Source: a virus. From it: DNA of 46,041 bases. The stretch spans positions 1 to 46,041 of the IMG/VR virus record IMGVR_UViG_3300046522_000183, one strand, 5' to 3'. Shown here piece after piece: positions 1 to 46,041 of this stretch. Below the pieces are notes generated by a model. It was not told the DNA's origin. It saw only the letters and a program-made list of their open reading frames with translations, and searched no databases. Numbering within the stretch: position 1 is the first letter of the stretch; the number at the start of each line of letters is the position of its first letter. A program made the position numbers and the translations under genes.

Positions 1-46
1 CGAGGACACGATGGCACCTCTTGAGCTGAAGCTGCTCAAGAAGGAA
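1..46. repeat. Terminal overlap, left copy
   Basis: These 46 bases match 45996-46041 at 43 positions. The differences fall at 16 (A/C), 19 (T/G) and 46 (A/G), each in a third codon position of the RNA polymerase frame, and all are silent. The window is therefore a circular or circularly permuted genome cut inside a gene, with the two ends perhaps from slightly different strains. Confidence 0.9.
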
Positions 47-724
47 ATCGAGGTGCATCCGTTCGGCGATGACGATGACGAGTGGCGCCTTGCCTCGCGC
101 TATCTGGCCAAGCGCGTGCTGGCGGCCATCAAGACTGTCGTGAAGCTCCCCGCCCAGGCGATGGAGTTCATGCAGATCCTCGCGAAGGTGATGGCCCACG
201 AGGGCAAGCCCCTGCGCTGGACGACGCCTGCCGGGGTGCCGTGCGTCAACCGCTACCACGAGAGCACCACCGAGAGGGTGGAGCTGTTCTGCTACGACAA
301 GGGCGTGAAGGTCCGCACGCAGATCACCATCGCTACGGGATACGAGAAGCCCATCGCGAAGGAGAAGGCGGCGGCGGGAATTGCCGCAAACCTCACGCAC
401 TCGATGGACGCATCCCACCTCCTGTTGAGCGTGGGGAACGCCGTCGACCAGGGGATCACCGACATCGCAACGGTCCACGATAGCTTCGGCTGTCTGGCCT
501 GTGACGCGCCTCGGTTCATCCAGATCATCCGCGAGACACTCAAGCGGATGTACGAAGACCACGACGTGCTCACCGAGCTTTACGAGAGCGCACGTGCTGA
601 CCTGACACCTGCCGGCCTGGAGAAACTGCAGAATGACCTGCAGGAGAAGGGCTTCAATGGAGTGCCCGAGAAGGGCGAACTAGACCTCAAGGAGATCCTC
701 AATGCGCGCTACGCGTTTGCCTGA
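1..724 (+). CDS. T7-like single-subunit RNA polymerase, C-terminal part
   Basis: This is the 3' part of the phage DNA-directed RNA polymerase gene; the 5' part is at 44089-46041. The reading frame is open from base 2 and ends in TGA at 722-724. Joined to the other part it gives about 876 residues, close to the 883 of T7 RNA polymerase. The HDSFG motif (encoded near 476-490) matches the T7 segment holding the second catalytic Asp (T7 D812; about residue 796 here). The enzyme would transcribe phage genes from phage-specific promoters in the host cytoplasm. The next gene starts inside its 3' end. The identification is firm; the split is only an effect of where the circle was opened. Confidence 0.95.
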   Translation, partial: EDTMAPLELKLLKKEIEVHPFGDDDDEWRLASRYLAKRVLAAIKTVVKLPAQAMEFMQILAKVMAHEGKPLRWTTPAGVPCVNRYHESTTERVELFCYDKGVKVRTQITIATGYEKPIAKEKAAAGIAANLTHSMDASHLLLSVGNAVDQGITDIATVHDSFGCLACDAPRFIQIIRETLKRMYEDHDVLTELYESARADLTPAGLEKLQNDLQEKGFNGVPEKGELDLKEILNARYAFA

Positions 725-893
725 TTACGACACCGTTCGCAGCATCTCGCTGCACGAGCGTGTGTGGAATGCTCTCGTGCCCCAGAAGGCCGTGCAGTTC
801 AAGATCGAAGAGGGGGGCGTGCGGTACCTGCACGCCACCAAGGGCTGGAAGTGGGTCAGCAAGAAGCGGTTCGCTGTGCGTGGGGTGTTCTGA
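702..893 (+). CDS. Small unknown basic protein (63 aa)
   Basis: I do not recognise this protein. ATG at 702 follows a good AAGGAG site at 688-693 and overlaps the end of the RNA polymerase gene by 23 bases. It overlaps the next gene through TGATG. The product is rich in Trp, Lys and Arg (GWKWVSKKRF near the end), with no membrane segment. It is the first of a chain of tiny genes just after the RNA polymerase gene, the place where T7-like phages keep host-takeover proteins; that role is inference. Confidence 0.75.
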   Translation: MRATRLPDYDTVRSISLHERVWNALVPQKAVQFKIEEGGVRYLHATKGWKWVSKKRFAVRGVF

Positions 894-1096
894 TGTCTAG
901 GTCTGAGATTTTCGCTCTGATCACACGCATCCTCGATGTCCCCTCGTACACCGCAGAGGACCTTGGGGCCCATCGGGTCCGTGAGTACCGCTCCGGCAAA
1001 CCAGATGGCGAGAGTGTCCCTGTGATCCTCGTCAACGCCAAGCACCGCGAGGTAATCGCTGCGGCCCTAGTCCTTTACGCCATGGAGAGCAACTGA
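893..1096 (+). CDS. Small unknown protein (67 aa)
   Basis: ATG at 893 overlaps the stop of the preceding gene (TGATG), and the next gene starts the same way at 1096, so translation is probably coupled. The C-terminal half is hydrophobic and helical (EVIAAALVLYAMESN), but too polar for a clear membrane segment. No family recognised. Confidence 0.7.
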   Translation: MSRSEIFALITRILDVPSYTAEDLGAHRVREYRSGKPDGESVPVILVNAKHREVIAAALVLYAMESN

Positions 1097-1260
1097 TGGA
1101 ATACCAAGCGAAGCATTCGTCTCCCGACCGCGTCTTCCGTGCGGCTGTGCTCAACGGCGTCCCTGTGCCCGAGCAGACCCGCGCGGTCCTTGAGGCCCGT
1201 GGGGTCAACACCTCGGAGCTTGAGGCACGCATCCTTCAGCAGATCGGGTGGAGGCCCTGA
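1096..1260 (+). CDS. Small unknown protein (54 aa)
   Basis: The gene is coupled by TGATG overlaps to both neighbours. The product looks soluble and mostly helical (PEQTRAVLEARGVNTSELEA), and resembles the small helical proteins common in phage early regions. No family recognised. The overlaps and coding-like composition are the support for it. Confidence 0.65.
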   Translation: MEYQAKHSSPDRVFRAAVLNGVPVPEQTRAVLEARGVNTSELEARILQQIGWRP

Positions 1261-1385
1261 TGCGCGAGCACGTTCTCATCTGGAACGACGATGGCGACTA
1301 CGTGGTCTACGGCTACTGGTACGCCGAGAGCCACTGGGTCGAGAAGGCCCGCTGGATGATCCCCGGCACGGAGCTGGAGGACTGA
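1260..1385 (+). CDS. Small aromatic-rich unknown protein (41 aa)
   Basis: ATG at 1260 overlaps the preceding TGA, and the stop at 1383-1385 overlaps the next ATG. It is rich in Trp, Tyr and acidic residues (YVVYGYWYAESHWVEKARW), suggesting a compact beta-type protein, perhaps binding a host protein. That is speculation. Confidence 0.6.
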   Translation: MREHVLIWNDDGDYVVYGYWYAESHWVEKARWMIPGTELED

Positions 1386-1582
1386 TGTGCGACCTCTGTG
1401 GCCTGTGCCGCACTGAGGTGTGCGTCGGGCTCCCACCACGACAACCAGCCCTCTACTCGACCAAGCAGACCCCTCGCGGGTCTGTTGTCGTTTTAGGGGA
1501 CCGCATCATCTCCGAGCACGAGATGCCCACAGCAATCGCCCAGCAGACCGCTGATTGGCTCAATAACAGGAAGTCCGCATGA
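1385..1582 (+). CDS. Small Cys-rich N-terminus protein (65 aa)
   Basis: ATG at 1385 overlaps the previous stop. The N-terminus has a CDLCGLCRTEVC run, four closely spaced cysteines that might bind zinc or an Fe-S cluster. The C-terminal half (from about residue 35) looks like ordinary helical protein. A strong hairpin with a T-rich tail lies inside the gene at 1465-1494, so either the gene tolerates it or the hairpin is a real transcription signal. No family recognised. Confidence 0.55.
   Translation: MCDLCGLCRTEVCVGLPPRQPALYSTKQTPRGSVVVLGDRIISEHEMPTAIAQQTADWLNNRKSA
1465..1494 (+). terminator. Possible internal terminator in the early region
   Basis: GCAGACCC pairs with GGGTCTGT around a 5-base loop (8 pairs, one G-U), followed by TGTCGTTTTA. 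The stem is good but the T tract is interrupted. It sits about 0.75 kb after the RNA polymerase gene, a place comparable to the T7 early terminator. It lies inside a plausible reading frame, so confidence is low. Confidence 0.35.
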
Positions 1583-1731
1583 CCTACACGACGCTGTTCA
1601 ACGCAGCTGATTGGCACGCCACTATGGCTCTGAAGGCCTACCGCAAGCGCGACTACGAGGCCTACACGCGGCACATCTGCATCGCGGACGGGCTGTGGCA
1701 CACAGCGATGACCGCGGAGGGCCTTAACTGA
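1579..1731 (+). CDS. Small unknown protein (50 aa)
   Basis: ATG at 1579 overlaps the previous stop by four bases (ATGA), and its own TGA overlaps the next ATG. The product is aromatic- and His-rich and probably helical (ADWHATMALKAYRKRDYEAY). No family recognised. Confidence 0.6.
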   Translation: MTYTTLFNAADWHATMALKAYRKRDYEAYTRHICIADGLWHTAMTAEGLN

Positions 1732-1895
1732 TGCAAGGTCCGTACACCGTCGTCCCCAACAAGGACGGACGCGGCTACGACGTGGTCCGTAACGCGCCGA
1801 CCACGATAGCTACCGAGCTGCGTCTGGGTGAAGCCGATGCACTCGCCTTTGCCCTCAACGCGCAGGTCCTCATCATCGAAGGGAAGCTGAAGTGA
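1731..1895 (+). CDS. Small unknown protein (54 aa)
   Basis: Coupled by overlaps on both sides (TGATG at 1729-1733, GTGA at 1892-1895). The predicted pattern is strand-strand-helix, as in small phage DUFs (YTVVPNKDGRGYDVVRNA, then a helix ending in VLIIEGKLK). No family recognised. Confidence 0.6.
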   Translation: MQGPYTVVPNKDGRGYDVVRNAPTTIATELRLGEADALAFALNAQVLIIEGKLK

Positions 1896-2098
1896 AAGAC
1901 ATTAGGTTCAAAGACCACGATGGCTGCGAGCTTGGCGTGGACAGCTACGTCCACAACACCAAGCGTGGCGCCGAGGACGACTACGCGTTCGTGCTGCTCA
2001 CGGAAGTCCCGAATGGGAAGAAGTCGCACGCCGTTGGCCTGACGTTCGCGCAGGCCAAGAACCTTGCCGTATTCCTTGTCGAGGAGCTGTCCAAGTGA
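1892..2098 (+). CDS. Small unknown protein (68 aa)
   Basis: It starts at GTG 1892, overlapping the preceding TGA (GTGA), and ends in the same way. The fold pattern is beta strands followed by a C-terminal helix (LTFAQAKNLAVFLVEELSK). It is similar in layout to the 54-aa gene before it and to the 87-aa gene at 12458, which also ends in a strand-helix unit, but I cannot show common descent. Confidence 0.65.
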   Translation: MKDIRFKDHDGCELGVDSYVHNTKRGAEDDYAFVLLTEVPNGKKSHAVGLTFAQAKNLAVFLVEELSK

Positions 2099-2259
2099 AG
2101 ATGAAGAACCGAGCCACCATCCACATGGGCGCCAGCAAGTTCGACGTGAGCGTCAACGACGGCCACGGCAACCCGGTCGTGTTCGACCTGTACGCCATGG
2201 ACAAGGACCAGCGCCGCACGTTCACCCGCGAGTTCGTGAAGGCCTACCGTGCAAGCTGA
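2095..2259 (+). CDS. Small unknown protein (54 aa)
   Basis: GTG 2095 overlaps the previous TGA; ATG 2101 is an alternative start two codons later. The product is basic, with strands and a C-terminal helix (RRTFTREFVKAYRAS). The next gene starts inside it at GTG 2249. No family recognised. Confidence 0.6.
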   Translation: MKMKNRATIHMGASKFDVSVNDGHGNPVVFDLYAMDKDQRRTFTREFVKAYRAS

Positions 2260-2569
2260 CACGTACACCGGCAACTTAGGCTGGGAGAACTGGCAGGACG
2301 TCTGCAAGGACTTCGACTGCAAGGAGAGCATCCCGGACGAGGTCCTGGCGGCATACTACGACGACGAGGGCGACTACGGCGGGTATTCCTACGTAGCCTA
2401 CCGAAACGGGGAACGCTACTTCACCGTCACCGGAGCGCACTGCTCCTGCTACGGACTTGAGGGCCAGTGGGAGCCCGAAGAGTACACCAAGGGCCAGCTG
2501 ATCGCCGCGCTCCAAAAGGCGCATCGCTACAACGCTGAGAAAGCCGTGCTCAGCAAGCTTACCAGCTGA
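2249..2569 (+). CDS. Unknown acidic protein with HCSCYG motif (106 aa)
   Basis: It starts at GTG 2249 inside the end of the previous gene. The product is acidic and Tyr-rich, with a HCSCYGLEGQWEPEEYT stretch (about residues 64-80) of the kind found in conserved unnamed phage proteins. The His/Cys cluster may bind a metal. I do not recognise a named family. Its TGA overlaps the next ATG. Confidence 0.75.
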   Translation: MQADTYTGNLGWENWQDVCKDFDCKESIPDEVLAAYYDDEGDYGGYSYVAYRNGERYFTVTGAHCSCYGLEGQWEPEEYTKGQLIAALQKAHRYNAEKAVLSKLTS

Positions 2570-2643
2570 TGTTCGAGCACATCTTCCTCGCCTACATGGT
2601 GGCGGTCCTGATCATCGGGGCACTCTCATGCTTCGTCGAGTAA
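2569..2643 (+). CDS. Tiny membrane peptide (24 aa)
   Basis: ATG at 2569 overlaps the preceding stop. The peptide is one hydrophobic helix (AYMVAVLIIGALSCF) with almost no flanks, so it would sit in the inner membrane. The next gene's ATG lies inside it at 2628. Support comes only from the tight overlaps and hydrophobic pattern. Confidence 0.45.
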   Translation: MFEHIFLAYMVAVLIIGALSCFVE

Positions 2644-2828
2644 CCAGCGGGCGCCAGCTCGCGCTGACTACCGCGGGGGCCCTGGTGGCCCTCGTTTTCA
2701 TTTCGACAGCCCACGCAGCCCTCGCGGGCCCGTCCTGCACATGGCTGTATCCACGCGGGGTCACTGTCTGCACTGGCGGGTACCTTGAGTACACCTGGGG
2801 CACCTGCGTGTCCCGTTACAACATCTAG
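2628..2828 (+). CDS. Small exported protein with signal peptide (66 aa)
   Basis: The N-terminus has basic residues, a hydrophobic core (LALTTAGALVALVFISTAHA) and an AHA-A type cleavage site near residue 30, so Sec export is likely. The mature part is about 36 residues with four cysteines (PSCTW, TVCTGG, GTCVS), which could form disulfides in the periplasm. It lies beside two membrane proteins, so this cluster may act at the cell envelope, for example in superinfection exclusion. The function is inference. Confidence 0.65.
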   Translation: MLRRVTSGRQLALTTAGALVALVFISTAHAALAGPSCTWLYPRGVTVCTGGYLEYTWGTCVSRYNI

Positions 2829-2841
2829 GAGCTAACGACTG

Positions 2842-3096
2842 ATGTTCTCCAAAACCTTGGTCTTCGGACCTTTCTTCGCCAAGCTCTCGGCCACGGTCGA
2901 GCACGACGTCGAAGCGATCATCTCGACCTTCACCAGCACCGTGGCCAAGCTGGAGGCGGCTGCCGAGGCCGCGGAGAAGGAAGCGGAACGCCATCTGGCC
3001 GATGCTGCCTATTCCTCACACCTCAGCGCCACCGCGACCGTTGCCGCCGAGAAGGCCGCATCCGTCGCCGCCAAGATCAAGGAACTGGTCGCCTAA
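2842..3096 (+). CDS. Ala-rich coiled-coil protein (84 aa)
   Basis: ATG at 2842 follows AGGAG at 2828-2832. The N-terminal 25 residues are aromatic and hydrophobic. The rest is a long Ala/Glu/Lys helix typical of a coiled coil (residues about 35-80). Its TAA overlaps the ATG of the next gene, so the two are co-translated. No family recognised. Confidence 0.7.
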   Translation: MFSKTLVFGPFFAKLSATVEHDVEAIISTFTSTVAKLEAAAEAAEKEAERHLADAAYSSHLSATATVAAEKAASVAAKIKELVA

Positions 3097-3653
3097 TGCA
3101 CCACATTCACATCTCCACTGGCTTCATGTTCCTGACCGCTTTGTTCGTGGTTGCCTTCGTCGCCGTCATCTTCGCGTTCGTCCGCAGCATGCGCAACGAC
3201 CGCCTGGAAGCCGAAGCCGCCATCGAGCGAGCCAAGCTCGACGCTGCGTACCGCGCAGCCAACCCCGTGCGCGTCACGGCCGAGCAGACCCAGCAGGTCC
3301 ACGGTGAGCGCCTGGCGGCCCGCCAAGCGGTCAACGGTTCTCCGTTCCCCTCGGCGCCAGTCTACACCACGCCCGCTCAGTCCCCGGCCTACTACGCCGC
3401 TGCGGCCCCCGTGTATCACGCGGATCCGTTCACCGGCCTCGCTACCGGCATGCTGATCGGATCGGCCCTCGGCGGCCACAGCCACGACACCACCATCATC
3501 GAGCGCGGCGCGGTCCCGACGCACACGCACACCTACACCGATAGCTCGGCCTCATACTCGTCGCCCTCCTCGGACAGCGGGTTCTCCTACAGCGACAGCA
3601 GCTCGTCCTATTCGGACAGCGGCTCCAGCTCTGGCTTCGACGCCAGCTGGTAA
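3096..3653 (+). CDS. Membrane-anchored protein with Ser-rich tail (185 aa)
   Basis: One strong membrane segment lies at about residues 9-29 (FMFLTALFVVAFVAVIFAFV), followed by a charged helix (about 35-70), a Pro/Ala/Tyr linker, a glycine motif (GLATGMLIGSALGGHSHD, about 112-130) and a Ser/Tyr/Asp repeat tail (YSDSSSSYSDSGSSSG). This layout is seen in unnamed membrane proteins of bacteria and phages; I know no proven function. It overlaps the coiled-coil gene by one base, so the two may work together at the inner membrane. Confidence 0.7.
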   Translation: MHHIHISTGFMFLTALFVVAFVAVIFAFVRSMRNDRLEAEAAIERAKLDAAYRAANPVRVTAEQTQQVHGERLAARQAVNGSPFPSAPVYTTPAQSPAYYAAAAPVYHADPFTGLATGMLIGSALGGHSHDTTIIERGAVPTHTHTYTDSSASYSSPSSDSGFSYSDSSSSYSDSGSSSGFDASW

Positions 3654-3677
3654 TTTCGAAAGACCACACGCTTTTCC

Positions 3678-4211
3678 ATGACCAAGAAGATTAACGCTAC
3701 TCTGCCGAAAGGCACCCTTGTCTTCCCGAAGCTCAACAAGCCGGACGACTTCAAGGGCAAGCGCACGTTCAAGACCCGCATCAAGTTCGACGACGAGGCC
3801 CACCGCAAAGTGGACGCGTGGTTGAAGAAGGGCGCCAAGGAGCTGGGCCACCCGGAGGCCAAGCTGCCCTGGTACAAGGACAAGAAGACCGGCGAACTGA
3901 CGCTCAAGGTTGCCTCGGGCGAGAAGTATCCCCCGGCACTCCTCGACGCTAAGGGCAAAGAGATCCCGCGCGCCAAGGTCGAGGTCGGTGGTGGAACCAT
4001 CGCGAAGGTCGACGTCAACCTCTCATACTACGAGGGCTTCGGCGGCGGCTTCAATCTGTACATGAACTTCGTGCAGATCACCGAGCTGAAGAAGCGCGGG
4101 TTCAATGTCCAAGAGGAGGAAGGCTTCTCCTACGAGGACGAAGAAGAGGGTGAGGGTGACACCTCGGCGCCGCAGACCAGTACGGATCTCGACGACGACA
4201 TTCCGTTCTGA
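3678..4211 (+). CDS. Single-stranded DNA-binding protein, T7 gp2.5-like
   Basis: This 177-residue protein matches the T7 gp2.5 type of ssDNA-binding protein, which coats unwound DNA at the fork and contacts primase-helicase and polymerase. Visible features are the N-terminal KGTLVFPKLNKPD segment, a beta-rich core and a very acidic C-terminal tail ending in DDDIPF. That tail carries the protein contacts in this family. It opens the replication block and overlaps the endonuclease I gene by one base (TGATG). The upstream ribosome site is weak (GAAAGA). Confidence 0.85.
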   Translation: MTKKINATLPKGTLVFPKLNKPDDFKGKRTFKTRIKFDDEAHRKVDAWLKKGAKELGHPEAKLPWYKDKKTGELTLKVASGEKYPPALLDAKGKEIPRAKVEVGGGTIAKVDVNLSYYEGFGGGFNLYMNFVQITELKKRGFNVQEEEGFSYEDEEEGEGDTSAPQTSTDLDDDIPF

Positions 4212-4693
4212 TGTCGAAGCCCGCGCTGACTATCGAGCCTGAGTATCGCTCAAAGCTCGAGAAGGATGTCGCGGAGAAGCTCACGGCGGCCGGTGTGGAG
4301 TATGGCTACGAAAGCCAACACGTTCACTACACCGTGCCGGCCCGTGAGGCCAAGTACCTCCCGGACTTCTCCGTCAACGACTGCCCCATCATCATCGAGC
4401 CCAAGGGCCGCTTCGGCGGCAACTACGAGGGCTTCGGTGGTCGACGCATGGTCGGAACCAAAGACGCAGCGGTCAAGGAGAGACAGAAGTTCATCCTGCT
4501 CAAGGAACAACACCCCGAGCTGGACATCCGCTTCATCTTCTCGCGCGCAGCAACCCCGATCTACCCGAAGAGCAAGACCAGCTACGGCAAATGGGCCACG
4601 GACCACGGTTTCAAGTGGGCCGAGAAGGTCGTGCCTGACGCCTGGATCGACGAGATCAAAGCCTACCTGAAGCAACACAAGAAGAGGAAGTAA
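4211..4693 (+). CDS. Endonuclease I, T7 gp3-like Holliday junction resolvase
   Basis: This 160-residue protein resolves four-way junctions and branched phage DNA before packaging. It fits T7 endonuclease I closely: LEKDVAEKL with Glu17, YLPDF with Asp52, and IIIEPKG with Glu63 and Lys65 correspond to the T7 metal-binding residues E20, D55, E65 and K67. The EQHPELDIRF-F-S segment and the SYGKWATDHGF segment are also conserved. It is placed between ssDNA-binding protein and primase-helicase, the usual neighbourhood. Confidence 0.92.
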   Translation: MSKPALTIEPEYRSKLEKDVAEKLTAAGVEYGYESQHVHYTVPAREAKYLPDFSVNDCPIIIEPKGRFGGNYEGFGGRRMVGTKDAAVKERQKFILLKEQHPELDIRFIFSRAATPIYPKSKTSYGKWATDHGFKWAEKVVPDAWIDEIKAYLKQHKKRK

Positions 4694-4697
4694 CGAC

Positions 4698-4949
4698 ATG
4701 TACAACGACACGCTCACCATCGGCGTCCCCACGCTTGCCAATGACCTGCGCCTGCCCGATCAGGCCCGTAAGGTTCTTGCGCATCTGGAGAGGCACGGCG
4801 ACATCACGCGCCTGAAGGCCGACAAGGTCTACGGCATCGTGAACCTGCCTGACTGCATCTACCGCCTGAAGCTCGCCGGCTACGATGTGATCACCGAGCG
4901 GCCTGTCGACGATGCTGGCGTGCGTTACGTCCGTTACGTCCTCGGCTAA
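4698..4949 (+). CDS. Helix-turn-helix protein (HTH_39-like, 83 aa)
   Basis: The segment from about residue 25 to 68 (VLAHLERHGDITRL, then IVNLPDCIYRLKLAGYDVITE) fits the small helix-turn-helix domain found in many phages. In it the second helix reads like a recognition helix selecting between related sites. It may bind DNA as a local regulator or assist replication. It is overlapped by the primase-helicase start (TAATGG). Confidence 0.7.
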   Translation: MYNDTLTIGVPTLANDLRLPDQARKVLAHLERHGDITRLKADKVYGIVNLPDCIYRLKLAGYDVITERPVDDAGVRYVRYVLG

Positions 4950-6598
4950 TGGCCAATGTCGTTTCGAAGGGGCCCTGCCCATGCGGGGTCTCTTCGGACG
5001 CCTTTGCCACCTACGACGACGGTGGCGACTGGTGTTTCAGCTGCAACAACGAACATAACACACACAAAGCAGGCAGGGTGACCACACCAGACGACGACTT
5101 CGCAGAGAAGCCGAAGAAGAGCTTCGTCCCGATCAAGGGGCACTACGCCGACCTCACGGCCCGCGGGATCACTGAGGAGACCTGCAAGAAGTGTGACTAC
5201 CAGATCGGTGAGACGGACAGTGGCAAGAAGGTCCACATACAGCTGATCAAGGATGACGGCGGCCGGCTGATCGACCAGAAGACCCGCGACAAGGACAAGC
5301 AGTTTTCGTGGGTTGGCGGAAGCAAGTACGCCGGCATCATCGGCTCATGGTCCTGGCCCGCCAAGGGCAAGTCCGTGGTGATCACCGAGGGCGAGCTGGA
5401 CCGCATGTCCATCTCGCAGGCCTTCGACAACAAGTGGCCCACCGGTAGCCTTCCCAACGGAGCCTCGACGGCCAAGAAGGCCATCCTGGCGGACTACGAG
5501 AAGCTCTGCCGCTTCGACAGCATCATCCTGTGCTTCGACAACGACGAGCCAGGACAGGAGGCTCTCAAGGTCGCCTGCGAGACGCTCCCGGTCGGCAAGG
5601 TCAAGATCATGTCCCTGCCGAAGAAGGACGCCAACGCAGTCCTCATGGACAAGGCGATGGGCCCTGCGGTGCTCGTGCGGTCCTTCTGGGACGCAACGCC
5701 CTACAGGCCCGATGGGATCCGTGACGGCTCCGACTTCTCCGTGACGCGCATGAAGCTGAAGCGCAAGCGCGGCGTCTCGCTGCCGTTCCCCAAGCTCAAC
5801 GAGATGTGGGGAGGGGACCGTGACGGCGAGGTGACGACGATCATCGCCGGCTCCGGTATCGGCAAGAGCACCATCGCCCGCAACATCGCGTATCACGTGC
5901 GCATGGAGCACGGCTTCAAGATCGGCAACATCTTCCTTGAGGAAGACAACGACACGACCGTGAAGGCGTACGTTGGCCTGCACCAAGGGAAGCCTCTGCG
6001 CACGCTGGTGGCCGAGCCCGACGTGCTGACGGACGAGCAGTGGGATGCGTCCCTGCACGCCGTAGTCCGCAACGGCATGATGTTCTACGACCACTTCGGC
6101 TCCATCGAGAGCGACCGCCTGCTCACCATGATGCGTTTCATGGCGGCCAGTGGGTGCCGTCGAATAGTGCTCGATCACATTTCCATGTCGGTCAGCGGCC
6201 TCGCCAGCAATGACGAGCGCAAGGACATCGACGTGCTGATGACGGGACTAGGCTCGTTCACCCAGGAGACTGGTGTGAGCACCTATGCGGTCTCGCATCT
6301 GAAGCGACAGATGGGCAAGGACTTCAACGAAGGCGCCGCGATCTCCCTCAGGGACATCCGTGGCTCGTCGGCGATTGAGGGTGTGTCTTTCAACGTGCTG
6401 GCGGCCGAGCGCAATCAGCAAGACCCCAAGAAGAAGGCGTTCGCGCAACTGCGTTCGCTCAAGTGCCGCATCACAGGTGAGACGGGTGAAGCCGACCTGC
6501 TGAAGTGGAACATCGAGAAGGGCTGCTACGAGCCCGCATCGCCGGCCGATCTGGCCCAGTTCGACCCACATGACGACGAAGAGGACCAGAAGTTTTGA
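4949..6598 (+). CDS. Primase-helicase, T7 gp4-like
   Basis: This 549-residue bifunctional enzyme makes RNA primers and unwinds DNA as a hexamer. Domains in order are a zinc ribbon (Cys10, Cys12, Cys29, Cys32), a TOPRIM primase core with VVITEGELD (about 143-151) and LCFDNDEPG (about 194-202), and a RecA-like helicase with Walker A GSGIGKST (about 301-308) and a later hydrophobic strand ending in DHIS. The length is close to T7 gp4 (566). The next gene's TTG overlaps its stop. Identification is firm. Confidence 0.95.
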   Translation: MANVVSKGPCPCGVSSDAFATYDDGGDWCFSCNNEHNTHKAGRVTTPDDDFAEKPKKSFVPIKGHYADLTARGITEETCKKCDYQIGETDSGKKVHIQLIKDDGGRLIDQKTRDKDKQFSWVGGSKYAGIIGSWSWPAKGKSVVITEGELDRMSISQAFDNKWPTGSLPNGASTAKKAILADYEKLCRFDSIILCFDNDEPGQEALKVACETLPVGKVKIMSLPKKDANAVLMDKAMGPAVLVRSFWDATPYRPDGIRDGSDFSVTRMKLKRKRGVSLPFPKLNEMWGGDRDGEVTTIIAGSGIGKSTIARNIAYHVRMEHGFKIGNIFLEEDNDTTVKAYVGLHQGKPLRTLVAEPDVLTDEQWDASLHAVVRNGMMFYDHFGSIESDRLLTMMRFMAASGCRRIVLDHISMSVSGLASNDERKDIDVLMTGLGSFTQETGVSTYAVSHLKRQMGKDFNEGAAISLRDIRGSSAIEGVSFNVLAAERNQQDPKKKAFAQLRSLKCRITGETGEADLLKWNIEKGCYEPASPADLAQFDPHDDEEDQKF

Positions 6599-7362
6599 AC
6601 GTCATATTTGGGAGCTACGGTAACGACAGCGTGGCTCTCGTACAGTGGGCCCACGAGCGGGGCCTACAGGGCGTCACGGTTCTCTTCTCCGACACAGGAT
6701 GGGCGTCCGACGACTGGGCCGCTCGCGTAGAGGCTGGCGAGCATTGGGTACGCGGGTTGGGGTTCACCCCAGCTCGCACGTCCTCAGTCGGCCTAGAGGC
6801 CCTGGTCAAGCACAAGATGGCTTGGCCGCGGCAGGGGATGCAGTTCTGCACCGTGGAGCTGAAGATCAAGCCGGCCCTCACGTGGCTCGACCTCAACGAC
6901 CCCGAATGTCAGGCCACGTGCTTGGTCGGCGTGCGGCGGGCCGAGAGCGTCAACCGGCGCAACTTCCCTGAGCGCATTGAGAGCAGCGCCAATCATGGGG
7001 GACGCCCGTTGTGGGCCCCTCTGGTCGACCTAAGCAACGAGCAGCGCGACGAGCTGCTGGCGCGTGCCGGCTACGAGCCGCTGCCTCACAGGTCAATGGA
7101 GTGCTTCCCGTGCATCAATTCGAACCGGCGAGACCTTCGGGTCCTCGCGGATGATCCTGATCGGATCGCGAAGATTGAGCGCATCGAAGACGAGATGGGC
7201 ACCACCAAGAAGGGCAAACCGAGGACGATGTTCAGACCCTACCACTACATGGGCGCCACGGGCATCCGACAGGTCGTGCAGTGGGCCGAGGCCGAGCGCG
7301 GCAAGTTCACGCTCGACGACGGCACTGGAGAAGAATGTGAGACAGGATACTGCGGAACATGA
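6595..7362 (+). CDS. PP-loop / PAPS-reductase-like protein
   Basis: This 255-residue protein has a PP-loop motif SYGNDS (residues 7-12), the ATP-pyrophosphatase signature of the adenine nucleotide alpha hydrolase superfamily, which includes PAPS reductases, DndC and tRNA thiolases. Conserved cysteines appear in QFCTVELK and ECFPCINSNR, with two more at the C-terminus (CETGYC), possibly for an Fe-S cluster. Phages often carry such genes; proposed roles include sulfur transfer to nucleic acids or base modification, unproven here. It starts at TTG 6595, overlapping the primase-helicase TGA (TTGA). Confidence 0.75.
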   Translation: MNVIFGSYGNDSVALVQWAHERGLQGVTVLFSDTGWASDDWAARVEAGEHWVRGLGFTPARTSSVGLEALVKHKMAWPRQGMQFCTVELKIKPALTWLDLNDPECQATCLVGVRRAESVNRRNFPERIESSANHGGRPLWAPLVDLSNEQRDELLARAGYEPLPHRSMECFPCINSNRRDLRVLADDPDRIAKIERIEDEMGTTKKGKPRTMFRPYHYMGATGIRQVVQWAEAERGKFTLDDGTGEECETGYCGT

Positions 7363-7712
7363 AGACAAGCACAGGCGGCGCATACAACGTTGACATCTGG
7401 ATGGCCGGGGATCTCGCCCAGGCCAAGCAGGTCTGCAGGGAGTTCTGCATGACCGAAGGCTTCTGCGTCCACATACACGCGGTCGACTACATCTACACGG
7501 GAGGCCAAGAGGCCGGCTTCAAGGTCGGCTGCATCAGCTACCCGCGTTTCCCCACGGCACCGTTCGTGCTCCGGCAGAAGGCCGAGCGTCTGGCCATCCT
7601 GCTCATGACGCAGTTGTGCCAGCACTCTTACAGCATCACTTGCGGCGATAAGACAACGTGGCACTCCCGCCGCAAAGAGGATCTTGACCCGTCGGGCAAC
7701 ACAGGAGCATAA
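7359..7712 (+). CDS. Unknown protein (117 aa)
   Basis: ATG 7359 overlaps the preceding stop (ATGA). The product has strand-helix-strand character and several cysteines (VCREFC, EGFCVH, LCQHSYSITC). It is sandwiched between the PP-loop enzyme and DNA polymerase and probably shares their transcript. Many T7-like phages carry small unnamed genes at this place. I do not recognise a family. Confidence 0.7.
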   Translation: MKTSTGGAYNVDIWMAGDLAQAKQVCREFCMTEGFCVHIHAVDYIYTGGQEAGFKVGCISYPRFPTAPFVLRQKAERLAILLMTQLCQHSYSITCGDKTTWHSRRKEDLDPSGNTGA

Positions 7713-7716
7713 CGCC

Positions 7717-9777
7717 ATCCTTCGACTACTCTATGACACCGAAAGCAACGGCTTCGTTGCGAATGCTACCAAACTGCACTGTGTCGGCATTATCGACCTG
7801 AAGACCGAAGAGGTCCTCGGGTTTCGTCCCCACCAGATCAAGGACGCGCTGCAGCTTCTCTCGGAGACCGAGGAGCGCATTGGGCACAACATCCAGAAGC
7901 ATGACGAGAAGCTGATCGCCAAGCTCCATGGGGCCCTCCCTGGCGCCAGGATCAGCGACACGTTCGTCATTGCTCGGACGATGTTCCCCAACGTCAAGCT
8001 GACCGACACGGGCCTTATCGAGGCCGGCAAGCTCACGGAGAAGCTCCGGGGCAAGCACTCGATGAAGGCCTGGGGCATGCGCCTGGGCGAGCAGAAGGGC
8101 GACTACGCGGAAGTGCGTGAAGAGGAGGCGCGAGCCAAGGGCATCACGGATCCGCGGGAGATTGCGGACTACGTGTGGGGCGAGTTCAACGAAGACATGT
8201 TCGACTACATGCTTCAAGATTGCCGCACCAATCTGGTCCTGTGGAAGCACCTTAGGCCCGAGGAATACCCTCAGGCACCGCTCGAACTCGAGCACCGTAT
8301 TGCCGAGGTCTGCACGGCGATTGAGGAGGCCGGCGTCCCTTTTGACGAAAGGGCTGCTGGGTCGCTTCAAGCTGACCTCGTGGAGAAGAAGAGCGGACTG
8401 GAGCAGAGGCTTAAGGAGACCTACGGCTACTGGTATCAGCCCATCAGCCCTGACCCGACCAAGGCCCTGTTCGTGCCCAAGCGTCCCAACGCCAAGGAGG
8501 GATACTGGGGCGACGAGTGGGTCGAGGAAGAACGTCCTGATCTACCGTTCGGCAAGATCAAGAAGGTCAAGCGCTTCAAGGGCTATCCCTGCACCAAGCT
8601 GAAGCTAGTCGAGTTCAACCCTAAGAGCCGCGACCACATTGCGCGCGTGCTCATCAACCAGGGTTGGAAGCCGGAGAAGCTCACTGAGGGCGGCAAGCCC
8701 CAGATCGACGAAGAGACCGTAGAGAGCATCGTCGCACGCTATCCAGAGATGGATGGTCTCGGCGAATACATGATGCTCGAAAAGCGACTGTCGCAACTCT
8801 GCGGTACCAGCAACAGCCTGATCCAGTCGCAGCAGACTGACGGGCGCATTCACGGCGTGATCAACCCAGGGGGCACGGGCACGGGCCGCTGCAGCCACTT
8901 CCTGCCAAATTTGGCCCAGGTACCATCAGCGAAGAAACCCTATGGCACAGAGTTCAGACGGCTATTCTACGCTCCTGCCGGATGGAGCTTCCTTGGCGCG
9001 GACATGCAGGGCCTGGAGCTACGTGGGCTCGCACATTACCTGCATCCGCTCGATGGCGGAAAATACGCACGCACCGTTCTTGAAGGGGACCCTCACTGGG
9101 CGACCGTTCAAGCAATGGGGCTCGCCTCAGGCGAACGTGACAAGCACAATCAACTTCACACCATCGTTCGTGAGGACGGAGCTAAGCGATTTGCCTACGC
9201 GGTCATCTACGGCGCGCAGGACAAGATGGCTGGCGACATTGTGTACGAGTGTCTTCTCAATGCTCAGCGCTCTTGTGGGGAGGACGGTGACGCCCTCTAC
9301 CGCGAGTTCTTCGGCGTCGGTGTCCCTGGAGACCGCCGTATCCGAATGGTGGGCAAGAAGATCCGCGAGAACTTTGCACGCGGCATTGATGGGTTCGGGG
9401 ACCTCCAGAACAAGATAGCGAAGCAGGTCGAGAAGCTGGGGCGCATCCCTGGGCTCGACGGCAGGCGCATCCCGACACGCAGCAGCCACAGCGCACTCAA
9501 CTTCTTGATCCAAAGCGCTGGCGCCATCCTCTGCAAGAGGTGGGTCGCGGATGCGTTCGAGGAGATTAGCTGGCGCTACCGCTACAGCTGGAACGGGGAC
9601 TTCGTCTTCGTGCTGTTCATCCATGACGAAATCCAACTGTGCGTACGAGAAGGTCTTGAAGAAGAAATCGGCAACATCATCGTCAAAGCGGCCCAAGCGG
9701 CCGGCGAGCCGTACGGCTTCAGGCTCAAGCTCGACAGCGAGTACACGTTCGGGCGCACCTGGGCTGACACTCACTGA
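7717..9777 (+). CDS. Family A DNA polymerase, T7 gp5-like
   Basis: This replicative polymerase has a 3'-5' proofreading domain (DTE at the start, GHNIQKHDEKL, DCRTNLVLW) and a polymerase domain: motif A FLGADMQGLELRGLAHYL, motif B RDGAKRFAYAVIYGAQ, motif C FIHDEIQLCVR. It is about 686 residues, against 704 in T7. The start is uncertain. No ATG or GTG fits; TTG 7684 lies in frame but has a poor site and adds 11 residues. AGGAG at 7703-7707 stands 9 bases before ATC 7717, and alignment with the T7 N-terminus also favours 7717. I therefore give 7717, with TTG 7684 as the fallback. Confidence 0.93.
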   Translation: MLRLLYDTESNGFVANATKLHCVGIIDLKTEEVLGFRPHQIKDALQLLSETEERIGHNIQKHDEKLIAKLHGALPGARISDTFVIARTMFPNVKLTDTGLIEAGKLTEKLRGKHSMKAWGMRLGEQKGDYAEVREEEARAKGITDPREIADYVWGEFNEDMFDYMLQDCRTNLVLWKHLRPEEYPQAPLELEHRIAEVCTAIEEAGVPFDERAAGSLQADLVEKKSGLEQRLKETYGYWYQPISPDPTKALFVPKRPNAKEGYWGDEWVEEERPDLPFGKIKKVKRFKGYPCTKLKLVEFNPKSRDHIARVLINQGWKPEKLTEGGKPQIDEETVESIVARYPEMDGLGEYMMLEKRLSQLCGTSNSLIQSQQTDGRIHGVINPGGTGTGRCSHFLPNLAQVPSAKKPYGTEFRRLFYAPAGWSFLGADMQGLELRGLAHYLHPLDGGKYARTVLEGDPHWATVQAMGLASGERDKHNQLHTIVREDGAKRFAYAVIYGAQDKMAGDIVYECLLNAQRSCGEDGDALYREFFGVGVPGDRRIRMVGKKIRENFARGIDGFGDLQNKIAKQVEKLGRIPGLDGRRIPTRSSHSALNFLIQSAGAILCKRWVADAFEEISWRYRYSWNGDFVFVLFIHDEIQLCVREGLEEEIGNIIVKAAQAAGEPYGFRLKLDSEYTFGRTWADTH

Positions 9778-9799
9778 CCCACTAGAGCGCCTCTCCAAG

Positions 9800-9985
9800 G
9801 TGCTGCGTGCCGTATGGCGCGAGCAGGTCCGCGTGAAATCGGACATGGCACGAAAGGAGGCCGACGTCATTGCGATGGCAGCTTCCCTCCAACTCATCAC
9901 CACGAAGGTCGGGCCGCAGCGCTTCGCCAAAACGTGGCTTATCACCAGCAAGGGCCTCACATGGCTCAACGAAAAGGACGACTGA
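9800..9985 (+). CDS. Small helical unknown protein (about 61 aa)
   Basis: The frame is open through the end of the polymerase gene and coding-like from about 9764, ending at TGA 9983-9985, which overlaps the next ATG. The start could be CTG 9764, GTG 9800 or GTG 9833; none has a good ribosome site, and I chose GTG 9800. The product is a basic helix followed by a strand pair (FAKTWLITSKGLTWLNEK). No family recognised. Confidence 0.5.
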   Translation: MLRAVWREQVRVKSDMARKEADVIAMAASLQLITTKVGPQRFAKTWLITSKGLTWLNEKDD

Positions 9986-10380
9986 TGTTTACCCAGGAAG
10001 TGAACGTTGAAGCAATGTACCGCGCCACTGAACTGATGTTCGGGCCGCAGGCCAGCATAATCCTCGCGAAGCTCGCGGACGTGATCGATAAGGCCATGGT
10101 CGATGGCTACGAGCAGGGCCTGTTGGACGGCCAGGAGAAGTTCGAAGCGGCATGTGATGCGGCGTTCGACGCCGGCTGGCAGAACGCTGAAGAGCAGAGC
10201 AACACCGAGGCCGCTGTGGACATCATGGCGGCGCACTCGGAAGGCTACGACGACGGCTATCTCCACGGCGTGCAGGATGCCCGTGCGAACCCGACGCTCG
10301 CCGACGCGGTCGTGCAGGACATCATCAACGTCCGCGCCGAGGATCACTTCGAAGCAATCGAGGACGTGCTCGAACGCTGA
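9985..10380 (+). CDS. Acidic helical unknown protein (131 aa)
   Basis: ATG 9985 overlaps the previous stop and the TGA overlaps the next ATG. The product is acidic and mostly helical, with two GYxxGxxxG-like segments (DGYEQGLLDGQEKFEAACD and EGYDDGYLHGVQDARANP). Such glycine-spaced helices occur in unnamed phage early proteins. No membrane segment. Function unknown. Confidence 0.7.
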   Translation: MFTQEVNVEAMYRATELMFGPQASIILAKLADVIDKAMVDGYEQGLLDGQEKFEAACDAAFDAGWQNAEEQSNTEAAVDIMAAHSEGYDDGYLHGVQDARANPTLADAVVQDIINVRAEDHFEAIEDVLER

Positions 10381-10553
10381 TGCAGGAAGGCATGCACGCA
10401 TTCGAGGGAGGTCCGTTTCAAGTCTCGGCTGATCGGGTGGATGACAAGGTCACCATCAAGATCTACCGGGGCGCGGACCTCCTTGTGGAGATACAGACGA
10501 CCCGCAAAGGCGCCCAGTGCATTGCGGATCAGATCACAAGGATACTTTGGTGA
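10380..10553 (+). CDS. Small unknown protein (57 aa)
   Basis: Overlaps on both sides (TGATG at 10378-10382 and GTGA at 10550-10553) support it. The pattern is strand, strand, then a C-terminal helix (GAQCIADQITRILW). No family recognised. Confidence 0.6.
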   Translation: MQEGMHAFEGGPFQVSADRVDDKVTIKIYRGADLLVEIQTTRKGAQCIADQITRILW

Positions 10554-10708
10554 AGAAATTGATTGCTGCGGCCGGCGTGTTCCTAGTCATCACGCCGGTA
10601 ATGCCGCTCTACGCAATGACGTTGATCGGTGAGATGGCCCACGGCTGGGGCTGGCCTAACAGCCTGTGCGATTGTGCTGAACGCATTGAAGCGTGGGGCC
10701 GCAGGTGA
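10550..10708 (+). CDS. Small exported or membrane protein (52 aa)
   Basis: GTG 10550 overlaps the previous TGA. The N-terminus is MKK followed by a hydrophobic stretch (LIAAAGVFLVITPVMPLYAM), either a signal peptide cleaved near residue 22 or a membrane anchor. The short remainder holds two cysteines (LCDC), perhaps for a disulfide in the periplasm. Function unknown. Confidence 0.6.
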   Translation: MKKLIAAAGVFLVITPVMPLYAMTLIGEMAHGWGWPNSLCDCAERIEAWGRR

Positions 10709-10947
10709 TGTTCTGGAACAAGAAACCGTCTGAGTTCGACCAGCGCGCGGAGGAGATCTCTGAGGCCACCGAGCGCCTGCAGAGAAACCTGCGCATCCTG
10801 CGGGAGATCGCCGGCGTGAAGCAGGGCCTCATGGACCTGTACGACACGGGGAGCGCGTCGATGGGGACAATGGCCGAGGTCACGTCCACGGCGCTTGCTG
10901 CCATCGAGACGCTGGCAAACCGCGTCAACAAGTTGGAGCAAAAGTGA
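10708..10947 (+). CDS. Coiled-coil unknown protein (79 aa)
   Basis: ATG 10708 overlaps the stop of the preceding gene; GTG 10693 in the same frame is a weaker alternative. The protein is almost wholly helical with heptad-like spacing (RAEEISEATERLQRNLRILRE and a C-terminal ANRVNKLEQK). It is coupled to the exonuclease gene by a GTGA overlap. No family recognised. Confidence 0.65.
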   Translation: MFWNKKPSEFDQRAEEISEATERLQRNLRILREIAGVKQGLMDLYDTGSASMGTMAEVTSTALAAIETLANRVNKLEQK

Positions 10948-11738
10948 AGCGTCTCCTACTGATCGACGGCGACGAGTTCCTGTTTAGGGCCTGTGCCGCC
11001 GTCGAGAAGGAGGTCAAGTTCAACGTCATCCTCGGTGAGGTCGACTGGAACGAGCCTCCGATCCACGTGCTGGGCTCCAACCCGGTACAGGCACGCGAAG
11101 TGCTGGACGAAATGATCGAGCGCATCTTTGAGCGCTTCGAGACCCGCAACCACGCTCTCTGCTTCTCGTCTCCGCCGAACTTCCGCTATGGCGTCGACCC
11201 GACCTACAAGAACAACCGAGCCAACTCGCGTAAGCCCCTCTGTTACGTGGAGCTGCGGGAGCAGGTCGAGAATGACTTCAAGTGCCGCGCCTTCCCAGGC
11301 CTTGAGGCCGACGACGTGATGGGCGTGCTCGCCACGCATCCCAAGACGGTGCGCGAGAGCCAGCCGATCATCGTGTCCCAGGACAAGGACATGCAGACCA
11401 TCCCGACGCAGGTTTGGCGCCAGGGTGAACTGATGACCATCAGTGAGGCGCGGGCTGACTATTACCACATGTTCCAGACGCTCGTTGGTGACGCCAGCGA
11501 TGGCTACAAGGGCTGTCCTGGCATCGGCAAGGTGAAGGCCGAGGCGCTGCTTAGCCCTGAGTATCTCGCTAAGGCGGGGTTCGGACTATCGGGGCATTGG
11601 CAGTCCGTGGTCACCGCGTACGAGAAGGCCAAGCTCACCGAGCAAGACGCACTCACCCAGGCACGCCTCGCGCGGATCCTGCGGTGGCAGGACTGGGACA
11701 ACGAGAAGAAACAACCGATACTTTGGAGCCCTAAGTGA
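10944..11738 (+). CDS. 5'-3' exonuclease, T7 gp6-like (FEN family)
   Basis: This 264-residue nuclease would remove RNA primers and help break down host DNA. It has the FEN-family pattern: IDGDEFLFRA at the N-terminus (first metal Asp), YKNNR, LEADDVMGVLA, SQDKDMQTI and the helix-hairpin-helix region DGYKGCPGIGKVKAEALL. It starts at GTG 10944, overlapping the previous TGA. T7 gp6 is 300 residues, so this is a little shorter but keeps all the motifs seen. Confident. Confidence 0.9.
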   Translation: MKRLLLIDGDEFLFRACAAVEKEVKFNVILGEVDWNEPPIHVLGSNPVQAREVLDEMIERIFERFETRNHALCFSSPPNFRYGVDPTYKNNRANSRKPLCYVELREQVENDFKCRAFPGLEADDVMGVLATHPKTVRESQPIIVSQDKDMQTIPTQVWRQGELMTISEARADYYHMFQTLVGDASDGYKGCPGIGKVKAEALLSPEYLAKAGFGLSGHWQSVVTAYEKAKLTEQDALTQARLARILRWQDWDNEKKQPILWSPK

Positions 11739-12058
11739 AAATCTATCTCGCTGGTCCCATGACCGGCATCGAGGACTTTAACTTCCCCGAGTTCTTCCGC
11801 ATCGCTGCGGAGCTTGAGGTGAAGGGTCACGAAGTGTTCAACCCCGCCCAGAATGATCTGGACAAGTGGGGCGATATGGAAGGCGTGAAGAAGTACGCCA
11901 ACTATCGCGAGTGTCTGCACGACGATCTAGTGTGGATCACTGACAACGCTGACGCGGTCTACTTCATGAAGAATTGGGAGAACAGCTCCGGCGCGCTCGC
12001 CGAGTTCTTCACCGCGCGATCATGCAAGCTGAAGTTCTTCTACGAGGCCACCATTTGA
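11735..12058 (+). CDS. DUF4406 protein (nucleoside deoxyribosyltransferase-like)
   Basis: The N-terminal IYLAGPMTGIEDFNFPEFF and the later ITDNADAVYFMKNWENSSGA are typical of DUF4406, a small Rossmann-like family related to nucleoside 2-deoxyribosyltransferases. It is 107 residues, the usual size, and starts at GTG 11735. Such phage proteins are thought to act on nucleotides, but the reaction is not settled. Its neighbour is a dATP/dGTP diphosphohydrolase-like gene, supporting a nucleotide-pool role. Confidence 0.82.
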   Translation: MKIYLAGPMTGIEDFNFPEFFRIAAELEVKGHEVFNPAQNDLDKWGDMEGVKKYANYRECLHDDLVWITDNADAVYFMKNWENSSGALAEFFTARSCKLKFFYEATI

Positions 12059-12474
12059 GCACACCCCCGAACCCCAAGAAGCTCTACGGCGACAAGAAGC
12101 CCCCGCTGCATCTGCTGCCGCTTGCTGGGATGATACATCAGTCACTCGCGCACATGGATGGCAACAACAAGTACGGCTTTGAGAACTGGAATGACACTCC
12201 GGTCGAGAAGCTGACCTACATCGGCGCCATCCTGCGGCACCTTGAGCTGTACAAGTATGGCGAGAGCTACGCCCGCGACACCGGGGTGCATAACCTCGGC
12301 GCCGTGATGGCCTGCTGTGCCATCCTGCTCGACGCTGAGCTGAATGGAAACCTGATCGACAACACCAAGCACAGCAAGCGCACCGCGGACCTTCTTCACG
12401 ACGCAGAGTTAATCGTCCAGCGTCTGATCGAAGCCCAGCGTGAGCGTGAGGCCCAGCGTGCCGGCAACGTCTAG
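12055..12474 (+). CDS. dATP/dGTP diphosphohydrolase-like protein (DUF5664)
   Basis: The sequence KPPLHLLPLAGM, then HMDGNNKYGFENW, then YIGAILRHLELY and GVHNLGAVMACCAILLD follows the dGTP diphosphohydrolase N-terminal family (DUF5664), which adjusts purine deoxynucleotide pools in phages. It is 139 residues, starting at TTG 12055 within the preceding TGA (TTGA). Some relatives occur in phages with 2-aminoadenine DNA, but I see no PurZ gene here, so that chemistry is not implied. Confidence 0.78.
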   Translation: MSTPPNPKKLYGDKKPPLHLLPLAGMIHQSLAHMDGNNKYGFENWNDTPVEKLTYIGAILRHLELYKYGESYARDTGVHNLGAVMACCAILLDAELNGNLIDNTKHSKRTADLLHDAELIVQRLIEAQREREAQRAGNV

Positions 12475-12721
12475 CATCGACGCCCACGGCACCACCTACA
12501 CGATCCCCGCAGAGCCCGCAGTGAGAACCCCAGGAGCCCAATGGCGCCCTGGGTGTCCCGCTATCGAGGTCTGGTGGAGCCGTAATGGTGCCAAGGCCGA
12601 CGAGACCCTGATCATCCGCCAACAGTACGACGACCGCAGCACCGCGGACGTCTTGGAGCTGACGTTCGGTCAAGTCTACGACCTGATCGACGGGCTCAAC
12701 AGAGCAGTGGAGAGCAAATGA
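12458..12721 (+). CDS. Unknown protein (87 aa)
   Basis: GTG 12458 lies inside the end of the preceding gene; GTG 12440 is an alternative. The product has a Pro-rich N-terminus, then VEVWW-type strands and a C-terminal helix (LTFGQVYDLIDGLNRAVE). The LTFGQ-helix ending resembles the LTFAQ-helix ending of the gene at 1892-2098, so the two may be distant relatives. No named family. Confidence 0.6.
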   Translation: MPATSSIDAHGTTYTIPAEPAVRTPGAQWRPGCPAIEVWWSRNGAKADETLIIRQQYDDRSTADVLELTFGQVYDLIDGLNRAVESK

Positions 12722-12948
12722 AAGACATCGACACCAAGATCGTCGGCAAGGAGCAGGGCCAGTTCTATCACATAGGTGGCGCGGGCGAAGGCGAGGCCGG
12801 CCCCTTCGACACCTTTGAGGCCGCAGTGGCTGACGCTGAGCAGTACCTGCACAACAGCCGCTGGGGCGTCAACGAGGTCATCATCTTGAAGGCGGTCGCC
12901 GTCTCAAGGACCGAGACCGTCCACACGACCACATGGGATCGCACATGA
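12718..12948 (+). CDS. Unknown protein (76 aa)
   Basis: ATG 12718 overlaps the preceding TGA (ATGA). The middle (GPFDTFEAAVADAEQYLH) looks like a strand-helix unit seen in small phage proteins. The C-terminus is Thr-rich. No family recognised. Confidence 0.6.
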   Translation: MKDIDTKIVGKEQGQFYHIGGAGEGEAGPFDTFEAAVADAEQYLHNSRWGVNEVIILKAVAVSRTETVHTTTWDRT

Positions 12949-13181
12949 CACCCATCGAATGGAATGACAGCGAGCCGGGCTTCCCGGACTTCCTGCCGCC
13001 AGCGCCTACGCATCGCCGGCTGACGGAGAAGGACGCGGCGTGGCGGCTGAAGGGCATCCTTGAGGCCGCGGGTGTGGACGCAGACATCCGCACCGAATAC
13101 GCCTACGTCAAATTCCCCGACGGAGCCGTCTTCAGCGAGGCGTATCTCAGCATCGACGCTGCCGGCTACACGCCACGATGA
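12945..13181 (+). CDS. Unknown protein (78 aa)
   Basis: ATG 12945 overlaps the previous stop; ATG 12933 in the same frame is possible. The product has a Pro-rich start and a helix-strand-strand body (AAWRLKGILEAAGVDADI, then YVKFPDGAVFSEAYL). It is directly coupled to the HslV-like gene (ATGA at 13178), so the two may act together. No family recognised. Confidence 0.6.
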   Translation: MTPIEWNDSEPGFPDFLPPAPTHRRLTEKDAAWRLKGILEAAGVDADIRTEYAYVKFPDGAVFSEAYLSIDAAGYTPR

Positions 13182-13606
13182 CCACACTCGCCTACAGAGA
13201 CGGCGAGCTGGCCTGCGACAGCCGCGTGACAGCGGGTGACATGATCGTCTCCGACAAGCGCCGCAAGGTCCATCGCCTACGTGATGGCTCCATCGTGGCG
13301 TGGTCGGGGAGCGTGCAGGACGCCGAGCTGCTTCTGCAGGCGATGCGCAAGACCGCCAAGGTCAAGCACCCTAAGCTGGAAGACATCTCAGCGCTGCACC
13401 TACGTGTCGATGGGAGCCTGTACGAGTACGAAGGCGAAGCTTGGGTAAAGCAAGACGCAGGCGTGTACGCCACGGGCTCAGGCGCCCCATACGCCCTGGC
13501 CGCGATGGATGCGGGGGCTACGGCACGCGAGGCCATTCGCATAGCGATCAAGAGAGATGTGAACTCTGGAGGTAAGGTCCAATCGCTACGCTTGCGTCCG
13601 ACCTGA
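13178..13606 (+). CDS. HslV-like Ntn-hydrolase (proteasome-type peptidase)
   Basis: This 142-residue protein follows the HslV/proteasome beta fold. After Met removal it begins Thr-Thr, the catalytic nucleophile position. ACD (Asp14), RRKVHRL (HslV has KKVRRL) and GSG..YALAA (residues 100-109) match HslV segments around the active site. HslV is about 175 residues, so this is a short version. HslV needs the HslU ATPase; none is encoded here, so it may borrow the host ATPase or process phage proteins alone. The start ATG 13178 overlaps the previous stop. Confidence 0.78.
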   Translation: MTTLAYRDGELACDSRVTAGDMIVSDKRRKVHRLRDGSIVAWSGSVQDAELLLQAMRKTAKVKHPKLEDISALHLRVDGSLYEYEGEAWVKQDAGVYATGSGAPYALAAMDAGATAREAIRIAIKRDVNSGGKVQSLRLRPT

Positions 13607-14040
13607 AGCGCTTCCTGGCGAAAGTCAGGGAAGTGGCCAACGGCTGCTGGGAGTGGACGGGGTGCAAGGACGAAAACGGCTACGGCTTCTTCCGCATTGC
13701 AGGCAAATGCCCTAGGGCGCACCGCGCGTCTTGGTCCCTCTTTCGGGGGCCAATTCCGCCCCATCTTCACGTGCTCCACCAATGCGACAACCCGTCGTGC
13801 GTCAACCCCAGCCATCTCTTCATCGGCACCAACGCCGACAACGTGAAGGACAAGGTCAATAAAGGCCGGCAGGCCAAGGGCGTCAGCAACGGCCAGAGCC
13901 GCCTGACGGAAGACACCGTACGGGCCATCAAGCAGAACACCACATCGTCATTCCGAGCGCTGGGGCGGCTGTACAACGTCAGCCACAAGACCATCTCGGC
14001 CATACACAACGGCGCCACATGGCGTCATATCGAGGCGTAA
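13582..14040 (+). CDS. HNH endonuclease with C-terminal helix-turn-helix
   Basis: This is a site-specific or homing-type HNH nuclease. It shows GCWEWTG, AHRASW, LHVLHQCDNPSCVNPSHLFIGT (His and Cys-flanked HNH core) and a C-terminal helix-turn-helix (FRALGRLYNVSHKTISAIHNG). The family usually begins with an F-x-KV segment before GCW-W-G; here LKRFLAKV lies upstream of GTG 13633, so that start looks too short. GGAGG at 13568-13572 sits 9 bases before ATC 13582, giving the full N-terminus. I therefore give 13582, with GTG 13633 as the canonical fallback. It overlaps the HslV-like gene and may be a mobile insertion. Confidence 0.82.
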   Translation: MATLASDLKRFLAKVREVANGCWEWTGCKDENGYGFFRIAGKCPRAHRASWSLFRGPIPPHLHVLHQCDNPSCVNPSHLFIGTNADNVKDKVNKGRQAKGVSNGQSRLTEDTVRAIKQNTTSSFRALGRLYNVSHKTISAIHNGATWRHIEA

Positions 14041-14405
14041 TGAAGCGACTACTCATAGGTCCCGCGCTCGCGCTCCCCCTGATCCTTGGGCTCTGCCATC
14101 TCCGCACACCGGAGTTGCCAAAGTTGCCAGAGGTCGTGCGCGAGATACCGCTGGACGACTTCAATGCCTTTCCACCCATCCCACCCGCACAGCCTGCACC
14201 GGAGAAGCCGCAATGGAAGCCCCATGGGCCTACGAAGCACCATGCCCCTGCGCGACCGCACGCACGGCTGACGAAGCCATTGAAGCCTGCCGTGCCGCAG
14301 GCGAGGCCTGTCGATCCCGAGCCGTTGCCGCCGCAGCAAGGGCTGATCTGCATCTTCCCGCTCAACATGATCCCCAACTGCACACCGCAGGTGGCCGGTC
14401 AATGA
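14040..14405 (+). CDS. Pro-rich exported or membrane-anchored protein (121 aa)
   Basis: ATG 14040 overlaps the TAA of the HNH gene. The N-terminus MKRLLIGPALALPLILGLCH is a signal peptide or anchor, with a possible lipobox LGLC. The rest is a Pro/Lys/His-rich extended chain, ending in a short hydrophobic segment with two cysteines (ICIFPLNMIPNC). It resembles spanin-type lipoproteins only in general layout and is far from the lysis genes. Function unknown. Confidence 0.6.
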   Translation: MKRLLIGPALALPLILGLCHLRTPELPKLPEVVREIPLDDFNAFPPIPPAQPAPEKPQWKPHGPTKHHAPARPHARLTKPLKPAVPQARPVDPEPLPPQQGLICIFPLNMIPNCTPQVAGQ

Positions 14406-14515
14406 GCGAGATGGAGAAGTTCGCCTTCGAAGCCCTGCTGCTCATGCCGTACATCTACTGGCGGAAGATGATGCAGGCCCACCAAGAGTTCTACGAGGAC
14501 ATGATCTATGCATAG
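14402..14515 (+). CDS. Tiny helical protein (37 aa)
   Basis: ATG 14402 overlaps the preceding TGA (ATGA). The peptide is amphipathic and helical (FAFEALLLMPYIYWRKMMQ) and may bind the membrane surface. A longer frame from 14213 runs opposite the Pro-rich gene and is unlikely. Confidence 0.5.
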   Translation: MSEMEKFAFEALLLMPYIYWRKMMQAHQEFYEDMIYA

Positions 14516-14759
14516 CCCGCACGCTACCTGGGAGACCACGCTGGTCATCCCTGAGACCACCAAGCCCATTGATGTCCAGATGCTCGACGCGCTCCTGCGG
14601 ATCGAGGCGCAGTTGGAACGCCTAATACGCGTGAATGGCCTTGAGGCCCTCGCCCAGATCGACGCCCCTGAGTTCATCCCGGCCTCCAAGGAAGCCGTGG
14701 ATCTGATCGAGGAGGTCATTGCGGAGAACGCGGCCCCGAAGAAGGGCAAGCGTAAGTAA
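14508..14759 (+). CDS. Unknown acidic protein (83 aa)
   Basis: ATG 14508 overlaps the preceding gene's end. The central part is a helix with regular Leu spacing (LLRIEAQLERLIRVNGLEALAQ), followed by an acidic helix and a basic tail (KKGKRK). TAATGG couples it to the next gene. No family recognised. Confidence 0.65.
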   Translation: MHSPHATWETTLVIPETTKPIDVQMLDALLRIEAQLERLIRVNGLEALAQIDAPEFIPASKEAVDLIEEVIAENAAPKKGKRK

Positions 14760-14929
14760 TGGACAGTGAAGTCGCACAAGCCCTGGCTGACCGCCTGAGC
14801 GAGACCATCGTCGAGTTCGCCGAGGCCAACGCCATGCAGGTGTCGGACGTGCTCGCCGCGCTCGAGTTCAACTATGCCTGCGTGGAGCGTACGCACGTCC
14901 ACACAGAGCTGCCACATAAGATGCACTAA
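14759..14929 (+). CDS. Small helical protein (56 aa)
   Basis: Start ATG 14759 overlaps the previous TAA. The product is mainly one long helix (LADRLSETIVEFAEANAMQ, then VLAALEFNYA) with a His-rich end. It looks like the many small helical accessory proteins of phages. No family recognised. Confidence 0.6.
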   Translation: MDSEVAQALADRLSETIVEFAEANAMQVSDVLAALEFNYACVERTHVHTELPHKMH

Positions 14930-14939
14930 GGAGACCACA

Positions 14940-15134
14940 ATGAACGTGATCAACACCGAACCGAACTTCGCGAAGGCCGTCGAGGCCGAGGCCGCCAAGG
15001 AGCTGTCCCAGGAGAAGGCGGCTGCCGCCAAGTCCAAGATCAAGGACAGCCTGAAGCGCATCGCTGCGGCCGAGAAGGTTCTCCAGAACCTCAAGGACGA
15101 GCACGCAATCCTCCTGGCCGACATTGCTTCCTGA
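14940..15134 (+). CDS. Ala/Lys-rich coiled-coil protein (64 aa)
   Basis: ATG 14940 has a strong site, AAGGAG at 14928-14933. The protein is almost entirely a charged helix (EAEAAKELSQEKAAAAKSKI, then AAEKVLQNLKDEHAILL), likely a coiled coil. The next gene's TTG start lies inside its end. No family recognised. Confidence 0.65.
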   Translation: MNVINTEPNFAKAVEAEAAKELSQEKAAAAKSKIKDSLKRIAAAEKVLQNLKDEHAILLADIAS

Positions 15135-15693
15135 TACCCGCATCCTGTCCCGTCCATTGCGCTTGCTTTGGGCGGGATGGGAGACCACGACCACCAAGCT
15201 GCAGCAGGCTGGGTGGAAGCTCAGCGCCGAGCAGGACTTCTACGGCAACCGTATGCGGATCGCCATGAGCCACGAGGGCATGCGCCTGCTGGCCGTGACA
15301 CCCGCGTTCGACTTCCGCTACATGGATGCCATCAGCGACTACCGCTATCTGCATGACGTCCAGGCGCAGGTCGTACAGGCCATGGGCCGCGAGGTGTTCA
15401 TCCACGAGCACGGCAGCGTCGACTGGTCCTTCAAGGACATCGACGCGCAGCCGACGTTCACCTCCAACAAGATCACCAAGCTGGAAGACCTAGCGCACTT
15501 CGCGGCGCCCCTGGTCCGCACCAGGGAGATCATCATCCCAGAGGAGAACGTCGAGGACATGCTGGAGCGCATTCTGAAGCTGCAGCAGCCGGCGAGGACC
15601 GAGCGGCTCAAGGAGCAGCTGCGGTCACCTGAGGGCCTTGCGGCCGTGCCGCAGCAGAAGTTTCATGCCCAGATCCTCAGCATCGCAGCGTGA
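15124..15693 (+). CDS. Unknown protein (189 aa)
   Basis: The only good start is TTG 15124, with no clear ribosome site, inside the end of the preceding gene. The product begins with basic and aromatic residues (LRLLWAGWETTTTKLQQAGW). It continues with a strand-rich middle and ends in helices (NVEDMLERILKLQQPARTERL). No known family. The size and steady coding pattern make it a real gene. Confidence 0.75.
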   Translation: MLPDTRILSRPLRLLWAGWETTTTKLQQAGWKLSAEQDFYGNRMRIAMSHEGMRLLAVTPAFDFRYMDAISDYRYLHDVQAQVVQAMGREVFIHEHGSVDWSFKDIDAQPTFTSNKITKLEDLAHFAAPLVRTREIIIPEENVEDMLERILKLQQPARTERLKEQLRSPEGLAAVPQQKFHAQILSIAA

Positions 15694-15985
15694 GCACACG
15701 GCCCTCTGCTGGTGGCTCATCGAGCGCAAGGTCGCCTACTACATGCCCGAGGCCGTCCACACGTCCTGGGGTGCCCACTTTGTGGTCGCAGACGACCTCT
15801 ACGACCAAGCTGAGAAGCGTTACCTGACGCTGTGCCGTGAGTTGGGCCACCGCAACACCATCGTCCACAAAGGCCACCCAGGGTTCGAAGATGTCCCTGG
15901 GGACGGCATGATGGAGGTGGATGACACAAGGCCCAGCGTGCAGCTGGTGCTCAGGAAGCTAGGAGCGAACAGATGGCGGAAATGA
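15665..15985 (+). CDS. Unknown protein (106 aa)
   Basis: ATG 15665 lies inside the end of the preceding gene. The frame from there reads well: HTALCWWLIERKVAYYMPEA, then FVVADDLYDQAEKRYLTLCRE. It looks like a small alpha-beta protein with two cysteines. An earlier in-frame start at 15638 would add only 9 residues and more overlap. No family recognised. Confidence 0.65.
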   Translation: MPRSSASQREHTALCWWLIERKVAYYMPEAVHTSWGAHFVVADDLYDQAEKRYLTLCRELGHRNTIVHKGHPGFEDVPGDGMMEVDDTRPSVQLVLRKLGANRWRK

Positions 15986-16143
15986 CCACCTACATCAACT
16001 ACGGTAATATGCCGCTGAACGAACAGCTTCGCGAAATGTACCCGTGGCTGGACGAGGAGCAGGCGCGGCACATCGAGCGTGAGGCTATGTACGCGGCAGC
16101 GCGTCGCGCCTACGACATGGCGCAGCGTGTGAAGCCTGACTGA
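15973..16143 (+). CDS. Small helical protein (56 aa), last gene of the plus-strand arm
   Basis: ATG 15973 follows AGGAG at 15961-15965. The product is acidic at the front and basic at the end (LDEEQARHIEREAMYAAARRA). It ends directly before the convergent terminator. No family recognised. Confidence 0.65.
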   Translation: MAEMTTYINYGNMPLNEQLREMYPWLDEEQARHIEREAMYAAARRAYDMAQRVKPD

Positions 16144-16190
16144 AAAAAAACCCCCAAGGGAGCCCATTACGGGTCCTTGGGGGTTTTTGG
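16144..16190. terminator. Two-way terminator between the converging arms
   Basis: AAAAACCCCCAAGG (from 16146) pairs with CCTTGGGGGTTTTT (to 16188), a perfect 14-pair stem with a loop of about 15 bases. It has a T run on the plus strand and, because of the A run, also one on the minus strand. It lies exactly where the plus-strand replication arm and the minus-strand structural arm meet. Confidence 0.95.
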
Positions 16191-16191
16191 T

Positions 16192-16506
16192 TTAGGCTTG
16201 CGGATTGCGGGGATCACCCGGCAGGTAGGTGCCGGCAGGCGCCGCTACGGGCCCTAGCGGGGGCACAGGGGCGTCCACCGGAGCAGGGGCTACGAAGAGA
16301 GCCGCGGACACCGCAGCGATACCAGCGGACTCCGCAGGGGTCGTGGCGGCCGACAGGAGCTGAGCCGTGAGGGCGTCAACGTCGGTCTGGGCCTGGGCCA
16401 GATCGGCCACGGCAGCGTCGCGCTCAGCGGCCACGGAGGCAACCGAGGCGGCCATAGTGGCTACCTTGGTGACCGCGTCAGTGAGCTTGGAGAGGTCGAG
16501 AGGCAA
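16192..16506 (-). CDS. Ala-rich coiled-coil protein (104 aa)
   Basis: It starts at TTG 16506 with AAGGA eight bases upstream on the minus strand. The first two thirds are a long helix (AVTKVATMAASVASVAAERD, AVADLAQAQTDVDALTAQL), and the end is Pro/Ala-rich. It is the last gene of the late arm and could be a tail-associated or chaperone-like protein. No family recognised. Confidence 0.7.
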   Translation of the reverse strand: MPLDLSKLTDAVTKVATMAASVASVAAERDAAVADLAQAQTDVDALTAQLLSAATTPAESAGIAAVSAALFVAPAPVDAPVPPLGPVAAPAGTYLPGDPRNPQA

Positions 16507-16517
16507 TTAGAAAATCC

Positions 16518-16547
16518 TTGTTGAAATTGGAGCGCCGCCGCTATATT
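16518..16547 (+). promoter_or_regulatory. Sigma70-like promoter for the small plus-strand gene
   Basis: TTGTTG (16518-16523) and TATATT (16542-16547) are 18 bases apart; the alternative -35 TTGAAA (16521-16526) is 15 bases away. This AT-rich patch stands out from GC-rich flanks. The expected transcript start (about 16554) is almost at the ATG 16556, so the mRNA may be leaderless. Confidence 0.55.
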
Positions 16548-16555
16548 ACCAGGCC

Positions 16556-16738
16556 ATGCAGGACGATACCCTATGGCACAAGTGCCGCATCATCTGGCCT
16601 CGGCGCACCGTGGGCGGGGCGTGGACGCGGCCTACTGGACAGGTGTGGCGCCGGAAGACCGAAGGCCGCTGGGAATACAGACAGGACCCGGAGACGTCTG
16701 CCGCGTTTTGGGAGCGGCAGGCGGGCGGCTGGGGTTAG
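16556..16738 (+). CDS. Small Trp/Arg-rich protein, possible moron (60 aa)
   Basis: This gene runs against its minus-strand neighbours and has its own promoter-like sequence. The product is basic and Trp-rich (CRIIWPRRTVGGAWTRPTG, RRKTEGRWEYRQD). It ends two bases before the stop codon of the esterase gene on the other strand. Position, orientation and own promoter are those of a moron, a gene expressed from the prophage for the benefit of host or phage. The ribosome site is poor. No family recognised. Confidence 0.6.
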   Translation: MQDDTLWHKCRIIWPRRTVGGAWTRPTGQVWRRKTEGRWEYRQDPETSAAFWERQAGGWG

Positions 16739-16740
16739 GA

Positions 16741-17874
16741 TCAGCGTGCGAGGAGGCTCGCCAACACTGTGGCGATGTCGTCGTATCCGGTCGCGCTAGG
16801 GTGCAGGTTGTCATAGTACCAACCCAGAGGGTTCTTAGCTTCCCAAGATCCCCATCGATCCGTCAGCGAAATGTAGACACAATTATTCGCGATGGCCCTG
16901 GCTCTAGCTATGTCGCGATAGGTTTTTTGCGTGGCGACCGGAACAGTTGTTGCCTGAGACGGCGGTCCATCCATTACGATCACATCGCCGGATATCTTGC
17001 CGTCAGCAATCAACGTATCCATGCTGGTCTGATAGGTGGTGGTGTTCGTGGCGGTGTTGGCGTCGTTGATCGTCAGTGAGATAATCGAGAGCTTCGGCGC
17101 CAACGTCTTGAACATCTGACGAGGATTATAAGAACTGGCACCGCCGCTGATGTACGTGGCAACTGTTCCGCCGCCAAACCCACCATTGTAGACCTTGATC
17201 TGCTTCGTCGCGGCGGTGCGCCCGATGGCCGCAAGAACGATAGGCGTCCCGCTTGTCCTCGTGATGTCGAGGCGATGTGTTCCAGCAGGGACCGTCAGAG
17301 TGAAAAATTGAACGAGGGTTGAGGCGTTAGTTGTGTCGATGTTGGCAATCTCAGCCCCACCATCAACCGTGAAAGAAAGAATCCCGCCCGCGTTGTAGGC
17401 GACGTAATAGATGTCCCAAGTGTCAACGCTCGCATACGGCGTGTAGCTGATCGCCGTAGACCCCGAGGAGTAGAGGAAGGACCGGCCCGAATAAACAACC
17501 TGACCGGTTGCGATGTTCCAGCCAGCCCCTACTGATAGGTTCGGGTCCAGCGCAGACGGCGTGGACGAGCCATGTGTGGCGTAAAACCCTTCGTTGCTAA
17601 CGCTGAGGCCGATGGCGGCGAGCTTCTGCGCGAGCTTGTTTGGGGCGGAATTGACCTTCTGCACACCCGTTCCGGCTGTGGTGCTGTCGCCGTAACCGTA
17701 AGACAGGAAGGCGTTGGCCGTTCCCGCAAGAGCCGCATCACGAGCAGAACGCCAGTTCGCTAGATACGCCGGGTTGTAGTTGAAGATGCCGTCGTTACCT
17801 GCACCGAGGTCGACCCTGCGGCGCACCTTCCCAATCGACGGAACGCCCGGAACGAAGATGTTCGTCGGCGCCAT
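16741..17874 (-). CDS. SGNH/GDSL-type esterase, probably tail-borne
   Basis: This 377-residue protein has the SGNH hydrolase blocks: YGDSTTAG (about 60-67, catalytic Ser), the glycine block NGGFGGG, LTINDA (block III Asn) and DNLHPSATGYDDIA near the C-terminus (catalytic Asp and His). An inserted beta domain lies between (about 130-210). Such enzymes on phage tails remove acetyl or other ester groups from surface polysaccharides. It directly follows a small virion-like gene. The substrate is unknown. Base composition looks less GC-rich than its neighbours, suggesting exchange. Confidence 0.8.
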   Translation of the reverse strand: MAPTNIFVPGVPSIGKVRRRVDLGAGNDGIFNYNPAYLANWRSARDAALAGTANAFLSYGYGDSTTAGTGVQKVNSAPNKLAQKLAAIGLSVSNEGFYATHGSSTPSALDPNLSVGAGWNIATGQVVYSGRSFLYSSGSTAISYTPYASVDTWDIYYVAYNAGGILSFTVDGGAEIANIDTTNASTLVQFFTLTVPAGTHRLDITRTSGTPIVLAAIGRTAATKQIKVYNGGFGGGTVATYISGGASSYNPRQMFKTLAPKLSIISLTINDANTATNTTTYQTSMDTLIADGKISGDVIVMDGPPSQATTVPVATQKTYRDIARARAIANNCVYISLTDRWGSWEAKNPLGWYYDNLHPSATGYDDIATVLASLLAR

Positions 17875-18146
17875 TAGTAGTTCTCGACGACGCAGACCAC
17901 CTGGGTGCCTGAGGCAACGATGCCGTACACGGCGTCCGTGGTCTCGATGGCCACGCTCGCACCGAGCACACCAGGGAGCAGCAATCCGTTAGTCACGGAG
18001 ACAGAGGAGTTACCGAGGTAGACAGGGGTAGTACCAGCGTTCTCAACGACCACAGTGTCGCGGCCAGAACGCTGAGTGATGATAAGGGTAGGGGTGATGC
18101 CAACAGTCGCCTGCGAGGTAGCGAAGTTGGAGTTCAAATTCTTCAC
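17874..18146 (-). CDS. Small beta-rich virion-like protein (90 aa)
   Basis: GTG 18146 has AAGG six bases upstream on the minus strand and overlaps the stop of the gene before it. A longer in-frame extension upstream has no start that fits the operon. The sequence alternates short strands (TLIITQRSGRDTVVVENAG, ASVAIETTDAVYGIVASGTQ), typical of small tail or fibre-tip domains. It probably attaches to or supports the esterase. The function is inferred. Confidence 0.65.
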   Translation of the reverse strand: MKNLNSNFATSQATVGITPTLIITQRSGRDTVVVENAGTTPVYLGNSSVSVTNGLLLPGVLGASVAIETTDAVYGIVASGTQVVCVVENY

Positions 18147-18301
18147 GATAGGCCTTTGTTCTTGATCTTGTAGTACACCTGGACCACGAGCCACACGCCA
18201 CCGAGGAGACCTACGGTGAACTGGATGTACGGGTTGAGGGTGCTGATCCACAGGGGCGAAGTCAGAGCTGCGCCGGCGCCTGCGGTAGTGACGGTTTCCA
18301 T
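18143..18301 (-). CDS. Small membrane protein (52 aa)
   Basis: ATG 18301 overlaps the TAA of the upstream gene, and its TGA overlaps the next GTG. It has one membrane segment (FTVGLLGGVWLVVQVYY) and a basic end (KIKNKG). It lies in the lysis block and could be a holin helper or pinholin-like protein. There is no direct evidence for that role. Confidence 0.6.
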   Translation of the reverse strand: METVTTAGAGAALTSPLWISTLNPYIQFTVGLLGGVWLVVQVYYKIKNKGLS

Positions 18302-18714
18302 TACGCTCTCTTGATCCATGCGGACGCTAATCCTGCGACAACGGTCGAAGCTCCGGTCAACGTAAAAACCGAGCCGACAACGAGGCGCGCGTATTCAAGC
18401 TCGACATCAGGGACCTTCAGTACGGTCCAGCCGAGCGCGGGGAATGTGCTGACGAAGAAGATGGCTGCGTGATAGAGCATCACCGGGAAGACCCCGATGC
18501 CCCACGCGATCCAGAAGACCGGGTGGTTCATCATCGCCATCGTGACGTCTTTCACGTCCGAAAAACGATGTGCTTCTTCGGACACTATCGCGGTGGACAC
18601 GGTGGCCGAGTTGTTGTTCTCGACGACGCGCGTGTCTTCCTTCTTGTTCAGCCAGCCGAAGAGACCTGTGAGGAGCTGTGGGACTGACGTGAGTAGGGTA
18701 ATCAGCCAGCTCAT
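18301..18714 (-). CDS. Membrane protein of the lysis block (137 aa)
   Basis: The product has a short amphipathic start (SWLITLLTSVPQLLTGLFGWL), a charged middle and two membrane segments (WIAWGIGVFPVMLYHAAIFF, and VGSVFTLTGASTVVAGLASA). This layout fits a holin or a related phage membrane protein. It overlaps the preceding gene by four bases. I would call it a possible holin; the neighbouring 78-residue protein is an equal candidate. Confidence 0.65.
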   Translation of the reverse strand: MSWLITLLTSVPQLLTGLFGWLNKKEDTRVVENNNSATVSTAIVSEEAHRFSDVKDVTMAMMNHPVFWIAWGIGVFPVMLYHAAIFFVSTFPALGWTVLKVPDVELEYARLVVGSVFTLTGASTVVAGLASAWIKRA

Positions 18715-18947
18715 TCGTCCACAGGCTCCTCGAGGTGGAGCATGGGCTTCATCACGAGCAGCGCGAAGGGCAGCAGAGAGATGATCAGCTCGACGTAGTT
18801 CTCGGGCAGGAAGTGCGCGAGGATGGGCCGGAGGTCGATGCCCTGCAGCTGGTAGAGCAGCGTAGGCAGGATGGCGATGAGCGCCACGCCCACGGCATGC
18901 CAGTGGACCCTAAGTCGGGCCCAGATATCTGAGATTTCACTAAGCAT
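18711..18947 (-). CDS. Probable holin (78 aa)
   Basis: It has two membrane segments (VALIAILPTLLYQL and YVELIISLLPFALLVM) separated by a short loop, a charged C-terminus and the usual size of a holin. It starts at ATG 18947 inside the end of the endolysin gene. Holins form pores in the inner membrane and set lysis time. Which of the three small membrane genes is the true holin cannot be decided from sequence. Confidence 0.65.
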   Translation of the reverse strand: MLSEISDIWARLRVHWHAVGVALIAILPTLLYQLQGIDLRPILAHFLPENYVELIISLLPFALLVMKPMLHLEEPVDE

Positions 18948-19665
18948 TCTTGAGCTGTGCGTTGTAAGCGTTGGCGCGATGATTGGCCTGCACTGCGTGC
19001 CAGACGAACCAGACGGTGCCGACGAGCAGGAGGCCTGCGATGGCCCAGCCGGCGACAGTTGCGAAGTCCAGATGGTTGATCACGGGGCCCACAGTGACGC
19101 CCGTGGACGCGCCTGCGGTCGAGTGTGTGATCGCCTTTCCGGCGTTCTTGGTGGCTTCGTTCTTGAGGCCAGGGGCGACAGGTTTCCCTGCGGCACCGAG
19201 GGCCATGCGGACGCCAGTGGCCTCCACGTCGGCGCAACGGCGGCCCCAGCCCTTACCGAAGCAGGACCACGTGCGCAGCGAATGAAGGAATGACGAACGC
19301 TTGGCGCAGAAGGCCTTCACGTAGGCGACGGGAGATAGCTTCTGGGGATCGAGCTGCTTGCGGTAGTCGAGCGAGCGCTTGACGCCCGAGTTCACACCGA
19401 AGTCAAACTCGACGAAGTCCACGCCGTTCGGGCGCGCATCGCAGCCCATCTTGGCCCAATACTTCTGCCGGTAGATGTCGATTGCGACCTGCTTAGGCAT
19501 GGCCTTGACGTCAGCCGGGGTCGCCTCCGGCTTCCAGTATTTGCGAGCATCGAAGATCGTGATGCCCCAGTTGGTGGCGCCACCGGGATCACGAGGATCA
19601 TTGGTGTAGCCACCTTCGTAGGTCAGCGTCTTGCTGATGCTCGCCTCGCGATTTGAGGCGGTCAT
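18940..19665 (-). CDS. Endolysin, GH108 family, with C-terminal membrane segment
   Basis: This 241-residue peptidoglycan hydrolase has the glycoside hydrolase 108 signature EGGYTNDPRDPGGATNWGIT (about 17-36; Glu is the likely catalytic residue). Next comes the peptidoglycan-binding type 3 part (VDFVEFDFGVNSG, about 81-93). The C-terminal region adds a low-complexity linker and a membrane segment (VAGWAIAGLLLVGTVWFVWH, about 205-225). Most GH108 endolysins end without a membrane anchor, so this form may be held at the membrane until lysis. ATG 19665; the holin gene overlaps its end. Confidence 0.85.
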   Translation of the reverse strand: MTASNREASISKTLTYEGGYTNDPRDPGGATNWGITIFDARKYWKPEATPADVKAMPKQVAIDIYRQKYWAKMGCDARPNGVDFVEFDFGVNSGVKRSLDYRKQLDPQKLSPVAYVKAFCAKRSSFLHSLRTWSCFGKGWGRRCADVEATGVRMALGAAGKPVAPGLKNEATKNAGKAITHSTAGASTGVTVGPVINHLDFATVAGWAIAGLLLVGTVWFVWHAVQANHRANAYNAQLKNA

Positions 19666-19667
19666 GT

Positions 19668-19961
19668 TTATCCGTTGATTAGTTTCATGTTGCTGGGCGC
19701 AGCCAAGGCGCGGTCGTTGGCGGCCACCATGTCGTTGCGGAAGCTCTCGACGGCGGCGCCTGTTTGGCGCTGCATCTGCGCGTTCTCGATCAACAGCATG
19801 GGGAGCAGTGCGACTGCACAGCGCCAGTCGTCAATCATCTCTTCGGACTGAGGGTTCTTTCCGACTACGCGGGTCCACCATGGGCACTTGTGGCACACGG
19901 TTGACGTGTCGGCCTTGTGCAGCGGGCAGATGATGCCCTCGTCAGCGTGGGGAATTTTCAT
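19668..19961 (-). CDS. Small Cys-rich unknown protein (97 aa)
   Basis: The N-terminal part has CPLHKADTSTVCHKCPWW, with Cys-His-Cys-His-Cys spacing like a small zinc site. The rest is helical (LLPMLLIENAQMQRQTGAAV). It resembles a conserved unnamed phage protein placed near tail genes. It lies between a fibre gene and the endolysin gene. Function unknown. Confidence 0.7.
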   Translation of the reverse strand: MKIPHADEGIICPLHKADTSTVCHKCPWWTRVVGKNPQSEEMIDDWRCAVALLPMLLIENAQMQRQTGAAVESFRNDMVAANDRALAAPSNMKLING

Positions 19962-19965
19962 TGCG

Positions 19966-21192
19966 TCAGTTCTTGCTGGCTAGGATCAGGTCGATGTACT
20001 GGATTGCCATAATGATGGTGTGGTTGTGCGACGCGCCGCTACCTACACTGGACGTTCCAATGGTGCCTGTCTGACCGGAGCCGGCGTTAGGAACACCACC
20101 GCCTGAACCGTCCAGCGTCGTGTTGGCGCCGATGGTGTGAGCGTGCGCAGGCATCTGCGCTATCGTAAGCGCCGTGTTGCCGACGACCGTCTGCGCCATC
20201 ACCGTTGAGAATGCGTTCGTACCGCCCGCGACACCGCCTGAGCCCGAGACGACACGTAAAGCCTTGTCGTTCTGCGTGGTGAGTTTGGTCCAGCCGGTGG
20301 GCGCCGCAGCCTGATAGAACAGCATGGTGGTGCCAGAGGGGAAACCACCGGCAGCGACTGCTGTGGAGACGAAGGCTGTGGTAGCCATCTTGGTGCTGTT
20401 GTCTCCAGCAGAGGCTGTTGGGGCCGCAGTCGTTCCTGTGAACGTTGGGGAGTCCAGCGGAGCCTTGAGCGCTATCGCAGCGGACAACGCGGCGTCCTGC
20501 GTATCGACGTAGGTCTTGTCGGCCTTAGGGGATACCTGAGTATCCGTGTAGGTCTTGCCTGCCGCATCCTGCGTATCGACGTAGGTCGTGTCCGCTTTGA
20601 GAGCCAACGCGGTCACCGAGGCGCGTGAGGTGTCCGTGGGATGGACGTGATCCTCGTGGGCCCAATAGGCGCTCGTGCCGACAGCTGCTGCGCCATCGAC
20701 GATAGGCGTTGCCGTGCCCGCAGCACTTTGAACCGCCGCAGCAGAGGAAGCCGCCGACGTTGCGGAGTTTGTCGCGCTATTCGCCGCAGATGATGCGGAG
20801 CTTGAAGCTGACGAGGCATTGGATGTCGTCTGCGCTGCTAGGGCCTGCAGCAGCTGCACGACGGCGCTCTCTTGCGAGAGGAAGTCGTAGATGTTGCCGC
20901 CTGGGTAGAACCCAGAGGGAGCCTGCGAGGCCGCGTTGTTGCCAGGGGTGTCGCTGGAGACCACGGTGGTCGAGGTGACGACAGCGCCATCCGTGAAGAA
21001 CGAACTGGGCGTGTTGGACTGGGGGCCGGGGCCCGTCTCATTGGAGACCACGGTACCCGCGCCGACCACACCCCCGCCCGCGTATAGCGAGCTGGGGGCA
21101 GCGGAGGGCGTGGTGGACGCCGGGTTATCGTTCGACGTCACCACTGCGGTGCCGTAGGCCTCCCCGTCCGCGAAGAACGAGGAGTTTACCAT
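19966..21192 (-). CDS. Tail fibre protein with N-terminal repeats and collar-type tip
   Basis: This 408-residue protein probably recognises the host. Four imperfect N-terminal repeats start at SSFFADGEAYG, SSLYAGGGVVG, SSFFTDGAVVT and SGFYPGGNIYD. Then come a Ser/Ala-rich helix (about 125-160), ADxTYVDTQDAA-type repeats (about 205-245) as in phage fibre shafts, and a collar-type C-terminus (GTTMLFYQAAAPTGW, ALTIAQMPAHAHTI). ATG 21192 overlaps the adaptor gene's end. The class is clear; the receptor is unknown. Confidence 0.85.
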   Translation of the reverse strand: MVNSSFFADGEAYGTAVVTSNDNPASTTPSAAPSSLYAGGGVVGAGTVVSNETGPGPQSNTPSSFFTDGAVVTSTTVVSSDTPGNNAASQAPSGFYPGGNIYDFLSQESAVVQLLQALAAQTTSNASSASSSASSAANSATNSATSAASSAAAVQSAAGTATPIVDGAAAVGTSAYWAHEDHVHPTDTSRASVTALALKADTTYVDTQDAAGKTYTDTQVSPKADKTYVDTQDAALSAAIALKAPLDSPTFTGTTAAPTASAGDNSTKMATTAFVSTAVAAGGFPSGTTMLFYQAAAPTGWTKLTTQNDKALRVVSGSGGVAGGTNAFSTVMAQTVVGNTALTIAQMPAHAHTIGANTTLDGSGGGVPNAGSGQTGTIGTSSVGSGASHNHTIIMAIQYIDLILASKN

Positions 21193-21833
21193 GCGTCATC
21201 CGTGTCGAGCTGGAGCGCGGGCGCCACGACCGCATCGGCCGTCAGCTCGTCCGCGTCAGCCATGCGCTGCAGGGAGGTGGTGATCTGGGTGTAGGTGGCC
21301 TCGGACTCGGTGCGGTTCTCGACGTCCTTGAGGTAGCTGTAGGCCGCGGCGAGTGCGCCGTAGAGCACTGCGTCCCAGGCGACCTTGAGGGCCGTGTTGG
21401 TGTCCGTGTCGGCGCTGAGTGCGGCGAACTCCGAGTAGTAGTGGATCAGCACCTTGTCGCCGGTACGGGGCTTGGGCCCGAGGATCCAGCTGCCGCCCTG
21501 GCGCGTGTACACCGAGGGTGCGACACCGAACTGCTGTGAGGCCGTCACGACACGATTGAGGTCCGTGCGGCGCAGTTCGGTCTCGAGGATGCCGTCCGCG
21601 TCAGTGTCCACCATGATGGCGATAAGCTCCAGCAGATCCGCGGGGATCGCGAGCTTCACGTAGCCGTCAGGGATCGTGTAGAGGACCTGCTTCTCCATGA
21701 ACGGGACACGAAGCTCCCGCTGGATCCGCATGATCGATTGATTGATAAAAAGGCTCACCAACGTGTCGGACTTGTTGACGACATTGTTGTTGAGCATCAG
21801 CTTGAACTGGTTCTTCAGCTCCCCGAGTGTCAC
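21186..21833 (-). CDS. Head-tail adaptor protein (SU10 / gp7-like)
   Basis: The 215-residue product is mainly helical, with the features of podovirus adaptor proteins that sit below the portal (LFINQSIMRIQRELRVPFME at the front, TALKVAWDAVLYGALAAAYSYL in the second half). Its place after capsid and decoration genes supports this. It starts at GTG 21833 with AAGGA upstream. It could also be called tail tube protein A-like. Confidence 0.75.
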   Translation of the reverse strand: MTLGELKNQFKLMLNNNVVNKSDTLVSLFINQSIMRIQRELRVPFMEKQVLYTIPDGYVKLAIPADLLELIAIMVDTDADGILETELRRTDLNRVVTASQQFGVAPSVYTRQGGSWILGPKPRTGDKVLIHYYSEFAALSADTDTNTALKVAWDAVLYGALAAAYSYLKDVENRTESEATYTQITTSLQRMADADELTADAVVAPALQLDTDDAW

Positions 21834-21845
21834 GTTGGTGGGTCC

Positions 21846-22172
21846 TTAGATTTTCTTGTTGGTCAGGATGAAGTCGTCGAGGTCGTACCTCTGGAGCATC
21901 TTCAGCGTCTCACGCACGGGTGCGGACATGACGTCGAAGCCGTAGCGGCGCATCAGCTCATCGACCACCTCAACGGGGATCGAGGCGACGTGGTAGAAGT
22001 CACCAGCCTTTTGGTTCGCGCTGTCGATCTTCTGCTTGCGGATCTCGGACAACCAATCGTCGTCGATTTCCTGCTCGCGCTTGACGATCAGATCACCGGT
22101 AGAGCGGTCCTCGTCGAAGGAGACTAGAGTGTCGAGAACACGGGGTTCTTCGTGGAAAGTTTCAGAAGACAT
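21846..22172 (-). CDS. Conserved-type unknown virion-block protein (108 aa)
   Basis: The product is acidic and mostly helical (EQEIDDDWLSEIRKQKIDS, then VVDELMRRYGFDVMSAPV). It lies between the capsid terminator and the adaptor gene and reads like small proteins found at this place in SU10-like phages. ATG 22172. The function is not known. Confidence 0.7.
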   Translation of the reverse strand: MSSETFHEEPRVLDTLVSFDEDRSTGDLIVKREQEIDDDWLSEIRKQKIDSANQKAGDFYHVASIPVEVVDELMRRYGFDVMSAPVRETLKMLQRYDLDDFILTNKKI

Positions 22173-22185
22173 AAATTCTCAATGG

Positions 22186-22228
22186 AAAAAAGGGGCTCCA
22201 AATCCCCATACGGAAGAGATGGAGCCCC
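22186..22228 (-). terminator. Terminator after the capsid-decoration genes
   Basis: On the minus strand GGGGCTCC pairs with GGAGCCCC around a loop of about 21 bases, followed by TTTTTT. It lies eight bases after the decoration gene stop. It probably gives high capsid transcript levels and lower expression of the genes behind it, as the single capsid-region terminator does in T7. Confidence 0.85.
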
Positions 22229-22235
22229 GAGGTAG

Positions 22236-22562
22236 TTACAGCGAGACGAAGCGGATCTTGAGCGTCCCGTTCAGAGCCGCAGACGCGTGAGCGTTGCGCA
22301 CCTTGAACGTGACTGAACCCGCGGCCGGGACGTAGCTGTGGATGTGACAGGGCACGGTGGTGTTCGTGCCGTCACCACCGACGTTCGCAATCACCACGCT
22401 ATCGGGCGAGATGTTGGCGTCGGTGAGCGTGAATGTGTAGTCAGCACCTGCTGCCGTGGTCAGCGCCTCGGTCGTAACCAAGCCGCTCGTGTGGTTGATG
22501 GTGGCCGCTGCAGCCGTAGAGACTGCAGAGCCGACATCACCGGGATTAACGCCAGACGGCAT
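22236..22562 (-). CDS. Probable head decoration (cement) protein
   Basis: This 108-residue beta-rich protein has Ala/Thr/Val strands (ADYTFTLTDANISPDSVVIA, GSVTFKVRNAHASAALNGT) and a C-terminus ending in KIRFVSL. It is translated directly after the major capsid gene (TAATG overlap at 22562) and before a strong terminator, the position of capsid-stabilising proteins. ATG 22562. The role is inferred from place and pattern. Confidence 0.65.
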   Translation of the reverse strand: MPSGVNPGDVGSAVSTAAAATINHTSGLVTTEALTTAAGADYTFTLTDANISPDSVVIANVGGDGTNTTVPCHIHSYVPAAGSVTFKVRNAHASAALNGTLKIRFVSL

Positions 22563-23464
22563 TAGAAGCCCGAGACCGCTTCGATGACGGCGGCCGACGC
22601 GAAGAAGTTCTTGTGCTTGAGCGAGAACTCGCCCAGCAGCATGGCCTTCTGGCTGTCGCCGGTCTTCGCGAGTTCCTTGCGCTCCCAGGGGCGCAGGGTC
22701 ACGTTCGTCCACATGTCGGGATCGTAGATCAGCGTGTTCTTGGCCTTGAGCCAACGGTTGATCTCGACCTTCTGCTCACCGAACGGCGAGACGTACAGGT
22801 TGACGACGTTCACGATCTTCTTGCTGTCCGAACCAGTGATGGTGCGGTAGCGACCGGCCGCCGCAGCGAAGCTCGCGAGGACCACGGAGTTCGACGGGGT
22901 CACCATGATGCGGGTCGGCTCGGCGCCGGCCACGAACGCGCTCTGCAGCGCGGTGACGAGCAGGGCCTCCGAGAGCGGGGTCGACGTGCCACCCGTGTAG
23001 GTCACGGTGGTGCTGTCGAGCTGCTGCTGGAACGACGCCAGGGTCGAGGCAACCGAGCTGGAGCCCGCGGCCTTGGACTGGGCGTTGCCGATCAGCGCAA
23101 TCTCGCGGTCACGCTTGATCGCAGCCGAGGACTTGGCCATCTGGTAGGCCATCTCGCGCTTGCGACCGTAGGTCGACACGATGTCGGCGCGGTCGGAGAC
23201 CTGCACGGCTTCGGTGAAGATCTGCGTGTAGTTGTTGCGCATCGTGGTCGGGGTGACGGTGATGAAGGAGGCGTCAGCGCCTTCGACCGCAGCGTTGGTC
23301 GCCGGAGCGCGCAGGCTGTCTTCCTGCCACTGGAACAGCGGCTGGGTCACCTTCTCGTTGCCGATGCCGTTCTGGAACGGCGTCTTGCGCGGTGAGAGGT
23401 TGGTGATGACGTCGGAAACCTGTTCCTTGACGCCAACCATCTGGTAGGTCTGAAAAGTAGCCAT
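22562..23464 (-). CDS. Major capsid protein, SU10-like (DUF5309 type)
   Basis: This 300-residue coat protein has the start QMVGVKEQVSDVITNLSPRK followed by TPFQNGIG, which matches the SU10-type capsid family. TEAVQVSDRADIVSTYGRKREMAYQ and the later IVNLYVSPFGEQKVEIN are also typical. It is not of the T7 capsid type. It assembles into the icosahedral head on the acidic scaffold encoded next to it. The ribosome site is weak (AAGAG). Confident on role, good on family. Confidence 0.88.
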   Translation of the reverse strand: MATFQTYQMVGVKEQVSDVITNLSPRKTPFQNGIGNEKVTQPLFQWQEDSLRAPATNAAVEGADASFITVTPTTMRNNYTQIFTEAVQVSDRADIVSTYGRKREMAYQMAKSSAAIKRDREIALIGNAQSKAAGSSSVASTLASFQQQLDSTTVTYTGGTSTPLSEALLVTALQSAFVAGAEPTRIMVTPSNSVVLASFAAAAGRYRTITGSDSKKIVNVVNLYVSPFGEQKVEINRWLKAKNTLIYDPDMWTNVTLRPWERKELAKTGDSQKAMLLGEFSLKHKNFFASAAVIEAVSGF

Positions 23465-23498
23465 AGTCGGAAATGTGTTCTCTTAGAAAAGTGGTTCG

Positions 23499-24560
23499 TT
23501 ACTCGTCGCCACTGAACATGGCTTCGAATGCGTTGATCGCGTCATCCTGCGAACCTGACTTGACGGCCTTTGAGGCGGCCTGTTTCACTGTCACGGTCTT
23601 GGAGCTGGAGCGCGCGGCTGGTGCTGATGCAGAGTTCTTCACAATCTTCGTCGGGGTCTTGTTGACCTTGGTGGTCTGGACCTTCGCCGCGCCACGCTTG
23701 AACTGCATGGCCATGTGGAGGATCTTGAAGGCGCCGGGATCGGTGAGGTTGTTCACCATCTCCTTGTTGAGGCCCTGCTCTGTCGCGAAGGCTCGGATGT
23801 CGTTGTAGAGCGCTTCGTTCCAACCCTTGATGTGGTGCGGGCTGTCAGGGGTGTTGATCGCCTTGAGGCACTCGCGTGCCGTCTCCTGGCGGACCTTCAG
23901 TTGATCGGCGGATACCTTCTGCATGAACCCGTCGAGTTCGTTCTTCAGGAAGGCCTCGTCTTCCAGCGCCTTCTTAGCTTCATCCTGCAGCGCTGCGAGC
24001 TGGTCGGCGGGGACGTTGGGGTCCTTCATGAGCTGGGTCCACGGCAGCTCGCGATACTGGTTCGCGCGCTCGGTCGACCGCTTCAGCATGACGTCGTAGG
24101 CAGCGATGTTTTTGGCCTGATCGGCCTCAACAGTTTTGCGAAGCTCGGCGGCCTCTTGGGACTTGCGGGTAAGAGAAGCCTCTTGACCGGCGAGACGCTT
24201 CAGGGAGCCAAGGGTGAACTCTTGTTCTTGACCGTCGACGGTGATCTTGAACTTGTGGTCATCCTTGATTTCGATGGTCGACTTGTCGTCGTCGCCTTCG
24301 TCCTCTTTGTCGTCTTCCGCGTCTTCCTGCTCGGCGTCTTCTTCGTCCTCGGATGGCTCTTCAGCGTCCTCGGTGTCGTCGTCGGCGTCGGGCTGGTCGT
24401 TCTCTTCGTCTTCGTCTTTGACCTTTTTCGATGGCTTCTTTTCAGGAGCGTCGTCATCCTCTTCAGGATCGGTCATAAATGCGTTGAGGATGTCCTCTTC
24501 AGTGTTGAGGCCCTCGGGGTGGTCGTTCAGTAAAGCACCGTCCGCTTGGATGGGTGGCAT
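23499..24560 (-). CDS. Scaffolding protein
   Basis: This 353-residue protein has an extremely acidic N-terminal third (runs of Glu and Asp, about 30-95), a coiled-coil middle (ASLTRKSQEAAELRKTVEAD), and a Ser/Lys/Ala-rich C-terminus. This is the usual make-up of scaffolds that line the procapsid and then leave. It lies directly before the capsid gene. ATG 24560. The role is well supported by place and composition. Confidence 0.82.
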   Translation of the reverse strand: MPPIQADGALLNDHPEGLNTEEDILNAFMTDPEEDDDAPEKKPSKKVKDEDEENDQPDADDDTEDAEEPSEDEEDAEQEDAEDDKEDEGDDDKSTIEIKDDHKFKITVDGQEQEFTLGSLKRLAGQEASLTRKSQEAAELRKTVEADQAKNIAAYDVMLKRSTERANQYRELPWTQLMKDPNVPADQLAALQDEAKKALEDEAFLKNELDGFMQKVSADQLKVRQETARECLKAINTPDSPHHIKGWNEALYNDIRAFATEQGLNKEMVNNLTDPGAFKILHMAMQFKRGAAKVQTTKVNKTPTKIVKNSASAPAARSSSKTVTVKQAASKAVKSGSQDDAINAFEAMFSGDE

Positions 24561-24562
24561 GG

Positions 24563-24877
24563 TCAGTTCTGTCCGTCATAAATGTCATGCACGCTCGGAT
24601 CATCAAACTGATCTAGAGCGGTGACAGCGGGTGAGTTGTCTTGGTGTTGGGGGAGCTTGTCGTAGGCTTCAGCGAATTTCTTCGCGAGGGCCAGGAAGCT
24701 CTCGAAACCTTGGTAGCTCGCGTATGTGAACTCGCGGGACTTGGTCTCGTGGGGTTGCGTGGCGAGGATGTCGGCCGCGCATTGCTGCGAGTGCATTTGC
24801 ACTAGCGCTTGGAATGCCTCAGCCCCGAGGAGTTCTTTGCAGAACCCCCCGAGAGCCGAGATAGTTTCGTCGTTCAA
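24563..24877 (-). CDS. Unknown virion-block protein (104 aa)
   Basis: It starts at TTG 24877, overlapping the preceding TGA (TTGA). The product is helical and acidic (FCKELLGAEAFQALVQMHSQ, FLALAKKFAEAYDKLP). It lies between portal and scaffold genes, where phages often keep small head-assembly helpers. No family recognised. Confidence 0.65.
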   Translation of the reverse strand: MNDETISALGGFCKELLGAEAFQALVQMHSQQCAADILATQPHETKSREFTYASYQGFESFLALAKKFAEAYDKLPQHQDNSPAVTALDQFDDPSVHDIYDGQN

Positions 24878-25446
24878 GCTGATGCTTTTCCGTGTAGGTA
24901 GGTCATCATCTTTGAGATGAGGTCCGGCCCTGTGACGCTTGAGGCAGCGCTAGGGTCGAGCAGTTGTCCCGTCATCGGATCCCGCTGCAGCAGCGCGTTG
25001 CGCATGAAGAAGCTGGTGTCCGGTTGGGCTTGTGGTGCATCCGCGGGGCGAGCCTGCGGCATGGGCACCGGAGATGCCTGAGGCGGGGCCTGCGGAGCCG
25101 CGGGTGCGGGGGCAGGCGAAGCGCCGGGCATCATCTTCGCCATGTCACCTGAGGCCCACCACGGCAGCTGCGGGGCAGACTGGGCGGGAGCAGCAGGAGC
25201 AGAGGGCGCTGCGGGAGGCGTGTCCTGATAGCCAGGGCTGATGCCGGAGATGGGCGGCGAGGGAGCGGGCGGGGCCGGGGGTCCAATTAAGCTCCCCGAG
25301 GGTCCCGCTGCGAGACGTTGTGCCCTGGCGGCTGCGTGCGCCTTTGCAAGCGCATTCATGTCACCGAGCGAGTTGTCGGGCATGCGGTCACCGAAGGGCA
25401 CGATGCCCCACGGTCCCATTGCGGATCGGATGGTGTTCCAGCTCAT
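24874..25446 (-). CDS. Pro/Ala-rich unknown protein (190 aa)
   Basis: The middle two thirds are a low-complexity Pro/Ala/Ser chain (APPAPSPPISG, PQAPPQASPVPMPQARP); the N- and C-termini look folded. ATG 25446 overlaps the portal gene's stop (ATGA). It could be a flexible linker protein of the portal or head, but no evidence fixes that. Confidence 0.65.
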   Translation of the reverse strand: MSWNTIRSAMGPWGIVPFGDRMPDNSLGDMNALAKAHAAARAQRLAAGPSGSLIGPPAPPAPSPPISGISPGYQDTPPAAPSAPAAPAQSAPQLPWWASGDMAKMMPGASPAPAPAAPQAPPQASPVPMPQARPADAPQAQPDTSFFMRNALLQRDPMTGQLLDPSAASSVTGPDLISKMMTYLHGKASA

Positions 25447-27503
25447 TGTGCTGTTGCCTTCGGCTGTGCAGCCTTGGCCGCCGCATTGCGCGCAGCGGTG
25501 CGCTCTGTGGCCGCAATCTTCTCCCGCTCGACCTGGATCTGCTCCTCACCCTGTTGGATGCGGGCGGCAGTATCGGTGTCCTGGCGGTCGTTGGTGCGGT
25601 CCATGTTGAGCGCGTCGAGGTGCAGCTGCGCAGAACTCTGCTCCAGCTTGGACTGGGTGGCAGCGTAGAGGCGATTGTCTGCAGCCTGCTTGACGCCAAT
25701 GGACTGCTTGGAGACGTCCACAGCCGCTTGCTTGATGTCCAGCTCGCGAACCTTGAGCGGATCGGGCTGAGGAGGCGGCGCGTTGGGGTCGAGGTAGGCC
25801 GAGAAGCGGTTGAAGCCCTTGAGCTTCGCGATGTCGTGAAGCATCTCGTAACGACCCTTCTGCCCGAACATGTTGCCCAGGCCTGGATCACCAGCCATCT
25901 CTTTGTAGCCCATGGTCAGCTCGTTGGCCGCCATGTCCTTCTCGCCGTAGCCCAGGTGCTGGGAGACGGTGCAGGTCGTGCGCTCGGTCCACGCTTCTGC
26001 GTCGATCTGCAGAGGAGCACCCGCGACTTGAATTACGCGCTTGTCCTTGTAGATGATGCCGAGGCGAACCACCTCAAGCATGAGGGGCACGAGGAAGTTG
26101 TTGGCGAAGTTACGCGCCATGATCTTCGACCGCTGGCCCGAAGCCTTCATCATGTTGTCCACAAGACCCTTGGAGTTCTGGGTCGAGATGGCGTCCTTGT
26201 TGAGGCCCTGGCTGAGAGCAGAGATGCCCGTGGACTTCTCGTTGTTCTCGGTGAGTGTGCCGAGTACGTTGAAGATGTACGGGTTCAGGTTGTTCGGCTG
26301 GAACGGCGTGACGCTATCAGGCCGGCGCACGTTCACGATGCCGCCGAGGCGGTTGTCGAGAAGCTCGCGCGGGTTCATCAGGCCACCATTGACCACAGCG
26401 TAACGCGGGTTGGTGGAGATGGCCGTGTGGTCGAGCACGCCGCGGAACAGCACCGTGCGGGCGTTCTGCGTGTGGATCACGCGGGCCGCGTAGTTGTGGC
26501 CGTAGAAGACGTGAGGCAGCGGCAGAGGCACGTAGGCGAGGAAGGGGGCCTTATCGACCTCCTCGGGCTTATCGAGAAGCTTGCCGCCTGCGTGTAGGAT
26601 CTTGTAGAGACGAGCGCCCTTAGAGCTGTCGATCTCCATACGCACGTAGCTCTCGTACAGGACGATGAACTCTTGCGAGGCGTCAATAGGATCGGTGTCG
26701 GCGTCGTTGCTGTGCGTCGGGTTGGTACGGGCGAGAACCTCAGGGCTGAACTGCAGCTCCTTGGCGTCGTCGACCGGCAGAGTCATCACGAGGGACTTCT
26801 TGATGCCCATCTCGATCAGCTCCGCGCGCGTCTTAGGCGTGCGGTGCCCGCAGTATTTGGCGTCGAGGATGCAAGTGGCCAGGGGCTCGATCAGAAACTC
26901 TTCGGGAGCCATTGGATCGATGCAGGTCTTGCTGACGTTCTTCTTGCGCGTGAGCGTGCCGGCGAAGGTCCCGGTTGCCGGGTCGAGGTCAGCGTCGAAG
27001 CTGTCGACGTCCTCTTGGGCAGCGAGAGCGTGGGCCTCCTCGTACTGGAGGCCTTCGAAGGTCTCCTCGGAGTAGGTGTGCTTCTTCTCCCAATACACCT
27101 TCGCCACTCCGGCACGGGCCGTGAGGCCGTCGTACATGACGCTGCTGAAGATGTTGTAGCCGGGGTTGGCGCGGAAGATGACGTAGGACGCATACTCGGT
27201 GGCAACGCGGCATAGATCGGCCGACATGTCTTGATCGGGGTCGAACTGCGCGATGTGGTCGCCGCCTGCGAACACCTCCAGCAGCTGGGACCTCATCATC
27301 TCGACGCTGTCGTAGACGTCGGAGGAGACGTAGGAGCTTGTGCCCTCGCTGGTGCGCTTGGGTAGATCGCCGTTGATGTAGCGGGTGACGCGCTCTCGCT
27401 CTCGTGAGAGGCGGCTGTCAAACCAGCTAACGCTGTTGGTCGATTTGGCAGAGACCTTGGCGATGATCTCTTCGTCCGTGAGAATAGCTGGCTTCTTCGC
27501 CAT
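25443..27503 (-). CDS. Portal protein
   Basis: This 686-residue protein is the DNA gate at the head vertex. It shows the P22-like portal pattern: FDSRLSRERERVTRYINGDLP near the start, a wing and stem region (FLAYVPLPLPHVFYGHNYAARV) and a long barrel-like charged C-terminal helix (from about 590, rich in Gln, Glu and Ala). It is beside the terminase gene. ATG 27503 follows AAGGA. Confidence 0.87.
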   Translation of the reverse strand: MAKKPAILTDEEIIAKVSAKSTNSVSWFDSRLSRERERVTRYINGDLPKRTSEGTSSYVSSDVYDSVEMMRSQLLEVFAGGDHIAQFDPDQDMSADLCRVATEYASYVIFRANPGYNIFSSVMYDGLTARAGVAKVYWEKKHTYSEETFEGLQYEEAHALAAQEDVDSFDADLDPATGTFAGTLTRKKNVSKTCIDPMAPEEFLIEPLATCILDAKYCGHRTPKTRAELIEMGIKKSLVMTLPVDDAKELQFSPEVLARTNPTHSNDADTDPIDASQEFIVLYESYVRMEIDSSKGARLYKILHAGGKLLDKPEEVDKAPFLAYVPLPLPHVFYGHNYAARVIHTQNARTVLFRGVLDHTAISTNPRYAVVNGGLMNPRELLDNRLGGIVNVRRPDSVTPFQPNNLNPYIFNVLGTLTENNEKSTGISALSQGLNKDAISTQNSKGLVDNMMKASGQRSKIMARNFANNFLVPLMLEVVRLGIIYKDKRVIQVAGAPLQIDAEAWTERTTCTVSQHLGYGEKDMAANELTMGYKEMAGDPGLGNMFGQKGRYEMLHDIAKLKGFNRFSAYLDPNAPPPQPDPLKVRELDIKQAAVDVSKQSIGVKQAADNRLYAATQSKLEQSSAQLHLDALNMDRTNDRQDTDTAARIQQGEEQIQVEREKIAATERTAARNAAAKAAQPKATAQ

Positions 27504-27509
27504 TGGTCC

Positions 27510-29177
27510 TTAAATTGCTTCGGTGTAAAATTCGTCTGTGACAGCGACTGGGCGCCACTTGCCCTCGTGAATGTAACAAGCGATAGCGAGCGCCATCACA
27601 CAGTCGTCGTGTGTGCCGGCCTCGGCTTCCATCTTGCCGTTCTCACTCACGACGAAGGTTTTCATCTCCTTCAGCGTGGTCTCGTCGTTGATTTCGATTT
27701 CACGCTCGCGGTCGAGGGCGCGGAGCTTGTCGATGATCAGTGGCTTGGAGGCTTCGCTGGTGAAGAAGCCGAGCTTGATGGTGTCGCGGTCGGCCTCCAG
27801 CGTGCCTTCCGTCTGCTCTGTGTAGAGATAGGGATAGTTGCTGTCGCGGAGCTGCACGCACGTGACCAACCCGTGGTTATTTCTTTCCGGTGCGATGGTC
27901 GCGCTGTTGTAGTGGTAGCCCAGCGTCTCAAGGATCTTCGCGAATACGTCGGGGTGACAGAGGCCACGCCATACGGCCACTTGGCGCATCTGGCTATCGA
28001 GGATCTGGGCGACACTCGGGTCCCCATCTTTCTTGCCTTTGATGCCCTGGCGCAGGCCCATGCCCACGTCGGCGCCGATCACGTAGCTCTCTTGCGGGTC
28101 GAGTGGTCGGTAGACCTTCAGCTCACCACGCGCGTGCTCTCGGAGCATACGCAGAGGCAGAGGGCGGCCGCTCTTCTCGTCGTAGGTCTCTTCCACAGCC
28201 ATGATCGTCTCGGGGGCCTTCGGTGTGCGGAGGCGCTCGGTGACGTACTCGTTGTTGAAGATCGGGCGGCCGGTCGAGAGGAAGGCCTCTTCGGCGGTCG
28301 CGGGGTATTCCTGCTTGAACAGGTCGAGCCCGTTCGTTGCCACCTTCTTGCGACGCCAATAAAGTTGGTCGTTGGAGGTGAGCCCTTTGGCTGAGAACGC
28401 TTTGATAAGGTCCTCTTCCTCTGGCGTCCGCTGGAAGTCAGCAGTTGCTTGGTCTCGGTATTCGTCGGACTCGAACCAAGCCGAGAAGAATAGCTCGTAG
28501 CCGTTCCAGTTCGTGTCGCCGGGGGTCTTATCGGCACCCTGGGCCATGTCGTAGAACTTGCCGGTCACACCTTGCGCGGTGCTCTCCAGAAAGATGAACG
28601 TGCCGGGTTCGTCGGGGATGGCCTGGACGAGGCCGTTGAAGTTGGTGTTCGCGAAGGCGACGGGCCAGAACGCGACCTCGGAGAGGTGCGCAAAGGTGAG
28701 CGTTTCACCGCGAGCAACGCCACGGCCACCAGCAGTCGCAACACGAAGTCCGCTATCCAGCTTGTCAAAGACCAGCTCGGAGCGCGAGGAATACTTCGTC
28801 GAAGGGCGTACGATGTCGGGAACGTTGTCATGGATGCGCCGATACATGTCGAACAGCGTCGTCGTGCTCTCGGCCTCGTGGGCCATGACGAGACCCTTCT
28901 GGGCCTTGCGCTGCGACAGCCACCAGTACTGGAGAGCCGAGATGACGGTGGAGAGGCCTTGCTGTCGCGCCTTGAGCACGACCATGCGGACGCGGCCGGT
29001 GTTCTGCAGCTGGGCGATGACGCGCTCGGCGAAGCGCCCCTGCACGCGATTGAGAACGAGCGGGGCAATCTTACCCTGCTTCGTTCTGATCTTGATGCAG
29101 TGCTTGGCGTAGAACGCGAAGTCATCGTAGAGCCGCTTGCGAGCCTTCTTCTGGCCCTCAGTCAGCTCGTCACTCAT
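27510..29177 (-). CDS. Terminase large subunit
   Basis: This 555-residue packaging motor and nuclease has Walker A KARQQGLST (69-77), a Walker B region ending in LSEVAF (Glu167), and an RNase H-like nuclease with VIGADVGMG (Asp370), APERNN (Glu431) and GTHDDCVMALA (Asp524/525). It pumps DNA into the head and cuts it. ATG 29177 overlaps the small subunit gene by eight bases. Confident. Confidence 0.93.
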   Translation of the reverse strand: MSDELTEGQKKARKRLYDDFAFYAKHCIKIRTKQGKIAPLVLNRVQGRFAERVIAQLQNTGRVRMVVLKARQQGLSTVISALQYWWLSQRKAQKGLVMAHEAESTTTLFDMYRRIHDNVPDIVRPSTKYSSRSELVFDKLDSGLRVATAGGRGVARGETLTFAHLSEVAFWPVAFANTNFNGLVQAIPDEPGTFIFLESTAQGVTGKFYDMAQGADKTPGDTNWNGYELFFSAWFESDEYRDQATADFQRTPEEEDLIKAFSAKGLTSNDQLYWRRKKVATNGLDLFKQEYPATAEEAFLSTGRPIFNNEYVTERLRTPKAPETIMAVEETYDEKSGRPLPLRMLREHARGELKVYRPLDPQESYVIGADVGMGLRQGIKGKKDGDPSVAQILDSQMRQVAVWRGLCHPDVFAKILETLGYHYNSATIAPERNNHGLVTCVQLRDSNYPYLYTEQTEGTLEADRDTIKLGFFTSEASKPLIIDKLRALDREREIEINDETTLKEMKTFVVSENGKMEAEAGTHDDCVMALAIACYIHEGKWRPVAVTDEFYTEAI

Positions 29178-29727
29178 CGCCGCGGATGATCTCGTCGAGG
29201 AAGTCTTCGGCCTTGTTGAGCGTCAGCTTGGACTTGCTCTCGGGCTTCGACTTCGTGAAGTTCAGGATCGTATTGATCGCCTGGATCTTGATCTTCTGGT
29301 CGCTGGGGCCCACCGCGAGCACGAATGCTTCACGCAGCGCGGCCTCGGCCTTGCCGGTGTCGCTGGCGGGCACAGACACAGTCTGCACGCCGTCATCGGT
29401 GATCACCTCAACCAACTCGTTGGGGAGTTCGCCTTGATCTTTCATGATCTGGATAAACCTGTCTGCTAGTTCGCGTGCGCGATCCCAAAGGGGCGCCACG
29501 GTTTCGCGTGTGTGACCTGTGGGGACACCTGCACGTGAGTGTTTGGTCGGATCGGACTTGTGGGAGGCTGAGAGAGCCGCGGCGTGCTGAGCGCGGAACT
29601 CAGGATCTTCCCACAGCGCTTTCATGCGCTCGGACTGATCGGGCCGCGGGCGCCGTCGCTTGTCTACTCGGCCGAAGAGGGGGACCTTCTTGTACTTCTT
29701 GGCCCCCCTCGCGGGCGTCTTTGTCAT
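29170..29727 (-). CDS. Probable terminase small subunit
   Basis: This 185-residue basic protein has a DNA-binding-like start (RRRPRPDQSERMKALWEDP), a helical middle (RARELADRFIQIMKDQ) and an acidic end. It lies directly upstream of the large subunit gene and overlaps it, the usual place of the DNA-recognition subunit. No signature is decisive. ATG 29727. Confidence 0.65.
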   Translation of the reverse strand: MTKTPARGAKKYKKVPLFGRVDKRRRPRPDQSERMKALWEDPEFRAQHAAALSASHKSDPTKHSRAGVPTGHTRETVAPLWDRARELADRFIQIMKDQGELPNELVEVITDDGVQTVSVPASDTGKAEAALREAFVLAVGPSDQKIKIQAINTILNFTKSKPESKSKLTLNKAEDFLDEIIRGDE

Positions 29728-32354
29728 TCTTTCCAGAGCTTCAGTAGTGGCGCCACGGCTTCGTGGATGGCCTTCTTGGTGTGAGGGTCCATCTTCGACG
29801 TCCAGTGGGCGAGGTGTCGCTTGACATCCGCTTGACGGCGGCTGTGATCCAGCTGCTCGTAGAGCTTCCCAATCGCCACGCTCTCAACGTCGTTTCCGGC
29901 GTCAGAGGCGTGCTGCGATAGATCGCCCAGGCGGCGCTCAAGAGTGTCGTGTCTGAACGCGACGGCCTCTTTGAACCGCTTGCGCATGGCCGGCTCGGTG
30001 CTCTGAGCCTCACGCTCCGCGATATCTGCGGTCTTCATGCCCTTGCGCCACAGCAGATCCTCGGGGATCGGCTCGTACGGCGCATCGGCCTTCGGAGCTT
30101 CTGCCTTCGGAGCTTCGGCCTTAGGCTGATCGGAGACGATCTTGGTGGCCTTCACCTTCGCGGCTGCGGCTTTAACCTTGTCGTTCTCGACCTTCGCGGC
30201 TTCCTTGGCTTTCGCCAGCTCGACCTTCGCGGCTTCCTTCTGCTTCACCTGTTCGGCTTTGGCAGCTGAGGCTTCAGCCTTCACCTTGGCACGCTCGGCC
30301 ATGGCCTGGGCGCGCTCGGTTGCGGACTGAGCACGTACCGCTTCCTTGGCAGCGGCCTTCTCGTCACGCGCGGCCTGGGCTTCTGCCTGGGCCTGCTCCC
30401 GTTCGGCGACGTCAGCGCCCGTGTATTTGCGCAGGGCGTTAGCAGCGCCCACGAGCTGTGAGGCTCGCTTGCCAACCATCGGGTTCTGCGTGACGTCGAG
30501 GGGCGCACCTTCAACGGCGGGAGACGGTAGTCTGGCGACGGCTGTGCGTGCCTGCTCCTTCTGCCGGATCTCCTGCACCGCCGCTGCGCCGCCCATAAGG
30601 TTCTTGGCAGACTTCGTGATGGAGGAGGGCAGGTTGAGCGGGTCGATCTGCGGAGCTGCAGCCGGGGCTGCGGGAGCCGCGGGAGCCTGGGGCTCGGCCG
30701 GGAGGCCTGCCTTGAGCTTCGCGTTCAGCATCGTCTGCGCCACCGGACTGATGTTCGGTAGCTGAGTGACCTGCGGTGCCGCCCAGGGCAGAGTGCCAGG
30801 TGTAATCGGCATCTGCGGCTGCGGGGGCTGCTGGCCGGCCTGAGGCACGGACTGCTGCGGGAGCGGCTTCGGGCCCCACGGTCCTTGGGCTTGCCCACCG
30901 GGAGGCGGGGGAGCAGGAGGCGCAGGGGTCTGCTGCGTGGGGATCCGAAGCTGCGTGTTGCGGTCAGCGAAGTGTTCGGCGAACGTCTTCGCCGGTGAGC
31001 GCATGCCGGTGAGATTGTCGACCATGCGTGCGGCGCCATAGGTGCCCGCAAGGGCCCCGCCGAACAGCGGGTTGCTGGTGCCGAGCAAATGCATGCCCAG
31101 CGCCGTCGCTGCCGCACCACCCGCGAGGCGGGCGGGGTTCAGCAGGAAGCCGAGGTTCTTGTCCATGACGCCGGACATGCCGCCAGCCCAGCCACGATTG
31201 CTGTGGCCGCCGCGGTCTCCAGCCATACCCGCCACATGGAGTGTGCGGGCCAGCAGCGCCGTATTTGCGCCATCAGGGGCGCCGGCAGTCTCTCTGTCGA
31301 GCCTGGAGATTTCGTCGGGGTTGACCTTCTCGCCGCGCTGGAGTGCGCTGAGTGTGTTCTTGGCCTCTTGGGACAGGCTGACCTGCCCGTCGACGTTGGA
31401 CGCGGATGCGCCCAGTTCTTTCTGGAGGTCGGCCACTACACGTTGGTGCGCGGCCTCGTCGACCTTCGCGTTACCGAGGTCGCCGTTGCCGGCCGCCTCT
31501 AGTCGCGTGGCGTAATTCTTGGAGGCCGCTTCGTTCTCGCCGACAAACTTGCGGAGGCTTGCGGATCGCGCGAGGTCACCCGCGAGCGGCGCGCCGGCTA
31601 GGGCGCCTGACGTGACGCCGCCTGTGATGGCAGCGCCGCCGAGGCGCGAGGGATCCACGGTGAGGCCCTGGTCGGTGCCGGCCGTGGTGCCGACCTGATT
31701 AGCGAGGTCTGAGGCTGCGCCACCGGCAACGCCAGAGGCTGCGGTGGTGCCGGCTCGCGTGAGGGCGTTCACTGCCGCGGAGGCGCCGGCGCCCGTGACC
31801 TTGGAGAGGCCGGGGATCAGGCGGGCTGCTGGGATCGCGCCGGCTGCAGAGGCTGCACCAGACGTGAGGTTGCCGATGACCTTGTCTGCGGTGGTCGGCG
31901 TCTCGTGGCCGTTATTGGCCGCGCGCTCCTTGATGGTGTCACCTGAGGACATGAGCCAGCCGGCGCCTGCAGCACCCGCGAGGGCCGCGGGGATCTTCCA
32001 GGCACCCGGGGCCATTGCGGAGGCGGCCTTACCGCCCATGATGGCGGTGCCAATGCTGGGGACGTTCTCAGCGAGGAGCTGGCCCCACTGGCTCGGCTTG
32101 TACGGGTCGGCCGGGACGTAGTTGGGGTCACGGTTGTCGAAGCCGTTGCCGACGCCGAAGTTCTGCTTGGCGGTCTCGGCGATGCCGTGCGCGATCTGCG
32201 CAACGCCGTGCTTGGCGCCAGCGAGGGCGCCCGAGGGCTCCTTGTCTGGCATGTTGTCGGCGATGTGGGCGACGGTAGCCTCTTGATCCTCACGCGGGAG
32301 GTCTCGGAAGCTGTCGTCAACAGTGACCTGCCTCCCGTTGATCGTGAGGTTCAT
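29724..32354 (-). CDS. Large internal virion (ejection) protein
   Basis: This 876-residue protein has a folded N-terminus, a Gly/Ala-rich membrane-interacting-like middle (about 45-250), a Pro/Gln-rich linker (about 450-560) and a long coiled coil of Ala, Lys and Glu (about 660-760). A PKAEAPKAEAPKADAP repeat and a final helical domain follow. Podoviruses carry such large proteins in the head and inject them with DNA to form a channel. It stands beside the virion lysozyme. ATG 32354. The role is inferred. Confidence 0.7.
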   Translation of the reverse strand: MNLTINGRQVTVDDSFRDLPREDQEATVAHIADNMPDKEPSGALAGAKHGVAQIAHGIAETAKQNFGVGNGFDNRDPNYVPADPYKPSQWGQLLAENVPSIGTAIMGGKAASAMAPGAWKIPAALAGAAGAGWLMSSGDTIKERAANNGHETPTTADKVIGNLTSGAASAAGAIPAARLIPGLSKVTGAGASAAVNALTRAGTTAASGVAGGAASDLANQVGTTAGTDQGLTVDPSRLGGAAITGGVTSGALAGAPLAGDLARSASLRKFVGENEAASKNYATRLEAAGNGDLGNAKVDEAAHQRVVADLQKELGASASNVDGQVSLSQEAKNTLSALQRGEKVNPDEISRLDRETAGAPDGANTALLARTLHVAGMAGDRGGHSNRGWAGGMSGVMDKNLGFLLNPARLAGGAAATALGMHLLGTSNPLFGGALAGTYGAARMVDNLTGMRSPAKTFAEHFADRNTQLRIPTQQTPAPPAPPPPGGQAQGPWGPKPLPQQSVPQAGQQPPQPQMPITPGTLPWAAPQVTQLPNISPVAQTMLNAKLKAGLPAEPQAPAAPAAPAAAPQIDPLNLPSSITKSAKNLMGGAAAVQEIRQKEQARTAVARLPSPAVEGAPLDVTQNPMVGKRASQLVGAANALRKYTGADVAEREQAQAEAQAARDEKAAAKEAVRAQSATERAQAMAERAKVKAEASAAKAEQVKQKEAAKVELAKAKEAAKVENDKVKAAAAKVKATKIVSDQPKAEAPKAEAPKADAPYEPIPEDLLWRKGMKTADIAEREAQSTEPAMRKRFKEAVAFRHDTLERRLGDLSQHASDAGNDVESVAIGKLYEQLDHSRRQADVKRHLAHWTSKMDPHTKKAIHEAVAPLLKLWKE

Positions 32355-32357
32355 GAG

Positions 32358-33839
32358 TTAGTAGCTCCAGTTGATGGTCTTGCCGCTCGGGGACTTGAAG
32401 GTGTTGACCTTAGGCGCGGTCGAGGCGTCCTTGGCCGCGGGTGCGGCCTTCGCTTCAGCCTCGTTGCGGGCCTTGTCTTCGTCAGCCCACTGCTTCTGCA
32501 GCGAGCCGATCTCGCTCTTGATGCTCGGACGGTAGATGTCGCCGTTAGAGGCGAGATGTGCCGCACGGGCCTGCTCGGCGGCCTGCGCGCGCACGATCAT
32601 GCGGTCGTAGATGTCGAGCATGCGCTGGTTGGCGCCTGGGTCATTGTTGAGCGACGTGGACATCTGCTTGACGAACTCGCGGTCGCTGTCCGAGAACGAG
32701 CCGGGGAGCAGCTTGCCGTTGCCGTTGTCTTGCACCAGCTTGAGCGCGAGCTTGTTGCTGAGTGCCTTGGCGATGTCGCCGTCTGCGAGTGCATCGGCGC
32801 TCGACTTGTCGCCAGTAACCTTGGCGTACAGCTTGCGGGCGGTCTGGGACCACTCGCCGGCAAAGCCTTGGTCGACGTTCGGGTTGGACAGGACACGCCG
32901 AAGCTCGGAGACGTCGCTAGACAGACCGTTCGCGTTCGAGGCCTGAGTGGCAAGCGTGTCACCGTAGTCCTGATTGGACTTGGCGCCGGCAATCTTTGCC
33001 GCCTTGTCGTACTCGTCGTCCTTGGGCGCAGCGTAGTTGCCGTTGATGGCAATCGTCTTACGCGGGTCCTTGCTGTTGACGTACATCGCAGTGCCGTTAG
33101 GGAACTGGTGGATCGACCACGAGCCGGTGTCGCCAGCGACCTTCTTGTTGGCCGCCTGCTGCGCGATGAGCGCCTTTGCGTGCTCGGGGTCGCTGATACC
33201 TGCGAGGGACGAGGCCATACCCATCATGGCGTCATAGCTGTTGTCGGAAATCGTCGGCAGGCCAAAGAGGCCGGTCTTCGGCGCGTCTGGGGCGAGCGCA
33301 CCGGGGCCGAGCGTGCTGTCAGCACTGAGTGCGGGCATTGATGTCTTCTCTGTGGGTGCGAATGCGGTCGTGAGGGCGCCGGGGGCGTCGGAGGAGGGAG
33401 CACCACCGCCGAACTGATCCATGAGCTGACGAGCTGCGCGCTCGCGGCCACCTGTCGTGTCTGCCGAGCGCTCGTAGAGACGGTTCACCGCCGTAGCGGC
33501 TTCCTCGGGGGTCTTCGCCGACTGCAGAGCCTGATAGGCCCGGCTCTCCGACGTATCCATCTCGTGACGCATGAAGGCCTGCTGGCTCTCCGTGGTCTGA
33601 TAGCTGTCGGGGTACATCGACTTGAGCTTCGCGAGGCGATCACCACGCCACTGCGCAGTGCCCCAAGCGGTGCCGTTGTCGCCGGTCGGACCCCACGGGT
33701 TGAGGTCCTGGCCACTCTCGTGGACGAGGTTGCCGACGACGCCGGCTGCTTGGTGCGGAGCAAGCCCAAGGCCGCCTGCTTCACGGGGCTGTTGTGCCCA
33801 GTTAAGCCATGAGCTGGCGCGTGAGCCTGTTCCGTTCAT
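32358..33839 (-). CDS. Virion lysozyme / internal protein (Phage_lysozyme2-like)
   Basis: This 493-residue protein has an N-terminal lytic domain: LAPHQAAGVVGNLVHESG, then LNPWGPTGDNGTAWGTAQW, then RGDRLAKL (about residues 26-72), the pattern of tail-associated lysozymes. A Glu in HESG is a likely catalytic residue. The rest is helical, with a Pro/Ala-rich end. It would open the cell wall during DNA entry. ATG 33839 overlaps the next upstream gene by one base. Confidence 0.78.
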   Translation of the reverse strand: MNGTGSRASSWLNWAQQPREAGGLGLAPHQAAGVVGNLVHESGQDLNPWGPTGDNGTAWGTAQWRGDRLAKLKSMYPDSYQTTESQQAFMRHEMDTSESRAYQALQSAKTPEEAATAVNRLYERSADTTGGRERAARQLMDQFGGGAPSSDAPGALTTAFAPTEKTSMPALSADSTLGPGALAPDAPKTGLFGLPTISDNSYDAMMGMASSLAGISDPEHAKALIAQQAANKKVAGDTGSWSIHQFPNGTAMYVNSKDPRKTIAINGNYAAPKDDEYDKAAKIAGAKSNQDYGDTLATQASNANGLSSDVSELRRVLSNPNVDQGFAGEWSQTARKLYAKVTGDKSSADALADGDIAKALSNKLALKLVQDNGNGKLLPGSFSDSDREFVKQMSTSLNNDPGANQRMLDIYDRMIVRAQAAEQARAAHLASNGDIYRPSIKSEIGSLQKQWADEDKARNEAEAKAAPAAKDASTAPKVNTFKSPSGKTINWSY

Positions 33840-34996
33840 TATGCCGATGCCTGTGCGTAATTGACCATCTTGAAGCCACTTGCGTGCTCCTCGACGGCGT
33901 CGGGATGGACTGCTTCAACGTCCTGCGCCATGAGGCCCATGTGGACCTGTGGCATGCCGTGGTAGCGGAAGGTGTACACGGGGAGCCCGTTGTCGAGCGT
34001 GCCCACGCGTTTGATGTCGGTCTTGAGGCGCCTGTCGGAGAACTTCGCAGCGCTGGCAGCAGTGCCCATAAGGCCACTGATGACATCCCAAGCACCCGGC
34101 GTCTTCGTCGAGGTCGACGTGCCCGTCGAGTTGCTGCCCCAGTTGTTGGAGCCGATGATGCCCATGAGCTGCTGGAGGGACGCGTAGGGTGCCTGCACTT
34201 GGCTCTGGTACTGCTGCTGCTGGTTGTCGAGGTTGGCCTGATTGGCCTGCTGCTCGCCCGTCGCTCCAGTGCCGGCGAGATTGAACAGGTTGCCCTGGTC
34301 ACTGATCGCGGAGGAGGAGGCGTTGACACCAGAGTTCGCGGCGGACGTTCCAGCACCTGCGGCACCCGTGAGAGCCCCGAGGGTGTTGCTGTTGTTCGCG
34401 TTGGCGTTAGACGATGCGAGCTGCAATCCGTTCTGGAACGCGCTGTTACGCAGCGTTGCGCCAAGGTTCGTGGCCTGCTCTGCGAGGCCGCGCTGCACCA
34501 GACCATCAGCGATGCCCGTGCGGGAGCTGTTGGAGTTGCCGGTGATCGCGGCGTTCTGCTCGATGCCGGGCATGGTGACGTCGCGGGCAGTCTGGCGTGC
34601 ATTGAGCATCGCATCGTTGACCTGCCCGTCGATGTTCTGGCCGGAAACGTATTGGTTCGCAGCGTCGACCAGCGAACCTGTGTTGTTCAGCTTGGTCGGA
34701 TCGTAATTGCCGAGGCCACTGAGGGCCCCTGTGGTCGCGTTCGTGCCTGCGGTCTGCAGAGCACCGCCCGTGGCCGAAGTGCCGGCCGTGGAGGTGTTGT
34801 TGCCGTAGCCCATCATCGACTTGAAGACGTTGAGCTGGTCGGGCGTGAACTGCGCCGTGAAATCTGTGGGCGCCTGCGCCTGCGACGACTGCCCGTAGGC
34901 CGTCTGGGCCTTGGAGAAGGCGTCGGTCAGCGCGGCGGCCTGAGGAGCCCAGGGGGTCGTGCTCTCGTTCTTCGAGGTTTCTGTGGTCGAGCCCAT
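33839..34996 (-). CDS. Tail or internal structural protein with C-terminal S74-like chaperone domain
   Basis: This 385-residue protein has Ala/Asn/Gln-rich repeats over its first 290 residues, then FSDRRLKTDIKRVGTL and GLMAQDVEAVHPDAV near the end, which match the intramolecular chaperone (peptidase S74) of phage fibres and spikes. That domain folds the trimer and may cut itself off at the Ser of SDRRLK. I chose ATG 34996 over earlier in-frame codons because the residues before it look random. Confidence 0.75.
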   Translation of the reverse strand: MGSTTETSKNESTTPWAPQAAALTDAFSKAQTAYGQSSQAQAPTDFTAQFTPDQLNVFKSMMGYGNNTSTAGTSATGGALQTAGTNATTGALSGLGNYDPTKLNNTGSLVDAANQYVSGQNIDGQVNDAMLNARQTARDVTMPGIEQNAAITGNSNSSRTGIADGLVQRGLAEQATNLGATLRNSAFQNGLQLASSNANANNSNTLGALTGAAGAGTSAANSGVNASSSAISDQGNLFNLAGTGATGEQQANQANLDNQQQQYQSQVQAPYASLQQLMGIIGSNNWGSNSTGTSTSTKTPGAWDVISGLMGTAASAAKFSDRRLKTDIKRVGTLDNGLPVYTFRYHGMPQVHMGLMAQDVEAVHPDAVEEHASGFKMVNYAQASA

Positions 34997-35004
34997 GTGG
35001 GATC

Positions 35005-35334
35005 CTAGATTGTGTGAATGTAGAGAGGGCGCTCGATGCCGTCGTGGCAGAGCACCGTCGAATAGGGACGCCAGCCAAGCTTTTTCACGAAGCGCGCCCA
35101 CTTTTCACAAGCAGTGTCGTTCGGTGAAAGCATTGGCGTGGCGTAGAGTGGTGCTTGCACGCACTGTCTGAATGCGGCCCAGTCGTGGGCGATGCGCTTG
35201 AGTGCGGAGTGGGACCACTTGTGAACGCGGAGATGGGCGAGGAGCATTTGCGCCCCCGCCTCATCCCGGTATTCGTCAAGTTCGAACGTGCAGTAGTCCG
35301 TCTGGTGCGCGAGGTGGCGCTTAAGAAAGACCAT
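35005..35334 (-). CDS. Unknown protein, weakly acetyltransferase-like (109 aa)
   Basis: The C-terminal segment KWARFVKKLGWRPYSTVL resembles the end of GNAT-type domains (helix, then LGW/LGF, then strand). Such domains are found in small proteins beside T7-like internal virion genes. The acetyl-CoA binding motif is not evident. ATG 35334 lies inside the end of the preceding gene. Function unknown. Confidence 0.6.
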   Translation of the reverse strand: MVFLKRHLAHQTDYCTFELDEYRDEAGAQMLLAHLRVHKWSHSALKRIAHDWAAFRQCVQAPLYATPMLSPNDTACEKWARFVKKLGWRPYSTVLCHDGIERPLYIHTI

Positions 35335-35488
35335 GGGCCGTTAGGATCGCGTTGATCTTCGTGATCTCTGCGACGATGGTCTTGATGCTCTGCGAGATGG
35401 AGGCCAGCTCCAGCTGCAGGTAGTTCTGCGTGCCACCATCGAGCGTCGGCATGGGCCGCGGGACGTACGTGACTGTCTTCTGCGCCAT
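35321..35488 (-). CDS. Small helical protein (55 aa)
   Basis: ATG 35488 overlaps the TAA-side end of the nozzle gene (TAATG). It has a Pro-rich start and one helix with regular hydrophobic spacing (LQLELASISQSIKTIVAEIT). Phage tail blocks often have such small coiled-coil proteins next to the nozzle gene. Function unknown. Confidence 0.6.
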   Translation of the reverse strand: MAQKTVTYVPRPMPTLDGGTQNYLQLELASISQSIKTIVAEITKINAILTAHGLS

Positions 35489-37137
35489 TAGCGTCCGCCT
35501 GTGGTCCTGATGTCTAAATCGAAGCCGGTGAGCGTGAAGGTGCGGTAGTCAGTCCACAGGAGCTTCAGCGCGAGCCATCGGCCCTCGGTGTTCACGTCGA
35601 CCTTGTAGTTGCCCACGCCGTCGTACGGTTGATAGGCGCCGTAGACTGGAGCGCTGGAGTTAGGGTCGTCCGAGGAGCCCGCGGCGATCTGCAGCGACTG
35701 GCCGCCTGATGTGTCAACACGAGCCTGCGGATAGATGGAGCGCAGGAGCTTGTACTGGCGCAGCTCGGCACCCAGCTCGTCGAGGTCGAGGCCGGTGCGC
35801 TCGAGATAGACCGGAGCGGTGGCGTTGGCGTCGACAGGGTATGGTGCGACAGAGCCAGGACCGAACACATCGAAGGCGTACAGCGTGGGCTGGAGGCCAT
35901 ACTCGGACGCGCCATCACCAACACACACGGTGACGCGCTTGCCGCCGTCCTCCTGATCCTGAAACGATCCGCCGACGTCCGTGTAGGACGCAGGGACGCT
36001 CGTGTAGGTGAGCAGGTTGGACACCGGGCCATCGTCGTACGAGAAGATCGACGGCATGTCGTCGAAGGACCAAGACTCGGTGGTCAGATTGTAGACCGCG
36101 GCGCGATTGCAGCCGTTGACGTGCTTGAACTTCACGAGCGGATCGCCCGAGACGTAGCCGAAGGAGATCTCGTTGAGGCGCGGGTTGAACTGCACGAAGC
36201 ACTTCGAAGCCAGCGAGATGTTGAGTGAGCCGAAGATGAAGTCGCGGGTCTTCTCGTCGCAGAGGCTCTTCTCGGAGATGCCGTCGTGGACCCAGATGTC
36301 GTCGATGCCGAAGCAGTAGTTCTTGCCGTCCAGCTCAATCGAGCAGTTCGTGTTCAAGACGCCCTTAGCGGAGGACAGCTTCGTGTACGAGAAGACCTGA
36401 ATGGAGCCATCGGCGTGCATGCGCCATGCTTCACGCTGACCGTAGATGATCAGGTCGCTGCCCAATTGGCACGCGTCTGTGATGCCGCCATCCATGGCCT
36501 GCAGGATGTTCTCGGTCGCAAGCGTGGCGGGGTTCGTGATGTCCCAGGAAGAGGGGTACTGGCCGTTCGTCACGATGGACGAGGTCTTCACCATCGTGGG
36601 GTAGGCCGTGGCGCCCTTGGTCACGTTGAGAGCGACGACGGCACCACCGCACTGCGCGATGATCCTAGAGGTCCACGTCGGATCCCACTTGTCAGCTGGG
36701 GCGGCGTAGGTGGCCGCGCTGAGATCCTTGAACTGGGTCGCGGAGGGGAGCAGGTACCACGGCGGGCGGCCTTCGCGGTTGACGTAGATAATGTTGCCAA
36801 TGGTGTACGAGGTCCAATTGGCCTCGACGTCGCTGACCACGTAGCCTGCGGGGGAGTAGTCGGTCTCGACCCCGTTGGCGTAGTAATAAACACGGCCTGA
36901 GCGATAGCCCAGGAAGAGATCGTTGTTGCTGCTGCCGATACCTGCGGTGAAAGCATAGCGTGGGTTGGCTTCCGCCAACGGCTGCTTCACAGCTCTGAAC
37001 ACCGGCGCTGGTGAAACCTTGTTGTTCCTGAACCTAACGTTCACACCAGACGAGAATGCACCAACCGGAAGGTTGTAAGGGTCTTGATCAGTGACAATGC
37101 CTTTAGAGGCAAGGTCCCTTAGTCGAACTATAGTCAA
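35488..37137 (-). CDS. Tail nozzle protein (tail tube B-like)
   Basis: This 549-residue beta-rich protein has the start LASKGIVTDQDPYNLPVGAF and the later YGQREAWRMHADGS and DDIWVHDG segments, typical of the six-fold nozzle that closes podovirus tails (SU10/P22 gp10 type). It starts at TTG 37137 with AAGGA nine bases upstream; that site lies next to a short inverted repeat. Confident. Confidence 0.85.
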   Translation of the reverse strand: MTIVRLRDLASKGIVTDQDPYNLPVGAFSSGVNVRFRNNKVSPAPVFRAVKQPLAEANPRYAFTAGIGSSNNDLFLGYRSGRVYYYANGVETDYSPAGYVVSDVEANWTSYTIGNIIYVNREGRPPWYLLPSATQFKDLSAATYAAPADKWDPTWTSRIIAQCGGAVVALNVTKGATAYPTMVKTSSIVTNGQYPSSWDITNPATLATENILQAMDGGITDACQLGSDLIIYGQREAWRMHADGSIQVFSYTKLSSAKGVLNTNCSIELDGKNYCFGIDDIWVHDGISEKSLCDEKTRDFIFGSLNISLASKCFVQFNPRLNEISFGYVSGDPLVKFKHVNGCNRAAVYNLTTESWSFDDMPSIFSYDDGPVSNLLTYTSVPASYTDVGGSFQDQEDGGKRVTVCVGDGASEYGLQPTLYAFDVFGPGSVAPYPVDANATAPVYLERTGLDLDELGAELRQYKLLRSIYPQARVDTSGGQSLQIAAGSSDDPNSSAPVYGAYQPYDGVGNYKVDVNTEGRWLALKLLWTDYRTFTLTGFDLDIRTTGGR

Positions 37138-37147
37138 CTTAAGAAAT

Positions 37148-37165
37148 CCTTAGGAGATCCTAAGG
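37148..37165 (-). promoter_or_regulatory. Inverted repeat beside the nozzle ribosome site
   Basis: CCTTAGGA-GA-TCCTAAGG, 8-base arms with 2 bases between. On the minus strand it can fold as CCTTAGG-ATCT-CCTAAGG and includes the AAGG of the nozzle gene's ribosome site. It is therefore either a translation switch or a protein-binding site. Confidence 0.6.
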
Positions 37166-37226
37166 TCACTTAGGAATATCTGAATATGATAATTGATGAA
37201 ATTGCCTATGGGAGTACGTAAGGAGA

Positions 37227-37242
37227 CCTTAGGATCCTAAGG
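37227..37242 (-). promoter_or_regulatory. Second copy of the CCTTAGGA palindrome
   Basis: This is a perfect 16-base palindrome CCTTAGGATCCTAAGG, with the same arms as the repeat 79 bases away. A half site CTTAGGA lies between them at 37169-37175. Two matching palindromes in one leader suggest a dimeric DNA-binding protein or a pair of RNA hairpins. Confidence 0.6.
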
Positions 37243-37260
37243 CCCCCTTACCCCCATGGT

Positions 37261-37275
37261 CCGCGGCGACCGATG
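37261..37275 (-). promoter_or_regulatory. Candidate late promoter motif, copy 1
   Basis: The minus-strand sequence CATCGGTCGCCGCGG occurs here, 124 bases before the nozzle start, and once more at 38421-38435. Both lie upstream of minus-strand late genes. I propose it as a promoter for the phage RNA polymerase; this is inference from an exact 15-base repeat. Confidence 0.4.
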
Positions 37276-37285
37276 TGCATGGCGC

Positions 37286-37429
37286 TCAAGGCTGGCGCCA
37301 CCAGTAGGCGGCATCAGACAGCAAGTTCGCAATGACCTGCACGACCCCTTGAGGGAACGTGACGATGATCATGATCCGGCGCACCCAGCGGCGCTTGTAG
37401 GAAGAGATAGGCGGGAGCGTGAGTCGCAT
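37286..37429 (-). CDS. Small membrane-associated protein (47 aa)
   Basis: ATG 37429 overlaps the fibre gene's TAA. The product has a basic start (SSYKRRWVRR), a hydrophobic middle (IMIIVTFPQGVVQVIANLL) and a Trp-rich end. It may be a small membrane peptide. It ends just before the candidate late promoter. No family recognised. Confidence 0.55.
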   Translation of the reverse strand: MRLTLPPISSYKRRWVRRIMIIVTFPQGVVQVIANLLSDAAYWWRQP

Positions 37430-38244
37430 TAGGCTTTGATGCATGTCAGCACGGTCGCGGAGTATGGGCGCGTCTCGTTCGCGTCACCCGTGGCTCCTGA
37501 TGAGAAGTTGATGGCGTGCGTGTGCGCCACGCTGGCGCCGGCCGTGGTGCCACTGTAGGAATGCGTGTGGTCGATGTTGGCGGCGCTCGTTGTGTCCGTC
37601 ACGTCCGACGTGGCGACCGTAGCCGCGTTCGTACCGTCTTGGTGGATGACACCGCCCCGTCGCGTGTAACTGTGCGAGTGGGTCGTGTTGGAGTTCATCG
37701 TGCCAGTCGTGCCCGAGAACGTGTGCGTGTGGTCTACCGAGTTGCCCCCTGTGTTGCCAACAACGCTATGCGCGTGTGATTGGATCACAGGGCTCTGCAG
37801 TGTACCCACGACGCTCGCTAGACCGGCGACCTCGCGGTGTCGGCGATAGCGGCTGATCATGTTCGGGACGTTGAACGTGGTGCTGCCGTCGCCGGCGCCC
37901 CAAGTCGTCCCAATGGCGGTGAATAGGTCGGCGTAGGTCGTGCGCGACACAGCCTGCCCATCACAGAGCAGCCACCCGGTGGGCGCCGTCGTGCTGCCGA
38001 AGTCGGCGATCAGGCCTGCAGGGGCCGCCCCGTTTCCACGGAGCACACCATTGACCAAGAGCGCCGTGATGGCGTCGAGCTGGGCCTGGGTGCTGTTGAG
38101 GGGAGCCGCAGTGAAGTTGGGGAAGGTGGCCTTGACGGTCGCCTTGAGCAGCCGCAGGTGGTCGTCAGCATTGCTCAGGGGATCGGAGGCCGCTGGGTTG
38201 GACGTGACGAGGTCCGAGAGGTAGGTGGCAGTCTCTAAGGGCAC
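37429..38244 (-). CDS. Tail fibre with collar domain and HxH repeats
   Basis: This 271-residue protein has an early trimer-forming helical part (about 15-80), a tail collar domain (IADFGSTTAPTGWLLCDGQ, then FNVPNMISRYRRH) and a C-terminal zone with repeated HxH pairs (SHAHS, DHTHT, THSHS, DHTHS, AHTHA). In T4 long tail fibres HxH pairs bind metal ions in the needle tip, so the same is likely here. It starts at GTG 38244. Its role would be host recognition. Confidence 0.83.
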   Translation of the reverse strand: MPLETATYLSDLVTSNPAASDPLSNADDHLRLLKATVKATFPNFTAAPLNSTQAQLDAITALLVNGVLRGNGAAPAGLIADFGSTTAPTGWLLCDGQAVSRTTYADLFTAIGTTWGAGDGSTTFNVPNMISRYRRHREVAGLASVVGTLQSPVIQSHAHSVVGNTGGNSVDHTHTFSGTTGTMNSNTTHSHSYTRRGGVIHQDGTNAATVATSDVTDTTSAANIDHTHSYSGTTAGASVAHTHAINFSSGATGDANETRPYSATVLTCIKA

Positions 38245-38420
38245 CTGGGGATCCGTTGGGGATTTGGGAAGTAGTCGGTACGAGGCACATCAAACGGCGC
38301 CTCTGGTGTATAACGCCGGGACTTCGACCGATAACCCTTTGATCCCTAACGATATTCACCTAATTGCCACTATTGGGGCCCAATGTTGCCCAGATAGGAC
38401 CCGCGGGTGGGACCCAAAGA

Positions 38421-38435
38421 CCGCGGCGACCGATG
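38421..38435 (-). promoter_or_regulatory. Candidate late promoter motif, copy 2
   Basis: Second exact copy of the 15-base minus-strand sequence CATCGGTCGCCGCGG, 177 bases before the fibre start at 38244. Partial likeness continues beyond it (a T/A-rich triplet, then TGGG). See the copy at 37261-37275. Confidence 0.4.
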
Positions 38436-38651
38436 GCCTATGGGACCCATTGGGGCCCCAGGTTGCCCGAGGAAGACACCGCAGCCGTAAGCTCCGCCGC
38501 CGCCGCCCTTCAAGCCAAGGAAGCTTGAAGTCGGGTCGGTGTTTGACCCTAAAAAGGATCCCCCGGCTCGAAAGGGGACCCGTTGATTGCCCTAGTCCCC
38601 CGCGATAGTCCCCCGCACCACGCCTATCCCCTTGGTATCGCGTGCATTCCT

Positions 38652-38668
38652 CCGGTTATCATAACCGG
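38652..38668. promoter_or_regulatory. Operator-like palindrome CCGGTTAT-C-ATAACCGG
   Basis: This is a perfect inverted repeat with 8-base arms and a single central base, typical of a site bound by a protein dimer such as a phage repressor. It lies in the gene-poor region between diverging arms. The binding protein is unknown; the MarR-like gene at 42175 is one candidate. Confidence 0.55.
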
Positions 38669-38791
38669 CATGCGGGGTGCATAGGGCCGCTATGGGACTA
38701 TCAGGCTCTAGCCTTATAGCCTGCGCGCCATATCAGGCTGCAGCATTATTATCCGGGTATTAATCGGCTGGGATTAGGGCCGGATTGGTAT

Positions 38792-38804
38792 GTTATAGTA
38801 TAAC
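38792..38804. promoter_or_regulatory. Palindrome GTTATA-G-TATAAC
   Basis: This is a perfect 13-base palindrome in an AT-rich patch. It contains TATAGT on the plus strand and TATACT on the minus strand, either of which could serve as a -10 box, but I see no good -35 box for either. It may be an operator overlapping a promoter, or an unwinding element. Confidence 0.4.
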
Positions 38805-38987
38805 GTCGCGGGTGGGATAGTCGGCCTTATATGGGCGACACCGGCTCAATAGGCCCTAGGTGCCCCAGCGGCCCCGTGGAGCCGCGCGTTCAACCCGCCC
38901 GCTACCCTGATAGCCCACGATCCCCACGGCTCCCCACGGCCCTCTGAGCCCCCACAAGAATGCATACCAGCCATGCGAGCAATTCGG

Positions 38988-39017
38988 TTGACGCGGGGGA
39001 CCGTATGGCCACTTAAT
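38988..39017 (+). promoter_or_regulatory. Sigma70-like promoter for the 39-kb genes
   Basis: TTGACG (38988-38993) and CTTAAT (39012-39017) stand 18 bases apart. A transcript would start near 39024, 50 bases before the first ATG. This is the best host-type promoter seen for the plus-strand genes running towards the integrase. Confidence 0.5.
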
Positions 39018-39073
39018 GCATTCACACAAGGCAGTCATTCACCACTAGGCACTAAGGACCACGGGGAAACACA

Positions 39074-39343
39074 ATGAAGATTAAGCCGGAACACTACGCC
39101 CATATGCGCAAGGCCATTAGCGCGATCAGCGCGGCCGATATGGCAGCACATAGGCAGCACATCGTCAACGAGGGGAAAGCCCAAGACGTCGAAAAGCGCT
39201 TGCGTTGGGACTTGTCTTACCGCGCGGGCTTGTCGCGGTGGATCGCGGACAATGTCTATTCCTACGCTGACGACACGCACATCGATACGGCCCTCCGCGC
39301 CATCATGCGGGAATTGTACGGCCCTGAGGCCAAGTCACTCTAA
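39074..39343 (+). CDS. Unknown protein (89 aa)
   Basis: This is the first gene of the plus-strand block leading to the integrase, with GGGGAAAC before ATG 39074. The product is helical, with many His, Arg and Ala residues (HMRKAISAISAADMAAHRQH), and an IDTALRAIMREL end. It looks like a small soluble DNA- or protein-binding accessory. No family recognised. Confidence 0.7.
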   Translation: MKIKPEHYAHMRKAISAISAADMAAHRQHIVNEGKAQDVEKRLRWDLSYRAGLSRWIADNVYSYADDTHIDTALRAIMRELYGPEAKSL

Positions 39344-39367
39344 CAGCCAACCCTAAGGATCAACCCA

Positions 39368-39442
39368 ATGTCACAAGCTCAGAAGCAAATCATCGCAGCA
39401 ATCCGCAAGGCCGAATTGGCCGCATACCGCAACGGCAAGTGA
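39368..39442 (+). CDS. Tiny basic peptide (24 aa)
   Basis: ATG 39368 has AAGGA seven bases upstream. The peptide is a single basic helix (AQKQIIAAIRKAELAAYRNG). It is supported by the ribosome site and position only. Confidence 0.45.
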   Translation: MSQAQKQIIAAIRKAELAAYRNGK

Positions 39443-39455
39443 GCAGGGGATACAC

Positions 39456-39686
39456 ATGGCATATCGGGGCAAGTATCCACACCACATCAAAAGCGTGAGC
39501 ATCGGCAAGCCATACGGCGGCGCCTTGTGCGTCACCAATGCGGGCTTTCGCTATCAGGTGTTCCCCGTGAACGCCGCAGGTAGCAGCAAGGTCCCTGGGG
39601 TCGGCGCTGATATCTCGCATTACGTCCAATCCCCCGACTATCGCGTGCAGCCGCTAGACGGTGATGTGAGCAACGCGCGGGGATAG
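39456..39686 (+). CDS. Unknown protein (76 aa)
   Basis: ATG 39456 follows an AGGGGA stretch. The product has beta character (SVSIGKPYGGALCVTNAGFR) and no membrane segment. It lies between the tiny peptide gene and the GP88-like gene. No family recognised. Confidence 0.6.
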   Translation: MAYRGKYPHHIKSVSIGKPYGGALCVTNAGFRYQVFPVNAAGSSKVPGVGADISHYVQSPDYRVQPLDGDVSNARG

Positions 39687-39694
39687 CGCGCGGC

Positions 39695-39750
39695 ACATAG
39701 GTTTTACGGTGGGCGCCTAACGGCTTCCCACCTTAAGGCCGTAGAGGGCC
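39695..39750 (+). other. Inverted repeat GGTGGG...CCCACC before the GP88-like gene
   Basis: GGTGGG pairs with CCCACC across 13 bases, but it is followed by TTAAGG rather than a T run, so it is not a convincing terminator. It may be a weak operator or an RNA fold. Confidence 0.3.
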
Positions 39751-39764
39751 GAGGTGCGCCCCAA

Positions 39765-39773
39765 TAGCTGCCA
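39765..39773 (+). promoter_or_regulatory. TAGCTGCCA motif, copy 1
   Basis: First of four exact copies of TAGCTGCCA in the 39.7-43.9 kb gaps, 20 bases before ATG 39793. It may be part of a promoter or an operator. Confidence 0.45.
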
Positions 39774-39792
39774 TATGATAGGACAACGGCAC

Positions 39793-40569
39793 ATGACGAT
39801 GTTTCCCAAAGGTTCCCGTGGTTTCCGTCTGCTCACACCGGGCAACCCCAAGACAGAGAAGGGCCGCGGTGCGGGCTATTGGACGTTCATTCTGCATCTC
39901 GCCCCGGCATCCCTCTCAGGGTTCAACGTGTGCGCAATGGCCACGGCGGGATGCAAGGCTGCTTGCCTCAATACCGCGGGTCGCGGTGGCATCATGGCCG
40001 GCCATGGTATCTTGACGGCGGCCGACGTCGCGGCGGGATTGCACAACACAATTCAGAAGGCGCGCATTAGGAAAACCAAGGCCTACTTTGCCGACCGCAA
40101 CGCGTTCATGGCTGTCTTGGTCGCGGACATTAGCAAGGCAATCAAGCTTGCCCGTCGCAACGGCTTCACTCCGGTATTCCGCCTCAACGGCACATCAGAC
40201 ATTCGTTTCGAGACCATTCGGGACGCGAACGGTCGCACCATCTTTGACCATTTCCCGACCGTGCAATTCTATGACTATACCAAGATCGCCAATCGCCGCG
40301 GCATCCCCTCGAATTACTCTCTCACATTCTCGCTTGCCGATGGTAACGAGACGCACGCAAGGGCCGCGCTGGCCAATGGCTTGAACGTCGCTGCCGTGTT
40401 CGCCGATAAGGCCCGCGTGTCCCGCGCGGTCTCCGAAGGGTTTCTAGGCGCCCCCGTGGCCAATGGAGACGAAACGGACCTGCGGTTTCTAGACCCTGCC
40501 AATCACGTCATTGCCCTATACGCCAAGGGCAACGCGAAGCGCGACCAATCCGGCTTCGTTGTGCGCTAA
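39793..40569 (+). CDS. GP88-family protein
   Basis: This 258-residue protein fits the phage GP88 family: FNVCAMATAGCKAACLNTAGRGG (three Cys in a CxxxxxCxxxC spacing, about residues 41-51), KTKAYF, VFRLNGTSDIR and VQFYDYTKI. The cysteines suggest metal or Fe-S binding; the function of the family is not known to me. ATG 39793 stands nine bases after AGGA, the same spacing as in neighbouring genes; upstream in-frame codons are less likely. Confidence 0.8.
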   Translation: MTMFPKGSRGFRLLTPGNPKTEKGRGAGYWTFILHLAPASLSGFNVCAMATAGCKAACLNTAGRGGIMAGHGILTAADVAAGLHNTIQKARIRKTKAYFADRNAFMAVLVADISKAIKLARRNGFTPVFRLNGTSDIRFETIRDANGRTIFDHFPTVQFYDYTKIANRRGIPSNYSLTFSLADGNETHARAALANGLNVAAVFADKARVSRAVSEGFLGAPVANGDETDLRFLDPANHVIALYAKGNAKRDQSGFVVR

Positions 40570-40600
40570 TAGCTGCCACGCGTAAAACCTCTGCCATCAT
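40570..40600 (+). promoter_or_regulatory. TAGCTGCCA motif, copy 2, with CTGCCACGCGTAAAAC
   Basis: TAGCTGCCA directly follows the GP88-like stop. CTGCCACGCGTAAAAC here matches CTGCCACGTGTAAAAC before the RNA polymerase gene at 15 of 16 bases. CTGCCA and ATCATA are 17 bases apart, which would suit a weak sigma70 promoter. Confidence 0.45.
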
Positions 40601-40614
40601 AGGAGCAAACGACC

Positions 40615-40809
40615 ATGCCGAATTACGAATGCTTTGCACCGGGACACCGGTTACCCGTCGAAACCATAGCGGCCGAAACCGCGTGGGATGCGCGCAAGGC
40701 CTACGCGGCCAAGCACGGCATCGGTGGGACGCTAGGCGTCATAGCGCGCCGCGTGGATCTCATTGACGACGCTTGGGAGCGTCTCGCGGAAAAGCATCGC
40801 CGCTACTAG
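40615..40809 (+). CDS. Unknown protein (64 aa)
   Basis: ATG 40615 has AGGAG nine bases upstream, within a CATAGGAGCAAA leader that is repeated before the gene at 40901. The product is a small alpha-beta protein (IAAETAWDARKAYAAKHG, then IARRVDLI), similar in look to small DNA-associated phage proteins. No family recognised. Confidence 0.65.
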   Translation: MPNYECFAPGHRLPVETIAAETAWDARKAYAAKHGIGGTLGVIARRVDLIDDAWERLAEKHRRY

Positions 40810-40900
40810 CACCACTCACCATAGGCTCTACGGCCCGCGGGGAAACCCTACGGGCCCTAGGGCAGTGGGAATACCCCTTGTTTCATAGGAGCAAATGCAC

Positions 40901-41122
40901 ATGCTACGTTTCGTTGTCGAATGCAATATGGGCCGCTTTTATGAGCCCATCGCCGCGTTCAACGTCGCCAGCGCTGCCAACTGGTACATGGGCGAGTGTG
41001 CCGCGACTAACCCGCACATGGCCTATCGCGTGGCCATCCTTCCCGACGTCGATAACGAGCGCGACGATGTCATGGCGCAGCTGTCGCTGGCTGAACTTGA
41101 GCAGTCCCGCGATGCCCGCTGA
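40901..41122 (+). CDS. Unknown protein (73 aa)
   Basis: ATG 40901 lies nine bases after AGGAG, in the same CATAGGAGCAAA leader as the gene at 40615, so I prefer it to ATG 40895. The product is mixed alpha-beta (MLRFVVECNMGRFY, FNVASAANWYMGECA) and ends in an acidic helix. No family recognised. Confidence 0.65.
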   Translation: MLRFVVECNMGRFYEPIAAFNVASAANWYMGECAATNPHMAYRVAILPDVDNERDDVMAQLSLAELEQSRDAR

Positions 41123-41204
41123 CACCTGGGCGGCTTCATTCGCTGTCGCGCTGTGGCTTGGTGCCATGGCGTGGGGCATTGGTTTCATCGTGAGGTTCAT
41201 ATGA
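41112..41204 (+). CDS. Tiny membrane peptide (30 aa)
   Basis: ATG 41112 overlaps the end of the preceding gene; its TGA overlaps the next ATG (ATGA). The peptide is one hydrophobic helix (ASFAVALWLGAMAWGIGFIV) and would lie in the inner membrane. Function unknown. Confidence 0.5.
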   Translation: MPADTWAASFAVALWLGAMAWGIGFIVRFI

Positions 41205-41392
41205 CCACATGGCAACACTGGATCGATAAGGCCTTCCTGGCCGGCTGGCGCGTGCGCTGGTGCGATGACGTCGAGGGGCATGTGATTGTGTCCCCAGCGG
41301 CCCCAAGGCGCCCCAGCGTCACCCTGGGCCACTACACTGACGAGAGGGCCGCGTGGCGCGGCGCGGCCAATCTATACCAACTATCCGGTTGA
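41201..41392 (+). CDS. Unknown protein (63 aa)
   Basis: ATG 41201 overlaps the stop of the membrane peptide. The product has aromatic strands (HWIDKAFLAGWRVRWCDD, then GHVIVSPAAP) and a C-terminal helix. No family recognised. Confidence 0.6.
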   Translation: MTTWQHWIDKAFLAGWRVRWCDDVEGHVIVSPAAPRRPSVTLGHYTDERAAWRGAANLYQLSG

Positions 41393-41421
41393 TACCGGGG
41401 TTGCACGGGTTGCTACTGGAC

Positions 41422-41443
41422 AATGTGTCTGGTGGGACACATT
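41422..41443 (+). promoter_or_regulatory. Operator-like inverted repeat AATGTGTC...GACACATT
   Basis: Perfect 8-base arms with TGGTGG between, in the 197-base gap before 41590. It has no T run and so is not a terminator; a dimer-binding operator is the simplest reading. The rest of this gap holds a second small inverted repeat and no gene. Confidence 0.5.
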
Positions 41444-41517
41444 TAGTGGCGATTGTAAGGCTTGCGTAACCAATGTGAACAGGTTGCCATTGACGGCGCG
41501 TACACTAAGGGCGTCTG

Positions 41518-41529
41518 TTACCTTGGTAA
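41518..41529 (+). promoter_or_regulatory. Inverted repeat TTACC-TT-GGTAA
   Basis: A 12-base imperfectly spaced palindrome in the same gap, 61 bases before ATG 41590. With the repeat at 41422 it makes the gap look like a controlled promoter, although I cannot place good -35 and -10 boxes. Confidence 0.4.
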
Positions 41530-41589
41530 ATGACTGGTGGGGCGGCAGTTAATTCGCACCTTCATTGACCAATAAGCGGTAGAACAACC

Positions 41590-41964
41590 ATGCGGACTAC
41601 GTTTATTCTTGACGACAACAACCATGCCCAATCCAATATTCGGGCCAAGGGAATGCCCCACCAAATCCAGGTGGGAATGCCTGTGGCCCTCACCGGGCCT
41701 TACAAAACAGGCGTGGGTGAGTTGCCCGCGGGGGCCAAGGGTTTCGTAAGCTTCATTGACGCGGACCTGGGCACCGTGTGGATCCTGATGGAAGGCATCG
41801 AGCCCGCGCTGGTCCATTGGGACAATATGCTGGTCGTGGTGCCCTACGACACCGAGGACCTGTTGGCTGTCCTCGCGTTCAAGCCAGCACCATCGGCACT
41901 GCGCCGGCGCGCGGCGACATACCTACGTTTACTTGCAGCGTCGCTTATTGGTGTGTTCAATTAG
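41590..41964 (+). CDS. Unknown protein with hydrophobic C-terminus (124 aa)
   Basis: ATG 41590. The first 90 residues look like a small beta-barrel (VGMPVALTGPYKTGVGELPA, GFVSFIDADLGTVWILMEG), with an SH3-like feel. The end is a basic helix and hydrophobic patch (YLRLLAASLIGVF). No family recognised. Its stop TAG is part of a TAGCTGCCA motif. Confidence 0.65.
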   Translation: MRTTFILDDNNHAQSNIRAKGMPHQIQVGMPVALTGPYKTGVGELPAGAKGFVSFIDADLGTVWILMEGIEPALVHWDNMLVVVPYDTEDLLAVLAFKPAPSALRRRAATYLRLLAASLIGVFN

Positions 41965-41970
41965 CTGCCA
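41962..41970 (+). promoter_or_regulatory. TAGCTGCCA motif, copy 3
   Basis: Copy 3 includes the stop codon of the gene before it and is followed by TTGCCA and, 17 bases on, CATGTT, a weak promoter-like pair. It lies 67 bases before the next ATG. Confidence 0.45.
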
Positions 41971-42036
41971 GTTGCCAAATCAAGCGCACGGTGTCATGTT
42001 TATGGTTCCGTGCGCCAAGAGGGGAAGGTAGGACCG

Positions 42037-42156
42037 ATGTCTACACTGGGTTTCATAATGGTGTTTCTTGCCACCGTGTTGTCGGCCCTCCCTAGTCGGG
42101 GATTACTCAACGCCGGACTGTTCATTCTTGGCCTTATTTTCATTTACCGCGGCTAA
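42037..42156 (+). CDS. Small membrane protein (39 aa)
   Basis: ATG 42037 follows an AGGTAGGA site. The product has two short hydrophobic stretches (LGFIMVFLATVLSAL and LFILGLIFIY), either a helical hairpin or one spanning helix. It lies directly before the MarR-like gene. Function unknown. Confidence 0.55.
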   Translation: MSTLGFIMVFLATVLSALPSRGLLNAGLFILGLIFIYRG

Positions 42157-42174
42157 TATCGAGGAGTGAAGTTC

Positions 42175-42567
42175 ATGGAGACTTTGATGATTGACCCCGT
42201 ACGTCCCTCGATCAGTGAAGAGGAGATCGAAAGCTTGGAGGCGCTATTCCACGCGCTCAAGCCGTTCTTTGAGATGGAGCACGCTGTGTTGCCTGCGGCC
42301 TACATCAGGGCCTTCATACTGGTGGGCAAGAAGGAAGGCCTTGGCGTCTCTGAATACGCTGATCAGGTCGACATCAGCCCGACCGTGATGACGCGCAACT
42401 TGCTCGACATCGGGGACCGCAACAGGCAGCGCGAGAAGGGCCTGGAGCTGATCACCCAGGAGCGCGACCCGTTCGACCTCAGGAAACATCGGGCCCGATT
42501 GACGCCCAAGGGCCGCAAGCTGGCGCACGACATCAACGTGGCCCTGCGGCGCGTGCGGAAGAAGTAG
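42175..42567 (+). CDS. MarR-like winged-helix regulator
   Basis: This 130-residue protein has the MarR layout: helices, then SEYADQVDISPTVMTRNLLD (recognition helix), then a wing with RDPFDLRKHRARLTPKG, then a closing helix. MarR proteins bind palindromic sites as dimers. Its place just before the integrase suggests control of lysogeny or integration; this phage shows no CI-like repressor. ATG 42175 is eight bases after GGAG; GTG 42166 overlaps that site and is unlikely. Confidence 0.75.
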   Translation: METLMIDPVRPSISEEEIESLEALFHALKPFFEMEHAVLPAAYIRAFILVGKKEGLGVSEYADQVDISPTVMTRNLLDIGDRNRQREKGLELITQERDPFDLRKHRARLTPKGRKLAHDINVALRRVRKK

Positions 42568-42573
42568 GGCGCC

Positions 42574-42690
42574 ATGGACTGGCTCGACTACTACCAAGAC
42601 GCCACGCTGCTCCTGGCGGCCCTGTGGGCCCTCTGTGGGCTGGCTGCTGGCATCCACAAGAGACTGGAGGACCGCAATGGCATACGCTGA
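42574..42690 (+). CDS. Tiny membrane peptide (38 aa)
   Basis: ATG 42574; it ends inside the integrase gene. The peptide has one hydrophobic helix (ATLLLAALWALCGLAAGI) followed by a basic end. Small membrane peptides recur in this block (41112, 42037). Supported mainly by composition and position. Confidence 0.45.
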   Translation: MDWLDYYQDATLLLAALWALCGLAAGIHKRLEDRNGIR

Positions 42691-43837
42691 GAAACGAGAC
42701 GGCAAGCTGACGGGCGTCTGGATCGGCGAGGTCTACCGCAAGCCCAAGACCTTCCGTAGGCGCTTCAAGACCAAGAAGGACGCCGAGGGATACGAGCTGT
42801 ACGTCAAGCTGACCGGGGAGGAGCCGCCGACCATTGATAACACCCAGAGCACTGGGGCCCCGACGTTCACCGAGGCCGTCGAGATGGCCAAGAAGATGAA
42901 GGGCCCCAGGGGCGTGTGGGACCTCACGAACGACGAGAGCCTGTGCCAGCGCCTCGCCCTTGTGCAGACCGTGCTGGGGCCCTACGAGGTCACGGCGATG
43001 GGCGAGGACACCACCGACGTCCTCAAGGCGCGCCTGGACAAGCTGCGCAAGGGCAAGCATCCGATCAAGGACAGCACCAAGAACCGCTACCTGACCGTGA
43101 TGAGCGCGGTGCTGCACTGCTGCGAGATCAAGAAGTGGATCCCGATCAAGCCGACCGTGCGCCTCTACCGCGAGGACAACGCCAGGCGGGCCATCCTGAC
43201 CCACGAGGCCCAGGACGAGGTCATCCTCCGGCTGATGCGTGCGGCCGGCCACCCGGTCGAGGCCAAGTGCGTCGAGTTCCTAGTCGAGACGGGCCTGAGA
43301 CGGGGGGAGCTGTGTGGCCACGCACGGCGCAATAAGAAGCCCCTGCAGGCCAACCAGATCACCCTGGAGCCCGATGACGAGACGGGTGGCGAGAACGGAT
43401 GGGTAACGCTCGGAGGTGGCCTGGAGGGCATTGAACAGACGAAGAACAATAGCTCGCGACGTGTCTACGTAAGATCCGAGCTGGCCAAGGAAATGCGCGC
43501 CATTATTTTGTCTGGACACCTGCCAACTGGCGACCAGTTGCTAGATAACTTCAAATCGGCGAGGGACCGTGCGGGGTACCCGAGCAATCTGGTGATCCAC
43601 TCCCTACGCCATACACGCAATACGCGTCTCTCCAAGGTCGAGCCTGACATCAAAAATCGCATGCAAATACTAGGGCAAAAGACCGTCTCTACCAACCTGC
43701 GCTACACCCACGTGTTCGACAAGGATCAGCTGGCGGTAGCGAAAAAACTCGAGAAGCGTGCGGGGGACCTGTCAGAAAAATCGTCTGCCCAGGTGGTAGA
43801 CATCCGAAATTCCTCTGTTATATCAAAGGCCGGTTAG
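42677..43837 (+). CDS. Tyrosine integrase
   Basis: This 386-residue site-specific recombinase has a SAM-like core-binding domain (about 65-155) and a catalytic domain with Arg208 or 209 (TGLRRGEL), a Lys in TKNNSSRRV (about 256), His308 and Arg311 (HSLRHT) and Tyr343 (LRYTHV). Gln334 stands where most relatives have His (LGQ for LGH). The N-terminal AP2-like DNA-binding part is short. GGAGG lies six bases before ATG 42677. The last base of its TAG stop is the first base of the attP core. Confidence 0.93.
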   Translation: MAYAEKRDGKLTGVWIGEVYRKPKTFRRRFKTKKDAEGYELYVKLTGEEPPTIDNTQSTGAPTFTEAVEMAKKMKGPRGVWDLTNDESLCQRLALVQTVLGPYEVTAMGEDTTDVLKARLDKLRKGKHPIKDSTKNRYLTVMSAVLHCCEIKKWIPIKPTVRLYREDNARRAILTHEAQDEVILRLMRAAGHPVEAKCVEFLVETGLRRGELCGHARRNKKPLQANQITLEPDDETGGENGWVTLGGGLEGIEQTKNNSSRRVYVRSELAKEMRAIILSGHLPTGDQLLDNFKSARDRAGYPSNLVIHSLRHTRNTRLSKVEPDIKNRMQILGQKTVSTNLRYTHVFDKDQLAVAKKLEKRAGDLSEKSSAQVVDIRNSSVISKAG

Positions 43838-43878
43838 GAAGGGTGGCCGAGCGGTTTAAGGCACTGGTCTTGAAAACC
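43837..43878 (+). other. attP core: 5' half of a tRNA-Ser(UGA) gene
   Basis: These 42 bases read as tRNA-Ser from the first base of the acceptor stem through D loop (GAGCGGTTTAAGGC) and anticodon loop (CTTGAAA, anticodon TGA) to ACC of the 3' anticodon stem. Beyond 43878 the pairing with the 5' anticodon stem fails (GT in place of AG) and no tRNA 3' half follows. It starts on the G of the integrase stop. It is the phage attachment core, with the crossover probably in the anticodon region. Confidence 0.85.
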
Positions 43879-43888
43879 GTATATCAAC

Positions 43889-43897
43889 TAGCTGCCA
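43889..43897 (+). promoter_or_regulatory. TAGCTGCCA motif, copy 4
   Basis: Copy 4 is 11 bases to the right of the attP core. Here it could also act as an arm site for the integrase or an excision factor, but the other copies are 2-4 kb away. Confidence 0.4.
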
Positions 43898-43932
43898 CTT
43901 GAACATCTAATTTCCCTCCCTATAAGAACCAC

Positions 43933-43959
43933 AGAGGCCGCTTCGGCGGCTTCTTTTTT
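43933..43959 (+). terminator. Terminator between attP and the RNA polymerase gene
   Basis: GCCGC-TTCG-GCGGC extends outwards with AGAG/TTCT (9 pairs, one G-U), followed by TTTTTT. The tetraloop and T run make it a strong intrinsic terminator. It would stop integrase transcripts in the free phage. In the prophage it would stop transcripts from the host tRNA-Ser promoter before they reach the RNA polymerase gene. Confidence 0.92.
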
Positions 43960-43970
43960 CGCCCAGTTCC

Positions 43971-44005
43971 CTGCCACGTGTAAAACTACCTCCCAGTGAT
44001 ATGGT
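43971..44005 (+). promoter_or_regulatory. Possible promoter for the RNA polymerase gene
   Basis: CTGCCACGTGTAAAAC (43971-43986) matches the copy at 40574 at 15 of 16 bases. It is followed by an extended -10-like TG-A-TATGGT (43997-44005). No consensus -35 is present. A transcript would start near 44012 and leave a leader of about 77 bases. Confidence 0.45.
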
Positions 44006-44088
44006 TTTGCCGTGTGATCAAGGACTTAGCCACCGAAGCCCCGGCGTTCTGCCCAAAGGCGCCGACCCAACGAAGGAGCCGTCCCACG

Positions 44089-46041
44089 ATGGACACCAGT
44101 GTTCTCCCTAACGATACCTTAGGCCTCCATACGGAACTTCAGCTCGCCGAAGCCAAGCTTCAGAAGCGCGAGGACCGTGCCGAAGCCAGTGCTGGCTTTG
44201 GGTCCACCATCGGTGGAATGGTTATCACCTCCAATTACCTCGCTAAGGTGACTGAGGGCGTCGAGGCTCGTCTCAAGGGACCTAAGCCCCGTTCGAATAC
44301 CCACGCCTTCCGCTTCCAGCGACTGATGCTGAAGCTTGAGCCGGCCGTGATTGCCTTGGCTGTGCTCCAGGCTGGCCTGTTCTCCTCGGGCCTGGGCGCC
44401 ATGGCCACCCACCGTGATGTGGTGCTCCGCATCGGCCGCGCCCTCAACAACGAGCTGTGGGCGGCTCAGTTGCTCAAGACGAACAAGAAGCTCCACACCA
44501 AGGTCCAGAAGACCGTGAAGGAGCGCTACGGCACCACTGACCTTCGCATGACCATGGCCAAGAAGCTCGCCGAGAAGGGCGACGCCGAGGGCAACACCTT
44601 CGTGATGCAGGAGTGGACGGCTAACGAGCTGTCCCACGCCGGCAACTGGGGCCTCACGCTCCTGCAGGAGACCATGGCCGACGTGTTCGAGCTTGCGGAG
44701 CCTGAGAGCTTCAAGGGGGAGCGTGTCTGGCGCATCTCAGCCCAGGGCCTGGACATGGCCATGGCTGCGCTGAACGAGGTAGTACTCAAGAGCCCCGTGT
44801 ATCAGCCCAGGACCGAGGCACCCAAGGCCTGGGACACCATGGTAATGCGCGTGGCCGAGGATGACCGCACGCTCGACCGGGCCCAGTTGATCCGCACGTT
44901 CCACAAGGACGTCATGAGCGGCGTGAAGCACGCCATCAGGGCGGGCTCCATGGCTCCGGCTCTCAAGGGCCTCAACGCTCTGCAGTCGGTCCCGTTCACG
45001 ATCAACACATGGATCTTGGACGTCCTCATCGACTGCTACAACAGGGGCATCAAGGTCGACGGCGTGCCGCGCCGTGAGAAGCTGGAGATCCCAGAGCGGA
45101 AGACTGACGCCGAGTTCAAGGCACTCAGCATCCCGCAGCGCCGGCTGCTCAGCAAGCAGATCCGCGGGCTCCACAAGGCCAACAACGCGAACACCGCGGA
45201 CACCGTGCAGTTCGTCGAGGACATCGAGACGGCGCAGCGGCTGGCCCCTGTAGAGCGTTGGTTCACCCCAATGAACTGGGACTGGCGCACCCGCACGTAT
45301 GCGTTGACCCGGTTCAACTTCCAGCGCGAGGACTACGTACGCTCGCTGTTCCTGTTCGCCAATGGCAAGCCCATCGGTGAGGAGGGCATCAAGTGGCTCA
45401 AGATCCACGTGGCCAACTGCGGCGCCTTCAAGATCGAGGGCGCGGACGGCAAGAAGGTCGGCATCGACAAGAAGCCATTCGAGGAGCGTGAAGCGTGGGT
45501 GGATGCGAACCTTGAGCGCATCACCGCTGTCGTCGACAACCCGCTGGCTGAGAGCCGTAGGTGGTGGACAGAGGCCGACAATCCGTTCCTCTTCCTCGCC
45601 GCATGCCGGGAGCTGTGCTCTGCCATCGTGCAGGGCCCGAGCTACATCACCCACCTGCCGACCGGCTGGGACGGGAGCTGCAACGGGCTTCAGCACCTAT
45701 GTCTGATGACCCGAGACACGCAGGGCCGCCTCGTCAACCTGACGAAGAACGACGAGCCGCTCGACGTCTACCAAGTGGTGGCCGATCTGGCGCGGGATCT
45801 CATCCTGGCGGATCTCGACAACAACGAGACGTTCGGCAAGCAGGACGCTGACAAGCCCGAGCGCAAGACCTACTCCACGTATGCGAAGCTCGCTGCGATG
45901 GCGTTGGCCTTCGGCGTCGACCGTAAGCTCGTGAAGCGCAACTGCCTCACCTTCAGCTACGCCTCGAAAGAGTTCGGCATGTCCGAGCAGCATTTCGAGG
46001 ACACGATGGCCCCGCTTGAGCTGAAGCTGCTCAAGAAGGAG
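44089..46041 (+). CDS. T7-like single-subunit RNA polymerase, N-terminal part
   Basis: These are the first 651 codons of the phage RNA polymerase; the rest is at 1-724. ATG 44089 follows AAGGAG at 44073-44078. Palm and fingers motifs are visible: TGWDGSCNGLQH with catalytic Asp528 (T7 D537), and VKRNCLTFSYASKEFG with Lys616 and Tyr624 (T7 K631 and Y639, the latter choosing ribonucleotides). The N-terminal 300 residues, which read the promoter, differ more. The frame stays open to the last base. Confidence 0.95.
   Translation, partial: MDTSVLPNDTLGLHTELQLAEAKLQKREDRAEASAGFGSTIGGMVITSNYLAKVTEGVEARLKGPKPRSNTHAFRFQRLMLKLEPAVIALAVLQAGLFSSGLGAMATHRDVVLRIGRALNNELWAAQLLKTNKKLHTKVQKTVKERYGTTDLRMTMAKKLAEKGDAEGNTFVMQEWTANELSHAGNWGLTLLQETMADVFELAEPESFKGERVWRISAQGLDMAMAALNEVVLKSPVYQPRTEAPKAWDTMVMRVAEDDRTLDRAQLIRTFHKDVMSGVKHAIRAGSMAPALKGLNALQSVPFTINTWILDVLIDCYNRGIKVDGVPRREKLEIPERKTDAEFKALSIPQRRLLSKQIRGLHKANNANTADTVQFVEDIETAQRLAPVERWFTPMNWDWRTRTYALTRFNFQREDYVRSLFLFANGKPIGEEGIKWLKIHVANCGAFKIEGADGKKVGIDKKPFEEREAWVDANLERITAVVDNPLAESRRWWTEADNPFLFLAACRELCSAIVQGPSYITHLPTGWDGSCNGLQHLCLMTRDTQGRLVNLTKNDEPLDVYQVVADLARDLILADLDNNETFGKQDADKPERKTYSTYAKLAAMALAFGVDRKLVKRNCLTFSYASKEFGMSEQHFEDTMAPLELKLLKKE
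45996..46041. repeat. Terminal overlap, right copy
   Basis: Right copy of the 46-base overlap with positions 1-46; see the left copy for the three silent differences. It continues the RNA polymerase frame exactly into base 47. Confidence 0.9.

Follow-up and report, generated by a model that had tools for sequence, protein, structure and literature searches.

When an integrating phage brings the 5' half of a tRNA gene, the tRNA rebuilt on integration comes to lie on the phage side of the junction, and the question arises which promoter then transcribes it. As the sequence-only reading of the locus discussed here had stated, 3' halves prevail and 5' halves are exceptional: Islander counts 3760 islands with a 3' fragment vs. 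159 with a 5' fragment, 3919 in total (PMC4383910). According to a review of archaeal systems, rebuilt bacterial tRNAs nearly always retain the original promoter, and the use of the integrase promoter, as by 5'-half tRNAs of the pTN3 type, is seldom met in bacteria (PMC8371274, citing Williams 2002).

The DNA analyzed (hereafter, the window) is an IMG/VR virus record of 46041 bp, from a soil temperate phage. Its tRNA half had been read as an attP core whose integration would tie the serine tRNA supply of the host to integrase-side transcription. The reading favored below, which we regard as probable, is that of an attP in a temperate phage encoding a T7-type RNA polymerase, with the 5' half of tRNA-Ser(UGA) as its core, crossover in the anticodon loop and the rebuilt tRNA made from a phage promoter. 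Three of its elements are observed directly, i.e., the exact tRNA half, the synteny of regulator, integrase, attP and RNA polymerase, and a related prophage in which integrase, complete tRNA-Ser(UGA) and host DNA follow each other.

The attP core and its genomic setting

The core, situated on the integrase strand between the integrase and RNA polymerase genes (Table 1), comprises the 5' strand of the acceptor stem, the D arm, the 5' strand of the anticodon stem and the entire anticodon loop (CTTGAAA, 43869-43875), with the first three bases of the 3' strand of this stem closing the 42 bases. Four GTDB genomes contain all 42 without a mismatch, and in every case they form the 5' half of a complete tRNA-Ser(UGA) gene; hence, a chance origin is ruled out. 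The four genomes are mixed MAGs and too few for naming the host of the phage. Thus, the search of bacterial genomes proposed by the sequence-only reading did find the core followed by the 3' half, and the 5' half described as lacking a 3' counterpart is borne out; ARAGORN finds no complete tRNA in all 46041 bp of the window. An Rfam tRNA match at 43837-43921 was rejected as lying under the gathering score, its 3' part being no genuine tRNA half.

The core had also been described as fused to the integrase stop codon. The overlap does exist in the window, where the first G of the core is the final base of the integrase TAG (ORF 42635-43837), but it is peculiar to the window: because the integrase stop in L002, L003 and L005 is placed 14-15 bases earlier relative to the core, a conserved fusion is ruled out. 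The anticodon loop is the probable 7-bp overlap region, i.e., the site of crossover; the evidence for this is a 17-bp repeat at both prophage ends in the 3'-type relative G759 and, for the 5' type, the rebuilt tRNA at attR. Overall, 43837-43878 is a genuine attP and falls in the 5'-half class, which is rare and has been known in outline before.

Table 1. Features of the attP region of the window and the evidence on which they were assigned
Feature	Position	Strand	Evidence
Transcriptional regulator upstream of the integrase gene	42166-42567	+	phrog_9665 3e-19
Tyrosine integrase, 386 aa, conserved start MAYAEKR	42677-43837	+	PF00589 6e-10; phrog_1 1.5e-30; alignment
Candidate tRNA promoter in the integrase 3' end: TAGACA (43797-43802), 16 bp, TATATC (43819-43824)	43797-43824	+	Matrix scores; aligned sites in relatives
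attP core, 5' half of tRNA-Ser(UGA), GGAAGGGTGGCCGAGCGGTTTAAGGCACTGGTCTTGAAAACC	43837-43878	+	Identical 42 bases inside complete tRNA-Ser(UGA) genes of four genomes
Probable arm-type integrase site, copy 1, CTGCCACTTGAACATCTA	43892-43909	+	Direct repeat of 18 nt sharing 78% identity with copy 2
Candidate promoter of host type for the RNA polymerase gene, TTGAAC-16-TATAAG	43899-43926	+	Overlaps arm site copy 1
Intrinsic terminator or attenuator hairpin, AGAGGCCGCTTCGGCGGCTTCT-TTTTT	43933-43960	+	GC hairpin with T run ahead of the RNA polymerase gene
Probable arm-type integrase site, copy 2, CTGCCACGTGTAAAACTA	43971-43988	+	18-nt direct repeat pair
T7-type RNA polymerase gene, N-terminal part	44089-46041	+	Pfam PF00940 5e-47; continues at 11-724

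The tyrosine recombinase beside attP retains its catalytic R, K, HxxR and Y in the alignment; in place of the second histidine, the window and its two nearest relatives have Q. The gene order is regulator-integrase-attP-RNA polymerase, with the integrase gene and attP directly before the polymerase gene, and a helicase-primase and DNA polymerase A are present as well. Since the near-identical ends of the record (window 1-45 vs. 45996-46040, 45 bp with two mismatches) lie inside the polymerase gene, the phage genome seems to be effectively closed, with attP internal. PHROG profiles matched portal (phrog_1216), scaffold, terminase and ejection protein, which make up a candidate T7-type virion module. 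The virion genes (portal, scaffold, terminase, ejection protein, tail fibre, collar) occupy the minus strand at 16741-38244, opposite to the T7-like replication genes, unlike in T7.

The integrases of L006 and L007, compared with window 42677-43834, are nearly identical over the first ~75 residues (the arm-binding part) and about half identical over the remainder; their tRNA core is Cys and that of the window is Ser. Judging from these alignments, the core-binding and catalytic part seems to be exchanged among integrases as a module together with the att core.

An integrated relative with a rebuilt tRNA

The search with the window integrase revealed L003, a part of G002 (IMGVR_UViG_2927030885_000003), which aligns with the window over its whole length, with the circle cut open at attP (window 44089 corresponds to G002:1, window 43879 to G002:45335). 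Behind its integrase gene, a complete tRNA-Ser(UGA) is found at G002:45293-45382, followed by host DNA; the flank past the tRNA is unrelated, has a lower G+C content and carries other integrases, along with an IS110 element that shares 99.6% identity with ISBj4 from Bradyrhizobium japonicum. By these sequence features, G002 is a prophage integrated in a Bradyrhizobium-type host. The 3' half of its tRNA is identical to that of the native gene in the related genome L163, and the 5' half departs from it at several bases, including one D-stem G-C replaced by an A-U pair. With a native 3' half and a variant, still paired 5' half, the hybrid therefore looks like a working tRNA.

The expected complete tRNA behind the integrase gene is thus seen in an integrated relative, as is a prophage with a related integrase at a tRNA-Ser gene, and this confirms the predicted attR geometry, in which the element gives the 5' half and the host gives the 3' half. 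The record of G002 starts inside the prophage at the RNA polymerase gene, attL lying outside it. In the proposed scheme, crossover would probably occur at the anticodon loop of the host tRNA-Ser(UGA), so that the original 5' half, still joined to the host promoter, would remain at the opposite prophage end (attL), where the promoter would face the terminator and the RNA polymerase gene. At attR, the rebuilt tRNA would be transcribed from a sigma-70-type promoter in the last ~40 bases of the integrase gene, so survival of the host would depend on phage-borne DNA, with the tRNA probably supplied via a constitutive promoter and not via regulated integrase transcription.

Transcription of the rebuilt tRNA

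As earlier proposed, the rebuilt tRNA does lose its host promoter; this tRNA is normally single-copy. In the family of G007, tRNA-Ser(UGA) is single in 43 of the 45 genomes with a match and tRNA-Cys in 34 of 34. With single copies in nearly all sampled genomes, the rebuilt gene has no backup and must work; being cut off from the host promoter, it has to be made from prophage DNA or by read-through from the integrase side.

The candidate promoter in the integrase 3' end terminates 12 bp ahead of the tRNA. Sites were scored as bipartite sigma-70 elements with the start falling at -10 to +1 of the tRNA, using an E. coli matrix and an alpha-weighted one set by the authors from the known consensus after the sequences had been seen. 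Among the positions of the integrase gene, the window site ranks from the 98.8th (E. coli matrix) to the 100th (alpha-weighted) percentile, with shuffle p of 0.048 and 0.006. The quantiles at the 5'-half loci are 0.77-1.00 (E. coli matrix) and 0.91-1.00 (alpha-weighted), most of these loci having the upstream site within the top 0-8% of integrase positions, as compared with 0.30-1.00 and 0.17-0.80 at four controls with a reverse 3' half. None of the four has a promoter-like site by the alpha-weighted matrix; one, L122, scores high with the E. coli matrix. The excess of the 5'-half loci over the controls (one-sided p 0.0014 and 0.015) is overstated by these values because the loci are related and the controls few. 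Composition shuffles of single loci gave p of 0.001-0.15 (alpha matrix) and 0.006-0.41 (E. coli matrix), and the signal is weak in the L072/L098 lineage. The native tRNA leaders have a mean score below that of the phage 5'-half leaders.

Individual sites are in line with such a promoter. The -10 of L003, aligned with the window site, is a perfect TATAAT overlapping the integrase stop codon; a perfect TATAAT is also found ~20 nt ahead of the 5'-half tRNA-Leu in the distant cyanophages P-SSP7 and P-SSP2/3, which lie outside this family. Four native tRNA-Cys genes feature TTGCCT or TTGATT with TATATG, TATAGA or TATATT, and their distance is close to that of the phage TTGC(A/C/T)N...TACAG. Taken together, the promoter signal is of moderate strength, and a phage-borne tRNA promoter appears more likely than read-through of the integrase gene. 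If the phage has a dedicated promoter, coupling of the tRNA supply to integrase expression is probably not needed. The claim that the serine tRNA supply is tied to integrase-side transcription is not supported as it stands, given the promoter-like sites that precede the 5' half in the window and most relatives and not the reverse 3' halves. A coupling of host fitness to this transcription is possible, if less likely than a dedicated promoter. The sequence-only reading had itself conceded that an intact promoter between the integrase gene and the rebuilt tRNA would make the dependence trivial; what is found comes near to this, the candidate sites being within the integrase 3' end at a spacing typical of tRNA promoters.

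The rebuilt tRNA might nevertheless have no promoter of its own and be released from an integrase read-through transcript by RNase P and 3' nucleases, so that fitness is tied to integrase expression. This would suit the start of the tRNA 0-40 bases past the integrase stop, the moderate promoter scores and the expression reported for archaeal pTN3-type 5'-half tRNAs from the integrase promoter (PMC8371274). Still, nearly all 5'-half lineages have well-spaced promoter-like sites at this place and the reverse 3' halves do not; read-through of an essential single-copy tRNA would, moreover, force constitutive integrase expression. Constitutive expression of an integrase endangers the stability of the prophage. 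Overall, read-through seems rather unlikely.

Alternatively, the conserved bases upstream of the core might be arm-type integrase sites or sites for accessory proteins, and no promoter. A part of the block CAGCCACTTG of the Cys group does resemble the downstream arm repeats CTGCCACTTGTAAA, and the integrase C-terminus is conserved in itself. However, the Ser group of the window lacks this block yet has a TATAAT-like sequence at an equal distance, and the sites match the native tRNA-Cys promoters in both sequence and distance, which makes a role in protein binding alone rather improbable; the arm-site and promoter roles could also overlap. The phage-borne promoter thus remains the preferred source of the rebuilt tRNA.

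The right-hand arm

Between attP and the polymerase gene, the window harbors a pair of direct repeats, a candidate promoter and a hairpin (Table 1). Relatives have a CTGCCACTTGTAAA-like sequence at the position of arm site copy 1, and TTGNNN-16-TATANN is kept at the place of the polymerase promoter in most of them, in both att types. The sequence CTCCCTATA was considered as a repeated T7-type phage promoter and rejected, as the window has one exact site; it fits better as the -10 region of a host-type promoter. The 5'-half loci that were examined have the GC hairpin as well, some of them with fewer Ts in the run. In the window (43899-43954), this terminator-like hairpin starts within ~7 bases past the promoter TTGAAC-16-TATAAG.

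Integrase binding at the arm repeat, or attenuation, could govern polymerase expression. Since the host tRNA promoter of a 5'-type lysogen would be directed toward the hairpin and the polymerase gene, the hairpin may insulate this gene. It may equally well attenuate the polymerase transcript, as it is directly behind a conserved promoter and is shared by the reverse-type L074.

Distribution of the two att types among relatives

The alignment of RNA polymerases supplied 53 loci, whose integrase-polymerase gap was read for tRNA halves. The 5' half of a Ser or Cys tRNA is present at this place in more than 20 viral contigs: tRNA-Ser(UGA) in the window, L002/L063, L064, L005/L070, L066, L069, L072 and L098; tRNA-Cys(GCA) in L006, L007/L067, L061, L062, L068, L071, L073, L075-L080, L083, L088, L091, L099, L105 and L027/L108. 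In all distinct 5' halves, the D stem is still paired, A-U, C-G and wobble variants among them, as would be expected if the tRNA is functional. The D-stem variants CCA/TGG, GGA/TTC and GTC/GGC (L005/L070, L061, L006), always paired, are absent among the sampled native genes.

Reverse 3' halves are found in L030/L074 (tRNA-Ser(UGA)) and in L085 and L097 (tRNA-Thr(UGU)). Two lysogens represent this conventional type: G759, a prophage within an 8.7-Mb contig with both att sites, where tRNA-Cys is intact at attL beside the integrase gene and the 17-bp direct repeat CGGTCTGCAAAACCGTG, centered on the anticodon loop, recurs at the far end ~44 kb away; and G762, adjoining tRNA-Ser(GCU). No recognizable tRNA half follows the integrase gene in L026/L102, L028/L094, L111, L086, L087, L092, L095 and L090, which share the integrase-polymerase arrangement. 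In L140 (Limnohabitans phage YIMV22061), a complete tRNA-Leu is situated at 2215-2303, on the opposite strand between the integrase and RNA polymerase genes, and is a third solution to the same problem.

The recognized cores are all anticodon stem-loops (CGGT-7-ACCG-like), near-palindromes that the integrase could bind in either direction. In the integrase tree, the 5' label requires at least four changes, forced by the starred branches, and the pair L072/L098 (5' Ser) is sister, at 100/99 support, to the pair L085/L097 (3' Thr). A further reading, with the chances about even, is that a single integrase family has flipped repeatedly between the 3'-reverse and 5'-forward types, enabled by the near-palindromic stem-loop; every flip to the 5' type would have gone together with a tRNA promoter built into the 3' end of the integrase gene, and the prophage would take over the transcription of an essential single-copy host tRNA.

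A general scan of viral contigs for Ser halves gave no additional family member among the loci read. The viral contigs L265, L285, L289 and L291 contain a 5' half of tRNA-Ser(UGA) with no 3' half, away from this type of integrase or polymerase, and are possible further 5'-half elements. No lysogens of the window's own type were detected in 385 alphaproteobacteria by protein search, nor in 398 genomes of the order of G007, in 399 of its family (with two relatives there, both 3'-type) or in 300 genomes from the order and family to which G008 belongs; the L003 half had no match in 367 alphaproteobacteria. The scarcity of lysogens (2 of 399 genomes in one family, none in the others), along with the T7-like cyanophages of the same gene order that integrate without stable lysogens (PMC8776855), would suit a tRNA half that is a relic or homology patch of an effectively lytic phage with abortive integration, where its expression in lysogens hardly matters, but this is very improbable in view of the integrated G002, colinear with the window and adjoining host DNA, and of the 3'-type prophage with both att sites in G759.

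Relation to known systems

A 5'-half attP next to an integrase gene is not new in outline, the T7-like cyanophages preceding it: the motifs at their attP correspond to the first half of tRNA-Leu, and integration without stable lysogeny is reported (PMC8776855). Like the window, P-SSP7, S-TIP37 and S-CBP1 have the order regulator-integrase-attP-T7-type RNA polymerase and an attP that reproduces, on the integrase strand, the front half of a host tRNA gene (PMC8776855); the regulator occupies the position of the MarR/gp0.7 gene of these phages, and the gene order is shared with P-SSP7, CRP-125 and S-CBP1. In contrast to the window with its Ser (or, in relatives, Cys) tRNA, the cyanophages use tRNA-Leu and cyanobacterial hosts with no stable lysogeny reported; their integrase is ~25-30% identical to that of the window over half its length, and the structural genes of the window are on the other strand.

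The 5' tDNA islands of Islander resemble the window in the anticodon-centered crossover and displaced 5' fragment, both of them probable for the window phage, but constitute a catalogue class (PMC4383910). The archaeal pTN3-type integrases likewise bring a 5' half, with the rebuilt tRNA on the element side; they are, however, suicidal and split on integration, whereas the integrase of the window stays whole, and the integrase promoter reported for their tRNA contrasts with the separate promoter proposed for the window phage (PMC8371274). In the tRNA-dependent lysogeny of mycobacteriophages, the host tRNA is destroyed and replaced by a whole phage tRNA gene, so survival of the lysogen relies on phage-borne DNA for an essential tRNA (PMC10865867), as it would here. 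The window differs from this Hatfull-type lysogeny in being without a tRNA gene, the tRNA in L003 being rebuilt. Freshwater SAR11 phages also carry a whole replacement tRNA-Leu (PMC6811365).

Biological significance

Within the known 5'-half class, the site belongs to a soil phage family with repeated switching of the half and with a replacement tRNA promoter seemingly within the integrase gene. Several Cys-type phage halves are identical to native halves in the sampled Bradyrhizobium-related family, which gives a handle for host prediction. The paired relatives of the 5' and 3' types, including the sisters L072/L098 vs. L085/L097, represent a natural experiment on promoter loss. As a 5'-half insertion parts an essential single-copy tRNA from its promoter, it offers a direct test of a prophage owning a housekeeping function of its host. 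Should the integrase 3' end indeed contain this promoter, the prophage could be lost safely by precise excision alone, which would favor its retention.
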